In this document: piece after piece, positions 1 through 64,000 of the stretch
Position numbering within the stretch: position 1 is the first letter of the stretch
Layout: every line of letters begins with the position of its first letter
NCBI GenBank assembly: GCA_027451885.1
Contig: DAIDHX010000052.1
Coordinates: forward strand, 1-64,000
DNA from: Planctomycetales bacterium
GTDB lineage: Bacteria; Planctomycetota; Planctomycetia; Isosphaerales; Isosphaeraceae
Reading direction: 5' to 3'
DNA length: 64,000 nucleotides
The notes under the pieces: model-generated
The model's database searches: none
What the model was told of the DNA's origin: nothing
The model's input: the letters and a program-made list of their open reading frames with translations, nothing else
Translations under genes and position numbers: made by a program

Positions 1-124
1 ACTCGGTAAATCTGGTTCCGCTTCTCAAGGGATGCCATCGGTTGCCTCCGGGCAAGGGCAACGCGGCCTCAATGTCAGGGAAGCATTTTCCCCAAAATTT
101 CCCCAAAATGCGATGGGGAAAAAG

Positions 125-159
125 AAAAGGACTTAGGGCGATTCGCCCTAAGTCCTTTT
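125..159 (-). terminator. Rho-independent terminator of tRNA-Leu
   Basis: A perfect 16-bp inverted repeat (arms 125-140 and 144-159) closes on a 3-nt loop. Read on the minus strand it starts 8 nt past the tRNA 3' end and is followed by a short T-run, so it fits a factor-independent terminator of the tRNA transcript. Confidence 0.8.
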
Positions 160-167
160 CCCGCAAG

Positions 168-254
168 TGCCGAAGAGAGGACTTGAACCTCCACGGGCAT
201 GGTTAGCCCACTAGGACCTGAACCTAGCGCGTCTGCCAATTCCGCCACTTCGGC
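168..254 (-). tRNA. tRNA-Leu (anticodon CAG)
   Basis: The minus strand folds into a class II cloverleaf. The acceptor stem GCCGAAG pairs with CTTCGGC, with discriminator A at 168. The anticodon stem CTAGG/CCTAG encloses a loop with CAG. A long variable arm follows, and the T-arm contains GGTTCAAGTCC. The length of 87 nt and the long variable arm are typical of tRNA-Leu. CCA is not encoded, so it must be added after transcription. Confidence 0.95.
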
Positions 255-264
255 CTACCCCAAG

Positions 265-294
265 ATTAGATGACCAGAGCCCCCCCAGCGTCAA
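265..294 (-). promoter_or_regulatory. Sigma-70-like promoter for tRNA-Leu
   Basis: On the minus strand TTGACG (289-294) and TCTAAT (265-270) are separated by 18 bp. The -10 lies about 10 nt before the mature tRNA 5' end, a spacing that would give a very short leader. The rest of the gap up to the next gene (295-612) shows nothing I can support. Confidence 0.6.
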
Positions 295-612
295 GCCCAA
301 CCCCAGCACCCTTTTCATCCCCCGACCCAAACCACCCGCACAAGCGGAACAAAGCGATCGCCCATGCTGGTACGCTATCAAATCATTTGCGAGAAAAACC
401 CGCAGGGAAGGCAACCAATCATTGCGATCCAGGCGCATACACCCTAGCATCTCGGTTGCAAACGCTTCAAAACGCATTTCTTTCGTGACGCAGGGTTCAG
501 GGACGCGCCGTGGGGGCGAGTGCGGCTTCAGGCGCGATCGCGCCCCGGCGTCTGTGGTGCCGGGCTCGCGTGGTGAAGCTGAGTCGTGGCCGGGGCGTGC
601 GCAGCGTTTTCT

Positions 613-1578
613 TCACCGGGGCTCTCGCGCCTGGTCGTCCGCGGGCGTGTCCAGGTCGCGCACGAACGGGCGGTGGGGTCTGCGGTCGACCCGGAGCTGA
701 AAGACATCCGGCCGCGCGTAATGGCCGGCGACGTCGAAGTCGAGCTGGGCGCGGGGGATCTCGTCGAGGTCGAGCTCGGCGGTGAGCAGCGCGGGAGCGT
801 TGAACGCGGGGCCGGCGAGCACGCGTCCGAGCGGGTCGATGATGCAGCTTCCGCCGTTACAAACGGGCGTGGCGGGGTCTTCGAGCTCGAAGGCGGGGTA
901 GTCGCTGGGGTAGTCGGCCCGGGTTGCGAACTGGTTGCTGGAGAGCACGAAGCAGCGGCCCTCGAGGGCGACGTGGCGCATGGTGGCGAGCCAGGTATCG
1001 CGTGCGTCGGCCGTGGGGGCGCAGTAGATTTGCACGCCGGCGGCATAGAGGGCTGCGCGGAGCAGGGGCATGTAGTTCTCCCAGCAGATCACGCTGGCGA
1101 CGCGCCCGGCGGGGGTATCGACCGCGCCCACGCCGGAGCCGTCTCCCTGGCCCCAGACGATTCGTTCGGCGGCGGTGGGAACAAGCTTTCTGCGTTTTTG
1201 CAGGAGCGCGCCGTCGGGCCCGAAGATGAGCGATGCGCAGTAAAGCGTGCCTCCCTCGCGCTCGATCACGCCGATGACGAGCGTGGTTTCTGTGTTGCGC
1301 GCGACCTGTCCAAGATGTGCAGCGCCCGGGCCTGGGATCTCGATCGAGCTTGCCCAGTAGCGGCGGTAGAGCTCACGGCCGGCGGCGGTGCGCGATCCGA
1401 CCCGGGCGCCGAAGTCGACCCCGCGGGGATAGCCGGAGACAAATGCCTCGGGAAACAGCACGAGCTGGGCGCCTGTCGCGGCTGCCTGGGCCGCGAGCGT
1501 GCTGGCGCGTTCGAGCGTGGCGTCGAGGTTGAAAACCACGGGCGCTGCCTGGACCACGGCGACGTTGACTCGGGCCAT
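613..1578 (-). CDS. Carbon-nitrogen hydrolase (nitrilase superfamily)
   Basis: About 321 aa. It is a cytoplasmic amidohydrolase/nitrilase that hydrolyses nitrile or amide C-N bonds. All three members of the Glu-Lys-Cys triad are visible: Glu in LFPEAF (near residue 49), Lys in KRRKL (near 131), and Cys in VICWENYMPLLR (near 164). The CWENY context is that of nitrilase-branch enzymes such as plant and bacterial aliphatic or arylacetonitrilases. The substrate cannot be read from sequence. I chose the ATG at 1578 (MARVNVAVVQAAP), which begins directly at the family's first beta strand and has an AAGG about 9 nt upstream; a longer frame extends to 1719 without a better site. It is divergent from the mqnD-like gene with a 246-bp gap. 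Confidence 0.85.
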   Translation of the reverse strand: MARVNVAVVQAAPVVFNLDATLERASTLAAQAAATGAQLVLFPEAFVSGYPRGVDFGARVGSRTAAGRELYRRYWASSIEIPGPGAAHLGQVARNTETTLVIGVIEREGGTLYCASLIFGPDGALLQKRRKLVPTAAERIVWGQGDGSGVGAVDTPAGRVASVICWENYMPLLRAALYAAGVQIYCAPTADARDTWLATMRHVALEGRCFVLSSNQFATRADYPSDYPAFELEDPATPVCNGGSCIIDPLGRVLAGPAFNAPALLTAELDLDEIPRAQLDFDVAGHYARPDVFQLRVDRRPHRPFVRDLDTPADDQAREPR

Positions 1579-1824
1579 ATCCGCGCCTTTCGGTGTGGGC
1601 GTCTCGTCACGCAGAGGGAGGGGATATTCCGGAGCCAAGTACGTCTTTTCGAGACGAGGCGAGTGGTGCGCAGCGCCCTTCTGGAGAGCGCCCGACCGCG
1701 AGACGACGGAGACGATCACCCGCCCGGGGAGGCGCGAAACCGGATCTCGACGTCGCCATCAGTCCCAGGCGATGATACCATACCGGAACTGGAAGCACCG
1801 ACGCCCCGCGGAGAAGCCTTTGCC

Positions 1825-2685
1825 ATGCCCTTGCCCGCATCTGCGACCGAGCCCGTCACCATTCGCATCGGTCACAGCCCCGATTCCGACGACGCCTTCA
1901 TGTTCTATGCGATGACGCACGGCAAGCTCGAGGTCGCTGGGCTCACGATCGAGCACCAGCTTCAGGACATCGAGACCTTGAACCGCCGCGCGCTTGAGGG
2001 CGATCTCGAGGTCTCGGCCGTTTCGATTCATGCCTTTGCGCACCTGGCGGATCGGTATGCGCTTTTGTCTTCGGGCTCGAGCATGGGCGATCGTTACGGC
2101 CCGACCGTGATCACCCGCGAGCCGATGACGCTGGACGCCGTTCGCGGGCGCACGATCGCGGTGCCTGGCCTGCTCACCACGGCGTATTTGACGCTTCAGC
2201 TCTGCCTGGGCAAGGACACGCCGGTGGTGGTCATGCCGTTTGATGAGATTCTGCCCGCGGTGGCCGAGGGCAAGGTCGACGCCGGGCTGATCATCCACGA
2301 GGGCCAGCTTTATTACGGCGACCGCGGCCTGCACAAGGTGGTCGACCTGGGCGTCTGGTGGTACGAGCAAACGGGCTTGCCCTTGCCGCTGGGGGGCAAT
2401 GTGGTGCGCAAGGATCTGGGCACGGAGATGGTCGAGCGGATCGCCCGGCTGCTGCGGCAGAGCATCGAATACGCGCTTGCGCACCGTGAGGAAGCGCTTG
2501 CCTACGCGCTTGAATACGCCCGCGACCTTGATCCCGGGCTTGCGGATCGCTTTGTGGGGATGTACGTCAACGAGTGGACCGTGGATTACGGCCCGCGTGG
2601 TCGGCAGGCAGTGCAAACCTTGCTGGACAAGGCGTGGGAGGCGGGTTTAGTCCCGCGCCCGATCACGGTACAATTCGTGGGTTGA
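1825..2685 (+). CDS. mqnD: MqnD-like 1,4-dihydroxy-6-naphthoate synthase
   Basis: About 286 aa. The N-terminal motif [15 protein letters not shown] is characteristic of MqnD, which converts cyclic dehypoxanthine futalosine to 1,4-dihydroxy-6-naphthoate in the futalosine route to menaquinone. The fold is a periplasmic-binding-protein-like two-lobe structure; later segments such as [18 protein letters not shown]-like and EGQLYYGD fit the substrate cleft. The frame is open far upstream (from 586) but that part is antisense to the nitrilase gene. The ATG at 1825 has a GGAG about 11 nt upstream and gives the normal family length. No other mqn genes are in the window. It lies 28 bp before acnA and may be cotranscribed. 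It could also be a close MqnA/MqnD/SBP-family paralogue with another ligand. Confidence 0.8.
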
Positions 2686-2713
2686 CCCCGAAGAGACTCG
2701 ACGAGGAAACTCC

Positions 2714-5440
<2,727 letters not shown>

Positions 5441-5644
5441 GCTCGCAAGGACCCGCCCCGCGACGACCGGCCGCGCGCCGGCTGGTCGGGCGGCGCGGTT
5501 TTGGTTAATGTTTCTCAATCGGCCGGCAGCTCTTTCATTCTCGCCGAGCCCCCCGGGCATGCCGGCCCTTGGGCGGTCGCGGATGGACCGGAGGGGCTCG
5601 ATTACACGCCGTCATTCATCCCGATGCTTGGGAGCCGTCTGACC

Positions 5645-6658
5645 ATGGTGCAAGCGCAGACCGAGGTAAAGCCGAACGTCACCCGAGCCCAGGCACTGAT
5701 CTGGCTCCGGCAGATGATGCTCATCCGCCGCTTCGAGGAGCGGGCGGAGATGCTCTACCAGAAGGGAAACAAGATCGGCGGCTTCTTCCACCAATATAGC
5801 GGGCAGGAGCCGGTGGCCGTGGGTTCGATCGGCGCCTTGCGCGACGACGACTACGTGATCACCGCGTACCGCGACCACGGCCACGCGCTGGCGCGGGGGA
5901 TGAGCGCGAAGGCCGGCATGGCTGAGCTCCTGGGGAAGGCCTCCGGTTGCTCGAAGGGCAAGGGGGGCTCGATGCACTTCTTCGACGCGGAGAAGGGCTT
6001 CCTGGGGGGCCACGCGATTGTGGGCGGCCATATCCCGCTCGCCGCCGGCGTGGCCTTCGCCTCGAAGTACCGCGGCGACGGCCGCGTGTGCATCTGCTAC
6101 TTCGGCGACGGCGCCATCAACCAGGGCCCGGTGCACGAAGCCTTCAACATGGCCGCCATGTGGAAGCTCCCGGTCATTTACGTGGTGGAGAACAATCTCT
6201 ACGCCATGGGGACATCGCTGTCGCGTTCGTCGTCGGTGCTCGACCTGACGATCCGCGGCGCGACCCCCTACGGCATGCCTGCCTACCAGATCAACGGCAA
6301 CGATCTCGAGCTCATGGCCGAGACCACGCGCGAGGCCGCGGCCCACGCCCGCTCTGGTGAAGGGCCTGTCTTCATCGAGGCCCAGACCTACCGCTACAAG
6401 GGGCACTCGATCAGCGACCCCGGCAAGTATCGCCACAAGGAAGAGCTGGACGAGGCGATTCGCAACGACCCGATCATTGTTTATCAGAACGTGCTCAAGG
6501 ATCGCGGCTGGTTGTCCGACGAGGCCATCGACGACTTGTGGCAGTCGGTGAAGGACGAGATCGAAGAGGCGATCGCCTTTGCCGAGGAAAGCGAGCCGCT
6601 GCCGCTCGATGCCCTTTATGAAGACATCACGACGACCCCGCACATTCCCCAGGAGTAA
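5645..6658 (+). CDS. pdhA: Pyruvate dehydrogenase E1 component, alpha subunit
   Basis: About 337 aa. It is the thiamine-diphosphate-dependent decarboxylating subunit of the pyruvate dehydrogenase complex. The ThDP fold motif GDGAINQGPVHEAFNMA, ending in VVENNLYAMGT (GDG...NN), lies near residues 156-190. GGSMHFF and GHSISDP are the substrate-channel and phosphorylation-loop-type segments of the heterotetrameric E1 class. The frame is open from 5501, but ATG 5645 has a GGGAG about 11 nt upstream and starts at normal length. It is followed after 2 nt by pdhB. The alpha subunits of branched-chain dehydrogenases look similar; the operon with a single-lipoyl E2 and an E3 favours pyruvate. Confidence 0.93.
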   Translation: MVQAQTEVKPNVTRAQALIWLRQMMLIRRFEERAEMLYQKGNKIGGFFHQYSGQEPVAVGSIGALRDDDYVITAYRDHGHALARGMSAKAGMAELLGKASGCSKGKGGSMHFFDAEKGFLGGHAIVGGHIPLAAGVAFASKYRGDGRVCICYFGDGAINQGPVHEAFNMAAMWKLPVIYVVENNLYAMGTSLSRSSSVLDLTIRGATPYGMPAYQINGNDLELMAETTREAAAHARSGEGPVFIEAQTYRYKGHSISDPGKYRHKEELDEAIRNDPIIVYQNVLKDRGWLSDEAIDDLWQSVKDEIEEAIAFAEESEPLPLDALYEDITTTPHIPQE

Positions 6659-6660
6659 TC

Positions 6661-7638
6661 ATGGCGGTACTGACGTTTCGCGAAGCCCTGAACCAGGCGA
6701 TGGCGGAGGAGATGGAACGCGATAAGAACGTGTTCCTGATGGGCCAGGAAGTCGCCCAGTACGACGGGGCGTACAAGGTCAGCCAGGGGTTGCTCAAGCG
6801 GTTCGGGCCGGAGCGGGTGGTCGATACGCCGATCTCCGAGGCGGGGTTCGCGGGGATTGGCGTGGGGGCGGCGATGGTCGGCCTGCGCCCGATCATTGAG
6901 TTCATGACCTTCAGCTTCAGTCTGGTGGCGATCGATCAGATCGTGAACAACGCCGCCAACATGCGTTACATGAGCGGCGGCCAGTTCGCGGTGCCGATTG
7001 TGTTCCGCGGCTCGTCGGGCATGGCGGGCTGCCTGGCGGCAACCCACTCGCACCGGCTCGAGGCATGGTACTCGCAGATTCCCGGCCTCACGGTGGTGAT
7101 GCCGTCGACCCCGTCTGACGCCAAGGGGTTGCTCAAGTCGTGCATCCGCACCGACGACCCGGTGGTCTTCATCGAGCATGAAGTGCTCTACCACGAGCGT
7201 GGCGAGGTGCCCGAGGGGGAGCATCTGGTGCCGATCGGCAAGGCCGACATCAAGCGCCCTGGCAACGATGTGACTCTGATCACCTATTCGCGGTCGCTCA
7301 AGGCCACGCTCGCCGCGGCCGAGGCGCTCGCCGCGGACGGCATCGACGCCGAGGTCATCGACCTGCGCACGATCCGCCCGCTGGATCTCGACACGCTGCT
7401 CGAGTCGGTCGTGAAGACCCACCGCGCGGTGATCGTCGAGGAAGACTGGCCGTACTGCGGCCTTGGCGCGGGGATCTCGGACCGGATCACCCAGCGCGTG
7501 TTTGACGAGCTCGACGCGCCGATCCGCCGCGTGGCCGCCAAGGACGCTCCGATTCCTTACAACAAGGCGCTCGAGGCGTCGATGCTGCCTTCGGCCGATC
7601 GCATCATCGCTGCCGTGCGCGACGTGCTGTATCTCTGA
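6661..7638 (+). CDS. pdhB: Pyruvate dehydrogenase E1 component, beta subunit
   Basis: 325 aa, usual family length. It forms the alpha2-beta2 E1 heterotetramer with pdhA and supplies the second half of the ThDP site (activating Glu in the DTPISEAGFAGIGVGAA segment, near residue 60). It has the transketolase pyrimidine-binding domain followed by the transketolase C-terminal domain (YSRSLKATLAAAEAL, VIVEEDWPYCGLG). The start codon lies 2 nt after the pdhA stop, with its AGGAG ribosome-binding site inside the end of pdhA, so translation is probably coupled. Confidence 0.94.
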   Translation: MAVLTFREALNQAMAEEMERDKNVFLMGQEVAQYDGAYKVSQGLLKRFGPERVVDTPISEAGFAGIGVGAAMVGLRPIIEFMTFSFSLVAIDQIVNNAANMRYMSGGQFAVPIVFRGSSGMAGCLAATHSHRLEAWYSQIPGLTVVMPSTPSDAKGLLKSCIRTDDPVVFIEHEVLYHERGEVPEGEHLVPIGKADIKRPGNDVTLITYSRSLKATLAAAEALAADGIDAEVIDLRTIRPLDLDTLLESVVKTHRAVIVEEDWPYCGLGAGISDRITQRVFDELDAPIRRVAAKDAPIPYNKALEASMLPSADRIIAAVRDVLYL

Positions 7639-7786
7639 TCGCCGCAGGCGTGACGGCGCGGTCGAAGCCTCGCCGCCGCGCGGCCCGTCGCGAGCTTCGA
7701 CCGGCTCGCAAACCATCAGGTTCCCCTACACGATCCAGGCGCTGGATGGCCCACACGCGTCCGGCCGTTCTTCGGAGTCCCGACCC

Positions 7787-9052
7787 GTGCCGATCGAAGT
7801 GACGATGCCCAAGCTCAGCCCCACGATGGAGACCGGCGTAATCGCGCAGTGGCTGGTCAAGGTCGGGGACCAGGTGAAGGAAGGGGACGTGCTCGCCGAC
7901 ATCGAGACCGACAAGGCCACGATGCCGATGAAGTCGTTCGACGACGGCGTGATTGCGGTGCTTGACCGGGCCGCGGGTGACGAGGTCGCGCTCGGCGAGC
8001 GGGTGCTGGTACTGGCGAAGAAGGGCGAGGATCCGAAGAAGGTCGCCGAGTCGTTCGCGGGCAAGTCGGCGGGCGCGGCGAAGGCCGCTGTGAAGCCTGC
8101 CGCCGCGGCTTCCGCGAACGGCGAAAACGGCCAGCAGGCGCCCGCGGCGGCGGTGGCAGTGGCGACGGCGGTTGGCCCTGGCGGCCGGGTGAAGGCCACG
8201 CCGCTGGCGCGCAAGATTGCCGCGGCGGAGGCGGTCGAGCTGGCGCGAATTCCCGGCTCCGGGCCGGGCGGGCGCGTGGTGCGCAAGGATGTCGAGGCCT
8301 ATCTCAAGAACAAGCCGGCCGCCGCTGCGGCAGGCGCCTCGGTCTCCCGGCCGGCCGCGTCTCGAGCCACCGAGCGCATTCCGCACACGCGCATGCGGAA
8401 GACGATCGCCCAGCGCATGCTCGCGGCCAAGCAGGCCGCGCCTGAGATTCACGTGACCGTCGACGCCCGCGTGGATCGTATTGTCGCCGCGCGTGAGGAG
8501 CTCAACAAGAAGCTCGCGAAGGAGGGCGTCAAACTCTCGCTGGGCGACTTTGTGACCAAGGCCGTCGCCACCGCGCTTCGGCTTCATCCCGCGCTCAATG
8601 CCAGCTTCGAGCCCGACGCCATTGTGCGCCATGGCTCGGTGAATCTGGGCATTGCCGTGGCGCTCGATGAGGGTCTGATCGTCCCCGTGCTGCACGACGC
8701 CGACACCCTGGGCCTGCGCGAAATCCGCGCGAAGAGCGACGCGATCGCCAGGGCCGCCCGCGCGGGCACGCTCAGCACCGAGCAGCTCACCGGCGGCACG
8801 TTCACGATCAGCAACCTGGGCATGTACGGCACCCGCCAGTTCGACGCCATCCTGAACCTGCCCGAGGTCGCCATTCTTGCCGTGGGCGCGGCCGAGAAAC
8901 GCCCCGTTGTCGAGGGGGACCAGCTCGTCGTCGGCACCGTGATGACGCTCACGCTCACGGCCGACCATCGCGCGGTCGATGGCGCCACCGCAGCGCTCTT
9001 CTTGCAAACCCTGAAGAGCATGCTCGAAGAGCCCGCGGCCATGCTGCTCTAA
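7787..9052 (+). CDS. pdhC: Pyruvate dehydrogenase E2 (dihydrolipoyl acetyltransferase)
   Basis: About 421 aa. Domains in order: one lipoyl domain (residues 1-80, lipoylated Lys in ETDKATMPM), an Ala-rich linker, a peripheral-subunit-binding domain (about 130-165, PLARKIAAAEAVELARIPGSG), a second Ala-rich linker, and the 2-oxoacid acyltransferase core. The core carries the catalytic DHRAVDG motif (His and Asp) near the C-terminus. It transfers the acetyl group from E1 to CoA. I chose GTG 7787, giving the classical start PIEVTMPKLSPTME, with GGAG about 9 nt upstream; the frame is open back to 7463 but that part overlaps pdhB. The gap after pdhB is 148 bp. The residue after the lipoyl Lys-Ala-Thr is Met, where Glu is common. 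Confidence 0.93.
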   Translation: MPIEVTMPKLSPTMETGVIAQWLVKVGDQVKEGDVLADIETDKATMPMKSFDDGVIAVLDRAAGDEVALGERVLVLAKKGEDPKKVAESFAGKSAGAAKAAVKPAAAASANGENGQQAPAAAVAVATAVGPGGRVKATPLARKIAAAEAVELARIPGSGPGGRVVRKDVEAYLKNKPAAAAAGASVSRPAASRATERIPHTRMRKTIAQRMLAAKQAAPEIHVTVDARVDRIVAAREELNKKLAKEGVKLSLGDFVTKAVATALRLHPALNASFEPDAIVRHGSVNLGIAVALDEGLIVPVLHDADTLGLREIRAKSDAIARAARAGTLSTEQLTGGTFTISNLGMYGTRQFDAILNLPEVAILAVGAAEKRPVVEGDQLVVGTVMTLTLTADHRAVDGATAALFLQTLKSMLEEPAAMLL

Positions 9053-9121
9053 ACGCTCGCCTGGCCGCTCCGCGCTGACAACCCGCGCGTGCGGGTTCGC
9101 TTCACACTTGAAGGATCATTC

Positions 9122-10510
9122 ATGGCCCACGATTACGACGTTCTCGTCATCGGCGGCGGACCCGCCGGCTACGCCGCCGCCATCCGCGCCAGCCAGCTCA
9201 AGGCCCGCACCCTTTGCGTCGAACGCGACAAGCTCGGCGGCATCTGCCTCAACTGGGGCTGCATCCCCACCAAGGCCCTCCTTTCCAATGCACACCTGGT
9301 CGAGCTCATCAAGCACCACGGGCCCGCCTTCGGCCACAGCGGCCAGGCCACGTGGGATTTCGGCCAGATGATCAAGCGCAGCCGCTCGGTCGCAGGCCAG
9401 CTCAACAAGGGGGTCGAGGGGCTCTTCCGCAAGTACAAGGTCGCGTCGAAATTCGGCACCGCGAAAATCGTGGCGCCCAATACCGTGCGGATCAACGACG
9501 CCGAGAACGTCACCGCCAGGTCGATCATCATCGCCACGGGCGCGCGGCCTCGCCCGTTGCCGGGTGCGGATTTCGACGGCAAGCAGATCATCTCCTCCAA
9601 GGAAGCCATGAGCCTGCCCGCGCTGCCGAAGTCGATGCTCATCATCGGGGCGGGGCCGATCGGGCTTGAATTCGCCTACTTCTATAACGCCATCGGCACC
9701 AGGGTCACGGTCGTGGAAATGCAGGACCGCATCTTGCCCGGCGAGGACGAAGAGGTCTCCGCCGCGCTCGAGGCCAGCATGGCCAAACGCGGGGTGGTGT
9801 TCCACAAGTCGGCAAAGACAGGCGCGATCGAAAAATCCGCCAAGGGTTGCCGCGCCACGATCGAGGGCAAGAGCGGCAAGACTGCCGTTGAGGCCGACGT
9901 GGTTCTGGTTGCGATCGGCGTGATGGGGAATGTCGAGGGTGTGGCCGCCGACGCACTCAAGCTCGAGATCGTCAAGAACCACATCAAGGCCGATCCGCAG
10001 AAGGGCTACGTGACGAGCGTGCCCAACGTCTACGCGGTCGGCGACGTCATCGGTCCGCCCTGGCTGGCCCATGTGGCCCACCACGAGGCGACGTGCTGTG
10101 TTGAAAAACTGCTTGGCCACGCGGATCGTACGATCGATTACACGAATATACCCGGCTGCACGTACACCGATCCCGGCGTGGCCAGCGTGGGTCTTACCGA
10201 GAAGCAAGCGCGGGAGACGGGCCGGGAAATCCGCGTGGGCAAGTTCCCGTTTGCCTACAGCGGCCGGGCGCTCGCGTCCGACGAGCCCGAGGGATTCGTG
10301 AAGCTCGTCTTCGACGCCAGGTACGGCGAGCTCCTGGGCGCGCACCTGATCGGCTCGCAGGCGACGGAGCTCATCGCGGAGCTTGTGATGGCCAAGAAGC
10401 TCGAGGCCACCGAGCAGGAAATCCTGCACGCGATGCATCCGCACCCAACTTACTCCGAGGCCGTCATGGAAGCCGCGGGCCAGGGCCTGGGCGAGTCGAT
10501 CCACATCTGA
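9122..10510 (+). CDS. lpdA: Dihydrolipoyl dehydrogenase (E3)
   Basis: About 462 aa. It reoxidises the dihydrolipoyl arm of E2 with FAD and NAD+. Visible are the N-terminal Rossmann motif IGGGPAGYAAA, the redox disulfide in GGICLNWGCIPTKAL (Cys near 42 and 47), the NAD-binding motif IIGAGPIGLEFA, the FAD motif VYAVGDVIG, and the C-terminal active-site His-Glu in HPHPTYSEAV. ATG 9122 is preceded by GAAGGATCATTC. It closes the pdh operon 69 bp after the E2 gene and is followed by a GC-rich stem-loop. Confidence 0.96.
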   Translation: MAHDYDVLVIGGGPAGYAAAIRASQLKARTLCVERDKLGGICLNWGCIPTKALLSNAHLVELIKHHGPAFGHSGQATWDFGQMIKRSRSVAGQLNKGVEGLFRKYKVASKFGTAKIVAPNTVRINDAENVTARSIIIATGARPRPLPGADFDGKQIISSKEAMSLPALPKSMLIIGAGPIGLEFAYFYNAIGTRVTVVEMQDRILPGEDEEVSAALEASMAKRGVVFHKSAKTGAIEKSAKGCRATIEGKSGKTAVEADVVLVAIGVMGNVEGVAADALKLEIVKNHIKADPQKGYVTSVPNVYAVGDVIGPPWLAHVAHHEATCCVEKLLGHADRTIDYTNIPGCTYTDPGVASVGLTEKQARETGREIRVGKFPFAYSGRALASDEPEGFVKLVFDARYGELLGAHLIGSQATELIAELVMAKKLEATEQEILHAMHPHPTYSEAVMEAAGQGLGESIHI

Positions 10511-10544
10511 CCTCGCGCCAGGTCTCGCATCACGAGCAGATTTC

Positions 10545-10590
10545 ATCCCCCCCGCGGCGTGCCCTGAATTGAGCATGCGACGGGGGGGAT
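10545..10590 (+). terminator. Possible terminator stem-loop after lpdA
   Basis: ATCCCCCCCG (10545-10554) pairs perfectly with CGGGGGGGAT (10581-10590) around a 26-nt loop. It lies 35 nt after the lpdA stop. There is no T-tract, so intrinsic termination is only a possibility. Confidence 0.4.
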
Positions 10591-10676
10591 CGCATGCGCA
10601 GCGCGTTTCGGCTCACGGGTGCGGGAGCAGGGGATCGCATGCGCAGGGCGATTTCGGCTCACGGGTGCGGGAGCAG
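10585..10676. repeat. Two-copy tandem repeat of about 46 bp
   Basis: Two head-to-tail copies, about 10585-10630 and 10631-10676, each running from GGGGATCGCATGCGCAG to GGTGCGGGAGCAG with only a few differences. They lie between lpdA and the spherulin-like gene. No coding role is apparent. Confidence 0.75.
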
Positions 10677-10748
10677 CGGGTTGAGGGAGTACGGCCGGGC
10701 CGTTATGTTCGCGAGAAGGCAGCGATACCTTTACCAGGGGCCTTCCTC

Positions 10749-11606
10749 ATGCGAGACGCGATTGGTCGTGGCGCGAGTCGGTTGGCGGGGACGGCGTTCG
10801 TGATTGCGGCGGTGGTTGTGCCGGGTGCTCTCATGCCTGCTGCGCACTGGCAGCGCACAAAGAAGTAGGCGCAGCCCAGGGCGCCTCAGGTTGTCATGCG
10901 GCTCTGGGTGCCGGCGTATTACTATCCCTTTGGCCCGGGCTTGCGCCAGTGGAACCACTTGATCGCTTCGGCAAAACTGGCGCCGATTGTCGCCATCGTG
11001 AACCCCGCGAGCGGGCCGGGCGATCATGTGGACACGAATTTCGCGGCCGTGCTGCCGCGGGCTCGCAAGGCGGGGATCACGCTGGTCGGCTATATTGGCA
11101 CGCAGTACGGCCGCAAGCCGCTCGAGCAGGTTCGGCGCGAGATGGAGACGTATCTGTCGTATTACCCCGATATCCGCGGTTTCCACTTCGACGAGCAGAG
11201 CAGCCGCGCGGCGGATGTGGATTATTATACCGAGCTATATCGAGATGTGCATCGCCGCATCCCAGACGCGCTCGTGTTGACCAATCCGGGAACACTCTGC
11301 GACCGCGCCTATGCCGCGCGGCCGGCCGCGGATGTGATCTCGCTGTTCGAGAACGAACGCGGCATCGATCGATACCGCCCGCCCGACTGGGCCGGTAAGT
11401 TCCCCAGCTCTCGATTCTGCGTGCAGGCCCACGCGGTTGCCACCGCGAACGACATGAAACATGCCGTCGCGCGCGCCGCACGGCTCAAGGTTGGTTATGT
11501 GTTTATAACAGACGACGTGCTGCCGAATCCGTACGACCGCCTGCCGTCGTACTGGGATGACGAGGTCGCCGCCGTGCGCGCGCTCAACCACGCCGCGGCC
11601 AGGTAA
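10749..11606 (+). pseudogene. Spherulation-specific family 4-like protein, interrupted by an in-frame amber codon
   Basis: The mature part (from 10896) matches the spherulin-4 family in pattern: VPAYYYPFGPG near its start, then IVNPASGPG, GYIGTQYG, FDEQSS, and VLTNPGT, a TIM-barrel-like secreted protein of unknown chemistry. Upstream and in the same frame, from ATG 10749 with AGGGG 10 nt before it, is a good Sec signal peptide (charged start, hydrophobic FVIAAVVVPGAL, then a small-residue region). The two parts are separated by one TAG at 10866-10868. If that codon were sense, a normal secreted protein of about 285 aa would result. Translation could alternatively start at ATG 10896 and give a 236-aa protein without a signal. 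A recent nonsense mutation or a sequencing error are both possible. Confidence 0.65.
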
Positions 11607-11800
11607 CGAGATCCCAGCGCTTGATCCCGGGCGTGGGCGTGCTCGCTTTACGGACCAGGTCTTCAAGAACCGGGTTGGCATTGCGGTGATATGAACTGGC
11701 ACGATGGCCCCCGGCGGTGCCGGCACGACATCGCCCTGGGGCCGGGATCTGCACGAGACCCAGGGCTTTCTCCTGGTCAACTCGAAGGAGTCGACACACA

Positions 11801-12223
11801 ATGGTGGGAACAACAATGCGGTATCTATTGATAATGTGTCTTGTGCCTGGGCTCGTGGGCATGGCTGGAGCGGGCGAAGATGGTCCGCTGAAGGTTGTGG
11901 TGCATGTCAACGTTGCGGACACAGGAGTGCAGGGAGCGGGTTTAAAGAATGTGGCGAATGTACTGAAATCAGCGCCCGATTCGCAGGTCGAAGTGGTGTG
12001 CCATGGCGCGGGGATTGGGTTGGTGGAGAAGAGCCGAACGGATCATGCCGAGGCGGTTGGTTCGCTCATCAAGCAGGGGGTGAAGTTCGTGGCGTGCGAA
12101 AACACGATGCGCCAGAGGTCGATTCACAAGGAGGATCTGGTGCCGGGCGTGGGCACGGTGCCCTCGGGCGCGGTGGAGGTGATTCGCAAGCAGCGGCAAG
12201 GTTTTGCCTACTTCAAGCCGTGA
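11801..12223 (+). CDS. Secreted DsrE-family protein
   Basis: About 140 aa. It has an N-terminal signal peptide (hydrophobic stretch YLLIMCLVPGLVGMAGAG, cleavage expected before EDGPLK), then one DsrE/DsrF-like domain with the pattern VVVHVNVAD, LKNVANVL, VVCHGAGIGLV, FVACENTM and a C-terminal QGFAYFKP. The Cys in VACENTM is the conserved residue of this periplasmic subgroup. DsrE proteins carry or transfer sulfur; for this exported subgroup the role is not established. ATG 11801 has AAGGAG 10 nt upstream. A second ATG at 11816 is possible but has weaker spacing. It is 194 bp after the spherulin-like gene and convergent with the PVC cytochrome. Confidence 0.75.
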   Translation: MVGTTMRYLLIMCLVPGLVGMAGAGEDGPLKVVVHVNVADTGVQGAGLKNVANVLKSAPDSQVEVVCHGAGIGLVEKSRTDHAEAVGSLIKQGVKFVACENTMRQRSIHKEDLVPGVGTVPSGAVEVIRKQRQGFAYFKP

Positions 12224-12371
12224 GCTGGATCGAGGGAGTCGAGCGGATCGAGGCGGATTCGTGGATATGTGCCGGGGTGTTCGCCAGGCTGGATTGGGCG
12301 GCGGCCGGAGCCTGGCGGGCAGAGGCTGGCCGATTCGGTTGCGGTGCGGTCGCGGGTGCGCCGCGGCGGGA

Positions 12372-15300
12372 TCAATCTCCACGCCTGAGAAACGCGATCA
12401 GGTCAGCCATGTCCTGGATGTTTATCTCTTTCTCAAGCCCTTCGGGCATGAGCGAACGCCCGGTCGAGCGGATCTCGTCGATCTCGGACCGCAGGAGCAG
12501 GTCTTCCGCGCCCTCAGCGCGGCGGAGCTTGACGGTGGTTGCGGTTTCACCGGCGAGCAGGCCGGAGAAGACTTGCCCGCGCCTGTTTGACGCGGCAAGC
12601 ACCATGAAGTCCGCCTCGATGCTCCGGTTGGGGTCGAGCACGTCGATGAGAATCGCCTCTGGTCCGCGACCGGCCACGCCCGCGAGATCCGGGCCGACGC
12701 GATGCCCCACGCCGCGGTGTGCATGGCACGTCTGGCAGTTCTTCGCGAAGACGGCACGGCCGCGATTGAAGTCGCCTTTGAGCTGGAGCGCGGCACGATA
12801 GCGCGCGATCACCGCGGATCGATCCGCGGGAGCAAAGCGCTTGAGCACGGCCGACGCGCGATTGCGCAAGGTGATGTCAGGCAGATGGGTTAGCCGATCG
12901 CGGACCACGGCATCAAGTTCGGCGGGGGAGACAATCTGCTCTTCAAGCGCCCGCACGATGGAACCAGCGAGTGCCGGTGAGCCGGCAATCGCCGCGATGA
13001 GTTCCCTGCGTGTGGCCAGGGTCAACGAAGGCCAGAGCTCGAGCGTTGCACCGGCAAGCGCGGGCCGCTCGACACGCGCCACGGCACGCGCAGCGGCAAG
13101 CTGGATCGCAACCGGCTGGCTCGCGGCCAGCAAGCTCGGAATCGCTCGCTCCGCCAGGTCGGGCCGACCGCGAGTGAGAACGTCGAGCGCAGCCATCCGA
13201 TCCGGCAAGGCGCGATTCGAGGACGCGGCTGTTGCGGCGATCTCCCACAGATTGCTCAGCCGGACGACGGCACCCTTGAGCGCAGCCGGAGGGGTTGCCA
13301 CAAGCGTCTTGAGCGGCTTGCCTGCGCGGTCGAGTCCATCCGCCAGCCCCGCGAGCAGCGTGAGCGCATCGCCTGGGGCGTTCGCGCTTTGGTCCGCAAT
13401 CCGATCGAAAAGCCGCGCCAGTTCGGCCTCGCGATCCCGCGCACCGACGATCGCCGCGGCTTGTGCCAGGAGCTCTGTCCTGCCCGCCGACGGTGCGATC
13501 TGGTCGCAGCTCGAGATGAATTCCAGGGCCGATTCCGCGAGTCCGCAGAGGATCGCCAGCCGCATCCAGGGGTCGGCCGCGTCGCGTGCGGCAAGCTTGC
13601 TGAGCAGCGCCAGCACTCCTGGCTGGTCCTTGACGCGCGCTCCAAGCGCAAGGGCAGCGCGGAAACGAACGCGGATGTCCGGGTCGTCCGCCAGCCGCTC
13701 GACCACATCGTTTTGTAACCAGAGAGATGCATATGAATAGCGATCCATGCAGAGCGCCTGGACACGCAGTCTGGGATCGGGATCGGCCGCGAGTTTTGCC
13801 AGCTTTGCCGCCGAGACCCCGGCGGGATCCGCGCCCATGATCGTCCACAGAGCATGGACCCGGGCGCGGGCATTGGGGGCGTTTTCGAAGGCCGCCGCGA
13901 GCGCGGGGGTGCTCGATGCCTGCGCGCGATGTTCGACCAGCCGCTCGATCATCCCACGCTCGACGAGCAGCCGCTGCGCAGTCATCCGCCACCAGGCGTT
14001 GCGGTGGCCGAGCAGCGCGACGAGCTCCGGATCGCCCGCCGCGCGCAGCCGCGGACAGGCGCTCGCCGCGGTCGAGCGCTTCGGCCTGATGCGCCAGATC
14101 CGCCCGCGATCATGCCAGCGGCGGAAGTCGACCCCTTCCCGCGCGGGGCCAGGCACGAACTCAGGGTGTTCGACCAGCTCGCGATACATGTCAACCACGT
14201 AGAGCCCGCCGTCGGGGCCGTTCGCCAGGTTGACCGGCCGAAACGCCGGGTCGCTCGAGGCCAGGAATTCTCGGTTTTGCTCCACACGCCTGGCCACCGA
14301 GGCCACCCCAGCCGGCTCGAGCACGCGGCGGTGCACCAGGTTCGCCAGCGGCTCGCACACGAAGGCGTTGCCGTGGTAAGGCCCGGGCAGCAAGCCGCCG
14401 CGTTCGATGATCGGCCCGCAACTGGCGTTGAAGAACGCCGTCGACTCGCGGTTGAATCGCGGCTGCGGCGGGCTGATGGGGAAGATCCGGCCGCCGTCGG
14501 TGAGATCAAGAATATCAGCAACCGTTGAAGTCTCGGCCAGGTAAGGATTGCGGTCGAGCCATTCCTGCTCGAGCACAACCTCGCGGATCGGCACGGTGTT
14601 CCACGAAGGATACCGGCGGCCCCAGTCGTCATGCGGCAGCCCGAACTGGCTGAAGCCGGCGATCGCCTCAATCCGGGACGCCGCGACCGATCGTTGCGCA
14701 CCCTCGCCGCGCGGCACGAGCTGGAACCGCAAATCGCGCCTGCGCATCGAGACCGCCTTTGCCGGCGGGTCTTCCGGCCTACGGATCTGCCCATCGCTGC
14801 GCCCGTTGGCCACATAGATCCAGTTGTCGAGCCCCCAGGTGAGACCATTGGCGCGAAGCTGGGTGTTCCCCTCGCCAAACCCCGTGAGAATTGCCTGGCG
14901 AATCTCGGCTTTTCCGTCGCCGTCGGCGTCGCGTAGATACCAGAGACTGGGCGCGGCGGTGACAAGCAGGCCGCCATGGCAGGGGAGCACGCTGTTCGGA
15001 AACGGCAAGCCCTCGGCAAAGATGGTCGCGTGCTCATATCGTCCGTCGCCATTGCGATCCTCGAGCATGCGAATCCGCCCCGCGGTCCTGGCGTCCGGGT
15101 AGTCGAGCATCTCGGCCACGAACAAACGCCCGTCCTCGTCCCAGGCGATCGCCACGGGGCTGGCAACATCAGGTTCGGCGGCGACCAGCTCAATTGTGAG
15201 CTCGGGGTCGGCCAGAACAAACGAGGCCCGCTCCTCGGCCGGCGGACGCGGAGGCGCGGAGGGGCCGTCCGCGCGCGACCCCTTCGAAAACACGCCCATC

Positions 15301-15416
15301 AAGAGTGCAACGTACAGGCTCGCGAGCCAGATCACCGCGGTCCTGGTCCCGCGTGGACGCCGGCTCAGGCCGGCACGTTTCGCGCTTATCATCACTGCGC
15401 CTCGTGGGTACGGCAT
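12372..15416 (-). CDS. PVC-type heme-binding CxxCH protein (membrane-bound dehydrogenase-like)
   Basis: 1014 aa. Order: signal peptide or anchor (hydrophobic VIWLASLYVALLMGVF, near residues 27-42), a beta-propeller of the planctomycete membrane-bound dehydrogenase family (about 60-450; VASPVAIAWDEDGRLFVAEM, NGPDGGLYVVDMYRE), an alpha-solenoid with HEAT-like repeats (about 470-870), and a C-terminal cytochrome c-like domain with one CQTCH heme site, the later Met ligand probably in RSLMPEG. This architecture is expanded in planctomycetes and is thought to act in periplasmic or outer-compartment redox degradation. The substrate is unknown. ATG 15416 is given; ATG 15392 has a better spaced GAGG and would remove 8 residues. 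Confidence 0.9.
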   Translation of the reverse strand: MPYPRGAVMISAKRAGLSRRPRGTRTAVIWLASLYVALLMGVFSKGSRADGPSAPPRPPAEERASFVLADPELTIELVAAEPDVASPVAIAWDEDGRLFVAEMLDYPDARTAGRIRMLEDRNGDGRYEHATIFAEGLPFPNSVLPCHGGLLVTAAPSLWYLRDADGDGKAEIRQAILTGFGEGNTQLRANGLTWGLDNWIYVANGRSDGQIRRPEDPPAKAVSMRRRDLRFQLVPRGEGAQRSVAASRIEAIAGFSQFGLPHDDWGRRYPSWNTVPIREVVLEQEWLDRNPYLAETSTVADILDLTDGGRIFPISPPQPRFNRESTAFFNASCGPIIERGGLLPGPYHGNAFVCEPLANLVHRRVLEPAGVASVARRVEQNREFLASSDPAFRPVNLANGPDGGLYVVDMYRELVEHPEFVPGPAREGVDFRRWHDRGRIWRIRPKRSTAASACPRLRAAGDPELVALLGHRNAWWRMTAQRLLVERGMIERLVEHRAQASSTPALAAAFENAPNARARVHALWTIMGADPAGVSAAKLAKLAADPDPRLRVQALCMDRYSYASLWLQNDVVERLADDPDIRVRFRAALALGARVKDQPGVLALLSKLAARDAADPWMRLAILCGLAESALEFISSCDQIAPSAGRTELLAQAAAIVGARDREAELARLFDRIADQSANAPGDALTLLAGLADGLDRAGKPLKTLVATPPAALKGAVVRLSNLWEIAATAASSNRALPDRMAALDVLTRGRPDLAERAIPSLLAASQPVAIQLAAARAVARVERPALAGATLELWPSLTLATRRELIAAIAGSPALAGSIVRALEEQIVSPAELDAVVRDRLTHLPDITLRNRASAVLKRFAPADRSAVIARYRAALQLKGDFNRGRAVFAKNCQTCHAHRGVGHRVGPDLAGVAGRGPEAILIDVLDPNRSIEADFMVLAASNRRGQVFSGLLAGETATTVKLRRAEGAEDLLLRSEIDEIRSTGRSLMPEGLEKEINIQDMADLIAFLRRGD

Positions 15417-15480
15417 TTCCTCTCACCCCCTCAGCATAGCAGCAGAGCCAGCAAGCGGAGCAGACACGAACGCCCACCGC

Positions 15481-15553
15481 GCCCGGCCGCCGTGCCCTTG
15501 AGCTGAAAACGAAGCGCGCCCGGCCGCCGTGCCCTTGAACTGAAAACGAAGCG
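15481..15553. repeat. Two-copy tandem repeat, 37-bp period
   Basis: Copies at 15481-15517 and 15518-15553 begin GCCCGGCCGCCGTGCCCTTG and differ at about one base. They lie in the intergenic region between the PVC cytochrome gene and the aldo/keto reductase gene, which are transcribed away from each other. Confidence 0.75.
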
Positions 15554-15595
15554 ACTGCCACCAGCGCAACGAACCAGCCCGGGAAGGCTTGTCTT

Positions 15596-15612
15596 TACTA
15601 AACGGTTTAGTA
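15596..15612. promoter_or_regulatory. TetR-type operator palindrome upstream of the aldo/keto reductase
   Basis: TACTAAACGGTTTAGTA is a perfect 17-bp palindrome (8-bp arms, one central base). ACTAAAC/GTTTAGT half-sites are typical of TetR-family repressors in many bacteria. The site lies 66 bp before the proposed start at 15678. No TetR gene is in the window, so the regulator must be encoded elsewhere. Its position also argues against a start codon at 15615. Confidence 0.6.
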
Positions 15613-15677
15613 GAATGGTTCGTGATTTCCGTGGAGCGGGGTTTGATCCTGGTGCATTTTCGAAGGGATTTGACGGC

Positions 15678-16580
15678 ATGAACAGGCATATGCTCGGGGG
15701 CCGGTTCACATTTCCCGGCGCGTCGCTTGCGGTGAATCGGCTGGGCTATGGGGCGATGCAGTTGGCGGGTCCGGGTGTGTGGGGACCGCCGCGGGATCGG
15801 GCGGGCGCGGTGGCCGTGCTGCGTGAGGCGGTTTCGGCTGGAGTGAACCATATCGACACGTCTGATTTTTACGGCCCGCACGTGACGAACCAGATCATTC
15901 GCGAGGCGCTTCATCCGTATCCTGACGGGCTGGTGATTACCACGAAGGTTGGCGCCCGGCGTGGCGAGGGGGGCACATGGCTGCCGGCGTGGAGCGGCGA
16001 GGAGCTTACGCGGGCCGTGCATGATAATCTGCGCAATCTCGGTCTTGATGTGCTGGATGTCGTGAACCTGAGAAGCATGCACGGTGTTGAACCGAGCGAG
16101 GGTTCGATCGAGGCGCCTCTCGCGGCCCTGGCTGAGCTCAAGCGGAAGGGGTTGGTGCGACACATCGGCGTGAGCTGTGTCACTCCGGCTCAGTTGGCGG
16201 AAGCGATCGGAATCACGCCGATCGTCTGCGTGCAGAATCATTACAACCTGGTGCACCGCCATGACGATGCGATGATTGACGATCTTGCTGCGCGGGGCAT
16301 TGCGTTTGTTCCGTATTTTCCTGTCGGCGGGTTCAAGCCGCTCCAGTCGGCAACGCTTTCGGACATTGCAAGGCGTATCGGCTCAACCCCGGTTCAGGTG
16401 GCACTTGCCTGGCTCTTGCGCCGCGCACCCAACATCCTGCTCATTCCCGGCACGTCCTCGGTGGGCCACTTGCGTGAGAACATGGCCGCGGGGCAACTGG
16501 AGCTCGCGCCTGAGATCTACGCGGAGCTCGACGGCATCGCCGCGCTGGGCGGGGCGGCCGCTTCGCCGTTCGTGCATTAA
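15678..16580 (+). CDS. pdxI: Aldo/keto reductase, PdxI/YdbC-like
   Basis: About 300 aa, one NADPH-binding TIM barrel. It closely follows the pattern I know from E. coli YdbC (PdxI, pyridoxal reductase): RLGYGAMQLAGPG, GPPRDR, NHIDTSDFYGPHVTNQIIREAL, NLGLDVLDVVNLR and NILLIPGTSSV-LRENMAA. Catalytic Asp and Tyr are in DTSDFYG and Lys in ITTKVG. The place of the usual catalytic His is Arg in VVNLRSM, as in YdbC, so this is a subfamily trait. The likely reaction is NADPH-dependent reduction of pyridoxal to pyridoxine; another small aldehyde is possible. ATG 15678 has AAGGG about 10 nt upstream; a longer start at 15615 would overlap the operator. Confidence 0.8.
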   Translation: MNRHMLGGRFTFPGASLAVNRLGYGAMQLAGPGVWGPPRDRAGAVAVLREAVSAGVNHIDTSDFYGPHVTNQIIREALHPYPDGLVITTKVGARRGEGGTWLPAWSGEELTRAVHDNLRNLGLDVLDVVNLRSMHGVEPSEGSIEAPLAALAELKRKGLVRHIGVSCVTPAQLAEAIGITPIVCVQNHYNLVHRHDDAMIDDLAARGIAFVPYFPVGGFKPLQSATLSDIARRIGSTPVQVALAWLLRRAPNILLIPGTSSVGHLRENMAAGQLELAPEIYAELDGIAALGGAAASPFVH

Positions 16581-16870
16581 GAAACGCCGGCGATCGCTTG
16601 CAGCCGGCTTCCGTGATCTGGACCGTCCCGCGCTCAAGCGCACGGGCAGCAGGCGCTTGAACGGCCGCATGTGTCGCAGACGCCATGCGCCGACCGCTCC
16701 GGATCAAACGATTCTCCGCGGGGCGCCGAGCGTAGCGGCAAGGCACGCCGGCACGCACGCGCCGAGGCGGGTTCTGGGGTATCCGCCAGCGCGGGGCGAG
16801 GTTTATAAAAGAGACTCCGCGAAAACACCGACTCTGGCTGTTTCGTGGCCGGCCGCGGAGTCTCGATCGC

Positions 16871-18109
16871 ATGCTGCGCTTTGCCTGGCAGAATCTGATC
16901 ACGCGGCCGACGCGCACGATCCTGGCGGTGTCAGGGCTCACCATCCCCATCCTGGCGATCCTGGGGCTTTTCTCGCTGACGAACGGCATTCGGGCCCTGA
17001 TGGGCAACACCCTGGCGCGGATGAACGGGCTCATGATCATGAGCGAAAACTCGCCCGCGCCGGTTTTCAGCGATTTGCCCGCGGCCATGGGGGACGAGTT
17101 CAAGAAGATCAAGGGAACGCGCATGGTCGCGCCCGAGATCTGGAAAATCTGCCCGCAGCTCGAGGGCCGAAACCTGCTCGCCAGGGCCGCGACCCGCATG
17201 TTCACGGGCAGGGGGGACCAGAAGTTCTCAAGCTTTGCCGAGACGATCATGATCGAGGGGCAGTCGCTCCCCGAGCATTTGAACCTCAAAAGCGGCGTTT
17301 ACGAGCAGGGGATTTTGCCGCGTGAGAAGGGGGGCGGCCGGTTTCTGCGGCTGGAGGATATTGGCCAGCCGCGCGTGCTGATCAGCACCAAGATCGCGCG
17401 CGACTATCCCGGCGCTGACGGCAAGCCCAAGCAAGTTGGGGAGACGCTGCACATCGGCGGCAAGCCGTTTGAGATCATTGGCATCTACGAGACCGGCTCG
17501 TTCCTGGTCGATATGACGGTGGTCATGGAAATCACCACGGCGCGGAAGCTGCTGGGGATCGGCGAGGAAACGGTCTCCACGTTCTACATCGAGCCGGACC
17601 ATGTGACTGATTTGAACCTGCTTTCCGAGCGGATCCGCCAGCAGATCGAGGGTGTGCAGGTCAAGAGCATGTCGCAATTCAACGTGCAGGTGGGCAACAT
17701 CATGGGGCGGCTTGATCTCTTCTTGCTGCTGACGGTGAGCCTTGCGCTTCTGGTGGGTGCGGTGGGGATCGCGAATACGATGCTCACAAGCGCGATGGAG
17801 CGGATTGTGGAGTTCGGCGTGATGCGGGCGAACGGCTGGACCAGGCGGGACGTGCTGGGGCTTGTCACGGTGGAAAGCGCGCTTCTTGGGCTTTTGTCTG
17901 GCGTGCTGGCGGTGCTGGCGGCCGGCGGCGCAGTGGCGTTTGTGAACATGCTGCTCGCGAAGCTTGAGCTCCGGCTTGAGCTCTCGTTTGTGCTCGTGGC
18001 GGGCTCGGTCGCGGCGGCGGTCGCGATTGCGGTTGCCGCCGGTCTTTACCCAGCCTGGCGCGCTTCGCGCATGACCCCAATGGACGCGATCCGCAATGGC
18101 GCATCTTGA
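16871..18109 (+). CDS. ABC transporter permease, MacB/FtsX (LolC-like) family
   Basis: 412 aa. One N-terminal membrane segment (about 17-40, LAVSGLTIPILAILGLF), a large extracytoplasmic MacB-type periplasmic core domain (about 45-270), then three C-terminal membrane segments (about 285-310, 335-365, 375-400) forming the FtsX domain. The C-terminus PAWRASRMTPMDAIR is the standard end of these permeases. With the ATPase in the next gene it would form a mechanotransmission-type transporter acting on lipoproteins, lipids, peptides or small toxic molecules rather than a channel-like importer. ATG 16871 is preceded by GGAG at 10 nt. The last 14 nt overlap the ATPase gene, so the two are coupled. 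Confidence 0.88.
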   Translation: MLRFAWQNLITRPTRTILAVSGLTIPILAILGLFSLTNGIRALMGNTLARMNGLMIMSENSPAPVFSDLPAAMGDEFKKIKGTRMVAPEIWKICPQLEGRNLLARAATRMFTGRGDQKFSSFAETIMIEGQSLPEHLNLKSGVYEQGILPREKGGGRFLRLEDIGQPRVLISTKIARDYPGADGKPKQVGETLHIGGKPFEIIGIYETGSFLVDMTVVMEITTARKLLGIGEETVSTFYIEPDHVTDLNLLSERIRQQIEGVQVKSMSQFNVQVGNIMGRLDLFLLLTVSLALLVGAVGIANTMLTSAMERIVEFGVMRANGWTRRDVLGLVTVESALLGLLSGVLAVLAAGGAVAFVNMLLAKLELRLELSFVLVAGSVAAAVAIAVAAGLYPAWRASRMTPMDAIRNGAS

Positions 18110-18815
18110 GCCTGCCTCCACCGCCGCGACCGCCGAGGCGCAAAGCGCCGTCATGATTCGCGTGTCGAATCTGAAGAAGAGCTTCCAGAGCGGCGACGAA
18201 CTCGTGGAGGCACTTCGCGGCGTCGACCTTGAAATTGAACGTGGATCGTGCACCTTCATCGTGGGACCTTCGGGGTCGGGAAAAAGCACGCTGCTCTATC
18301 TGCTCGGCGCGCTTGACGAGCCAAGCTCCGGCGAAATCTCCATTGAGGGCCAGACCGTCACCGCGATGTCCGAGACGGATCGCGATCATTTTCGCCGCTC
18401 GCGGATCGGGTTTGTGTTCCAGCAGTTCAACCTGATTCCAAACCTTGACGCGGTGGGCAATGTGCTTCTGCCGTTCATTCCTACCGGCCTGAACAGGACG
18501 CTCCGGAACAAGGCCGTGGGCCTGCTCGAGGATGTGGGGCTGGGCCATCGGCTCAGGCACAGGCCATCCCGGCTTTCCGGCGGTCAGCAACAGCGCGTGG
18601 CGATCGCGCGGGCGCTCGTGAAGGATCCAGCGATTCTGCTCGCCGACGAGCCCACTGGGAACCTTGACCACAAGGGTGCTGACGAGATCTTCGAGATCCT
18701 GCGCAGAGAGCAGCGCGTGCACGGGCGCACGCTCGTGGTTGTTACTCACGACCGCCGATTCATCCGCGAAGGGGATCGGGTGATTGAGATTCTGGACGGC
18801 AAGATCGTTGCCTGA
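18096..18815 (+). CDS. ABC transporter ATP-binding protein, MacB/LolD family
   Basis: 239 aa. Walker A GPSGSGKST (near 54), Q-loop VFQQFNLIPNL, signature LSGGQQQRVAIARAL, Walker B ILLADEPTGNLD and the H-loop VVTHD are all present. VFQQFNLIPNL and DEPTGNLD place it in the LolD/MacB/FtsE group that partners four-helix permeases. It overlaps the upstream permease gene by 14 nt. The first 20 or so residues, rich in Ala and Thr, precede the domain and may be shorter if a later start is used. Confidence 0.93.
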   Translation: MAHLEPASTAATAEAQSAVMIRVSNLKKSFQSGDELVEALRGVDLEIERGSCTFIVGPSGSGKSTLLYLLGALDEPSSGEISIEGQTVTAMSETDRDHFRRSRIGFVFQQFNLIPNLDAVGNVLLPFIPTGLNRTLRNKAVGLLEDVGLGHRLRHRPSRLSGGQQQRVAIARALVKDPAILLADEPTGNLDHKGADEIFEILRREQRVHGRTLVVVTHDRRFIREGDRVIEILDGKIVA

Positions 18816-18931
18816 GGCGGTCTGGGGCGCTCGTGCCGACCGCGCGGCGGTTTGGCTATAATCCCCACCAGACCGGATCGGCCGGCCCCGTCTGGCCGCC
18901 AGGATTTCCAACCTTGCTCGGAGCCTTCCCC

Positions 18932-20176
18932 TTGAGCCTCCCTCGCACTCTTGCCGCACTCGTTTTGGCCGCGGCCGCCGGACTATCGCCGGCGCGCACG
19001 TTCGCACAGGCCCCCAAGGCCCATGCTGGCAAGCTCCCGTCGCTTGTCATCGAGCCCGCGTTCCCGAATCTCTCGTTCAATCGTCCGGTGGCGTTTGCCT
19101 ATCCGCCCAGGGACGAGGGGCGTTATTACGTGGCGGAACAACACACGGCCACGATCTATTCGTTTCCAACCGACCGCTCGACGCGTGAGAAGCAGCTCTT
19201 TCTCAAACTGCCGGACCCGATCCACCACGGCAATGAAGAGGGACTGCTCGGCCTGGCGTTTCATCCGAACTTTGCGGAAAACCGCTACTTTTTCGTCTAC
19301 TATTCGGCGGACGACCAGGGCAAGCGGCGGTCGGTGGTGTCGCGATTCCAGGCATCGCGAAGCTCCCCGTTGACGGCCGATGCGCGCAGTGAAAAGCGCA
19401 TCTGGATTTCAGCGGAGGATCCATACGAGAACCACAACGGCGGCACGATCGTGTTCGGGCCGGATGGTTACCTTTACATCACGCTCGGCGACGGAGGCGC
19501 GGCCGACGACCCGATGTCGAGCGGGCAGAACCCGCGCGACTGGTTCGGCTCGATTCTGCGGATCGACGTCGATCATCCCGCTGGCGGCAAGCCTTATGGC
19601 ATTCCGAAGGACAATCCCGCGGCGCGGTCGCCGCGTTACAAGCACTGGGCGCCTGAGGTCTATTGCATTGGCTTGCGGAATGTGTGGAAGTTCTCGTTCG
19701 ACCGCGAGACGGGGGAGTTGTGGGCGGGCGATGTGGGCCAGAATCTCTGGGAGATGGTTCACAAGATCGAGAACGGCGGCAATTACGGCTGGAGCATTCG
19801 CGAAGGTTTCCACGCGTTTCAGCCCCAGCGCAGGCAGCGCCCGGACCCTGCCGCGAAGATCTCGCTGCCGATTGCCGAGTATCCGCACGGGGCGAACCAG
19901 GGGCGCTCGGATACCGGGCTTTCGATCACCGGCGGTTATGTGTATCGCGGCAAGACGATTCCCGAATTGCGCGGAGTGTATGTTTACGGCGATTATGACT
20001 CGGGCCGGATCTGGGGGCTGCGTTACCAGGGCAAGCGCGTGACCGCCGAGGGGGAGCTGATCGACCTCAAGAACACCCGCAAGTTGAACATCGCGTCGTT
20101 TGCCGAGGATCGCGCGGGGGAGCTTTTGATTCTGGCCTTCGACGGCAAGATTTACACGCTCGCCGGGCGGCGTTAG
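18932..20176 (+). CDS. Secreted PQQ-dependent sugar dehydrogenase (GSDH family)
   Basis: About 414 aa. An N-terminal signal peptide (TLAALVLAAAAGLSPARTFAQ) is followed by a six-bladed beta-propeller of the glucose/sorbosone dehydrogenase family: YVAEQHTATIY, GLLGLAFHPNF, HNGGTIVFGPDGYLYITLGDGG, GSILRIDVDHP, GLRNVWKFSFD, ELWAGDVGQNLWEMV, NYGW, GVYVYGDYDSGRIW. Members oxidise aldoses or other secondary alcohols in the periplasm using PQQ; some planctomycete members may have lost this activity. The start is uncertain. TTG 18932 has GGAG 8 nt upstream and gives a compact signal peptide; TTG 18914 and GTG 18833 are alternatives in frame. It follows the ABC genes by 116 bp. Confidence 0.82.
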   Translation: MSLPRTLAALVLAAAAGLSPARTFAQAPKAHAGKLPSLVIEPAFPNLSFNRPVAFAYPPRDEGRYYVAEQHTATIYSFPTDRSTREKQLFLKLPDPIHHGNEEGLLGLAFHPNFAENRYFFVYYSADDQGKRRSVVSRFQASRSSPLTADARSEKRIWISAEDPYENHNGGTIVFGPDGYLYITLGDGGAADDPMSSGQNPRDWFGSILRIDVDHPAGGKPYGIPKDNPAARSPRYKHWAPEVYCIGLRNVWKFSFDRETGELWAGDVGQNLWEMVHKIENGGNYGWSIREGFHAFQPQRRQRPDPAAKISLPIAEYPHGANQGRSDTGLSITGGYVYRGKTIPELRGVYVYGDYDSGRIWGLRYQGKRVTAEGELIDLKNTRKLNIASFAEDRAGELLILAFDGKIYTLAGRR

Positions 20177-20179
20177 GCG

Positions 20180-21394
20180 CTAGCGCGCGCCCTCCCGCGC
20201 CACGCGCTCGACCGCGGCGAGGGCGCCTGCGAATTCGCGCCACAGGTCTTCCGGATCCTCGAGTCCGACCGAGATGCGTACCACACCGGGGACGATTCCC
20301 AGACGTTCGAGCGTCTGGGGATCTTGCCCGCGATGGCTCGTTGTGCAGGGGTGGCTGAGGGTCGTTTGCACATCCCCCAGGCTGGGGGCGAAGGGAATGC
20401 TGGGAAGCGCCCGCATGAAGGCGTCGACCTCGGCTCGGCCGCCGATCTCGATCGTGAGCATCGATCCCCCCGCGGACAGTAGCGCACCCGCACGCTGGGA
20501 GTCGGGATGTGAGTCGAGCAAGGGATACCAAACCCGCCTGACCCGCGGCTCGGCCTCAAATCGCTGCCCGAGCAGGTGCGCTGTGCGGGATGCGCGTTCC
20601 ATGCGCACGGGCAGAGTGGCCAGTCCGCGCAGCGCGAGCCAGCTTTCGAACGGGTTGCCCGTGAGCCCAAACGCGGCCGCCGTCGCGCGGGCGCCCTCCA
20701 CCAGCGGAGCCAGGCCCGCGACCACGCCGAGCGTGAGGTCGCTATGGCCGCCAATCATCTTGGTTGCGGAGTGAACCACAAGCGCTGCACCCTGCTCGAT
20801 CGGCCGGCAGATGACGGGCGCGAAGGTGTTGTCAACAATGAGCGGCACGCCCCAGGCACGGGCGGCAAGGGCGATGGATGCAAGATCAGCCACGCGGAGC
20901 AGGGGGTTGGAGAGGGTCTCGATCAGGATCGCGCGGGTGCGAGGCGTGATCTTGCTGGCGAGATCGCTCGGATTCGCGGCGTCGAAGGTGGTGTGCGTGA
21001 TCCCAAGCCGGGCCAGCTCGCGCGCGACGAGCACGGTCGTCTTGCCGTAAAGCTCGGCTGCCAGCAGCAGATGATCCCCCTGGCCCAGCAGCGGCAAGAT
21101 CGCCGCCGAGATCGCGGCCATGCCCGATGCGCAGACGAGCGCGGACTCCGCCCCTTCGAGCGCGGCGATCTTGGCGGCAAGCTGGTCGGCATTGGGATGG
21201 CGCTCGCGCGCGTAAATATAGCCCTGGGCCGAGCGATCGTAGAGCGCGTCCACATGCCCCAGATCTTGCGGGCAGTAGACGACCGCCAGCTCGAGAGGAG
21301 GAACCAGCGGCCGGCTCGATGTGTTGGCGGGCGCAGGGGCGCGGGCGCACAGGGTGTCCACCGAACGCGGCGTCGGTGCTTCGTCCGAGCTCAT
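20180..21394 (-). CDS. Cys/Met-metabolism PLP-dependent enzyme (cystathionine gamma-synthase/beta-lyase family)
   Basis: About 404 aa, fold-type I. PLP Lys is in HSATKMIGGHSD (near 213). Other family signs are GYIYARERHPNADQLAAKIAALEGAE, ASGMAAISAA, LYGKTT, ETLSNPLLRVADL and VDNTFAPV. Candidate reactions are cystathionine gamma-synthase, O-acyl-homoserine sulfhydrylase, cystathionine beta-lyase or methionine gamma-lyase; sequence alone does not choose between them. The start ATG 21394 has AGGA 8 nt before it; ATG 21409 is 5 codons earlier. It lies 41 bp downstream of the PP2C gene on the same strand. It is worth comparing with the SAM-riboswitch cluster at 50 kb, because both could act on activated homoserine. 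Confidence 0.82.
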   Translation of the reverse strand: MSSDEAPTPRSVDTLCARAPAPANTSSRPLVPPLELAVVYCPQDLGHVDALYDRSAQGYIYARERHPNADQLAAKIAALEGAESALVCASGMAAISAAILPLLGQGDHLLLAAELYGKTTVLVARELARLGITHTTFDAANPSDLASKITPRTRAILIETLSNPLLRVADLASIALAARAWGVPLIVDNTFAPVICRPIEQGAALVVHSATKMIGGHSDLTLGVVAGLAPLVEGARATAAAFGLTGNPFESWLALRGLATLPVRMERASRTAHLLGQRFEAEPRVRRVWYPLLDSHPDSQRAGALLSAGGSMLTIEIGGRAEVDAFMRALPSIPFAPSLGDVQTTLSHPCTTSHRGQDPQTLERLGIVPGVVRISVGLEDPEDLWREFAGALAAVERVAREGAR

Positions 21395-21435
21395 GGCGCG
21401 GGTCCTCATGCCTCGGGCGTGCGCGGTCGCAACGC

Positions 21436-22611
21436 TCAGTGGACCGGCGAGGCGGGACCCGAGGACTTGCGCGCGAATCGCCCCGCCTGCCCCAGAAGCG
21501 TGATGATTTCACCCAGCTTTCGCAAGGCCTTGCGAGGATTGGCAGCGGCACGCGCCTCGGTAAACTCGCGGCGGAAGGTGGCCAACTGTGTCCAGTCGAG
21601 CGACCACGCTTGCGCGATCGCCTGTTCCTGCGCGTGGCGGCTGAGCTCGTCGAGGCGGTCGATCAGAGCGTCGTTGATCGGGCAGGGAGCGGTACGGTGG
21701 GGCTCGTCGGGGGCGTACTCGGGGCCGGACGACTTGCCGCGATTCTTGATCATGTCGACAACACGGCGGAACAACCCAGGCCCCTGCGCTTTGCGGGCGG
21801 GTTTGACTGGTGCGTTTTGTTGCTGTTCAACCTCGCCGGAATCGGGATCGATCCAGGCGCCGATCCGCACAATCAGCACGGTGATGTTGTCGAGCCCGCC
21901 GCGCAGATTGGCCAGATTGAGAAGATATTTGCAGGCCTCACGCGGGTGGAAATTGGCCGCGAAGGCCCCCATTTCGGGGTCGGTCACCGGGCCCGAAAGA
22001 CCATCCGAGCAGAGGAGATAAACGTCTCCGATTCGCACCTCGAGCGGGCCGACGATGTCAACCTCGACCTCGGCTTCAGGGCCGAGGCTGCGCATGATGA
22101 CGTTCTTGGGGATCGAGTGGCTCTGGTCGCCCGGAGAAAGATGGTTGCGCCTCATGAGCTCCCAGACCAGGCTATGGTCGAACGAGAGCTGGTCGATGAC
22201 CTCGTTGCGGATGCGATAAACTCGCGAGTCGCCCACGTGCGCGATCAGGCCGCCGAACGGCAAAAGCAAAAGAGCCGAGCTGGTCGTGCCCATCCCCGTG
22301 AAGTCGGGATTGGCCGACGCCCGGCTGTGAATCAGGGCGCTTACCTCGCGGAATGACTTCGAGATCGCCTCGGCCGGAGTCCCCGAGCGAGCCTTCATGT
22401 AAGTGTGCGGGATCAGGTCGCTCGCCATCTTGCTGGCGAGCTCGCCAACCGCGTGCGCGCCCATCCCGTCGGCCACCAGAAAGACATGCCCACGCTGGCG
22501 CCAGCCTTCCTCATTGGAGGCGCGTACCATCGCGTGGCTATCCTGATTATTGGCACGCCGCATCCCGATATCGGTCGCGGCCGCCTCGATGATCACGTCA
22601 TCCCAGTTCAC
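21436..22611 (-). CDS. PP2C-family Ser/Thr protein phosphatase
   Basis: About 391 aa. The N-terminal 250 residues are a PP2C (PPM) domain with metal-binding motifs GMRRANNQDS, VADGMGAHAVGELAS, GMGTTSSALLLLP, AHVGDSRVYRI, LLCSDGLSG and DNITVLIVRI. The C-terminal 130 residues form an acidic/basic tail with no recognised domain. Such phosphatases oppose Hanks-type kinases, of which one is encoded at 30.5 kb. The GTG at 22611 starts at VNWDD directly before the domain and is preceded by GAAGGTCAGG; the frame is open to 22797 but that extension is Arg/Ala-rich and unlike the family. Confidence 0.85.
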   Translation of the reverse strand: MNWDDVIIEAAATDIGMRRANNQDSHAMVRASNEEGWRQRGHVFLVADGMGAHAVGELASKMASDLIPHTYMKARSGTPAEAISKSFREVSALIHSRASANPDFTGMGTTSSALLLLPFGGLIAHVGDSRVYRIRNEVIDQLSFDHSLVWELMRRNHLSPGDQSHSIPKNVIMRSLGPEAEVEVDIVGPLEVRIGDVYLLCSDGLSGPVTDPEMGAFAANFHPREACKYLLNLANLRGGLDNITVLIVRIGAWIDPDSGEVEQQQNAPVKPARKAQGPGLFRRVVDMIKNRGKSSGPEYAPDEPHRTAPCPINDALIDRLDELSRHAQEQAIAQAWSLDWTQLATFRREFTEARAAANPRKALRKLGEIITLLGQAGRFARKSSGPASPVH

Positions 22612-22885
22612 GGCCTGACCTTCTTCATTGCGGGGGCCGCACGGCGGCGAGTCGCCTTTACTTGCTCGCACGCCAGGCGGACCCTGGGAATGACGCATCC
22701 ATTGTGCATCGTGTCGCCCCACGGCCGGTGTCTGGCGGGTTTCCGCCCGAGAATCGGCTCGCTCAACCGCCGCCCGAGCCCGGCTCGGTCTAGCCAACCG
22801 ATCTCTCTTCGGTCCTAATATTACATCGTGCCCAATCGGCTGTGACCAGACAACTCCATCTCGTCTCTCCGAGACTCATAAAAGA

Positions 22886-25606
22886 ATGCCTGCCGTGTCA
22901 ACCGTACTCGAGCTCGAAACCAATAAAATTACCCTCAGAAACGGGCTCGATGTCATCGTCCATCCCCGCCGAACCCTCCCGCTCGTCGCCGTCAATCTCT
23001 GGTACCACGTCGGCTCCAAGAACGAGGAAGCGAACCAGCGGGGGTACGCTCATCTGTTTGAGCATCTCATGTTTGAGGGTTCAAGGCACTACCCAGGCGA
23101 TTACTTTCAACATCTCCAGAAGCTGGGCGCGAATATCAACGGCTCGACATCCTCAGATAGAACTAATTATTTCGTTGATCTGCCGGCGGCGCACGCCGAG
23201 CTCGCGATCGCCATGGAATCGGACCGGATGGCGAACCTGGTCCCTGCGCTGGATGAGTCGAAGCTGCGGATTCAGAAGGGGGTGGTGACCAACGAATACC
23301 GCCAGAATTATGAGAACCAGCCGTACGGTCTGGCGTGGTTTTTGATTGCCGAGGCGCTTTATCCTGCCGGTCATCCCTATTCGTGGTTGACGATTGGGGT
23401 GATGGAGGATCTGGAGGCGGCGAGCCTGGCGGACGTTTCCGCATTTTTTCGACGATATTATGTGCCGGCGAATTCCAGTCTCTGTGTGGCCGGCGACCTG
23501 GATCCGGAGCGTGCGTTCGCGCTTGCGGAGCGTTATTTCGGGGGCATTGCCGGCGGGGTGCGGGCGCTTTTGCCTGGCGTGGCCGAGCTGGAGCTGCGTG
23601 AGACCATGGTCCGCACGCACCGGGACAAGGTGGAGCTGGACCGGCTTTACCTGGTGTGGCCATCGGTGCGGCACTACGAGCTGAACGATGCGCCCCTGGC
23701 GGTGCTGGCCGATTTGCTTTCGCGCGGGCGAGCGTCGCGGCTTTATCGCAAGCTCGTGATCGAGGAGCAGGTCGCGCAGAGCGTCTCGGCTTTCCAGAAT
23801 GGCCGTGAGCTGGCGGGAGCGTTTGGGGTGGTGGCCACGCTGCGTCCGGGGCGCTCGATTGCCGAGGCGCGTGCCCTGATTGAGTCGGAGCTCTCGAGCC
23901 TGGCGGCGGAACGTCTCGAGGAGGGGGAGCTTGCGCGAGTGAAGCGCATGCGGCGGGCGGCATTTCTGGGGGGTCTTGAGCGTCTTGGCGGTTTTGGCGG
24001 CGTGGCGGACCGGCTGAACGCCGCGAATGTGTTCCGGGGCGACCCGCGGGCGATGGTGCTCGATCAGGAACGTTTTGATCGGGTCCAGGGGGAGGACGTG
24101 GCGCGGGTTGCGGCGCGATATCTGGTCGGGCGGCCGCGGGTTGAGCTTGAGGTGCTGGGGCGGGGCAGGTCGACTGTCGCGGCGATCGACCGTGCGATCG
24201 CGCCTGGGCCTGCGCCCATGGCGAGTTATCGGCCGGAGCTCCCCGTGGAATCGCGGCTTGAGTCGGGAGCGACTCTGGCAGTGTTTCCCTTGCCGGGGCG
24301 GGGGTTGGTCTCGGGCGAGATCGTCATCACCGGCGGCGCGTCCGAGCAAGATCCGCGCGGACCAGGGCTGGCGAATGCCATGGCCTCGATGATCGACGAG
24401 GGCACGCGGAAACGCACCGCGGCCGAGCTCGCGATCGCGATCGAATCGCTCGGCGCCACGCTGCATCCCTCCTGCGGCTGGGATGGGTTCCATCTTGAGT
24501 TCCATTGCTTGAAGGACGACCTGGCCGCCTGTCTCGATCTGGTTTTCGACGTGCTCCACGAGCCGTCGTTCCCGGAGGAGGAATGGCGGCGGATCCAGGC
24601 GCAACTGATGGCGGGGCTCAGGTCTGAACGAGACAATCCCGATTCGCTTTCGCAGCGTGCGCTGCTGGCCCTTTTGTATCCGCCGGGGCATCCTTACCGG
24701 GTTCCGCTGGCGGGAACACCCGCCGCGCTTGAGCGGATCGACCGCGGCGCTCTGGCTGGATTCCACGAGCGGCTCATGGCCCCCGGTCGCGCAGCGCTTG
24801 TGCTTGCCGGTGATTTGACCCCAAACTTCGCGGCCGAGCTCGCCGCCGGCCCGCTTGCGCGCTGGAAGCCGCGGCAAGAACCGCTCACGGCGATTGCGAG
24901 CCCCGAGCGGCCGCGTCGGCCGCGGATCGTGGTGCTCGATCGCCCCGGCGCCCCGCAGGCGGTCCTCCGCGCCGGCTACGTGGGGCTCACGCACGATGAT
25001 CCCGACTTCGACCGCATGATCATCCTCAACCAGATCCTCGGCGGGCAGTTTACCTCACGGCTCAACGCCACCTTGCGCGAGGAACGCGGCCTCACCTATG
25101 GCGTGCGCAGCGGATTCGATTGCCGCAGAAGCGCTGGACCGTTCGCCATCTCGGCCTCGATTCAGGCCGACCGCGCCGCCGAGGCGCTCGATTGCACCCG
25201 CATCGAGGTCGAACGCCTGCTCGGCGGCAAACCCCCGGAACAGGCCGAAATCGACGACGCACGCCGCGCCGTCGTCGACGGCCGCACCCGCGTCTATGAA
25301 ACCACGGGCGGACTCATCAGCCGCTACGCCGCACTCTGGCTTCGTGGCTTGTCATTCGAGCACGAACGCAGACTCGCCGAACGCATGGCCGCCTTCTCCC
25401 GCGACGAATTGATCGAGACCGCTCCCCGCGTTTTTCACCCGGAAGCGCTCACGGCCGTGATCGTCGCCGACGCCGAACAGGTACGCCCAGGACTCGAAAA
25501 ACTGGAATGGGGAGCCGTGGAAGTGGTTTCCATCGCCGATCTGGAGGAAGACCGCCTTGCGCCTCTGGGTTCGCCGCCTGTTCCCGCCGCGGCGCAGGGG
25601 CGTTAA
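22886..25606 (+). CDS. M16 (insulinase/pitrilysin) family metallopeptidase, two-half form
   Basis: 906 aa. The N-terminal half has the inverted zinc motif HLFEHLMFEGS (HxxEH) and the distal Glu in KGVVTNEYRQNYEN about 75 residues later, as in active M16 peptidases. The C-terminal half (from about 460) repeats the M16 fold (GEIVITGGASEQDPRG, LTYGVRSGFDCRRSAGPF) but has no HxxEH, as expected for the substrate-clamping half. This is a single-chain M16 enzyme equivalent to a fused PqqF/processing-peptidase-like pair. No clear signal peptide is visible, so it may act in the cytoplasm. It degrades short peptides in known relatives. Confidence 0.9.
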   Translation: MPAVSTVLELETNKITLRNGLDVIVHPRRTLPLVAVNLWYHVGSKNEEANQRGYAHLFEHLMFEGSRHYPGDYFQHLQKLGANINGSTSSDRTNYFVDLPAAHAELAIAMESDRMANLVPALDESKLRIQKGVVTNEYRQNYENQPYGLAWFLIAEALYPAGHPYSWLTIGVMEDLEAASLADVSAFFRRYYVPANSSLCVAGDLDPERAFALAERYFGGIAGGVRALLPGVAELELRETMVRTHRDKVELDRLYLVWPSVRHYELNDAPLAVLADLLSRGRASRLYRKLVIEEQVAQSVSAFQNGRELAGAFGVVATLRPGRSIAEARALIESELSSLAAERLEEGELARVKRMRRAAFLGGLERLGGFGGVADRLNAANVFRGDPRAMVLDQERFDRVQGEDVARVAARYLVGRPRVELEVLGRGRSTVAAIDRAIAPGPAPMASYRPELPVESRLESGATLAVFPLPGRGLVSGEIVITGGASEQDPRGPGLANAMASMIDEGTRKRTAAELAIAIESLGATLHPSCGWDGFHLEFHCLKDDLAACLDLVFDVLHEPSFPEEEWRRIQAQLMAGLRSERDNPDSLSQRALLALLYPPGHPYRVPLAGTPAALERIDRGALAGFHERLMAPGRAALVLAGDLTPNFAAELAAGPLARWKPRQEPLTAIASPERPRRPRIVVLDRPGAPQAVLRAGYVGLTHDDPDFDRMIILNQILGGQFTSRLNATLREERGLTYGVRSGFDCRRSAGPFAISASIQADRAAEALDCTRIEVERLLGGKPPEQAEIDDARRAVVDGRTRVYETTGGLISRYAALWLRGLSFEHERRLAERMAAFSRDELIETAPRVFHPEALTAVIVADAEQVRPGLEKLEWGAVEVVSIADLEEDRLAPLGSPPVPAAAQGR

Positions 25607-25713
25607 CCTAAAAGGTGGTCCGCCCCTCGCCTTGACTGAATGCGAACGAGCCTTCGAGCGTCTAGTACGACACCTCGTGAATCCGACGAGGAGAAAGACC
25701 AGGGAGGTTCCAG

Positions 25714-27372
25714 ATGCCTAAGTTTCCCGGGCGCACCGTTCCGCTCGTGGGTGCGAATCTTGCCCGGCTCCGGAATCTCGCGCGGGGTGAGCTCGATCCG
25801 GATGATTTGCGCAGCGTCCCGTCCTGGGGGCTTTCCTTCCTGCTCCACGCTCTGCTGATCCTGCTATTTGCCCTGGTTGTGCATATTCGCCAGAAGTCAC
25901 AGCCGCCGGTGCGGGAGATTGCGGCGATCGACACTCAGCTTGGCGATGTGACGTCGCTGGTGCCGGCGGATCGATCGGGCGATCCGTTCACGAAGGAGGA
26001 CAACCCCGATCCACCGTCGCTTAGCCTGATCACGACCGAAGTTGTGCCGACGCTCGCGGCCGCGCCTGAGATCCCAACTCTGGTGAAATACGCGCCTGAG
26101 GTTGCGGGGCCGAAGACGGATCGCAAATCGTCGATCTCGCGGCCGGGGAGCGAGGCGATCCTGCGAATGCCCGATCTTGCCACGGAAATCACCGCGCCGT
26201 TTTCGGGCCGAACGGGCCCGACGCGTGCGATGCTGGTGCGCAGGGAGGGGGGGACCGCGAAGTCGGAAGCGAGCGTGGAAGAGGGCTTGCAGTGGCTGGT
26301 GCGGCATCAGCGTGCCGATGGCTCGTGGACCCTCAATCACGTCGAGCAGTGCCGCGGGCAGCTTTGCAGTGGGCCTGGCCGTGTGAGCTCGGACACAGCG
26401 GCGACGGGACTGGGGCTCTTGCCGTTTCTGGCCGCCGGCTACACCCACAATGCCAAGAACCGGCACCAGATCACGGTGCGAAAGGGGCTCGAATGGCTGG
26501 TTGCGCACCAGCAAAAGAACGGCGATCTTTATGTCGGAGCGCCCGGGATGCCCTGGCTCTACAGCCATGCCATCGGCAGCATGGCGCTTTGCGAGGCATA
26601 CGGCCTCTCGCGTGATGAAAAGCTGAGAATCCCGGCCGAGAAGGCGATTCGCTTCATCATAAGTGCGCAGGATCGCGGCGGCGGCGGTTGGCGTTATGCG
26701 CCTGGGCAGCCGGGGGACGTGTCCGTCTTCGGCTGGAACATCTTCGCGATCCGCAGCGCGGGGATGGCGGGGATCAAGGTCTCCAAGCGCGTGCTCAAGC
26801 TCTGCTCGAAGTTTCTCGACGAGTCGGCCACTGATAACGCACGCACGACTTACTCCTACATGGTCGGCCGCGAGCCCACGCCGGTCATGACGGCCGAGGC
26901 GCTCGTGGCCCGCCAGATTCTGGGCTGGCCCCGCGACTTTCCGCCGCTGGTCAAGGGAGCGTCGGTCATCGCCAAGCATCTCGAGCAATCGCAAGAACGC
27001 AACATCTACTACTGGTACTACGCCACCCAGCTTCTGCATAACATGAAAAACAAGGACTGGGAGCGGTGGAATCTCCGGGTCCGCGAGGGCTTGATCGACA
27101 CCCAGGACGCCAGCGAAACCTGTGCCAAGGGAAGCTGGGACCCGATCGAGCCGGTTCCCGATCGCTGGTCTTCCTCGGGCGGACGCCTGTTCAATACATC
27201 CCTTTCGATCCTCACGCTCGAGGTTTACTACCGCTACCTGCCGCTCTATCGCGATTACGACAACGAGCAGAAGAAGGGCAAGGCCGTCAAGCCCCCGGAC
27301 GAGCCGGGGGACGATGTTGCCGCGGATGCCGAAAAAGAAACTGCTCCAGCCAATCCGCCCGCGTCGCGATAA
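25714..27372 (+). CDS. Membrane-anchored protein with terpene-cyclase-like alpha/alpha toroid
   Basis: 552 aa. A transmembrane segment at about 40-62 (LSFLLHALLILLFALVVHI) anchors it. A Pro/Asp-rich spacer of about 120 residues follows. From about 185 on come helical repeats of the squalene-cyclase/complement alpha-toroid type: VEEGLQWLVRHQRADGSW, VRKGLEWLVAHQQKNGDL, AIRFIISAQDRGGGGWRYAPGQ, TSLSILTLEVYYRYLPL. Such proteins are common in planctomycetes and have no established function. No DxDD cyclase motif is seen, so a binding or structural role is more likely than cyclisation. ATG 25714 is preceded by GGGAGG at 7 nt. Confidence 0.75.
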   Translation: MPKFPGRTVPLVGANLARLRNLARGELDPDDLRSVPSWGLSFLLHALLILLFALVVHIRQKSQPPVREIAAIDTQLGDVTSLVPADRSGDPFTKEDNPDPPSLSLITTEVVPTLAAAPEIPTLVKYAPEVAGPKTDRKSSISRPGSEAILRMPDLATEITAPFSGRTGPTRAMLVRREGGTAKSEASVEEGLQWLVRHQRADGSWTLNHVEQCRGQLCSGPGRVSSDTAATGLGLLPFLAAGYTHNAKNRHQITVRKGLEWLVAHQQKNGDLYVGAPGMPWLYSHAIGSMALCEAYGLSRDEKLRIPAEKAIRFIISAQDRGGGGWRYAPGQPGDVSVFGWNIFAIRSAGMAGIKVSKRVLKLCSKFLDESATDNARTTYSYMVGREPTPVMTAEALVARQILGWPRDFPPLVKGASVIAKHLEQSQERNIYYWYYATQLLHNMKNKDWERWNLRVREGLIDTQDASETCAKGSWDPIEPVPDRWSSSGGRLFNTSLSILTLEVYYRYLPLYRDYDNEQKKGKAVKPPDEPGDDVAADAEKETAPANPPASR

Positions 27373-27489
27373 ACTGAGTTTGTGGGAGATTCCGGGCGGT
27401 GAAAACCGCGGGGGTTTGCTTGATCACTCACCCGCGCGCGTGGTACTGCCTGCCGCCGGATTCCCCGCGGACCCGAGGAGCATGCCCCG

Positions 27490-29361
27490 ATGCGGGCCGA
27501 GAGACACTCCGTTGCCCCAGGCGGCCAGACCTGGAGCGAACACGCCTCGCGCGATCCCTCTATCCCCCTGTCGAGGAACACGCATCTCCTGCGCTGGGTT
27601 GAAAAAATGGCCCGGCTCACTCGCCCCGAGCGACTGCACTGGGTCGACGGCTCGCGCGAAGAATACGAGACCCTCGTCGCGGGCATGCTCCAGTCGGGCT
27701 CGTTGATCGAGCTCAACCAGGAACGCTGGCCGGGCTGCTATCTCGCCCGGTCGCATCCCAGCGACGTGGCTCGGGTGGAAGACCGCACGTTCATTTGCTC
27801 GTATTCGCGGGACGCCGCTGGGCCAACCAACAACTGGTGCGATCCGTACGAAATGAGACGCACGCTCAAGCGGCTCTTCGACGGCTCGATGCGCGGGCGG
27901 ACCATGTACGTGCTGCCGTTTTGCATGGGGCCGCTCGATTCGCCCATGGCTCGGCTCGGCGTCGAGCTCACCGACTCGCCTTACGTCGTCGCCAGCATGC
28001 GCACCATGGCCCGAATTGGTTTGCCCGTCTTCACCGAGATCGACAAGGAACAAAAACGCGTCGTCCCCTGCATGCACTCCGTGGGTGTGCCTCTGGTCCC
28101 TGGCGAGCCCGACGTCGCCTGGCCGTGCAATCCTGAGAAATACATCGTGCACTTTCCCGAGACCCGCGAGATCTGGTCGTTCGGCTCGGGCTACGGCGGC
28201 AATGCGCTTCTGGGCAAGAAATGCTTCGCGCTCCGGATTGCCTCAAACCTGGCGCGGGACGAAGGCTGGATGGCGGAGCACATGCTCATTCTGGGCGTGG
28301 AGGATCCGCGTGGTGAAAAGACATATGTCGCGGCGGCGTTCCCTTCGGGTTGCGGCAAGACGAACTTTGCCATGATGATCCCGCCCGAGGGTTTCGAGGG
28401 CTGGAAGGTGTGGACGGTGGGGGACGACATCGCGTGGTTGCAGCCCGACGCCGAGCGCAGGCTGCGCGCGGTGAATCCGGAGTGCGGCTTCTTCGGCGTG
28501 GCGCCCGGCACCCCGTGGAAGACGAATCCGAACGCGATGAAGACGCTGTCGCGGAACACGATCTTCACCAATGTGGCGTTGACGCCGGACGGCGGCGTGT
28601 GGTGGGAAGGAATGACGGACGAACCGCCGGCGGAATGCGTTGATTGGCGTGGCATGCCCTGGACGCCTGGGTTGAGCCAGGTGACCGGCGTGAAGGCAGC
28701 GCACCCGAACTCGCGGTTCACAGCACCCGCTGCGCAGTGCCCGACGATCGATCCGGCGTGGGAGGATCCGGCGGGCGTGCCCATCAGCGCGATCATCTTT
28801 GGCGGCCGCCGATCGAGCACAATCCCGCTCGTTTACCAGGCATTCAACTGGAGCGCGGGGGTCTACATCGGCGCCACGATGGGCTCGGAAACAACCGCGG
28901 CGGCTGCCGGCGCGACCGGCGAGGTCAGACGCGATCCCATGGCCATGCTGCCGTTCTGCGGTTATCACATGGGGGACTATTTTCGCCACTGGATCCGCAT
29001 GCAGCGCGCACTCGCGGAAACGCCCCGTATCTTCCATGTGAACTGGTTCCGCAAGGACGAAGCCGGCGCTTTTCTCTGGCCGGGCTTCCGCGAGAACATG
29101 CGGGTGCTCAAGTGGATCGTCGACCGCGTCCGCGGCCGCGCCCAGGGGCGGGAAACCCCCATCGGCTGGGTGCCTCGTTATGAAGACATCGAATGGCGCG
29201 GGCTGGCTCTGCCCCGCGAGCAATTCGATGCGCTCCAGTTTGTCGATCGCGAAGCCTGGCGCACGGAGGTCCTCGCGCATGAAAAGCTCTTTATCGGCCT
29301 GCATGATCGCCTGCCGCCGGAAACGATCTATGAGCGCGAGCTGCTGATCTGCCGCCTCTAG
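27490..29361 (+). CDS. pckG: Phosphoenolpyruvate carboxykinase (GTP)
   Basis: 623 aa, normal for the GTP-dependent class. It interconverts oxaloacetate and PEP, linking the TCA cycle with gluconeogenesis. Visible are the P-loop [14 protein letters not shown] with the reactive Cys, the metal-binding VGDDIAWL, the guanine-pocket segment [34 protein letters not shown] near the C-terminus and HWVDGS near the N-terminus. ATG 27490 has GAGGAG about 10 nt upstream. It stands alone on the plus strand, 117 bp after the toroid protein gene and convergent with the next gene. Confidence 0.96.
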
Positions 29362-29370
29362 CCGGCCGGG

Positions 29371-30186
29371 TCACTTGCGGGCATCAAACATCCGCCGTGG
29401 GATCTTCTTGTAGAGCACAAGCTGCGATACCACGATGCCTGAAGGCTTCACACCCGCAGGCATCAGGAACGCGTAATCTCCCTTGCGCGCGAACCGGGGC
29501 TCGCCACGCGTAACCTGCGTGATGGTGAAGGCCTCGTTCCGACCGGCGATGATCGTCGCCGCGTTGTTGCCTGGCAAGGCGATCCGAAGCGGGACGCGGT
29601 CAATCGCAGCGCCCACGATATGTGCCCGCACCGGTAAGCCTCCCCCGCCGCCGGGAGCCACAGGATACGCCCAGCCGTAAAGCGTAAGCTGGCCGGGATA
29701 GCCCCACGTGCTCATGATCGAGTTGTAGATCTGGGCATACACTGGCGAGATGGTGGGTAGATTCACATTGCCGGGGAGCGTGCGGTCGTATCCCGGACGC
29801 ACCAGAATCTGATCTTCCCCCTCGTAGACGTCGATGTGCGCGGTTTCCAGCGTGTTCGAGCCGATGTCGAATCCATACGCTTCCACGAGCGACGCCACGG
29901 TCAGCGCATCAATCGAGGTCGGCCAGCGGATCAGGAACTGGCCGATGTCCTCAATGGCGATCGGGAACTGCTGTCCCGCGTGATTCTGGATGACGATCCA
30001 GCGGTTGGTGGCGTTGATGACCTCGCCCCAGGCCCCGTTGGGCGGCATGTTGGGCAGGGCATGCGGCGAGCTCAGAAGCTGGGAAAGAACCACCGCCGGC
30101 GACTGCGCCTGCGCGGCGAATTCCGGAAAAAGCACGGCCGCGGTCAGGCTGAACGCGAGCCCCAACGACCACGAGAACCTGGCCAT
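29371..30186 (-). CDS. Secreted protein of unknown function
   Basis: About 271 aa. I do not recognise the family. The N-terminus is a Sec signal peptide (MARFSWSLGLAFSLTAAVLF, cleavage near AAQAQ). The mature part has a repeated beta-strand look (WIVIQNHAGQQFPIAIEDI, LPVRAHIVGAAIDRVPL, NNAATIIAGRNEAFTITQV) and a glycine stretch near residue 190, suggesting a surface or periplasmic beta-rich domain. ATG 30186 has a strong GGGAGGGG 5 nt upstream; an earlier in-frame ATG at 30285 lacks this. It is convergent with pckG (9 bp apart) and divergent from the kinase gene. Confidence 0.7.
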   Translation of the reverse strand: MARFSWSLGLAFSLTAAVLFPEFAAQAQSPAVVLSQLLSSPHALPNMPPNGAWGEVINATNRWIVIQNHAGQQFPIAIEDIGQFLIRWPTSIDALTVASLVEAYGFDIGSNTLETAHIDVYEGEDQILVRPGYDRTLPGNVNLPTISPVYAQIYNSIMSTWGYPGQLTLYGWAYPVAPGGGGGLPVRAHIVGAAIDRVPLRIALPGNNAATIIAGRNEAFTITQVTRGEPRFARKGDYAFLMPAGVKPSGIVVSQLVLYKKIPRRMFDARK

Positions 30187-30411
30187 GCACCCCTCCCGCA
30201 CCAACCTGCCAAACGAGGCGGAATCGCGGAACTCTCGTTCTATCATTCCATATCCAAAAATACTGCATGCTCGCGGCTCTGGCAATCTTCGCGTTCAGCT
30301 TCCGCGTTTTGATTGTGCTAAGGAGGGCCGAGTCAGCCGATTGCGTAAAGCGGTTGGGGCCTCGGCGCGGGTTAGGGGACTGCGGGAGTCCATTCATGGT
30401 GGAACCAGGAT

Positions 30412-30440
30412 TTGCCCGGGCATCGGTTTTTCCGTAGAGT
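30412..30440 (+). promoter_or_regulatory. Candidate promoter of the kinase/phosphatase operon
   Basis: TTGCCC (30412-30417) and TAGAGT (30435-30440) are spaced by exactly 17 bp, about 60 nt before the kinase start. The match to sigma-70 consensus is moderate. The remainder of the 317-bp divergent gap (30187-30503) shows no gene. Confidence 0.35.
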
Positions 30441-30503
30441 AGATTCGGGTTTACCTGCTGCTCGAAGACGACCAGGTCTTTCGGCCTTCTCGGCGCACCT
30501 TCC

Positions 30504-32333
30504 ATGAGTCTCTCAGATCGGCGAGGGTTGGACGATTCGGCGGCCTGGATGTCGCAGTCGCATCCTCAGGCGCCCAGGGACCTGACCGGCCTTACGCTGG
30601 GCGACTTCCAGGTTGAGAAGCTGCTGGGGCGCGGGGGGATGGGCGAAGTCTACCTGGCCACGCAGCGGAGCCTGAACCGGCCGGTGGCGCTCAAGGTGCT
30701 GCGGCAGGATTACGCGAGCAGCTCTCCTTATCTGGCACGGCTGCGGGCGGAGGCTACGGCCATCGCCCGTCTCAATCATCCCAACATCGTCCACGTTTAC
30801 ACCCTCGACGAGGTTGAAGGGCTCCAGTTCATCGCCATGGAGTACGTGCAGGGGACGAACCTGCGTGACTACATCAGGCGGAAGGGCTCGCTCGACTTGC
30901 CGCTGGCGCTTTCGGTGATGCGGCAAACCGCCCAGGCGCTTGGCGCCGCGGGCGAGATTGGGCTCGTGCACCGCGACGTGAAGCCCGAGAACATCCTGAT
31001 CAACAAAAAGGGGCGGGTGAAGGTCGCTGATTTCGGCCTTTGCCGCGACGCCGACAAAAGCTCTGGCGCGCTCACCCAGCCGGGCGTGACCATGGGCACC
31101 CCGCTCTACATGAGCCCGGAGCAATCGCAGGGGCATCCGGTCGACCATCGCAGCGACCTCTATTCTCTGGGGGTGACGTTCTATCAGATGCTGGCGGGGG
31201 AGCCGCCGTTCCAGGGCGATTCGCCGATCGCGATCGCGCTTAAGCACATTCGTGAAGCGCCCCGCAGCTTGCAAGTCTATCGGCCCGACCTTCCCCCCGA
31301 GGTCGACCGGGTGGTGCTGAAGCTCTTGCGTAAGACGCCCGAGGATCGCTATCAGTCGGCGGCGGAGCTGCTTGTCGACCTGAACCGACTCCGTGAGGTT
31401 CTGCCCACTGCGCCCCAGCCAGCCGCCGCCGACCCAGGCGCTGGCCGTCTCGAGCGGACGGCCGCCGACCCGGACCTCGAGCCCGCGCCCGACGCCGCTG
31501 CGGAGAACCCATCCGCGGCCCAAACGCGATTGGGCCTTTCGGGATCGGGTTCCGCGCAAGCGGCCGTTGTTGCCAATCGGCCGCGCGTGAGCGTGTTCGC
31601 CGGCTTCTTGCTGGGCCTGGTTGCCCTGGCCGCCGGCGCGGGAGCAGGCTACGCCACTCGCTCTCCCGAGCTCCAGGCGCTCGCCGCCGCCGAATCGAAA
31701 ATGCCCGGGCTCTGGCTCGAACCGCGCTGGAAAAACGTGCCCAAACAGGCCGGCGCACAAGAACAGTACCGCTTTGCCCAGCTCCTCGCGCCCCGGGAAG
31801 ACTGGGCCGCCGCATGGCTCGCCGTACCCGGCCACTTCAGCCACTCGCACGAGGTCGCCTACAAGGCCTACACCCAGCTCGTGCGAATCTACTATCGCCG
31901 GCACGACGTCGCCGCCCTTGAGGCCCTTGAAGCAGAGCTCGCCGTCTGGAAGAACGCCTCGCGACGCGATCAGGAGCTGCTCGAGATGCTCCGGATCGCC
32001 ATCAAGAACCGCAAGGGCGATCTCGAGGGCGTGGTGGATGGTATTCAGACCTTTACCCGCGCTGGGGTCACCGATATCTTCGACCCCGGTTTGCTCGAGC
32101 TTGGGCTGGAAATCTGCATGGACGCCGCCCAGTCGGTTGGCGTCGGCGCCCAGACAATCGCCCGCGAGCCGCTGGTCGCCAGCCAGCGCGTGCTCCTGAG
32201 GCGACTCTACCGCATTGAGGTGCGGCAACAGCCCGCACGCAAGGCCGCGGGCGCGGCCGGCCGATCTCCCGAGCCGGGCACTCGCCCGCTCTCTCTCCAC
32301 GCTCTCGAGGATCGAATCGCATGGCCTATCTGA
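30504..32333 (+). CDS. Hanks-type Ser/Thr protein kinase with membrane anchor
   Basis: 609 aa. The kinase domain spans about residues 33-295, with glycine loop LGRGGMGEVY, VALKVL (ATP Lys), HRDVKPENIL catalytic loop, VADFGL (metal Asp) and GTPLYMSPEQ. A Pro/Ala-rich juxtamembrane segment follows, then one transmembrane helix at about 357-380 (VFAGFLLGLVALAAGAGAGY) and an outer domain of about 225 residues with helical, TPR-like character. This is a receptor-like kinase; its ligand is unknown. The last 13 nt overlap the FHA/PP2C gene, so kinase and phosphatase are translationally coupled. Confidence 0.93.
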   Translation: MSLSDRRGLDDSAAWMSQSHPQAPRDLTGLTLGDFQVEKLLGRGGMGEVYLATQRSLNRPVALKVLRQDYASSSPYLARLRAEATAIARLNHPNIVHVYTLDEVEGLQFIAMEYVQGTNLRDYIRRKGSLDLPLALSVMRQTAQALGAAGEIGLVHRDVKPENILINKKGRVKVADFGLCRDADKSSGALTQPGVTMGTPLYMSPEQSQGHPVDHRSDLYSLGVTFYQMLAGEPPFQGDSPIAIALKHIREAPRSLQVYRPDLPPEVDRVVLKLLRKTPEDRYQSAAELLVDLNRLREVLPTAPQPAAADPGAGRLERTAADPDLEPAPDAAAENPSAAQTRLGLSGSGSAQAAVVANRPRVSVFAGFLLGLVALAAGAGAGYATRSPELQALAAAESKMPGLWLEPRWKNVPKQAGAQEQYRFAQLLAPREDWAAAWLAVPGHFSHSHEVAYKAYTQLVRIYYRRHDVAALEALEAELAVWKNASRRDQELLEMLRIAIKNRKGDLEGVVDGIQTFTRAGVTDIFDPGLLELGLEICMDAAQSVGVGAQTIAREPLVASQRVLLRRLYRIEVRQQPARKAAGAAGRSPEPGTRPLSLHALEDRIAWPI

Positions 32334-34030
32334 AGCGCGCCAACGGCGACTCCGTGGGGCAGTTGATCGAGCTGCGGGCGGAACGCTCGGTCATCGGCCG
32401 ATCCCCCGAGTATTGCCACATCGTGCTCGACCCCAACGGCGTCAGCCGCCGCCACGCCGAAATCTACAAGAAAGGCGAGGACTTCTATCTCGCCGATCTG
32501 AACTCACGCAACCAGACCAAGGTCAATAACGCAAAAGTTCACCCCGGCGTCGACCATCGCCTCTCGCCCGGCGATCGCATCAACATATGCGATGTTGAGT
32601 TCCTCTTCTATCCCAGGCTGCCAGGCGCAGCGGGCGATCGCGAGTCGGGCGATGTCCTCATCGTCTCGGAAAACGACGACCACGACGAACCCCTCTTGCA
32701 CACCTTCGATGCCTCGCGCTCAAGCGCCCTGGCAAGCGCGGTGCGCCCGGAGGTCAAGCTCAAGGCCATTCTCGAGATCACCCGCGAGCTCTCCACCGAG
32801 CTCAAGATCGACGTCGTCGCGCCCAAGATTCTCGACGCGCTCATGGAGCTCTTCCCGCAGGCGGAACGGCTTTTTTTGATCCTGGTCGAGCCTGATACCA
32901 AGCGGCTCATTCGCAAGGCCTTTCGCTTCCGCCCAATGCGGCGATCGAACTTCGCCACCACGATCCCGGCCGACGAGATCCCGATGAGCATCAGCCGCTC
33001 GCTCGTCAATCACGTGCTGGGCCAGAAGCGGGCGGTGCTGTCGCAAGACGCTGGCGCGGACAAGAACCTGCCCACGTCCGCCTCGATCGCCGATCTCAAG
33101 ATCCGCTCCGTGATGTGCGTCCCCTTGCTCACCCCCAATCGCGAGGCGCTCGGCATCCTCCAGCTCGATACCAGCGACCGCAAGCAGTTCCACCAGGAAG
33201 ACCTGGACGTCCTGGCCGCGGTGGCCAGCTACGCCGCCATCTCGATCCAGAACGCCCAGATGCACGAGTCGTTGCTCGAGCGCGAGCGCATCAACCGCGA
33301 CCTCAAGCTCGCGGAGCAGGTGCAGAAGCGCTTCCTGCCGCAGTCGACCCCGTCCATCCCAGGCTACGAGTTCTTCGCGCATTATGACCCTGCGTACGAG
33401 GTCGGAGGCGACTATTACGACTTCGTGCCGCTGCCGGGCGACCGCCTGGCGATCGCGCTTGGGGACGTCTCGGGCAAGGGGGTTTCCGCCGCGCTCATGA
33501 TGGCCAAATTCTCGGGCGACACACGCTTCCGCATCCTCACCGAGAAGTCGCCGGCTGAAGCGGCTGACGCGCTCAATTCCGTGCTCTACTCGGCCGGCAT
33601 CGAGGAGAAGTTCATCACCCTGAGCCTGGGCGTGCTCGATCCCGCGGCGGGTACGTTTACCTTCGCCTCCGCCGGCCATCTGCCGATCCTGGTGCGCAGG
33701 GCGAATGGGCTTGTGGAGGAGATTGGCGAGGACATCGCCGGCTTCCCGCTCGGCATCGTGGGCGAGTCGAGCTACCGCCAGACCGAGGTCAAGCTCGCGC
33801 CTGGGGATGTGGTCTCGATCTTCTCCGACGGCGTGACCGACGCCCGCAACATCCGCGAGGAGCTCTACGACTCGCGCGAGAAGCGGCGGCTGCCCCGCAA
33901 GATCGCCGAGACCGCCGGCGGGGCCGAGATCGTTGGGCGAACCATCTTGCAAGATATCCGGGAATACTCGAGCGGGCACATGCAGGTTGACGACATCACG
34001 TTGATCTGCTTCGGACCGACCGCGCGTTAG
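32321..34030 (+). CDS. FHA-GAF-PP2C (RsbU/SpoIIE-type) phosphatase
   Basis: 569 aa. Domain order: FHA (about 1-95; RSVIGRSPEYCHIVLD, VSRRHAEI), a linker, GAF (about 150-325; VMCVPLLTPNREALGILQLDT), a short coiled segment (LLERERINRDLKLAEQVQKRFLP, a known RsbU linker) and a SpoIIE/PP2C domain (about 345-565; YEVGGDYYDFVPL, IALGDVSGKGVSAALMM, SIFSDGVTDA). It should bind phosphothreonine through FHA and dephosphorylate a partner protein. Coupling to the upstream kinase suggests that the kinase creates the FHA ligand. ATG 32321 has GAGGA 9 nt upstream. Confidence 0.92.
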   Translation: MAYLKRANGDSVGQLIELRAERSVIGRSPEYCHIVLDPNGVSRRHAEIYKKGEDFYLADLNSRNQTKVNNAKVHPGVDHRLSPGDRINICDVEFLFYPRLPGAAGDRESGDVLIVSENDDHDEPLLHTFDASRSSALASAVRPEVKLKAILEITRELSTELKIDVVAPKILDALMELFPQAERLFLILVEPDTKRLIRKAFRFRPMRRSNFATTIPADEIPMSISRSLVNHVLGQKRAVLSQDAGADKNLPTSASIADLKIRSVMCVPLLTPNREALGILQLDTSDRKQFHQEDLDVLAAVASYAAISIQNAQMHESLLERERINRDLKLAEQVQKRFLPQSTPSIPGYEFFAHYDPAYEVGGDYYDFVPLPGDRLAIALGDVSGKGVSAALMMAKFSGDTRFRILTEKSPAEAADALNSVLYSAGIEEKFITLSLGVLDPAAGTFTFASAGHLPILVRRANGLVEEIGEDIAGFPLGIVGESSYRQTEVKLAPGDVVSIFSDGVTDARNIREELYDSREKRRLPRKIAETAGGAEIVGRTILQDIREYSSGHMQVDDITLICFGPTAR

Positions 34031-34033
34031 GGA

Positions 34034-35644
34034 ATGGCTGCGGTGATGACCACAAAACTCGCGGACATACGCCTGGAGCTGGACGAACCCGAGGAGCTCC
34101 TGCCCGCCAGGGCCGCCCAGCGGCTCGGGCTTGGACAGGAGGCCATCCGCGGCTGCCGCATCCTGCGCAAGAGTCTGGACGCACGGCGGCATGACGACGT
34201 CCACTTCGAATACGCCCTTGCGCTTGAGCTCGATCCCAGCGACACGAAACGCGTGCTCACGCTGGGCGACCCGCGGGTGCAGCTCTATACGCCCACGCCC
34301 TTCAACTGGCCACGCCCGGGCGCGATTCCGCTTGTGAACCGGCCGGTGGTTGTGGGATCGGGGCCCGCGGGGCTGTTCGCGGCCTACATGCTCGCTGAGT
34401 CGGGCCATGCTCCCCTGGTGCTTGAACGCGGCCGAGGGGTCAAGGAGCGCGTGGCCGATGTCCGCGTCTTCGAGGACGGCGGCGTGCTCGACCCGGAGAG
34501 CAACTACCTCTACGGCGAAGGGGGCGCGGGGACCTTCAGCGACGGCAAGCTCACGTACCGCGGCGCGGGCCCGGATGTCGACAAGGTCCTTGAGATCCTG
34601 GCCGATTGCCACGGCAAGCCCTCGATCCGGTATGAGCATCGCCCGCATCTGGGCTCGAACCGCCTGCCGCTCGTGGTGCGGACCCTCAGGCGCAAGATCG
34701 AGGCCATGGGGGGCGAGATCCGCTTCTCGTGCCGGGTCGAGGATCTCGACCTCCAGGACGGCAGGCTCCGCGGGCTTTACACTTCCTCGGGATATGTGGC
34801 GGCTGAGCTTGCGATCCTGGCCTTTGGGCACAGCGCCCGCGACTTCTACCACATGCTGCTCCGCCGCCGCGTGCCGCTTGAGGCCAAGCCGTTCCAGTTT
34901 GGCGTGCGGATCGAGCAGCCGCAGGCGGCGATCGACCAGGCGAGGCACGGCGCGAGCCAGGGGCACCCCGCGCTTGGCGCGGCGGATTACAGCGTCGCGG
35001 TCAAGGCAGGGGCGTGCGACCTGTTCTCCTTCTGCATGTGCGCGGGGGGGTATGTGATGCCCTCCGTGAGCGATCCGGGCTACTTTTGCACGAACGGCAT
35101 GAGCGAGAGCCGGCACGATTCCCCCTTTGCCAACAGCGGGCTTGTGATCACCATCGATCCCGCGGCGACGGGCGATCGCCATCCGCTCGCGGGTGTTCAT
35201 TACCAGCAACGCGCCGAACGCAGGTCTTACCTCGCCGGCGGGCGTGAATACCTTGCCCCCATTCAGCGTGCGCACGACCTGCTCGCCGATCGGCCCAGCC
35301 GCGGCAAGATCGCCTCGAGCTGCCGCCGCGGCGTACGCCCGACCGAGCTCGCGCTCATCTTACCTCCCGAGGTGCTCGATGCGCTCCGCATCGGCCTCCC
35401 CGCGATCGACCGCCGCTTCGCCGGCCGCTTTCTCCGCGACGCCACCATCACCGGGCCCGAGGCACGCGGCAGCGCGCCTGTGCGCGTGCTCCGCGACTCC
35501 GCCTCGCGCCAGAGCCCCGCATGGCTCGGACTCTACCCCTGTGGCGAGGGAGCAGGCTATGCCGGCGGCATCGTAAGCGCGGCCGTCGACGGCCTCCGCA
35601 CCGCGCGGGCGATCGTCGCTGCTCACGCCCCCATCACCCGGTAA
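34034..35644 (+). CDS. FAD-dependent dehydrogenase of the COG2509 family
   Basis: 536 aa. A ferredoxin-like N-terminal part (about 1-90) precedes a Rossmann FAD domain beginning with VVVGSGPAGLFAAYMLAESG. Family hallmarks are YGEGGAGTFSDGKL, FGHSARDFYHML, SFCMCAGGYVMP, NGMSESRHDSPFANSGLVI and GEGAGYAGGI. The family is widespread and the reaction is not established. It begins 3 nt after the phosphatase stop, so it is probably the third gene of that operon. Its 3' end overlaps the convergent mobA gene by 22 nt. Confidence 0.85.
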   Translation: MAAVMTTKLADIRLELDEPEELLPARAAQRLGLGQEAIRGCRILRKSLDARRHDDVHFEYALALELDPSDTKRVLTLGDPRVQLYTPTPFNWPRPGAIPLVNRPVVVGSGPAGLFAAYMLAESGHAPLVLERGRGVKERVADVRVFEDGGVLDPESNYLYGEGGAGTFSDGKLTYRGAGPDVDKVLEILADCHGKPSIRYEHRPHLGSNRLPLVVRTLRRKIEAMGGEIRFSCRVEDLDLQDGRLRGLYTSSGYVAAELAILAFGHSARDFYHMLLRRRVPLEAKPFQFGVRIEQPQAAIDQARHGASQGHPALGAADYSVAVKAGACDLFSFCMCAGGYVMPSVSDPGYFCTNGMSESRHDSPFANSGLVITIDPAATGDRHPLAGVHYQQRAERRSYLAGGREYLAPIQRAHDLLADRPSRGKIASSCRRGVRPTELALILPPEVLDALRIGLPAIDRRFAGRFLRDATITGPEARGSAPVRVLRDSASRQSPAWLGLYPCGEGAGYAGGIVSAAVDGLRTARAIVAAHAPITR

Positions 35645-36252
35645 GTCTCAAGCGCACTCGCATAATCCTCCGGTGTGTTCATATTGACAAACGACTGTAG
35701 CTCAGGGTCCACCTCCGCGACCTGGTCACGCGTCACCCGGACGACGTCGAGATGCTCGGCCAGCCGCCACGCCGCCCGAACGCCCGTCGCGAGCAGACGC
35801 TCGATGGCGGGCAGGCACGTCGCCCGCCGATAGACCGCACAGAGCGGATGCGGCCGCACGCCCACAAACGGCATCGCCGCGTCATGGCGGCCCAGCAGCT
35901 TGCCCAGCCGGGTGATGAGCGCGGGAAGCACGAAGGGGGCGTCAACCGCGCAGGCGAATGCGATCTCCACATCCTCCGGCAAGGCGGCAAGGCCCGCACG
36001 CAGGCCCTCGAGCGGTCCCAGACCAGGCGCGCGGTCGTGCGCGTGGATGACGCCGCGCCCAGCCGCTTCAAGCACCTGCCCGGGTGCGGAGACAACCACC
36101 ACCGGGCGGCACACGCCGGCGGTGATCCGGGTCACACGCTCCACAAGCCGCTCATCGCCAAACGGCAAAAGCGCCTTGGGCCGGCCCATGCGCGCGCTTG
36201 CGCCGCCGCAGAGCACCACCGCGCCCAAACTTCCCCCACACGCTTGCTCCAC
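35623..36252 (-). CDS. mobA: Molybdenum cofactor guanylyltransferase (MobA-like)
   Basis: About 209 aa. The N-terminal NTP-binding motif LCGGASARMGRPKALLPFG is the MobA/MocA signature, and CAVDAPFV carries the metal-binding Asp. It transfers GMP (or CMP in MocA) from the nucleotide to molybdopterin. SFVNMNTPEDY at the C-terminus is typical of MobA. The start is uncertain: GTG 36252 follows the upstream peptidase stop by 10 nt, while ATG 36315 would overlap that gene by 53 nt and add residues with no family match. It is the last gene of a run of minus-strand genes. Confidence 0.78.
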   Translation of the reverse strand: MEQACGGSLGAVVLCGGASARMGRPKALLPFGDERLVERVTRITAGVCRPVVVVSAPGQVLEAAGRGVIHAHDRAPGLGPLEGLRAGLAALPEDVEIAFACAVDAPFVLPALITRLGKLLGRHDAAMPFVGVRPHPLCAVYRRATCLPAIERLLATGVRAAWRLAEHLDVVRVTRDQVAEVDPELQSFVNMNTPEDYASALETYRVMGA

Positions 36253-36262
36253 GGCCGAACGC

Positions 36263-37411
36263 TCAGGGCTGGTCAATGCGGATCTCGTGCCGCGACAACA
36301 GTTCAAAACCATCACATGTGACTAGATAATTGCGCTCCATGCGCATGCCCGCCGTGCCTGGGATGTAGAGCCCCGGCTCGATCGCGAGCACGTCACCCGC
36401 CACGAGCGTCTCATCGCTTCGGGCGACGAGGTAGGGGGGCTCGGGATGGCCGAGGCCGATGCCGTGCCCCACGTGGGTGGTGAAGTGCTGGGCGAGGCCG
36501 CGGCTTTCAAACGCGGCCCGCACGGCGTGGTCGACGGCCCTGGCGGGGACGCCGGCCTTCACCGCCTGTTCGCCCGCGGCCAGCGCGGCCAGGCAGGCGT
36601 CGTGGAGGGCGCGGACCTCAGGCGGGGCGGGCGCGCCCACCACGAACGTGTTGGTGAAGTCGCCGCGGTAACCCCCCACGCGCACCGAGAAATCGAGCAG
36701 AAGCAGATCCCCCCGCTCGATCTTCCGCGCGGTGGGCGGACCTCCCTTTTCGGTGGCGATGCGCGGGCCGGAGACGAAGTCGCCGTAGACGATCGCGGGC
36801 TCGCCCAGGCTTTGTTCGGCCGCCTCGCGGGCGAGCTGGTAGATCTCGAGCTCGGTCATGCCGGGCCGCGCCTCCCGGAGCGCAGCGGCGTGGCCCGCAG
36901 CGCCGGCGGCGATCGCACGCCTCATCACCTCGACCTCGTCGGCGTCCTTGGCGCGGCGGAGCGTGCGGATCACGCGCGAAACGTCCACAATCGCCACGCC
37001 CGGGCGCGCCTTTCGGAGCCCCTCGACCACCCCCGCCGGCACCGCCGCCAGCTCGACACCGATCCTGGCGCCCGGCAGGCTCTCGAGCACACCGAGCGTG
37101 GAATCGACCAGAAGCGCCCGGCGGTGGGGCGCAGCCGTCTCCCCGTTGTACCACGACGGAGCCGCCACCCGGTCCACGTGCGCCTGCTCCAGGAACGGCC
37201 CGACCATGTCGTCCCCGATCAGCACCGACTGGTCTCGGCTGAACGCCAGAACCGCGGCCGATTCCTGGCTGCGGAACGTGAACGGCGAGGCATGATAGCC
37301 CGCCAGATAGAGCAGGTGCGACGGGTCCGCCACGATCACAAGATCGCAGCCCCCCGGAATCGCCTCAAGGAGCCGCCCGCGGCGGGCCTGGCAACCTTCG
37401 TGTGTGAGCAT
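36263..37411 (-). CDS. M24 family Xaa-Pro aminopeptidase-like peptidase
   Basis: 382 aa. The N-terminal creatinase-type domain (about 1-145) is followed by a pita-bread catalytic domain with all five metal ligands in place: Asp in LLLDFSVRVGG, Asp in YRGDFTNTF, His in HVGHGIGLGHPEPPY, Glu in AIEPGLYI and Glu in MRMERNYLV. It removes N-terminal residues before proline in characterised relatives. ATG 37411 has GAGG 7 nt upstream. It lies 39 bp after the KDG kinase gene and before mobA on the same strand. Confidence 0.87.
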   Translation of the reverse strand: MLTHEGCQARRGRLLEAIPGGCDLVIVADPSHLLYLAGYHASPFTFRSQESAAVLAFSRDQSVLIGDDMVGPFLEQAHVDRVAAPSWYNGETAAPHRRALLVDSTLGVLESLPGARIGVELAAVPAGVVEGLRKARPGVAIVDVSRVIRTLRRAKDADEVEVMRRAIAAGAAGHAAALREARPGMTELEIYQLAREAAEQSLGEPAIVYGDFVSGPRIATEKGGPPTARKIERGDLLLLDFSVRVGGYRGDFTNTFVVGAPAPPEVRALHDACLAALAAGEQAVKAGVPARAVDHAVRAAFESRGLAQHFTTHVGHGIGLGHPEPPYLVARSDETLVAGDVLAIEPGLYIPGTAGMRMERNYLVTCDGFELLSRHEIRIDQP

Positions 37412-37450
37412 CGGTGCCTCGATCCCCAGGTGGAAACGCCCGCGCTTGCC

Positions 37451-38536
37451 CTAGCGCTGAACCCGCGCTGAGCCGCCGGTGGCAAGCGCTTCAACTTCGG
37501 CCAGCCTGGCCATCGTGACATCGCCCGGGAACGTCGTCAAAAGGGCGCCATGCGCCCAGCCCAGCCGGAGCGCATCCTCGATCGGACGCCGGGCCAGCAG
37601 GCCGTGAATCAGCCCCGCCGCGAAGCCGTCGCCCCCGCCGATCCGGTCGATCACGTCCAGGTGCATCGTCGGGCTCACGAACTGCTTGCCGTCGGCCCAC
37701 ACCACCGCGGCCCAGTCGTGCCGGTTCGTCGAGTGCACCTCGCGGAGCGTCGTCCCCACCAGCTTGATGTTGGGGAACTGGGCCACGACCTTCGTGATCA
37801 ATTCGAAGAACGAGCCGGGGTCGAGCTTCGAGCTCGCTGCCCCCGCGGCAGGCCCCTCAAACCCCAGGCCGAGCTGGATGTCTTCCTCGTTGCCGATCAG
37901 CACGTCGATCTTGCTGGCGATCTTGCGGCAGACTTCCTGCCCGCGTTTGGCCCCTCCCACGGAGGCCCAGAGCTTGGCCCGGTAGTTCAGGTCGAACGAC
38001 GACACTGCGCCCGCCGCGCGGGCGGCGTCCATCCCCTCGATGATCAACGGCGCGGTGGTTTCCGACAGCGAGGCGAAGATCCCTCCCGAGTGGAACCAGC
38101 GCACGCCTTTCTTGAAGATCGCGGCCCAGTCGAAGTCGCCCGGCTTGAGCATCGCGCCTGCTTCGTTCGAGCGGTTGTAGAACACCACGGGCGCCCGCAC
38201 GCCCTGGCCCCGGTCGCTGTAAACCGTGGCCATGTTCGGCCCGCGCACGCCGTCGTGCTTGAACATCTTGTAAAACGGCGCCACGCCCGTCTCACGCACC
38301 TTGGCCTGGATCAGCTCGCCAATCGGGTACTCCACCATCGCGGTGGCGATGCCCGTCTTGTGCCCGAAGCAGTCGGAGAGATTCGCCGCGACGTTGTATT
38401 CGCCCCCCGAGACGTGCACCTCGAACGAACGCGCCTTGCGGAACGGAATGATCCCGGGGTCGAGGCGGTGAATCAGGGCGCCCAGGGCCAGGAAATCAAG
38501 CTCACAGGCGTCGTCGCGAATCGAAAGCGTGCTCAT
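37451..38536 (-). CDS. kdgK: PfkB-family sugar kinase, probably 2-keto-3-deoxygluconate kinase
   Basis: 361 aa. A ribokinase-fold enzyme: VHVSGGEYNVAANLSDCFG near the N-terminus (sugar pocket), SSFDLNYRAKLW in the centre, and the anion-hole/catalytic motif DRIGGGDGFAAGLIHGLL with the base Asp near residue 305. It would phosphorylate KDG (2-dehydro-3-deoxygluconate) to KDPG. The specific substrate is inferred from neighbours: a glucose dehydrogenase and an aldose epimerase lie just upstream on the same strand. ATG 38536 has GGAG 6-7 nt upstream. A different acid-sugar kinase is possible. Confidence 0.75.
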   Translation of the reverse strand: MSTLSIRDDACELDFLALGALIHRLDPGIIPFRKARSFEVHVSGGEYNVAANLSDCFGHKTGIATAMVEYPIGELIQAKVRETGVAPFYKMFKHDGVRGPNMATVYSDRGQGVRAPVVFYNRSNEAGAMLKPGDFDWAAIFKKGVRWFHSGGIFASLSETTAPLIIEGMDAARAAGAVSSFDLNYRAKLWASVGGAKRGQEVCRKIASKIDVLIGNEEDIQLGLGFEGPAAGAASSKLDPGSFFELITKVVAQFPNIKLVGTTLREVHSTNRHDWAAVVWADGKQFVSPTMHLDVIDRIGGGDGFAAGLIHGLLARRPIEDALRLGWAHGALLTTFPGDVTMARLAEVEALATGGSARVQR

Positions 38537-38620
38537 GGAATCTCCAGGAAAAGCGTACGGTGCGCCCGTCTCGAACCACGAAGGATGAGCGCGATCCTCT
38601 GCGTGGCGGCCGCGCGCGGC

Positions 38621-39739
38621 TCAGCCGACGTTGACATAGACCTTGAGCGCCTCTTTGTTCTCGAGCAGGCGCATCATCTCTTTGTAGTGGGACAGCCCGG
38701 CGACGGGATGCGTAAGAATCTTCTGCGTGACGCCAGGGTAGGTGAGCTCCCCGTGCGAAAGCGCCTGCAGACCAAGCTCGAAGTGGCGGCGATTGCCGTT
38801 CACGCTGGCGACGAGTAGCTTGTTGCCCAGCACCCATTCCAGGTTGATCCTCGCGCCGTCGATCGTGACGTTCTGGCTGCCGCCGGTGATGCTCGTCCAC
38901 ACCAGCGCCCCGTTGTGCGCCAGCACCTCCATCGCGCGGAAGCACACCTCGGGATTGCCCGTCGCCTCGAAAATCAGGTCCGGCTTGCCCACCTGCTTCG
39001 CCAGGTCGTGCAGCGACTTTTCTCGAGAACTGTGATACGTCGCGCCATAGGCTTCCACGATCTCCGACTTCAAATGCGGGCCGGGCCGCGTGGCGATCGT
39101 GTGCGTCTCGATGCCGCGGAGCGTGAGCATCATCGTGGCCAGCAGCCCAATCTGCCCCGCACCCAGTACATAAGCCCGCCGCGGCCGCCAGACCTGCAGC
39201 CGCTCCTGCGCCAGGAACGCCTGCTCAATCGCCTTGGCGCACACGCTGGCTGGCTCCGCCAGCACGCCCAGGTGCTTCAGATCCCGCGGCACCTTCACGA
39301 TGTACTCGGCGTCGTCGACAAAATACTCCGTCAGGAAACCGTGGCAAAGGTTGATCCCACGCTCGTAATAAACCTCCTCGCTCGTGATGTCGTTGCGCCC
39401 GATCTGGTCGAAGAGCGATCCCCCCGGCCTGCGCACCGTGCACGAGACATAATCGCCCGGCTTGACCTCACCCACCCGGGCCCCCACCTCCACCACCTGG
39501 CCGAAGCTCTCATGCCCGATCACCAGATGCTCGCCCCCGGGAGGAGCGTTGCCGTAAAGCGCCTCGTTGATCTCGCGATCGGTGGCGTCCACACCCACCT
39601 GGAGCACCTTCACCAGCACCGCCCGGCCTTCCGGGATCTTGCACACGTGAGGATGCGGCTGATCCATGAGCCCGGGCTCTGGAATCTCACGCTCGTGAAC
39701 GCTGCTCTTTTTACCAGGTAATACCGCAACGGCCTTCAT
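38621..39739 (-). CDS. Glucose dehydrogenase-like zinc alcohol dehydrogenase (archaeal GlcDH type)
   Basis: 372 aa. A medium-chain dehydrogenase whose C-terminal half ([57 protein letters not shown]) matches archaeal and bacterial glucose dehydrogenase. The catalytic zinc ligands appear to be Asp in [10 protein letters not shown] (where Cys is usual) and His-Glu in [11 protein letters not shown]; Haloferax glucose dehydrogenase also uses Asp here. The four-Cys structural-zinc lobe is absent. The likely reaction is NAD(P)-dependent oxidation of glucose (or galactose) to the lactone. ATG 39739 has TAGG before it. It sits between galM and kdgK. Confidence 0.82.
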
Positions 39740-39877
39740 CGCTAAACCTACCGCTTCATTTGAACGCGAGTGCGATTGCTCGAAACGCCAGCGCCTCGCC
39801 TGGCCAACGTTTCTCGAGCCGGCCCAAGCCCAGCTCGCGAGCGGCCCGGATCGTCCCTCACCAGGCCAGCCGTCCCT

Positions 39878-41032
39878 TTATTCCGTCGTAAATTGATAGA
39901 TCGTCGTTTGTGTATAGGTCGAACCCGGCCGGAGAATCGTCGACGGGAACTCGGGGTGGTTCACCGAGTCGGGATAATGCTGCGCCTCCAGGCAGAACGC
40001 CTGGTTCTTCTGGTAGGCGACGCCCCCCTTACCCTTGAGCTTGCCATCGAGGAAATTCGCCGTGTAAAGCTGCACCCCGGGCTCGGTGGTGTACATCTCC
40101 ATCACCCGGCCGGAAACGGGGTCGTGCGCCCGCGCGGCGAGCTTGAGCGCCTTGGGCGCGCCGCGGAGCACGAAGTTGTGGTCGTAGCCCCCCGCCGCGC
40201 CCTTGATCTCGCCGATCCGCTCGCCAATCTTCGCCGGCGTGGTGAAGTCGAGCGGCGTGCCCGAGACCGTCGCAATCTGGCCGGTGGGTATAAGCGTGTC
40301 GTCCGTCGGGGTGTAATACTCCGCCTGGAGTGTAAGCTCGTGGTTCAGAATCGAGCCCGACGCCGGCCCCGCAAGGTTGAAATACGAGTGGTTCGTCAGG
40401 TTGACCGGCGTGGCCTTGTCGGTCGTGGCCATGTAGTCGATCTTGAGGCCGCTCCGCGCTGTGACCGTGTAGGTGATCGACGCCGTGAGCGTGCCGGGAT
40501 AGCCTTCCTCGCCGTCCTTGCTCACGTACGTCAGCTTGACGGCGGGCCCGTCCGGCCCGGAGGCGTCCTGGGCTTTCCACACGGCCTTGTCAAAACCCTT
40601 GAGCCCGCCGTGGAGCGAGTTCGGCCCGTTGTTGACCGCCAGCGTGTATTCCTTGCCGTCGAGCGTGAACTTCCCCCGGGCGACGCGGTTGGCCACGCGG
40701 CCCGCCACCGCTCCAAAGAACGGATGCCCGGCCAGGTATCCCTCGAGCGTGTCGAAGCCGAGCACAACATCGCCCGGCTTGCCCTGTTTGTCAGGCACGA
40801 TGAGCTCGCGCACAATCGCGCCATAGGTCAGGATCTTCGCGGTCATTTTCCCGTTCGAGAGCACATATTCTTCGACGGGAACGCCCTCTTTGGTCTTGCC
40901 GAAGTCCATCTTCTTGAATCTCTCAGGGCTGGCTGGGGGAGTGCCTGGCTTCGCCTGGGCGTGGGAGCGGCTGGCGGCAAGCCCGGACGAAAACAGGACG
41001 GCGATCGCGGCCGTTTGAATCACGCGGCGCAT
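39878..41032 (-). CDS. galM: Exported aldose 1-epimerase (galactose mutarotase)
   Basis: About 384 aa. A signal peptide (IQTAAIAVLFSSGLAASRSHAQ) precedes the beta-sandwich. Active-site residues are visible: His in NNGPNSLHGGLKGFD, His in NLTNHSYFNLAG, Asp in GGYDHNF and the catalytic Glu in CLEAQHYPDSVN. It interconverts alpha and beta anomers, supplying the beta anomer for the sugar dehydrogenase. Export suggests that it acts outside the cytoplasm. The frame stays open 1.26 kb upstream through repeats, but ATG 41032 has GGAG 9-10 nt upstream and begins the signal peptide. Confidence 0.92.
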   Translation of the reverse strand: MRRVIQTAAIAVLFSSGLAASRSHAQAKPGTPPASPERFKKMDFGKTKEGVPVEEYVLSNGKMTAKILTYGAIVRELIVPDKQGKPGDVVLGFDTLEGYLAGHPFFGAVAGRVANRVARGKFTLDGKEYTLAVNNGPNSLHGGLKGFDKAVWKAQDASGPDGPAVKLTYVSKDGEEGYPGTLTASITYTVTARSGLKIDYMATTDKATPVNLTNHSYFNLAGPASGSILNHELTLQAEYYTPTDDTLIPTGQIATVSGTPLDFTTPAKIGERIGEIKGAAGGYDHNFVLRGAPKALKLAARAHDPVSGRVMEMYTTEPGVQLYTANFLDGKLKGKGGVAYQKNQAFCLEAQHYPDSVNHPEFPSTILRPGSTYTQTTIYQFTTE

Positions 41033-41181
41033 GGGTGAGGATCTCCAGATTTTGACGACCAGCACAAGAATAACCAACTCGTCCCGGGGAATCAGCAAGG
41101 TAGTGGCAAAATGGGTCGGGGTCGCAAGCGGGCCAATCCCGGCTCGACCTGGCCGACCGCGACGGAACCCGCGACCAGCGC

Positions 41182-41361
41182 TCAATCGCCGTGCTTTGGG
41201 CCCTCTCCGCGGGCTTCGAGGCACTTTGGGCAATACCAGGGGGCGGGCGTCTTGATCGGCTTCGGGCTCCGCTTGCGACAGCGTGCGCAGAGGTAGCGCT
41301 TGCCCTTGACCGCCGTCTTCGGGTGCTTTTGCTTGCCGCTTCTGGGGATGTTCCGGGGCAT
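41182..41361 (-). CDS. Small zinc-ribbon protein
   Basis: 59 aa. The sequence has CARC followed 16 residues later by CPKC, a four-Cys zinc ribbon, with a strongly basic N-terminus (MPRNIPRSGKQKHPKTAVKG). I do not recognise the family; the charge suggests nucleic-acid or ribosome binding. ATG 41361 has CAGGA about 6 nt upstream. It is 149 bp upstream of galM on the same strand and could be its cotranscribed leader gene. The frame is open further upstream, but that part is repeat DNA. Confidence 0.6.
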   Translation of the reverse strand: MPRNIPRSGKQKHPKTAVKGKRYLCARCRKRSPKPIKTPAPWYCPKCLEARGEGPKHGD

Positions 41362-41692
41362 CGGTCCTGTTCCTGTACGACCCTGGCCACAGCCGACATG
41401 CCGCTTCTGCTCCACCCGGGCCATTGTATCGACCGATCCGCTCGCCCCATTCGCGAAAACCCGCCCCATCGCGACCACCGCGCCAACCCTCGCCTGGGGA
41501 AATGCCGAAACGCGCAGGGAAGCGCTGGCTCCAGCTTGCCGCGTGCATTCCCGCGCCCACCCGCGACAGGGGAAATGCCGAAACGCTCCGCCTGGAATCG
41601 CGACTCGCCCGCCCTGGCCTCGCTCCGCGCGACGAACTGGCTTCGCTCCGCGCGAGGGAATTGGGCTCGTTCTGCGCGCGGATGGCTTCGCT

Positions 41693-41840
41693 CCGCGCGG
41701 GCGCAATGGGTTCGGTTCGCGCGGGAGCGATGGGTTCGGTTCGCAGTCGACGGATCTCCTTTTCGGGATTCATGTTCTGGCGATCTCTGTCTCGATTTTG
41801 CGCAGCGGTTATGGCACCAATTTCTGACTCGCCTGGGTTC
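41693..41840. repeat. 148-bp direct repeat, copy 1
   Basis: Nearly identical to 42050-42197 (a handful of differences), in the same orientation, 357 bp apart. The first 45 bp are themselves made of shorter iterated units based on CGATGGGTTCGGTTCGC. On the minus strand both copies fall in one reading frame, as the offset is a multiple of three. Confidence 0.9.
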
Positions 41841-41863
41841 AGCTTCTGGCGTGCCTGGGTTTG

Positions 41864-41953
41864 CTTCGCCGGCGCGGAAACAACACCCTGGCCTGCGCCC
41901 CCGATACGCTTCGTCGGCGCGGAAACAACACCCTGGCCCGCGCCCCCGATACG
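41864..41953. repeat. 45-bp tandem repeat, two copies
   Basis: Copies 41864-41908 and 41909-41953 share CGGCGCGGAAACAACACCCT and differ at two positions. The repeat lies between the two 148-bp copies. Again the unit length is a multiple of three. Confidence 0.9.
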
Positions 41954-42049
41954 AGCACGCAGCGCCAGCAAGTGCGTGCATTCGTGCCAGGTCCGCCCCT
42001 CGTCGCCGGCGCCCAGCAGGTCACGATTTTTCCGCGCGGTGGGCTCGGT

Positions 42050-42197
42050 CCGCGCGGGCGCAATGGGTTCGGTCCGCGCGGGCGCGATGGGTTCGGTTCG
42101 CAGTCGACGGATCTCCTTTTCGGGATTCATGTTCTGGCGATCTCTGTCTCGATTTTGCGCAGCGGTTATGGCATCAATTTCTGACGCGCCTGGGTTC
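42050..42197. repeat. 148-bp direct repeat, copy 2
   Basis: Partner of 41693-41840. The region 41362-42724 as a whole contains iterated short units, these long repeats, and no gene I can support. Confidence 0.9.
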
Positions 42198-42724
42198 GGC
42201 GTGGAGCGCGTGGTTTTGGCTCGGGTGTGGCTGTTTGAGTGGGGCGATGTTCGATCCAACATGGGCGGCATGATTGTGGGATTCGTCAATGGCTGCGCAG
42301 CGTGAGCGATTCTTACCGGGGTGGGTGCGTATTGGGGTGTGGATGCGGTTGGTGGTCGACGTGTCTGAGCGAAGGTGTTCGAGCCGTGGATGTTGGTCAG
42401 AGGAGGGATGGAGGTGCTCGCCTGAGAAGGGACGCGACGTGCTCAGGCGGCTTTCCGGATGATATCCCACGTTAGCTTAACGCGCATCGAGGCGGTTGGA
42501 TTCCAGGAAACCGTCGACTTTTGTTCGCCGGGTTCGGCCTGCGCACGGGATGCGGGTTGGCGCGAGGAACGGGGCTTGCAGGGGCGGGGGCGTGTGAGTT
42601 GAGAAATCACCAGGGGCCGTGTTGTGCCGGCGGCTACAAAGCCAAATCGTGAATTTGGGCCGGCCTCGGTTTTTCGAGTCCAGGATGACTTTATTGCCCC
42701 TCGTCAGACCTCACGGATCCAACC
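42198..42724. other. Gap without a recognisable gene
   Basis: 527 bp between the repeat block and the Mrr-type gene. Several short frames are open in both directions but none resembles a known protein or has a convincing ribosome-binding site. No structured RNA was recognised. Confidence 0.5.
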
Positions 42725-44461
42725 TTACGCTTTGCCGCGCGACGAGGTCTCGATCTTTGCTTCCCTCAAATCGATTCTTGCCCTGTGGCCGTGCTTCTCG
42801 AGTAAGTGCAGAAGATTGCTCCCGTCCAGGAGAGATATCGGCTTTCCTTTTGCAAACTCGTGCGCGTCGGGACCATAGTACGAGGTGGTGACGAGAATGC
42901 CCTTCATTGCTCCCTCGTGATTTACGGTTCCCCACAAGTCGCGAACCGCCGACACGCCCACGACATTCGTATAACGCTTTGCCTGAATCACGATTTTTCC
43001 ACCACGAATCGGATCGAGGTCAATTGCGATCGCGTCAACGCCTCCGTCTCGACTGGCTTGAGTAACCTTGACTTCGCCTCCGGCGACCGCAAATTCCTTT
43101 TCGAACAACTCTCGGATGAGGTGCTCGAAGTCCTCCCAGTCCATCGAGGCCAGATTCGAGGAATCGCTTAAATCCTCGGCGACTCCGTAAGCTTCGACGA
43201 AGCGTTTGTCTTCTCGCGAAATGGTGACAAGTGGCGCTACCGGAGCGAGGGCCTGCAACTTCGAAGCACTCACTCCTTTGAGCTTCCTGAAACATGCCTT
43301 GGGATCCACTTCCGCGAGGTTAATTCGCTGAAACTCCGATTTACTCACATGAAGCGTAAGAATGCAGGGTCGAATTTTGTGGCCAGTTGCCTTATCTATC
43401 GTGTCGACATACCCATTGAAAACGATGGAGTCCATGGCCTGGGCGGAGTCGCTCGCAAAGAGCTCATGAATCGTCCGCAAGCAAATCTTGTAATTTATGT
43501 CTTCGTAGAGTTTGTTCAGGGCGCTTTCAGATATCGATGTGTGAATCATCTGGTCCTGAGTTTTGTTGTACTTCACAGACTTTGTTGATGGGATGTCTTC
43601 GATCCGTGGAAGCTCGTATTCGACGACGAGGGTCTTTGTGTCCGAAGTGTATCCACAATCGAATACGCTGGGGCAAAAAGACGGATATTCTGAATGCAGC
43701 AATGTCGCTTCGCAGAAATCACAAACCGCGTCCGGCTCGCCATTCGAGTACGCCTTCCTCTGTTTTTCTGCATGTTCGTTTTGAGCGACCTGACGCCTCA
43801 GAAACGCTGCCTTCTCCTCTTCCCAGGCTGCGACCTTCGCCTTGTACTCGGCGACTTCGTCGATGTACCGCTGATGAATCGCACGCACGTTGGCGTTGTG
43901 CTTCTCGGCGAGATCGTTGTACGCACGGACCGCGTTTCGCCAGGAGTCCAGGTCGTCCTCGTACTTCCTCAGCGCTTTGTCGAGCTTATCTTTCCTACGT
44001 GGAGGCCATAGCAGGTCGATTGAGTCGTTTTTAGGGTTGTAGTGAGGTGACTGTGGATCCGGTTTCTGTGGTATTAGCTCCTGGCTGGGCTTCTCGGGGA
44101 ACGTAGGTGCTCGCGGGGGGACTGGTCGGAGCAGCGCGAAGGACTTTGTGTCCCTCTTCAGATCCTGGATCGAGGGTGGATTGCGGCGAAGGGCAGCCAC
44201 GAGGATCTCCTCGGCCTCTTTTATCGCTTCCTCGGCTTCCACGGTTAGTTTCTGGGCAACCTGTTGCTTCTGCTCCTTTTCCTTTGCCGCGTTCAGATAT
44301 CGTGCCCTTCGCGTTTCGGCCTCCTGCTTCTTCACCCACAGTTCGTCCCACGCCTCTTTTTGAGCCTCCGCCTTTGCTTCGGCTTCTGCATACGTTGGTC
44401 CGGATACTACCCGAAAGCGGTTCAAACCCGGATGGAACACCTGAATTCGGAACGAGGCCAT
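42725..44461 (-). CDS. Mrr-type restriction endonuclease with coiled-coil N-terminus
   Basis: 578 aa. Residues about 20-250 are charged and helical, with long coiled-coil segments (TYAEAEAKAEAQKEAWDEL, AAKEKEQKQQVAQKL). A Cys-containing module follows (CDFCEATLLHSEYPSFCP, near 250). The last 140 residues are an Mrr-family PD-(D/E)xK nuclease: MDWEDFEHLIRELFE, then catalytic Asp in DGGVDAIAIDLDP and the QAK triad residues in KIVIQAKRY. Mrr enzymes cleave methylated or otherwise modified DNA. No methyltransferase gene is nearby, as expected for a modification-dependent enzyme. Base composition is less GC-rich than in the flanking core genes, which fits acquisition by transfer. Confidence 0.85.
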   Translation of the reverse strand: MASFRIQVFHPGLNRFRVVSGPTYAEAEAKAEAQKEAWDELWVKKQEAETRRARYLNAAKEKEQKQQVAQKLTVEAEEAIKEAEEILVAALRRNPPSIQDLKRDTKSFALLRPVPPRAPTFPEKPSQELIPQKPDPQSPHYNPKNDSIDLLWPPRRKDKLDKALRKYEDDLDSWRNAVRAYNDLAEKHNANVRAIHQRYIDEVAEYKAKVAAWEEEKAAFLRRQVAQNEHAEKQRKAYSNGEPDAVCDFCEATLLHSEYPSFCPSVFDCGYTSDTKTLVVEYELPRIEDIPSTKSVKYNKTQDQMIHTSISESALNKLYEDINYKICLRTIHELFASDSAQAMDSIVFNGYVDTIDKATGHKIRPCILTLHVSKSEFQRINLAEVDPKACFRKLKGVSASKLQALAPVAPLVTISREDKRFVEAYGVAEDLSDSSNLASMDWEDFEHLIRELFEKEFAVAGGEVKVTQASRDGGVDAIAIDLDPIRGGKIVIQAKRYTNVVGVSAVRDLWGTVNHEGAMKGILVTTSYYGPDAHEFAKGKPISLLDGSNLLHLLEKHGHRARIDLREAKIETSSRGKA

Positions 44462-45176
44462 TGGCTAGTAGCTCCGACGCTCCTGGACTCAGGACAACGA
44501 GGCGCGGGTGTCGCTGAGGATTCAATGAAAGCCCGTAATAGCTGGCGAGCCGGTCCGCCGTGTCCAACTTTATTCTTTAGCCTCACCGGAGGAATCGCAA
44601 GATTCCGGCTCGAGCGACCTCGATTTCTCGCTGCAGGCTTACCAAGGGAAGTCCGCGGCCTCGGATTGTCATTCGCAGCGGGTCCGAGATCGGCGAGGTT
44701 AGGTGGCAGACGTTTGTTTTGCGAATTATCACGCGCATCATCATGAATTAAAAGTCCCAACCCTGTGTGCGCGTGAGGGTCATCGGGATCCGGAGGGCCG
44801 CTAGAGTGCCTGTTATAGACGGCTCTCCATTTGGCTCTCTGTTTAATTCAATTTCAGTTCAGTCGTCATAGCGCTGAGAGTGTTTTAGGTCCTTCGTACG
44901 GGGCCATCCACGGGTGGTTCGGCCGTGCTGACGCGGATCTGGATCAGATGGGAGCTTAAGGCCTTTTTTGAGCATTATTGAGGAGGGGAGTGATCCATGG
45001 CGAGATCCTTGATAGTCTGAGCGCAAAGTTTGGATACTCGATCCTGTACGATAGGAGATCGACGAGATCCGCGCCGACCTTCCTCACGCTGTTCCTGCTT
45101 TTAGGTCGTGCCACCGGAATACTGGACCTCCCGACCCGTCGGGAGTCGCATCCGTCGACCAATGGAGAGCACAATA
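44462..45176. other. Gap without a supported gene
   Basis: 715 bp upstream of both flanking genes, which face away from each other. It is less GC-rich than the core genome. Short open frames exist on both strands, but none has a recognisable domain. It must hold the promoters of the Mrr gene and of the small membrane protein gene; I could not place them with confidence. Confidence 0.45.
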
Positions 45177-45584
45177 ATGAAAGAACGAGCCACTAAGCCG
45201 AATGAATCGCAAACGTATTTTTCCCTGGGATTTAAGCGTAGGAACGCGATTGTGGCGACTTTCATCGTCCTCTGGACGATTAAAGCGATCCTATACCTGG
45301 TGAGGGACGGACATTTGTCGTGGAAGGAACCATCTTCCTCCTGGGAATGGCGAGCTTACCTGGCGAGCGTTGTGTTTTTCGTTGGAGTCTTCCCAATCGC
45401 ATGGAACTGGTGGGAGACTCAACGCTTCTATGAATGGCTTTATCGCGAGTACCAATCGAGCGAGAAAATCCATGAGTTCAACCGCAGCAGGGAAGCACAG
45501 ATGTTCACAACTTACGTTGAGAATGCGCGGAGACTCTGGGCCGCGTTTCTCGCGATACTGGCCGCCACGATTGTGCGTAATTGA
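45177..45584 (+). CDS. Small membrane protein of unknown function
   Basis: About 135 aa with two clear transmembrane segments (IVATFIVLWTIKAILYLV near 20-38; YLASVVFFVGVFPIAWNWW near 60-78) and a possible third at the C-terminus (AAFLAILAATIV). The region between is short and charged, and a Glu/Arg-rich stretch lies before the last segment. No family is recognised. ATG 45177 has GGAG 9 nt upstream; in-frame ATG 45162 is an alternative. It lies within the accessory island between the restriction gene and the toxin-antitoxin pair. Confidence 0.55.
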   Translation: MKERATKPNESQTYFSLGFKRRNAIVATFIVLWTIKAILYLVRDGHLSWKEPSSSWEWRAYLASVVFFVGVFPIAWNWWETQRFYEWLYREYQSSEKIHEFNRSREAQMFTTYVENARRLWAAFLAILAATIVRN

Positions 45585-45793
45585 TCGGTCAATCGGTCCG
45601 GCGATGGCATGGAGGAATCCGTGTCTCAATGGTAGCAGATGGCCTAATTATTGAAGCTTCTGAAGGAGCAGAATTGCGTGCATCTGGATCATCCCCATCC
45701 GTCTCAAGGGCTCATTCCCCATCGCCGCCCATAACTTTTCATCGGCCCAGTCGCACCCCGCCGATTTAAACACTCCTGTCGCCCCATCTCTCT

Positions 45794-45846
45794 GTTCGCG
45801 TTTTACGAACGCTCGCCTTGACTGTTCGTGATTTGCGAACTATGAT
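45794..45846 (+). promoter_or_regulatory. higBA promoter with two operator palindromes
   Basis: TTGACT (45818-45823) and TATGAT (45841-45846) form a near-consensus promoter with a 17-bp spacer. The spacer is itself a GTTCG-N7-CGAAC inverted repeat (45824-45840). A second copy of the same palindrome lies at 45794-45810. Two sites of the same design, one filling the spacer, fit autorepression by the HigA-like antitoxin. The start of transcription would be near 45853, giving a leader of about 25 nt. Confidence 0.75.
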
Positions 45847-45877
45847 GTTAAACGTCTTTCGGAACGAGGAGCATGGG

Positions 45878-46261
45878 ATGCGGGTCATCTCGAAGGCTCG
45901 CCTCAAGCAATTCTGGGAGTTGCCTGGTCACGACGCCGCCGAAGGGCCCCTCCGGGCGTGGTATACCCACACGAGCAACAGAACCGTCGCCTGGCAGTCC
46001 TGGCGTGACGTGAAGGCGTCGTTTGCGAGTGCGAGCATCGTTGGCGACTGCATCGTTTTCAATGTCGGCGGCAACAAGTACCGGCTCATCTGCCGCATTC
46101 GTTATACGCTCCAGAAAGTCTTCGTCCTGAAGGTGATGACGCACGGCGAGTACGACCAGAACCGGTGGAAGGTTGAATGCGGGTGCTTCGCGCCTCCACC
46201 ATCGTCAGGGAAAACGCGGGCGGCCCGGCCCAGGCAGCCCAGGAGAGGGACTCGACCATGA
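45878..46261 (+). CDS. higB: HigB-type mRNA interferase toxin
   Basis: About 127 aa. The first 100 residues match the HigB_toxin family: MRVISKARLKQFWE, AWYTHTSNRTVAWQSWRDVK, CIVFNVGGNKYRLICRIRY, VFVLKVMTHGEYD. Members cleave mRNA at the ribosome. The toxin gene comes first, as in hig loci. A Pro/Arg-rich tail of about 25 residues follows the domain and is unusual; its DNA also carries the AGGAGAGG ribosome-binding site of the antitoxin. ATG 45878 has GAGGAG 7 nt upstream. The stop overlaps the antitoxin start (ATGA). Confidence 0.88.
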   Translation: MRVISKARLKQFWELPGHDAAEGPLRAWYTHTSNRTVAWQSWRDVKASFASASIVGDCIVFNVGGNKYRLICRIRYTLQKVFVLKVMTHGEYDQNRWKVECGCFAPPPSSGKTRAARPRQPRRGTRP

Positions 46262-46689
46262 CCGCGAAGGCGAAGTTCCGTCTGAAGGGGGTGGGCCAGG
46301 ACGCCTACCTGAAGCTCGTGACGGCGTTTCCGCTGGCGTCGATCCGGTCGGACGAGCATCTTCACGAAGCGCACAAGGTTCTGGACCAGCTTCTTGCCCA
46401 GGGCAAGCTCAACGTCGGAGCGGAGATGTACCTCGACGCGCTCAGCGACCTGGTCGCCGCTTACGAGGACGAACACCACGCCATCGAGCCCGCGTCGGAC
46501 GCGGACATGCTCCGCCACTTGATGGAAGCCCAAGGCGTCACGCAGGCGCAACTGAGCCGGGACACAGCGGTGCCAAGGTCCACAATCTCCGAAATCCTGG
46601 CAGGCAAAAAAGCGCTTAGCCGGCGGCTCATCCGTAAGTTCGCGGACTACTTCCGCGTCGACGCGCGCGTGCTCGCGGCGAACTTCTGA
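46258..46689 (+). CDS. higA: HigA-type antitoxin (XRE-family helix-turn-helix)
   Basis: About 143 aa. The N-terminal half (about 1-75) is helical and probably binds the toxin. The C-terminal half is an XRE helix-turn-helix (ADMLRHLMEAQGVTQAQLSRDTAVPRSTISEILAGKKALSR-type pattern, about 82-130). It should neutralise HigB and repress the promoter at the two GTTCG-N7-CGAAC sites. It overlaps the toxin gene by 4 nt, implying translational coupling. Confidence 0.88.
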   Translation: MTAKAKFRLKGVGQDAYLKLVTAFPLASIRSDEHLHEAHKVLDQLLAQGKLNVGAEMYLDALSDLVAAYEDEHHAIEPASDADMLRHLMEAQGVTQAQLSRDTAVPRSTISEILAGKKALSRRLIRKFADYFRVDARVLAANF

Positions 46690-46890
46690 CCCCACAGCGG
46701 CATATCGCGCAGCGCACACAGAAGCGCAGTTGGTTCCCCCAGTGAGTGAGGGTTACAGCCGGGCGATAGAGTCTGGCATCGAGGGAATTATCTCGATTCG
46801 TGCGCGGATCGCTGATGAGTTGTGGTCCACCGAAATGGTTCAGATCCGTCGCTGCCGCCGATCCAGGCGCCTCTTCGCTTCAGAGGTCGA

Positions 46891-47527
46891 TCATTGGGCA
46901 ATGGAAGCTTCGGGCGGCACGGGAAGGACGAAGTTGGGAACGAAAGTGAGGCCGGCGTTGCTGTCGTGCGGTGTCATCTTCGGGCGATGGGAAGTGGGCT
47001 GGAGGTCGCTTTTATCGACCGAGGCGAAGAAGAGGCGATCGGCGCCGGCGGCCATCAACTCGCGAGCCCTGACGAGTACCGAGCTGAGGATCAGCTTGTC
47101 GTTGTACTTCAGGTTGTCGTCGTCAAGATCGAGGGTTTCCAGGTATTGAAAGACGTGATTTGTGCCGTGCAAAATCCCATACCGCCGCGGCAAAGTCGGC
47201 GAGTTCGCGTTGGTAAACGGCCTTCGTGCGACTCACCTCTCCGATGGCGGCATCAAGGAGCTTCCGTACCTCGTCGAAGTCCCAGGAGGCTGAGGCCGAG
47301 TCAGCCGCAAAGCGGTGGAATTCCAGAAGGTCAGAGCAGAGATTGCTTGGCAGCGATCTGGCGATCAGATTCCGAGCTTCCTGAAAGCAGACGTACGGCA
47401 CGTACAACTTGACGTCGCCGGTGCCGAACTTTGTCTTGAGCGATAGCGCATCTCGTTGCCGTTTGCTTGGCATGCGGAAGACGCCGAACAGAAAGTTCGT
47501 CTCCACGAAGACATGGAGCGGGGTCAT
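46891..47527 (-). pseudogene. PIN-domain-like protein, frameshifted
   Basis: The 5' part (47527 to about 47175) reads HVFVETNFLFGVF, then a helical middle. Near 47165-47195 the open frame changes, and the continuation in the next frame reads YNDKLILSSVLVRAREL and RLFFASVDKSDL, ending at 46891. Joined, they make a PIN-like nuclease of about 210 aa with acidic residues at the expected places (Glu in VETN where Asp is usual, Asp in YNDK and in SVDKSD). The downstream frame has only a TTG near the junction and no ribosome-binding site. One extra base (or two missing) explains the break. A sequencing error is possible. ATG 47527 overlaps the upstream gene stop by 4 nt. Confidence 0.5.
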
Positions 47528-47985
47528 CTGGCGACCGCCTCATCGACAACGCGCCCTTCCGCCACGGCGCTGACGATCTCGGGGAAGAGGGCTCGCACCA
47601 CCTCCGGATCCTCGGGCAATGCTTCTTCGTAGGACGTCGCGAGGCGCTCAAGCCACTCGCGCGCCAGAGGTTCGAGTTGAGCCGCGGAGGGGGGTTCATT
47701 CATCCGCCGGCTCACGCGGCTGAGGGTCTTCGACGTGGGAAGCGCGTCGGTCAACCGGATTGACTCCGGACCGGGTGCCGTAAAGTCATCTCGGAGAATG
47801 AACGTCGTTGTGGGCGTCATGACGATGCCGTAATGGCAATTTGCTCCCCACATGTGACGCGCAACCTGCTTCACCGCGGGGTCGTCCTGGGGAGGCGAAG
47901 AGACTGCCGACTTAACTTCCAGGACCAGTCGCGTTTCGGGATAGTCCCTTGCGAAAACGGCCAGATCGATCCGCCCGGTATCCAT
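47524..47985 (-). CDS. PD-(D/E)xK-nuclease-like protein, coupled to the PIN-like gene
   Basis: About 153 aa. It begins at GRIDLAVFARDYPETRLVLEVKSAV, which carries the spaced Asp and the Glu-Val-Lys of a PD-(D/E)xK core, as in HsdR-N-like and DUF4420-like nuclease domains. The remainder is helical and Pro-rich with no recognised domain. The usual N-terminal helix before the core is missing: a TGA lies six codons upstream of ATG 47985, so the gene may be 5'-truncated. GAGGG is 7 nt upstream. Its stop overlaps the start of the PIN-like gene (ATGA), so the two formed one unit. Confidence 0.5.
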   Translation of the reverse strand: MDTGRIDLAVFARDYPETRLVLEVKSAVSSPPQDDPAVKQVARHMWGANCHYGIVMTPTTTFILRDDFTAPGPESIRLTDALPTSKTLSRVSRRMNEPPSAAQLEPLAREWLERLATSYEEALPEDPEVVRALFPEIVSAVAEGRVVDEAVAR

Positions 47986-49042
47986 TTGGCTGCCCTCGTA
48001 TCACGGATGCCTGACACTCTGCTTCCCGAACGTGTGCATCCTACCAGATTCGAGCCGGTCCATTCATGGCGTGTCGAATACGGCCGAGAGTTCCGCCGTG
48101 GGGGCCTGTTACCCGGGAGCAAAAAGGACATGCGATACTGAGCTGCCTGCAAGATTGCGGTGCTCGCGCTCGCGACGAGGACAGGGCACGCGGACTTGCG
48201 ATCTCGGTCCCTGCTGGTCGAACTCGCTCGGGCCGGTTCTATCCATCAGAACCGCCATGCCATGTCCTCGCTCACGACGTTGCGCTGCCATGCCCGCAAA
48301 AAGGCTGAATCGTTTAGGACACAATATCACTGGGCGGGTCCGGCGAGCCGACCTCACGCGCTGGGCTCTCGGTTTCAGTGCTGTACAGTTCCCAGGGCCT
48401 GTACGGGTTCAGGATTGTCTTCAGAACCAGAACCCCTCGTTTGGTTCTGCGAAGTTCAGGGCGACCTCCAGTGGTGCTTTCATTGTGCAGCAAGTCCGGG
48501 CTCAGAAGCCTCTCAACATTATACCTCGGCTCTAGGTGCAGAAGTTGGCGGAAGTTCTTGTATTGTTGGCGTACAGAGAACATCGGATCGACCCTTTCAA
48601 TAGGAACGTCGTTACCACGAGGCCGCTCGTTGCAATGCACCGCTATCCTACCCCCGACGTCTGCGAAAAAGCAAGCGCTTTTCCGGTACAGCGGTCGATA
48701 GAATTACAGTGTGTTAACAATATAATTCATACAATGTTAGAGAGACTTAAATTGTTTAAACATGTTTGTAGCATCTTCTTAGCCTTACCCAGGCGCCCAA
48801 TGTTTGTCGAGGAAATTGGACCATAATGACATGTGTTCTCGCACTGATTGCGTTCTCGCGGCGAACACGTTGTCTTGCTGAGAAAGAGGACGCGGAGGGT
48901 CGGCCGCGGGGGCGGGGAGGGGCTGTCGCGATGCGTGTGTTCGAGACCGGTGTTCGATCCAGGTCGAGGCTCGGCCTGGAATCGGGATCAGCCCAGGCGC
49001 GAGGGTGCGCGCGCCCGGGCCGACGGGTGGGTAAGAATGGGA
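47986..49042. other. 1-kb region without a supported gene, with an AT-rich end
   Basis: Codon pattern is poor on both strands. A 108-codon minus-strand frame (48314-48640) looks the least random but matches nothing I recognise. From about 48690 to 48830 the sequence is distinctly AT-rich (for example TTAACAATATAATTCAT), unlike the rest of the window. This may be decayed mobile DNA at the right edge of the accessory island. Confidence 0.45.
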
Positions 49043-50107
49043 TTACTGTTTCACGAGCGTGGCGACGGAAATATGCGGCCAGTCGATGTCCAGGAAGTGT
49101 AGCAGCACCGTCTGGGTGTACTGCAACTGGAAGAAATGCGAGCCGTCGTCCTGTTGTACCTTCTCGATCCAGAAGATCGCGTCCATCCGGGTCGCGTTGG
49201 CGTTTTTGGTCAGGAACGGAATGTTGAGCACGCCGGTCGGGAAGAGCGCCTGGTCGATCCCTCTGGGGCTGGTCGAGACGTCGAGCACGACGGTCTCGAC
49301 GATGTTCTGGCCGACGATGGCCGCCTTGAGGGCGAGGTTTGGATCGTCGAGGAATGGCTGCGGGAAATCGGGCGGAGGCGGTGCGACCGGGAACCGAGCA
49401 AGGTACGCCGGGGTGATCGGGTCGGGATTCCGGGGCGGGTTCGCGATGGGCCTGGTGCTGGCGACCCCGATTTTCGGCCCTCCCTTCACGAGCGGGATTG
49501 GCTGGCCGATGGCCATCACCGAGGTCCCGTGGGGGATGGAGCCCTGGCGCACGATCGTTTCGCCCAGCAAGGGAACCTGGGTTGCCGGCACGCGCAGCCA
49601 GAAGCCGGGCTCGATGTGCATTGCGCTTGAGTCGAGCGCGTTCGAGATGCGCTGAAGGTAGCTGAAACCGTGGAGTTTGATGTCTTTTTGGCCGTTCGAG
49701 CCGCGGTTCGGCACGGGTCCGCCGATCGGCGTGAAGGCCAGGGTCTCGATGGTGGCGTCGACCTTGACGCGGAACGGTTGAGGTCCCGCCAGGTTGTCGA
49801 AATCGGGCAGGGAGATGACGTTGAACCCGCGCCCGACCCAGGTGCCGCCGAGCTCCCGGAGTGGGCCGAGGTCGCAGAGGCGCTTCGCTTCCGCGGCGGC
49901 GCCTCGGATTCCCGCGGGCCTGCCTTTGGCCTGAGCGGGCTGGGCCTGGGGCGGGCCCAGTAACTCTGTACCTGCGGCCGCTGCGCCCGCGCCTGCCGCC
50001 GCTGCGCCCGCGCCTGCCGCCGCTGCGCCCGCGCCCGCCGCCGCTGCGCCCGCGCCTGCCAGAAACCCGCGCCGAGTCGCATGAGTTCCAACCGTTGCAC
50101 GCCTCAT
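49043..50107 (-). CDS. Tat-exported protein with heme-binding (lipocalin-like) barrel pattern
   Basis: About 354 aa. The N-terminus has a twin-arginine motif (THATRRGFLAG) followed by an extremely regular Gly/Ala stretch made of four identical 7-residue units (GAGAAAA). The mature part opens with LGPLRELGGTWVGRGFNVI and contains LHGFSYLQRISNALDSSAMHIEPGFW and GSIPHGTSVMAIG, a pattern I associate with proteins annotated as heme-binding beta-barrels; the evidence for heme is weak. ATG 50107 has GGGAGG 6-7 nt upstream; the frame extends to 50245 but without a signal. It is divergent from the riboswitch-controlled cluster. Confidence 0.65.
   Translation of the reverse strand: MRRATVGTHATRRGFLAGAGAAAAGAGAAAAGAGAAAAGAGAAAAGTELLGPPQAQPAQAKGRPAGIRGAAAEAKRLCDLGPLRELGGTWVGRGFNVISLPDFDNLAGPQPFRVKVDATIETLAFTPIGGPVPNRGSNGQKDIKLHGFSYLQRISNALDSSAMHIEPGFWLRVPATQVPLLGETIVRQGSIPHGTSVMAIGQPIPLVKGGPKIGVASTRPIANPPRNPDPITPAYLARFPVAPPPPDFPQPFLDDPNLALKAAIVGQNIVETVVLDVSTSPRGIDQALFPTGVLNIPFLTKNANATRMDAIFWIEKVQQDDGSHFFQLQYTQTVLLHFLDIDWPHISVATLVKQ
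49977..50060. repeat. Four tandem 21-bp repeats inside a signal peptide
   Basis: Four contiguous units of GCCGCTGCGCCCGCGCCTGCC-like sequence (one base difference in the third). They encode four GAGAAAA heptads in the hydrophobic region of the Tat signal peptide of the overlapping minus-strand gene. Confidence 0.9.
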
Positions 50108-50414
50108 CGAAGCCTCCCCGCGTGTTGAAGTTCGATCGATGCCGCGCGACGTCCCAGACGCGAGACGCGCGTTGCGTTCGGCAAAACAACAGCCCTCCGT
50201 TCCAGACGCTTGAACATCAGCGGGACGGCACCGGAACCGAAACATTCCGATGCGCTCTGCATCCGCAACGTTTGGTGTTCAAGATTTTGGAATCCGCCGT
50301 CCGGGTGCCGGGGCGTGATGCGGCGTTCCCTCGTCCCGGACAACCCGGGCCGGCCGGCTCTTGACGTCGGGCAGGGCGGGGGGATATCCTTTTGACATTG
50401 ATAATTCGGTGCGC

Positions 50415-50568
50415 ATCTTATCCAGAGTGGCTGAGGGACGGGCCCGACGACGCCACAGCAACCGGTTCACCACCGTGGTGAACGCTGGTGCTAACTCCCG
50501 CCCTGTGCAATCCCGCGCTGTTTGCTCCCGCGAGCAGCCGGCGGTCGTGCTGATGGGGCAGATAAGAT
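50415..50568 (+). promoter_or_regulatory. SAM-I riboswitch (S-box leader)
   Basis: P1 is an 8-bp pairing of ATCTTATC (50415-50422) with GATAAGAT (50561-50568). Inside are the S-box landmarks: CAGAG after P1, P2 GTGGC/GCCAC enclosing GAGGGACGGGCCCGACGA (kink-turn and pseudoknot loop), GCAACC, P3 GTTCACCA/TGGTGAAC, the conserved GGTGCTAACTCCCGCCC and GGGGCAGATAAG closing P4/P1. A second strong hairpin (50569-50602, GGTCTCGAGCC against GGCTCGCTCGACC) follows at once and may be the expression platform. A GATAAT at 50400-50405 would place the transcription start near P1. It should lower expression of the following gene when S-adenosylmethionine is high. Confidence 0.9.
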
Positions 50569-50754
50569 GGTCTCGAGCCGCCCCATCCTGGCTCGCTCGA
50601 CCCTCCCTTATCCCATACGCAGCCTCATCAAACGGTGCAACCCGCCAGGGTTTGGCGGGGCGCCTGGTCGTCTCCCGCGAAAGAGGCGATCGACCGAGTC
50701 TGGATCGAGATGGGCGCGGAACCACTCGAGTTCGAGGGAAGGGAGACTGATCCC

Positions 50755-52020
50755 GTGTCGGCGGAACGTGTGCTGGGACTCAAGTGCCGGCTGTGCGGCA
50801 AGCAATACCCCAAGGAAGCGCTCAACTTTTGCACGGACGATTTCGGGCCGCTCGAGGTCGCTTATGACTACGAGGCCATCGCCCGGACGTTTAGCCGGGA
50901 GGCAGTTGCCACGCGCCCGCAGACGATGTGGCGTTACTGGGATCTGCTGCCGATCGACGGCGAGCCGACGGTGGGCCGGCATGTGGGGCGCACGCCGTTG
51001 ATCCGGGCCGATCGGCTGGCGAAGGCGCTCGGGGTTGGGGAGCTTTACATCAAGAACGACGCGGTCAATCACCCGTCGCTGTCGTTCAAGGATCGCGTGG
51101 TGGCCGTTGCACTTTCGAAGGCGGTGGAATTTGGGTTTCAGACGGTCGGCTGCGCGTCGACTGGGAACCTGGCCGGGAGCGTGGCGGCGAACGCGGCCGC
51201 GGCCGGGCTGGACGCCTATGTGCTCATTCCGGACGGGCTCGAGCAGGGCAAGGTTTTAGGCGCGATGATCCATGGCGCCAGGGTCGTGGCGATCGAAGGC
51301 AATTATGACCACGTGAACCGGCTTTGTTCGCAGATTGCGTTCCGGTTCGGCTGGGGCTTTGTGAATGTGAATCTGCGGCCGTTTTACGCCGAGGGATCGA
51401 AGTCGATGGGCTTCGAGATCGCGGAGGACCTGGGCTGGCGCGTGCCCGATCATGTGGTGGCGCCGATGGCCGGCGGCAGCCTGATTGGCAAGATCCACAA
51501 GGCGTTCAAGGAGCTGGAGATCCTGGGGGCGCTTGAGAACCCGGTGAAGACGCGGCTGCATGGGGCGCAGGCGACGGGGTGCAACCCGATTTCGGCGACT
51601 GTGAAGAGTGGCGCGAGCAAGGTCAAGCCGGTCAAGAATCCGAACACGATCGCCAAGAGCCTGGCGATCGGCGACCCGGCGGACGGCTACTTCGCCTCGC
51701 AGCTTATCCGCGACACGGGGGGTTGGAGCGACGACGTCGACGACGATTCGATCATCGACGCGATGCGGCTGCTGGCCGAGACCGAGGGGATCTGGGCCGA
51801 GACGGCGGGCGGGGTGACGCTGGCCGTGACCCGCAAGCTGATCGAGGACGGGCGGATCGACCGCGACGAGTCGATCGTCGTTTGCATCGCGGGCAATGGG
51901 CTCAAGACGCAGGAGCCGTTGCTCGAGCGGATGGCGCGGCCGACGGTCATCAAGCCGAGTCTCGAGGCGTTCGAGGCCCTGCTCGAGCGCGACGCCGCCC
52001 CCGCGCTTGCCACTGTCTAG
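50755..52020 (+). CDS. thrC: Threonine synthase-family PLP enzyme under SAM riboswitch control
   Basis: About 421 aa, fold-type II. A small N-terminal Cys module (LKCRLCGKQYP, NFCTDDFGPL) precedes the PLP domain. The PLP Lys is in HPSLSFKDRVV (near 108), the phosphate loop is GGSLIGK, and STGNLAGSVAANAA is the substrate loop. The pattern is that of threonine synthase, which acts on O-phosphohomoserine. However, a SAM-I riboswitch lies directly upstream and sulfur-carrier genes lie downstream, so a sulfur-inserting (homocysteine-forming) role is conceivable. GTG 50755 has GGGAG 9 nt upstream; ATG 50710 is an alternative with a weaker site. Confidence 0.82.
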   Translation: MSAERVLGLKCRLCGKQYPKEALNFCTDDFGPLEVAYDYEAIARTFSREAVATRPQTMWRYWDLLPIDGEPTVGRHVGRTPLIRADRLAKALGVGELYIKNDAVNHPSLSFKDRVVAVALSKAVEFGFQTVGCASTGNLAGSVAANAAAAGLDAYVLIPDGLEQGKVLGAMIHGARVVAIEGNYDHVNRLCSQIAFRFGWGFVNVNLRPFYAEGSKSMGFEIAEDLGWRVPDHVVAPMAGGSLIGKIHKAFKELEILGALENPVKTRLHGAQATGCNPISATVKSGASKVKPVKNPNTIAKSLAIGDPADGYFASQLIRDTGGWSDDVDDDSIIDAMRLLAETEGIWAETAGGVTLAVTRKLIEDGRIDRDESIVVCIAGNGLKTQEPLLERMARPTVIKPSLEAFEALLERDAAPALATV

Positions 52021-52029
52021 ATTCATCAC

Positions 52030-52063
52030 GGCTCGCCCGGAGTCGGGGCTCGAGCCTTTTTTT
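52030..52063 (+). terminator. Intrinsic terminator between thrC-like and sulfur-carrier genes
   Basis: GGCTCG (52030-52035) pairs with CGAGCC (52051-52056), with an inner CCCG/CGGG stem, followed at once by seven T. It starts 10 nt after the upstream stop and ends 15 nt before the next start codon, so the downstream genes would be expressed by read-through or from another promoter. Confidence 0.65.
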
Positions 52064-52078
52064 CTCGGAGTTGCCAGC

Positions 52079-52348
52079 ATGCCTGTTGTTCGTATTCCCA
52101 CCCCGCTGCGCCCGCACGCCGGCGGTGTTGACAAGCTCGACCTTGCGGGGAGCACCGTCAAGGAGCTCTTCGACCGCCTGGGAGAAGCCCACCCTGCGCT
52201 TCGGGAGCGGTTGTTCGATGGCGAGGAGCTGCGGCGATTTGTGAATGTCTACGTCAACGACGAGGACATTCGCTATCTCGAGGACCTGGAAACGCCCGTT
52301 GCGCCCGGCGACGAGGTGAGCATCATTCCGGCCGTGGCGGGGGGCTGA
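52079..52348 (+). CDS. MoaD/ThiS-like sulfur-carrier protein
   Basis: 89 aa, beta-grasp fold. The sequence runs VRIPTPLRPHAGG, TVKELFDRLGEAHPALRERLF, RFVNVYVNDEDIRYLEDLETPV, GDEVSIIPAVAGG and ends exactly in Gly-Gly, the residue pair that is adenylated and thiocarboxylated in this family. No peptide follows the Gly-Gly, so no JAMM-type processing is needed. It resembles CysO/MoaD2-type carriers rather than the short ThiS of thiamine synthesis. ATG 52079 has CGGAG 9 nt upstream. The MoeB-like E1 gene comes next. Confidence 0.88.
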   Translation: MPVVRIPTPLRPHAGGVDKLDLAGSTVKELFDRLGEAHPALRERLFDGEELRRFVNVYVNDEDIRYLEDLETPVAPGDEVSIIPAVAGG

Positions 52349-52450
52349 TCTCCCGCGGGGCGCGTGCGGTCCGGGAAACGCTCGCCGAGAGCAAGGGCAG
52401 CCGTGCGCGCAAATCGCTAGAATCAAGCGTGAGGTGTGATAGGAGGTTGG

Positions 52451-53488
52451 ATGCCGGTGGATTCGCTCGAACGCTACAGTCGCCAGATGCGCTTTCCCGC
52501 CCTGGGCAAGGCCGGGCAGGAAGCGCTTTGCAAAAGCACCGTGGCCGTTTGCGGCTGCGGCGCGCTCGGTACGGTGCTGGCCAATCATCTCGCCCGGGCG
52601 GGGGTGGGCAAGCTGCGGATCATCGACCGCGACTTCATCGAAACGCATAACCTGCAACGGCAGATTCTGTTCGATGAGGACGACGTGGCCTCCAACCTGC
52701 CCAAGGCTGAGGCCGCCGCGCGCAAGCTCCGCGCGATCAACTCCACGATCACGATCGAGCCGGTCGTCACCGACATTGATCACACGAATATTCTCGCGCT
52801 CGTGAGCGACGCCGACCTGATTCTCGACGGCACGGACAACTTCGAGACGCGGTATCTGATCAACGACGCGGCGGTGAAGCTGGGCAAGCCGTGGATCTAC
52901 GGCGGGGTGATCGGCTCCGAGGGGCAGACGATGACGATCCTGCCGGGCGAGACGCCATGCCTGCGGTGTCTGATCGAGACAGCGCCTCCGCCGGGGATGA
53001 CGCCCACGTGCGAGACGGCGGGTGTGCTGGGACCGGCGGTGTCGGTGATTGCGTCGTTCGAGGCGATCGAGGCGATCAAGATCCTTTCGGGGGCGCGTGC
53101 AGCGCTCAACCCGTGTCTGATCATGGTGGACGTGTGGGACTGGACGTTCCGGCAGCTCAAGATTGCGAACTTGCTGGGCAAGGTGGACTGCCCCTGCTGC
53201 AAGGGGCGCAAGTTCGAGTGGCTCGAGGGGGGGCAGGGCTCGCACACGACGACGCTCTGCGGCCGCAACGCGGTGCAGGTGGCCGTGCGCAGGGACGAGC
53301 CGCTCGATTTCCCTGAGCTGGCCTCGCGGCTGGCGAGCTTCGCGGAGGTCAGGCACAACGCGTTCATGCTTCGGTTCGCGGCCGAGGGGCACGAATTCAC
53401 CGTGTTCCCAGACGGCCGGGCCATCATCAAGGGAACCAACGACGTCACAAGGGCGCGCACGCTTTATTCTCAGTTCATTGGAAGCTGA
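52451..53488 (+). CDS. MoeB/ThiF-family E1-like adenylyltransferase
   Basis: About 345 aa. It activates the C-terminal Gly of a sulfur carrier with ATP. Present are ERYSRQMRFPALG, the nucleotide loop CGCGALGTVLANHLARAG, the Asp/Arg set in DRDFIETHNLQRQ, DGTDNFETRYLINDA, the zinc pairs CLRC and CPCC, and a candidate sulfur-accepting Cys in TCETAGVLGP. The C-terminal 80 residues after the second CxxC form an extra domain with a conserved look but no rhodanese Cys loop, so it differs from MOCS3-type enzymes. The start ATG 52451 has TAGGAGGT directly upstream, the strongest ribosome-binding site in the cluster. Confidence 0.9.
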   Translation: MPVDSLERYSRQMRFPALGKAGQEALCKSTVAVCGCGALGTVLANHLARAGVGKLRIIDRDFIETHNLQRQILFDEDDVASNLPKAEAAARKLRAINSTITIEPVVTDIDHTNILALVSDADLILDGTDNFETRYLINDAAVKLGKPWIYGGVIGSEGQTMTILPGETPCLRCLIETAPPPGMTPTCETAGVLGPAVSVIASFEAIEAIKILSGARAALNPCLIMVDVWDWTFRQLKIANLLGKVDCPCCKGRKFEWLEGGQGSHTTTLCGRNAVQVAVRRDEPLDFPELASRLASFAEVRHNAFMLRFAAEGHEFTVFPDGRAIIKGTNDVTRARTLYSQFIGS

Positions 53489-53528
53489 GCCGCCGCGCCC
53501 GCGGAGAGTCGCAACCGGGAGCCATTGC

Positions 53529-54683
53529 GTGATTTATCTCGACAACGCCGCCACCAGCTTTCCCAAGCCGGAATCGGTCTACCAGGCGCTCGACCGGTTC
53601 GCCCGCACCAGCCTGGCGAACCCGGGTCGGGCAGGGCACAGGATGGCCGTCTCGGCCGAGCGCACGCTCGACGCCGCCCGGCACGCGCTCAACCAGTTTT
53701 TCCAGGGGGACGCGCCCGAGCGCTGGGTGTTCACGCTCAACGCCACCGACGCGCTAAACATGGCCATCAAGGGTGTGATTCGGGAGGGTGATCACGTCAT
53801 CACGTCGGATCTTGAGCATAACTCTGTGAGCCGGCCGCTGCGGGCGCTCGAGGAGGGGGGCACGATCACGCTGACGCGGGTCGCGTCGCGCGGGGGGTAT
53901 CTTGATCCCGAGGACATCCGCCGCGCGATGGGGCCAAGGACCCGGCTGGTGGCGACGACGCATGCCGCGAACGTGCTGGGCACGGTGCAGCCGATCGAGG
54001 CGATTGGCAAGATTGTGCGTGAGGCTGGGGCGCTTTACCTGGTGGACGCTGCGCAATCGGCGGGGGTGGTGGCGATCGACCTGCGGACGGCGGCGGTGGA
54101 CATGCTGGCGTTTCCGGGGCACAAGGGGCTTTACGGGCCGACGGGGGTGGGTGCGCTTTATGTGGGGCCGCGGACCGACGGCCACATTGAGCCCTGGCGT
54201 GAAGGGGGCACGGGGGGTGATTCCTCGAGCCCAGCGCAGCCGCGGCAACTGCCTTACTTGCTCGAGGGGGGCACGCCGAACGTGCTGGGCGTCGCGGGCC
54301 TGGCCGCGGGGCTCGACTGGGTCGCGCGGCATGCGCCCGATGCGCTCCGCAAGCACGAGGTCAACCTGCTCCAGATCGTGGTCGACTGGGTGAACGAGTC
54401 GGGCGACTGGAAGATCGCCGGGCGCTGGGAACCCGCCACGCACGTGGGCGCTTTATCGCTCGTCACGCCCGAGGGGATCACCCCTCAGGACGTGGCCGCG
54501 ATCCTCGACACCAGCTTCGAGATCGCCGTGCGCCCGGGCCTGCACTGCGCCCCGTACATTCACCGGGCGCTTGGCACATTTCCCGATGGAACGATCCGTG
54601 TTTCGCCGGGTGCGTTCTCAACTCCGGAAGAGATTCTAAAATTCACTGCGTCGCTCGCCGAGATCACTAGCGGAGTGCTCTGA
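53529..54683 (+). CDS. Class V aminotransferase, probable cysteine desulfurase
   Basis: About 384 aa. NifS/SufS-like PLP enzyme: MIYLDNAATSFPKPESV at the N-terminus, DLEHNSVSRPL, VDAAQSAGVV, PLP Lys in FPGHKGLYGPTG (near 200), and the persulfide-forming Cys in RPGLHCAPYIHR (near 340). This architecture (short, with FPGHKGL) is that of the cysteine-desulfurase-like family that provides persulfide sulfur. It would donate sulfur to the activated carrier protein encoded two genes upstream. GTG 53529 has GGGAG about 7 nt upstream and lies 40 bp after the MoeB-like gene; the frame is open far upstream inside that gene. Confidence 0.88.
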   Translation: MIYLDNAATSFPKPESVYQALDRFARTSLANPGRAGHRMAVSAERTLDAARHALNQFFQGDAPERWVFTLNATDALNMAIKGVIREGDHVITSDLEHNSVSRPLRALEEGGTITLTRVASRGGYLDPEDIRRAMGPRTRLVATTHAANVLGTVQPIEAIGKIVREAGALYLVDAAQSAGVVAIDLRTAAVDMLAFPGHKGLYGPTGVGALYVGPRTDGHIEPWREGGTGGDSSSPAQPRQLPYLLEGGTPNVLGVAGLAAGLDWVARHAPDALRKHEVNLLQIVVDWVNESGDWKIAGRWEPATHVGALSLVTPEGITPQDVAAILDTSFEIAVRPGLHCAPYIHRALGTFPDGTIRVSPGAFSTPEEILKFTASLAEITSGVL

Positions 54684-54752
54684 GCGTGCCAAATCGACGT
54701 TGATGGGCGCATGGCGGGTCGCCTGCGTGCTTCCCGCTGGGAGATTCTCCGG

Positions 54753-55973
54753 ATGAACATGGATTCGCTGGCGGTTGCCGCGCTCGCTGCGCTCAACATC
54801 GCCGTCCTTCCCTTCTTCCTGCTCTTGCTCATGTCCGCGGTGGCCGCTGTCGTTGCCCGCAAGCGCCCGCTCCCGGCCGACCTTGCGCCCCGTTCGCATT
54901 TCTTGATCGTGATTCCCGCCCATAACGAGGAGACGGGCATTGCCGACACCGTGCGGAGCTGCCTGGAGTCTGACTATCCCAGCGACCTCTTCAGCGTGAT
55001 GGTCATTGCGGACAATTGTTCGGACAGCACCGCCAACGTGGCGGCCGAGGCCGGCGCGAACGTGCTCGAGCGCCATGACGAAACCCGCAAGAGCAAGGGC
55101 TACGCGATCGAATACCTGATCGAGACGCTCGAGCCGTCTCGGGTTCTTGATTCAATCCATGCGATTGTGATTATCGACGCCGATACCCTGGTCGACCGCA
55201 AGCTGCTGCGGGTGTTTGATCAGGATTTGCGCCTGGGTCACGACTGGATTCAGTGCTATTACACGGTCCGCGCCCCCGAGCGTTCCTGGCGCACGCGGCT
55301 GATGAATTACGCGTTCAGTCTGTTCAACGGGGTGCTGCCGTACGGCCATTATGTGCTGGGCTCGAGCGCGGGGTTCCGCGGCAACGGCATGTGTTTCTCG
55401 ACCCGCGGCATGCGCAGGCGGCCGTGGAAGGCGTACGGTCTGGTCGAGGACATGGAGTACTCGTGGTCGCTACGTGCGGCTGGCGAGCGGATTGTGTTCG
55501 AGCCGAGGGCCACGGTCGCGGCGGCGATGCCAAGCGCGGGGGGAAAAGGGGCGGCGACGCAACGCGCACGCTGGGAATTCGGGCGCAGCCAGATCCGCCG
55601 CCGTTTTCTGCCGATTGTCTGGCGCGCGCGTGCGATGTCCGCGTGGGACAGGCTTCTTTCCGTGCTTGAGCTGGCCTTGCCCACGCTCTCGGCCCTGGCG
55701 CTTGCGTTCGCCGTGGTGGCGGGCCTGGATCTTGTCTGGTTCGTCTGGAGCGGCGGGCAAGGGATCTCAGGCGCATTGCTGCTCGCATCGGCCGTGCTGA
55801 TGCTGGTCTCGCTGGTGGTCTACGCGCTTGCCCCTTTTCTCGCGCTCAAGCTCCCGCTTCATTATCTTGCCACGCTCGCTTTCGCCCCGATCTACATGGC
55901 CTGGAAACTCATCGTTCGCGTTGCCGGGCCGCCCCGCGCCTGGGTTCGAACCGAGCGCGAGCCGTCGCGTTGA
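54753..55973 (+). CDS. Membrane glycosyltransferase, family 2
   Basis: About 406 aa. One N-terminal membrane segment (LAALNIAVLPFFLLLLMSAVAAVVA), a GT-A domain, and a cluster of C-terminal membrane segments (about 300-395). Catalytic features: FLIVIPAHNEE, VIADNCSD, IIDADTLVD (DxD), GLVEDMEYSW and TQRARWEFGR (QxxRW). ED and QxxRW together indicate a processive-type or polyprenyl-linked GT2 enzyme of the inner membrane making an extracellular or cell-surface glycan. The sugar is not predictable. ATG 54753 has GGGAG 9 nt upstream. It follows the desulfurase gene by 69 bp but has no obvious functional link to it. Confidence 0.88.
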   Translation: MNMDSLAVAALAALNIAVLPFFLLLLMSAVAAVVARKRPLPADLAPRSHFLIVIPAHNEETGIADTVRSCLESDYPSDLFSVMVIADNCSDSTANVAAEAGANVLERHDETRKSKGYAIEYLIETLEPSRVLDSIHAIVIIDADTLVDRKLLRVFDQDLRLGHDWIQCYYTVRAPERSWRTRLMNYAFSLFNGVLPYGHYVLGSSAGFRGNGMCFSTRGMRRRPWKAYGLVEDMEYSWSLRAAGERIVFEPRATVAAAMPSAGGKGAATQRARWEFGRSQIRRRFLPIVWRARAMSAWDRLLSVLELALPTLSALALAFAVVAGLDLVWFVWSGGQGISGALLLASAVLMLVSLVVYALAPFLALKLPLHYLATLAFAPIYMAWKLIVRVAGPPRAWVRTEREPSR

Positions 55974-56047
55974 GCGGCGGCGGATCTCCCCAATCGGGCG
56001 CTCGCCGACCGCGGCCGTTTTGACTCCTACGATTCTCGGCCCGAACG

Positions 56048-56056
56048 TGCTATGAT
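56048..56056 (+). promoter_or_regulatory. Extended -10 promoter element for gap-pgk
   Basis: TGCTATGAT is a TGn-TATGAT extended -10. It lies about 68 nt before the GTG start of gap. A TTGACT farther upstream is too distant to act as its -35. Confidence 0.4.
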
Positions 56057-56123
56057 CAAATCGTGTTTCCCGCGCGCGGGCGCTCGCCCGCCGGGACCAT
56101 GGTCAGCCAAGAGGAGAAGAAAC

Positions 56124-57125
<1,002 letters not shown>

Positions 57126-57207
57126 TCGAACCGGATTTCCCTGGCCCCGGCCGCGCTTGCCCCTGGGCGCGCGGCTGGGGTCTTCTCGTTTCAAGGACCT
57201 CGATACC

Positions 57208-58401
57208 ATGCCCAAGCAAACCGTTCGCGACATTGACGTCGCCGGGCGAAAGGTTTTCGTTCGTGTCGACTTCAACGTCCCTCAAACCGCAAGCGGCGAG
57301 GTTGCCGACGACCGCCGGATCCGCAGCGCGCTTCCGACGCTCAAGCATATTCTGGAGCGTGGCGGCGCGCTTGTGCTGGCAAGCCATCTTGGCCGCCCGA
57401 CCGGCGATCCCGCCGCCGACGCCCCGTTCCGCATGGACAGGCCGGCGGAGCGGTTGGCGCAGCTTCTCGGCTGCCCTGTCCAGAAGGTGAGCGACACCGT
57501 CGGTCCCGAGGCCCAGGCCGCCTGCCAGGCGCTCAAGCCCGGCGGCGTGGTCATGCTCGAAAACGTGCGGTTCAACAAGGGCGAAAAGAAGGGTGATCCC
57601 GCGTTCGCCAGGGCCATGGCCGGGCTTGTTGATTGCTATGTGAACGACGCCTTCGGCACCTGCCACCGCGATGAGGCCTCGATGGTCGCCTTGCCGGAGC
57701 AGTTTTCCGCTGACCGCCGCGCGATCGGCTTTCTGGTCGAGAAGGAGCTCGACATCCTGGCGACTCTGCTGGGAGATCCCAGGCGGCCCTACATCGCCGT
57801 GATGGGCGGAGCCAAGGTCTCTGACAAGATCGGCGTCATCGAGAATCTGATCAAGAAGGTCGATCGCCTCTTGATTGGCGGCGCGATGACCTACACATTC
57901 CTCAAGGCCCAGGGGCACGAGATCGGCAAGAGCAAGGTGGAGGCCGACAAGCTCGATCTGGCCCGGGGCTTGCTCGAGTCCGCCGGCGCGAAGATCGTGC
58001 TGCCGAGCGATCACCTGGTCGCAAGCGCACCCGAGGCGGGGGCAGCGACCAGGGTCGTCAAGGGGGGGGACCTGCCGGCCGACTGGTTCGGCATGGACAT
58101 TGGACCCGAGACGGCCGCTCACTACGGCCAGATCATCCACACCGCCGGCGTGGTCGTCTGGAACGGCCCCATGGGTAAGTTTGAGACCGAGGACTTCGCC
58201 GCGGGCACGAAGGCCGTGGCGCACGCGCTTGCGAAGTCGCCGGCGATCACGGCCGTGGGCGGCGGTGAATCAGCCGAGGCGATCGAGAAGTTCGGCCTGG
58301 CCGATCAGGTCAGCCACGTGTCCACCGGCGGCGGCGCGTTCCTGGAATCGCTCGAGGGCAAGAAGTTCAACTCGCTCGCGGTGATTCCCGACAAGGCCTG
58401 A
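57208..58401 (+). CDS. pgk: Phosphoglycerate kinase
   Basis: About 397 aa, usual length. It makes ATP and 3-phosphoglycerate from the product of the preceding gap enzyme. RVDFNVPQ at the N-terminus (substrate Arg/Asp/Asn), LASHLGRPTG, LENVRF, FGTCHRDEASM, GAKVSDKIGVI, NGPMGKFE and the C-terminal GGGESAEAIEKFG/HVSTGGGAFLE hinge and ATP loops are all present. ATG 57208 has AAGGA about 10 nt upstream. A stem-loop follows 22 nt after the stop. Confidence 0.97.
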   Translation: MPKQTVRDIDVAGRKVFVRVDFNVPQTASGEVADDRRIRSALPTLKHILERGGALVLASHLGRPTGDPAADAPFRMDRPAERLAQLLGCPVQKVSDTVGPEAQAACQALKPGGVVMLENVRFNKGEKKGDPAFARAMAGLVDCYVNDAFGTCHRDEASMVALPEQFSADRRAIGFLVEKELDILATLLGDPRRPYIAVMGGAKVSDKIGVIENLIKKVDRLLIGGAMTYTFLKAQGHEIGKSKVEADKLDLARGLLESAGAKIVLPSDHLVASAPEAGAATRVVKGGDLPADWFGMDIGPETAAHYGQIIHTAGVVVWNGPMGKFETEDFAAGTKAVAHALAKSPAITAVGGGESAEAIEKFGLADQVSHVSTGGGAFLESLEGKKFNSLAVIPDKA

Positions 58402-58423
58402 TAGCGCGTGCCCCATGGCCTTT

Positions 58424-58451
58424 GCCTTCTCCCCGGCTTCGGGGAGAAGGC
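58424..58451. terminator. Stem-loop between pgk and the lipoprotein gene
   Basis: GCCTTCTCCCCG pairs perfectly with CGGGGAGAAGGC around a 4-nt loop. There is no T-tract on either side. As the flanking genes converge it could serve both, but it could also be a dispersed palindromic element. Confidence 0.45.
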
Positions 58452-58469
58452 CAATCATATCTTGATCTA

Positions 58470-58796
58470 TTAGAATCGCGATGCGGGGGGCGCGCCCACG
58501 AAGATCTGGCGCACCTCGCCTAAAATCCCGGCTGGGACGCCGACGAATGTCGCCGCGGCGGCCTTGACGATGGTGTTGTCGCCCGAGGTTTCCCAGTATT
58601 CACGCGGCTTGTAGAACAGCGGGTGCCGATCGGCGAACGAGACGACCCGAGGCGCGGGTTCCGCCTGGCCCTCGACCGCCAGTGGGGGGTCTGTGGTCAC
58701 CACGGGTTTGCGCGCCTGGTATGACTGGCACCCGGAGCTCATAAGCACTCCGCTCGCCAGGAGAAGCGCAGCCCATCCTCGCATGTGTCGGTTCAT
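58470..58796 (-). CDS. Small lipoprotein of unknown function
   Basis: About 108 aa. It has a lipoprotein signal (hydrophobic WAALLLASGVLM, then SSGC with the Cys near residue 19). The mature part is short, Pro-rich at first, with a C-terminal hydrophobic stretch (VKAAAATFVGVPAGILGEV). I do not recognise the family. ATG 58796 has AGGAAGGTGG upstream, better than the in-frame ATG at 58847. It is 98 bp downstream of the CAP-domain gene. Confidence 0.6.
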   Translation of the reverse strand: MNRHMRGWAALLLASGVLMSSGCQSYQARKPVVTTDPPLAVEGQAEPAPRVVSFADRHPLFYKPREYWETSGDNTIVKAAAATFVGVPAGILGEVRQIFVGAPPASRF

Positions 58797-58894
58797 GATC
58801 CACCTTCCTGAGCCAGCGCTCTTCCGTGCCGGTTGCGGCGGACGCAAGCGCCGTCGCTACAAGCATAGCGCAGGAATCCCGGGACGCCAGCAGA

Positions 58895-59707
58895 CTAGCG
58901 CCTCTGGGGAATGCCGAAAGTAACGCACCAGTAGCGCACGCCGTCCGTAGCAGTGGCGTAAGCAACACCGATCTGGGAAAAGGAGCCGAGAATGTTGCGT
59001 TTGTGCGGCGGGCTTTCCATCCAGCCCTTCATGAGCCCTTCGACGGTATAGCGCCCGAAGGCCACGTTCTCGCCTGCTCTGCGGTACGGGTAGCCTGCCT
59101 CGCGGATCCGCTCCGCGGGCTGCGAGTCGTCGCTGCCCACGTGCGACATCTTCTTGTGCCTGGCCATGTCGCGCGCCTGGCGATAGGCGGCGGCCCGGAG
59201 CCGTGGGCTGAACTCGAGCCGGGGGAGTTTGGCGGCGGCGCGAATTCGGTTGTGGGCTTCGAGGACAGTCTGTTCCAGGGGCCGCAACCGGGCTGGCGGC
59301 GCGTCGCCTTCCAGTTCGATCTCGTCTTCGTGATCGATTGGGCTGGTCGATTGAGCAAGATCGCCTGATTTTGCCCGGTCGTTACGGTCCGCCGCCACGG
59401 GCATGGAGACAGGCTCGCGCGGGCGTTCGCTGGCGGTATCGATGGGGGCGCCGTCGCCCGGATCTTCCGCGACCACGACCTCCTCATCGCGAATCGTGCG
59501 CGGTTTCACGGCGGATGTGGGACCAGTTTCGCGGTCCGTTTCGGAGCGTGAGGCCGAGCGGGGCGCGTCGTTATACACCCGGCCGGGGATTAAACCCGCG
59601 GTCGAGCCGTGTCCAGGCGCGCTTGGCTCACGCAGCTCGTCCTCCGCGCAGGCGGGAAGGACGATTGCAAACCCCAGAACCGCTAGCCAGCGACCAGGTC
59701 GTTTCAT
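58895..59707 (-). CDS. CAP (SCP/PR1) domain lipoprotein
   Basis: About 270 aa. A lipobox (VLPACAED, Cys near 20) is followed by a low-complexity spacer of about 120 residues rich in Asp, Glu, Arg and Pro, then a CAP domain: VLEAHNRIRAAAKLPRLEF, AAAYRQARDMARHKKMSH, AGENVAFG, GWMESPPHKRNIL and IGVAYATATDGVRYW. The CAP-type metal-cleft His residues are visible in HNRIR-adjacent MSHVG and SPPHKRN. Bacterial CAP proteins have no settled function. ATG 59707 is chosen because it gives the lipoprotein signal; ATG 59764 adds 19 residues. Confidence 0.82.
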   Translation of the reverse strand: MKRPGRWLAVLGFAIVLPACAEDELREPSAPGHGSTAGLIPGRVYNDAPRSASRSETDRETGPTSAVKPRTIRDEEVVVAEDPGDGAPIDTASERPREPVSMPVAADRNDRAKSGDLAQSTSPIDHEDEIELEGDAPPARLRPLEQTVLEAHNRIRAAAKLPRLEFSPRLRAAAYRQARDMARHKKMSHVGSDDSQPAERIREAGYPYRRAGENVAFGRYTVEGLMKGWMESPPHKRNILGSFSQIGVAYATATDGVRYWCVTFGIPQRR

Positions 59708-59909
59708 GCGCGAGGCTCGAGTTCTCCCACCGTTGCACAGCCGTTTGGGCACCATGATTGACATCGGCGACTGGCGTTGCCCGCATTCAGCGGACCGGGC
59801 GGATGACCCGGCGGGCGAGGCATGCCTGGATCGTTCATGTTGATCGCCAGGGATCGAACGGCTAAATTAACTGCGCCTAAGAGTGAACGACCCCGTTCGA
59901 GGATCGACC

Positions 59910-60455
59910 ATGGTTGCCGCCTTGTTGCTTGTTGTGCTCGGAGTGGCTGCGCGCGTTTTCGCCAGCACGTACCAGCTCTGGAATCTCGCCCCGATGGGGG
60001 CTCTCTCATTATATGCCGGCGCACGCGTGCCGAAACGGTTCGCCTGGATCGTTCCTCTGGCGGCGATGGTGATTTCCGACATCTTGCTGGATGGCAATCG
60101 TTCAAGGGCGTGGTTCGAGCCGATTCGGATCTCGATCTATGGGACCTACATGGCGACGGCGTTCCTGGGGCTGCTGGCGAACCGCAAGAACGGCAAGCTC
60201 TGGCTTCCTGTGCTTTCGCTGGGCGGGTCGACGCTCTTTTTCCTGACGACGAACTTTGCGGTCTGGGCGGACGGTAGGATGTATCCGCTGAGCTTCACGG
60301 GTCTTGTCGCTTGCTATTATGCCGGGCTGCCGTATTACGCCCGCACGGTGATCGGCGACCTGATCGGGACGGCGGTTTTGTTCACGCTGGGGCCGGTTCT
60401 CGAGCGTGCGTTTGCCCGCAAGCCGGCGGTTGAGGCCGCGTCCGCATCCGAGTAA
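59910..60455 (+). CDS. DUF6580-family membrane protein
   Basis: About 181 aa with five or so hydrophobic segments: VAALLLVVLGVAARVF, LAPMGALSLYAGA, FAWIVPLAAMVISDILL, GTYMATAFLGLLA, VLSLGGSTLFFLTTNFAVW and VIGDLIGTAVLFTLGPVL. The N-terminal NLAPMGALSLYAGA and the MVISDILLD motif are typical of this family, which resembles S-components of ECF vitamin/cofactor importers; its substrate is unknown. ATG 59910 has GAGGA 7 nt upstream; GTG 59883 is an alternative. It is 29 bp upstream of mfnB, so the two probably form an operon. Confidence 0.75.
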   Translation: MVAALLLVVLGVAARVFASTYQLWNLAPMGALSLYAGARVPKRFAWIVPLAAMVISDILLDGNRSRAWFEPIRISIYGTYMATAFLGLLANRKNGKLWLPVLSLGGSTLFFLTTNFAVWADGRMYPLSFTGLVACYYAGLPYYARTVIGDLIGTAVLFTLGPVLERAFARKPAVEAASASE

Positions 60456-60484
60456 AGCCGCCCGTCACTGGGCCGAGGGCTGCC

Positions 60485-61264
60485 TTGGCTTCGCTGCTCG
60501 TCAGTGTACGAAGCGCCCACGAGGCGTGCCTGGCGATCGGCGCGGGGGCGGCGATCATCGACGTCAAGGAGCCGCTGGAAGGCGCGCTCGGTCGCGCGTG
60601 TGCGACGACCTGGCGCGCGATTCGAGACGTCGTGCCTGCGCAAGTGCCCCTGTCGCTCGCGCTTGGCGAGCTGGGTGAATTCGCGGATTTTGAGCGCGAG
60701 ACCCTGGCCGAGCTCAGCCGCATCGCACCCGCGCCTGCCTATCTCAAGCTCGGTCTCGCGGGCGCGGGGCCGCGCTGGCGCGAGCGCTTGCGCGCGATTC
60801 GAGAAGCTGCCCGCCAGGCTGGTGTGAGATCGGCATGGGTTGCGGTTGTCTATCTCGACTGGAGTGCGGTCGATGCGCCTGAGCCGGCCGATGTGGTCGC
60901 GCACGCGCTCGAGCTCAGAGATTGCCCAGGCGTGCTCTTCGATACAGGCAGCAAGGTCTCGGCCTGCGTACTCGGGGACGCGTTGCCCGCCCTGGCTTCG
61001 GCGATCAGGGGCGGGGGACGATTTGTGGCCGCGGCAGGGGGTCTTGCGCTCGGGGGGCTTGCTCGCGCACGCGTGCTTGATCCGGATGTGATCGCAGTGC
61101 GCGGGGCGGCGTGCCAGGGGGGCGATCGCACGGCCGCGATCGACCCCCGGCGGGTGCGGCAACTGGTTGCGGAGGCCGCGCGGCTGGATGCGCCCGGCCG
61201 ACCACCGCGCACGCACACCGGCGGGGCGCGTGCCGCGAAGGCCGATCACACGCGGAATCAATAG
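60485..61264 (+). CDS. mfnB: (5-formylfuran-3-yl)methyl phosphate synthase, MfnB
   Basis: About 259 aa. The N-terminus SLLVSVRSAHEACLAIGAGAAIIDVKEPLEGALGRA is the MfnB (DUF556) signature, with the Schiff-base Lys in DVKEP. Later landmarks are AYLKLGLAG, VVYLDW, GVLFDTGSK and AAAGGLALG. MfnB condenses two glyceraldehyde-3-phosphate molecules into the furan precursor of methanofuran, the carrier of C1 units. In planctomycetes it belongs with the H4MPT-linked formaldehyde oxidation genes. The start is a TTG at 60485 with GAGGG 5 nt upstream. The last 7 nt overlap the convergent DUF1559 gene. Confidence 0.85.
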   Translation: MASLLVSVRSAHEACLAIGAGAAIIDVKEPLEGALGRACATTWRAIRDVVPAQVPLSLALGELGEFADFERETLAELSRIAPAPAYLKLGLAGAGPRWRERLRAIREAARQAGVRSAWVAVVYLDWSAVDAPEPADVVAHALELRDCPGVLFDTGSKVSACVLGDALPALASAIRGGGRFVAAAGGLALGGLARARVLDPDVIAVRGAACQGGDRTAAIDPRRVRQLVAEAARLDAPGRPPRTHTGGARAAKADHTRNQ

Positions 61265-62256
61265 GCATCGGACGAAACGACCTCGCCCCCCGCACGGGTG
61301 CCAAGGGCGTGATATGTGGGCGGGGCGATCGTCGACTTGAGAAACCGCACCGAACCGTCGCCCATTGTGAAATTCGCACCTCCGGGATGCTGGCTGCCGA
61401 ATGCGTTCAGGCGGAGCGTCTCATACCCAGCGGCGAATGCGCTTTGTGTCAGGCCGCCTGCCGAGGCCGAGGCGTAATTCACCGGCGTCGTGTAACCGAG
61501 CGGGGCGTACGTGCTCATCGCAACGTCCGTCAGCCCAAAACCCCCGCTCGACGACGCCCACCAACCCCACATGCCCATCGTCTGCGAAAACAGGGCCCAG
61601 CCCGCGTTCGCGAAACTGTCGAAATTCTGGTCGAAGTGGTCGCGCTCGCCGAAAAGCAGTGTATTGCTCAGGCCGTCGGTCACGGCGGCGATACGCACCT
61701 GGTTGAACCCCGGAGCAGCCGGCCCAGTGTAGAAGAAGATCCCATCGGAAGTCACAGCCATGAACGGATGTGATTGCGATCCGGCGTTGCCGCCGTAGCT
61801 TGTCACCGCGTACCACTCATTCGCTGCGCCGTTCTGCACAGGATTCTGTGGAATCACATCGGCGGGGCAGATCAGCCCCGCGATGATCGTTGCCGAACGC
61901 GCTGTGCTGGAAAAGAGGTTGTCGTACGCGTTGCTGAAGTTCCAGCCGTTATAGAGAGGCTGTTGTTCCATGTATGGCAACATGTTCACAAACAGCGTGA
62001 AGCCGGAGGGCGGGCGTGTGGCGAGCTTCATCTGCCCGGGCGGGAAGACCCCGTTCGTCGATTCGTAATTCATCGCGGCCAGCCCGAGCTGCTTGAGATT
62101 GTTCACGCACTGGATGCGCCTGGCGGCCGCGCGCGCGGCCTGAACCGCGGGGAGCAAAAGCGCGATCAGGACCGCGATGATGGCAATGACCACCAGAAGC
62201 TCGATCAAGGTAAAGCCGCGCTCAGACCTGAGGCGCCTGCACAGAGGGGATTTCAT
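61258..62256 (-). CDS. DUF1559 protein with prepilin-type N-terminus
   Basis: About 332 aa. It carries a type IV pilin-like processing site and helix (ERGFTLIELLVVIAIIAVLIALLLPAVQAAR, cleavage after the Gly near 14), a LKQLGLAAMNYESTNGVFPPG segment, and the DUF1559 C-terminus with HPGGANFTMGDGSVRF. These proteins exist in dozens of copies in planctomycete genomes. They are probably secreted pseudopilins; individual functions are unknown. ATG 62256 is the start nearest the pilin motif; ATG 62280 would overlap the upstream gene. Confidence 0.92.
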   Translation of the reverse strand: MKSPLCRRLRSERGFTLIELLVVIAIIAVLIALLLPAVQAARAAARRIQCVNNLKQLGLAAMNYESTNGVFPPGQMKLATRPPSGFTLFVNMLPYMEQQPLYNGWNFSNAYDNLFSSTARSATIIAGLICPADVIPQNPVQNGAANEWYAVTSYGGNAGSQSHPFMAVTSDGIFFYTGPAAPGFNQVRIAAVTDGLSNTLLFGERDHFDQNFDSFANAGWALFSQTMGMWGWWASSSGGFGLTDVAMSTYAPLGYTTPVNYASASAGGLTQSAFAAGYETLRLNAFGSQHPGGANFTMGDGSVRFLKSTIAPPTYHALGTRAGGEVVSSDAY

Positions 62257-62263
62257 GAGCGGC

Positions 62264-62665
62264 TCAGTTCCCCTCGACAATCGTGATCTGCCTGGGATCG
62301 GTCACATGGATGCGAGTTTGATCATCTTCCGCGATGATCTTGCCGGTCACCCGCAGCTTTTTGCCGCGGTAATGCTCGGCGGGGTCGTCGATCCCCGCTT
62401 TCTGGAACGCCTCCGCATGGTCGTAGGAAATGATCACCGCGACATTGTCGACGTTGTGGAAGTCCTCCTCGGAGTCGAGGTAGTAGGTCCGCCTGGGGGC
62501 GGCGTTTTTACTCGCGCGGATGGTCATCTCGACCGTCGCTTGCTTGCCCACGTGGCTTTTGGCCTCGGTCGCGGGGATCACAGCCTCGGTCTTGTCGTCG
62601 CCCCGCGCGAAGCAGGCGAGAGCGAGTAGAAACAAGAGAAGGGAACCAGCTCGAGCGATCCGCAT
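62264..62665 (-). CDS. Small exported OB-fold-like protein
   Basis: About 133 aa. A signal peptide (MRIARAGSLLLFLLALACFARG) precedes a beta-rich domain with SHVGKQATVEMTI, RTYYLDSEEDFHNVDNVAVII, YRGKKLRVTGKI and ARIHVTDPRQI-like segments, a layout like bOB/NirD-like OB folds in other planctomycete secreted proteins. The function is unknown. ATG 62665 has GGGAG 6-7 nt upstream. It lies 7 bp before the DUF1559 gene on the same strand. Confidence 0.7.
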   Translation of the reverse strand: MRIARAGSLLLFLLALACFARGDDKTEAVIPATEAKSHVGKQATVEMTIRASKNAAPRRTYYLDSEEDFHNVDNVAVIISYDHAEAFQKAGIDDPAEHYRGKKLRVTGKIIAEDDQTRIHVTDPRQITIVEGN

Positions 62666-62820
62666 TGAAATCTCCCGTGAGGCGGTCATGATACGATCGT
62701 GTCATGAAGCGTTATGATCGTACCGCGAACGGGCGGGAACGACAATCGCTCGCGACGGAGCGCCGCGAGCGCGATTGTGGTTGTGGTCCAGGGCATCGAA
62801 GCCGTAAGTTTTGGAGGGCC

Positions 62821-64000
62821 TCAGGGCCTGACGGCAAGCTCGTATCGCATCGCCGTTCCAGCCACGCCGTCGAGCGCGGGGGCCGAGAGGATCGCCTTGC
62901 TCGCACTGAGCTCGTAAGCGAACGGCTGGCCCGTGGCGGGATCACTGGGGATGGGGACCTCGCTCAGGTCCGCTAGCCGCGCGGGGAACTGGCCGGTGGC
63001 GGCAAGACGCAGGCGAAGGGCTTCGATCACCCGCAGGGCCGCGACACGCCTGTCGCAAAGGACCTGCGCCCGCAGCGCCGGCGGCAGCGTCGGCTGGATT
63101 GCTGCGACGACCGCGGAAACGGGATCGCTCGCCCTGGCTTCCGCCAGGATGGCCTCGACCTGGGGCACCCTCGCCGCCATCTGCGGGTATGGAAGGTAGG
63201 CATTCTGAAAGAGGGCGTCGCGGAGGGCATGGCAGCGCTCGACAATCAGCATCACGATCGCCTGATCGTCGCCAATCTTGCGGGCGGATTTCGTCTTCTT
63301 CTGGAGCTTGAGCGCGAATCGCGCAGCATCGTCGAGCAGGTCTTGCCGCAGCTTTTCCAGCGGGAGCGTGGTCATGGCAGCGAGCATCTGGGGAGACTTC
63401 GGCTCCTCGGCCGAGAGGGTCTTCGCCAGCTCAACGAGCCGCCGATGCAAGGCTACCAGCCTGGCCGTCCACTCGATTTCAGACCTGGGACGCTCCAGGT
63501 CAGTGAGCTCAGGGACCATGCGGTCGATCAAACCCTGCTCGATTTCCACGGCCGCGCGGAAGTCCACGAGCGGGCTCGGGAGCGCTGTGAGCGACCAGTA
63601 GAGGTTGGGCGAACCAGGCTGGGAGATGAACTCCTCGACCTGGTTGAGCATGAGGTTGCAGATGGCCACGCCGATCAGCCCATTGACGACAAACGGCCCC
63701 GCGCCGACGTGCTTTCCTAGGGCGATTCCGGTTTCGATTGTTCGTGCCGCTTCGTCGAATCGCCCCTCGGCGATTTCAACGCGAGCCTTGAGGGCCACCA
63801 GGCGAGTCCAGTAGCGCATTTCCTGGGCGTCCGGCAGGAAGATGGAGATCGACTCCTCGCTCTGTTCGCGCAGGGTGTAGTTCCAGTTGCAGGTTTCACG
63901 GCGCGTGCCGAACTCGATCTGGCGGTAGCGGAATCGCCACTGGTCGACGAGCGCTCGGGCGTCCTTGAGCGGGAACTGATCTCTCGGCGCATCGAGCAAG
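62821..64000 (-). CDS. Hypothetical protein, 5' end beyond the window
   Basis: At least 392 residues; the start lies to the right of the window, so only the C-terminal part is visible. The sequence is mostly helical, with LVALKARVEIAEGRFDEAARTIETGIALGK (TPR-like) followed by a long helical region and a C-terminal DPATGQPFAYELSASKAIL segment found in planctomycete hypothetical proteins. No enzyme motif is visible. It ends 155 bp before the small OB-like gene, and the spacing permits a separate promoter. Confidence 0.7.
   Translation of the reverse strand, partial: LLDAPRDQFPLKDARALVDQWRFRYRQIEFGTRRETCNWNYTLREQSEESISIFLPDAQEMRYWTRLVALKARVEIAEGRFDEAARTIETGIALGKHVGAGPFVVNGLIGVAICNLMLNQVEEFISQPGSPNLYWSLTALPSPLVDFRAAVEIEQGLIDRMVPELTDLERPRSEIEWTARLVALHRRLVELAKTLSAEEPKSPQMLAAMTTLPLEKLRQDLLDDAARFALKLQKKTKSARKIGDDQAIVMLIVERCHALRDALFQNAYLPYPQMAARVPQVEAILAEARASDPVSAVVAAIQPTLPPALRAQVLCDRRVAALRVIEALRLRLAATGQFPARLADLSEVPIPSDPATGQPFAYELSASKAILSAPALDGVAGTAMRYELAVRP

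Follow-up and report, generated by a model that had tools for sequence, protein, structure and literature searches.

A SAM-I riboswitch in planctomycetes precedes a gene annotated as threonine synthase that most likely encodes a MetM-type homocysteine synthase

The 64,000-nt stretch of a Planctomycetales genome analyzed here (contig DAIDHX010000052.1, positions 1 to 64,000; hereafter the window) contains a SAM-I riboswitch that is ordinary in kind; the gene that it targets belongs, despite a misleading name, to methionine synthesis, and the methionine pathway in question was described only recently. As judged from sequence, this gene, annotated as threonine synthase, most likely encodes a homocysteine synthase (MetM) working with the sulfur carrier MetO. 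The riboswitch probably provides SAM feedback on homocysteine synthesis, acting as a translational OFF switch on metM-metO. The features of the locus are listed in Table 1.

The covariance-model scan of the window yielded an RF00162 match with a score of 72.5 bits (gathering threshold 44.4, E-value 4.9e-15), which covers the whole model (positions 1-108, P1-P4 included); no second SAM-I turned up in the 6.18 Mb genome. The P1 helix has 8 base pairs without a mismatch, with 9 bp possible, and P4 is enlarged by an insert of about 50 nt. The earlier note had described a SAM-I aptamer, a strong hairpin directly after P1 and about 150 nt without a T-tract before the start codon, and this layout was borne out: the hairpin adjoins P1 with no base between them, its end lies 152 nt from the GTG at 50755 (186 nt when counted from the end of P1), no terminator-like site was found in 50200-50800, and the leader has no T-tract. 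The functional leader extends to 50755, past the limit of 50602 set by the earlier note. The GTG start is backed by relatives, in which both the Shine-Dalgarno (SD) sequence and the GTG are conserved; in-frame starts at 50635 and 50710 lack a conserved SD and were rejected. An open reading frame for a heme-binding (FMP-type) protein (49043-50245, minus strand) is divergent from metM; a short GC-rich tandem repeat at 49975-50060 encodes a segment rich in Ala and Gly close to where this protein begins.

Table 1. Features of the SAM-I - metM - metO locus in the window.
Feature	Position	Strand	Basis and remarks
Promoter-like site TTGACG-18-TATCCT	50361..50390	+	Consensus scan 9/12, weak; ~25 nt upstream of P1
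SAM-I aptamer	50415..50568	+	RF00162 and fold; P1 50415-50422 / 50561-50568; extended P4 ~50500-50559
Hairpin directly after P1	50569..50602	+	-15.3 kcal/mol, z -3.1
Proposed anti-SD CUCCCUU	50603..50609	+	Exact complement of 50739-50745; overlaps anti-P1; inverted repeat I11; SD/anti-SD matching in relatives
Anti-P1 CUUAUC	50607..50612	+	Copy of P1 5' strand; pairs with 50561-50566
Hairpin CCCGCCA/TGGCGGG	50641..50659	+	Inverted repeat I9; -14.2 kcal/mol; without T-tract
Anti-5'-strand UCUGGAU	50699..50705	+	Exact complement of aptamer 50420-50426; inverted repeat I8
Shine-Dalgarno region AAGGGAG	50739..50745	+	GGGAG-type SD before GTG conserved in relatives
metM-type gene (annotated threonine synthase), 421 aa, GTG start	50755..52020	+	TIGR00260; tree; clade residues
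metO-type sulfur carrier gene, 89 aa, product ends AVAGG	52079..52348	+	PF02597, NF041918; ThiS family
ThiF/MoeB-type adenylyltransferase gene	52451..53488	+	PF00899; conserved gene order
Cysteine desulfurase-like gene (start approximate)	53529..54683	+	TIGR01977 339.6 bits, below cut-off 377

The product of the target gene scores 282.8 bits against the curated threonine synthase model TIGR00260 (cut-off 167.1), and this model does not separate MetM from threonine synthase. In a tree of 32 proteins, where some rows are long-branched and single placements less sure, 25 rows (the window protein, its relatives and that of Nonomuraea) were set apart from five solved threonine synthases with support of 100/99. 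With these enzymes (PDB 2zsj, 1uim, 6cgq, 2d1f and 1e5x) the window protein shares the PLP fold type II, the SFKDR and ASTGN motifs and 30-38% identity, whereas its clade is separate, is cleanly split from them at 22 diagnostic positions, and is distinguished by a carrier partner and SAM-I control. The window genome encodes another ThrC, which carries the threonine-synthase residue at 17 of the 22 positions and the clade residue at 0. Thus, by both tree and residues, the window protein falls outside the threonine synthases; it clusters with the protein of an actinomycete SAM-I - metM - metO unit, that of Nonomuraea. The objection of the earlier note, that a threonine synthase is not a standard S-box target, therefore proves to be a naming artefact, since the MetM-type clade and the adjacent MetO-type carrier mark the gene as a methionine-pathway target.

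In Wolinella succinogenes, HcyS, HcyF and HcyD together with MetY form a protein thiocarboxylate route to homocysteine. The predicted window system resembles it in carrier-dependent homocysteine synthesis and in a ThiF-like activator, but the PLP enzyme adjoining the carrier belongs to PF00291, not to PF01053, being ThrC-like and not MetY, and the window carrier already ends in GG. The gene order of the window, a ThrC-like gene followed by a GG-ending carrier gene, is that of MetM/MetO. According to PMC12172450, Hasebe et al. (2024) identified Streptomyces MetM as a homocysteine synthase that uses O-phosphohomoserine, metO is a sulfur-carrier gene, and metM of Streptomyces albulus has an upstream SAM riboswitch. 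By this description, the window is like S. albulus in its SAM riboswitch, putative ThrC-like homocysteine synthase and adjacent carrier; it differs in being from a planctomycete, in the thiF-like and often desulfurase-like genes behind the pair, and in that the enzyme activity is here a prediction from sequence. The ThiF/MoeB-type protein likely activates MetO, and the desulfurase-like protein, whose gene is present at 36 loci of the order, is a possible sulfur source. At one Myxococcota locus (L070), a MetO-like carrier encoded 54-566 nt after metM has about 80 residues beyond the GG, NIL-type-like by eye, and is followed by a pair of CysK-like genes and one for a JAB-like protease; this protease may be required to free the GG end of the carrier.

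Other homocysteine routes were checked by searches for MetX, MetA, ThrB, TIGR02535, PF01053 and JAB. MetA was found in none of the 45 genomes of the order, and near full-length MetX-like proteins in 10 of them; the window genome (a 98% complete draft) gave only weak hydrolase matches to MetX, which was judged by bit scores, its curated cut-off being missed by control genomes too. Homoserine kinase is present in the window genome (TIGR02535, 494 bits against a cut-off of 446), so O-phosphohomoserine should be made; the acylhomoserine route was not seen. The only full-length Cys/Met PLP enzyme of the genome (20180-21409, minus strand) scores below every NCBIfam cut-off, its best models being methionine gamma-lyase and O-succinylhomoserine sulfhydrylase; its presence counts against the MetM reading. 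On another contig of the genome (C109, 7588-8885) cysK adjoins a JAB-type protease gene, an arrangement reminiscent of the mycobacterial CysO system, and the carrier may take part in making cysteine as well as homocysteine.

Two other functions of the enzyme have to be weighed. In Mycobacterium tuberculosis, CysO, CysM and Mec form a carrier-based system of cysteine synthesis. The window carrier is closely similar to CysO (PDB 3dwg chain C) and, as noted above, a JAB protease is encoded beside cysK elsewhere in the genome, so that the PLP enzyme and its carrier could be imagined to make cysteine like CysM with CysO; we regard this as very doubtful, however, given that the enzyme is ThrC-like rather than CysK/CysM-like and is predicted to be SAM-controlled, that CysK-type and CysK/M-like genes sit elsewhere in the same genome, and that a SAM signal points to methionine. 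In plants, SAM activates threonine synthase and diverts O-phosphohomoserine to threonine. A true threonine synthase switched on by SAM in this way would agree with the TIGR00260 score above the cut-off and with the in vitro threonine synthase activity of a related ThrC from Microcystis (PMC12172450), but it seems to us highly improbable in a genome whose other ThrC bears threonine-synthase residues, for a gene whose sulfur-carrier partner is conserved; moreover, SAM-I also stands, as identified by eye, before a metK-like gene in one other genome (L233) and before a DUF39-like gene in another (L215), which fits repression of methionine genes.

SAM-I was found in 43 of the 45 genomes of the order, in all 43 upstream of the same ThrC-like gene at a distance of 146-395 nt. 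The carrier is visible at 40 loci; L143, L147 and L151 make up the remainder, and each ends at a contig edge inside the ThrC-like gene. Both genomes without SAM-I also lack this class of ThrC, and look like cases of missing genes or contigs. A 4 kb contig (L132) has the order metM-metO-thiF-SAM-I-metM start, with the carrier and ThiF genes upstream of SAM-I; this could reflect either a tandem copy or the assembly. In another genome (L140) a second SAM-I precedes a truncated MetM N-terminus running into a ferredoxin-like stretch, either a degenerate copy or an assembly join. Two metagenome-assembled genomes titled Candidatus Kuenenia stuttgartiensis (L020 and L021) have contigs that match genomes from the taxonomic order of the window, so that their titles look wrong.

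Alternative structures that tie P1 to an output were found downstream of the aptamer, and they have comparative support. Pairing of the P1 3' strand GAUAAG with the anti-P1 element extends the hairpin after P1 to 50561-50612 (-19.9 kcal/mol, z -4.6), and P1 copies of at least 6 nt occur in 15 of the 43 leaders (9 genera), against 0.8 in dinucleotide shuffles. Of the 43 leaders, 28 (12 genera) carry an anti-5'-strand element, 6 nt or longer, at a distance of 55-95 nt downstream of P1, against 2.3 in dinucleotide shuffles; that of the window is displaced to 130 nt after P1. In L155 and L162-L164 the aptamer has UAUCGAGAG in place of UAUCCAGAG, and the downstream anti-5' element is changed to match. 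The SD and anti-SD of the same leader beat all of 5000 swaps in complement length, while in duplex energy 22 of 5000 swaps did as well as the own pairs, relatedness between genomes being only partly controlled in both comparisons. Some leaders lack one or more of these elements. Long P4 inserts appear to have shifted the Rfam 3' ends in 16 relatives, and P1 was re-located there by its pairing. For the window, the ligand-free anti-P1 state was computed to be 2-3 kcal/mol better than P1 with SD sequestration (rough energies for a GC-rich RNA of 370 nt), and binding of the ligand could reverse this difference. The SD was mostly paired in several states predicted by free folding, the proposed ON state included. 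An 8-bp alternative against P4, formed by GAUGGGGC (50552-50559) and GCCCCAUC (50580-50587), was rejected because the anti-P1 state is better by about 6 kcal/mol; also rejected was a second anti-SD, GUCUCCC (50670-50676), which is possible at a cost of about 9-13 kcal/mol. An intrinsic terminator after P1 was also rejected, being absent from the window; a loose scan gave terminator-like sites in 8 of the 43 leaders.

The three types of element, all above controls in relatives, favor translational OFF control by SAM, and the model that we infer for SAM binding and its consequences is as follows. At high SAM, the aptamer would close P1 and leave the anti-SD free to pair with the SD, so that metM, and probably metO and thiF with it, would no longer be translated. 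At low SAM, the P1 3' strand would pair with the anti-P1 element, which overlaps the anti-SD, while UCUGGAU would capture the 5' side of the aptamer; with the anti-SD masked, metM would be translated, and MetM would make homocysteine from O-phosphohomoserine and thiocarboxylated MetO. The earlier note had left the platform as Rho-dependent or another structure. The comparative evidence favors the latter, in the form of anti-aptamer strands and an anti-SD. The former, with riboswitch and target unchanged, would have SAM-bound P1 expose a C-rich leader to Rho, so that transcription ends before the start codon. The leader is indeed long, with no intrinsic terminator in the window, and the 70-nt segment that spans positions 20-90 after P1 is rut-like (on average 41% C and 22% G in the 43 leaders); however, anti-SD segments complementary to a G-rich SD would produce such C-richness as well, and the better pairing of own than of swapped SD and anti-SD would not be needed for Rho control. 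Rho-dependent output therefore appears to us unlikely, although a more serious competitor than either alternative function of the enzyme, and translational control is retained as the preferred mechanism.

Beyond the order, 80 relatives were fetched from public genomes, and in 60 of the 80 the carrier gene starts at most 200 nt after the ThrC-like gene. Exactly one SAM-I was found in 36 of the 50 carrier-bearing genomes outside the order; no SAM-I was found in 14 genomes with the ThrC-like protein, mostly from Nitrospirota, Nitrospinota and Omnitrophota. Among 30 inspected SAM-I loci outside the order, the ThrC-like gene lies downstream in 28 (in one of them behind a cysK); the remaining two are L233 and L215, where by eye SAM-I precedes the metK-like (SAM synthetase-like) gene and the DUF39-like homocysteine gene, respectively, and whose genomes also hold a relative of the window MetM. 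In the actinomycete Nonomuraea gerenzanensis, SAM-I (68.7 bits) is accompanied by a ThrC-like protein with 50.7% identity and a carrier ending in AVAGG. We consider it somewhat more probable than otherwise that SAM-I - metM - metO constitutes a widespread SAM-controlled route to homocysteine, present in Planctomycetota, Verrucomicrobiota, Zetaproteobacteria, Myxococcota and others and hidden by the threonine synthase name, and that in the planctomycete order it is equipped with two anti-aptamer strands and an anti-SD overlapping the anti-P1 element. To our knowledge, a platform of this kind is not known from other SAM-I switches. With the usual SAM-I (S-box, RF00162) the window shares the full aptamer P1-P4 and a methionine-pathway target downstream, whereas the threonine synthase name of this target, the extended P4, the long terminator-less leader and the two anti-aptamer strands with the overlapping anti-SD set it apart.

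Price et al. (2018; PMC5764234) stated that at least one further homocysteine pathway awaited discovery and that some pathways were absent from databases. The present analysis adds to the recently described pathway its occurrence in planctomycetes, the expression platform and how broadly the SAM-I - metM - metO unit is distributed. It explains an odd-looking S-box target and points to how methionine is likely made in a group where a homoserine acyltransferase is not seen in the majority of genomes. It also suggests that many proteins annotated as threonine synthase are homocysteine synthases, for which the riboswitch, the sulfur-carrier neighbor and the 22 residues together provide a simple re-annotation test.
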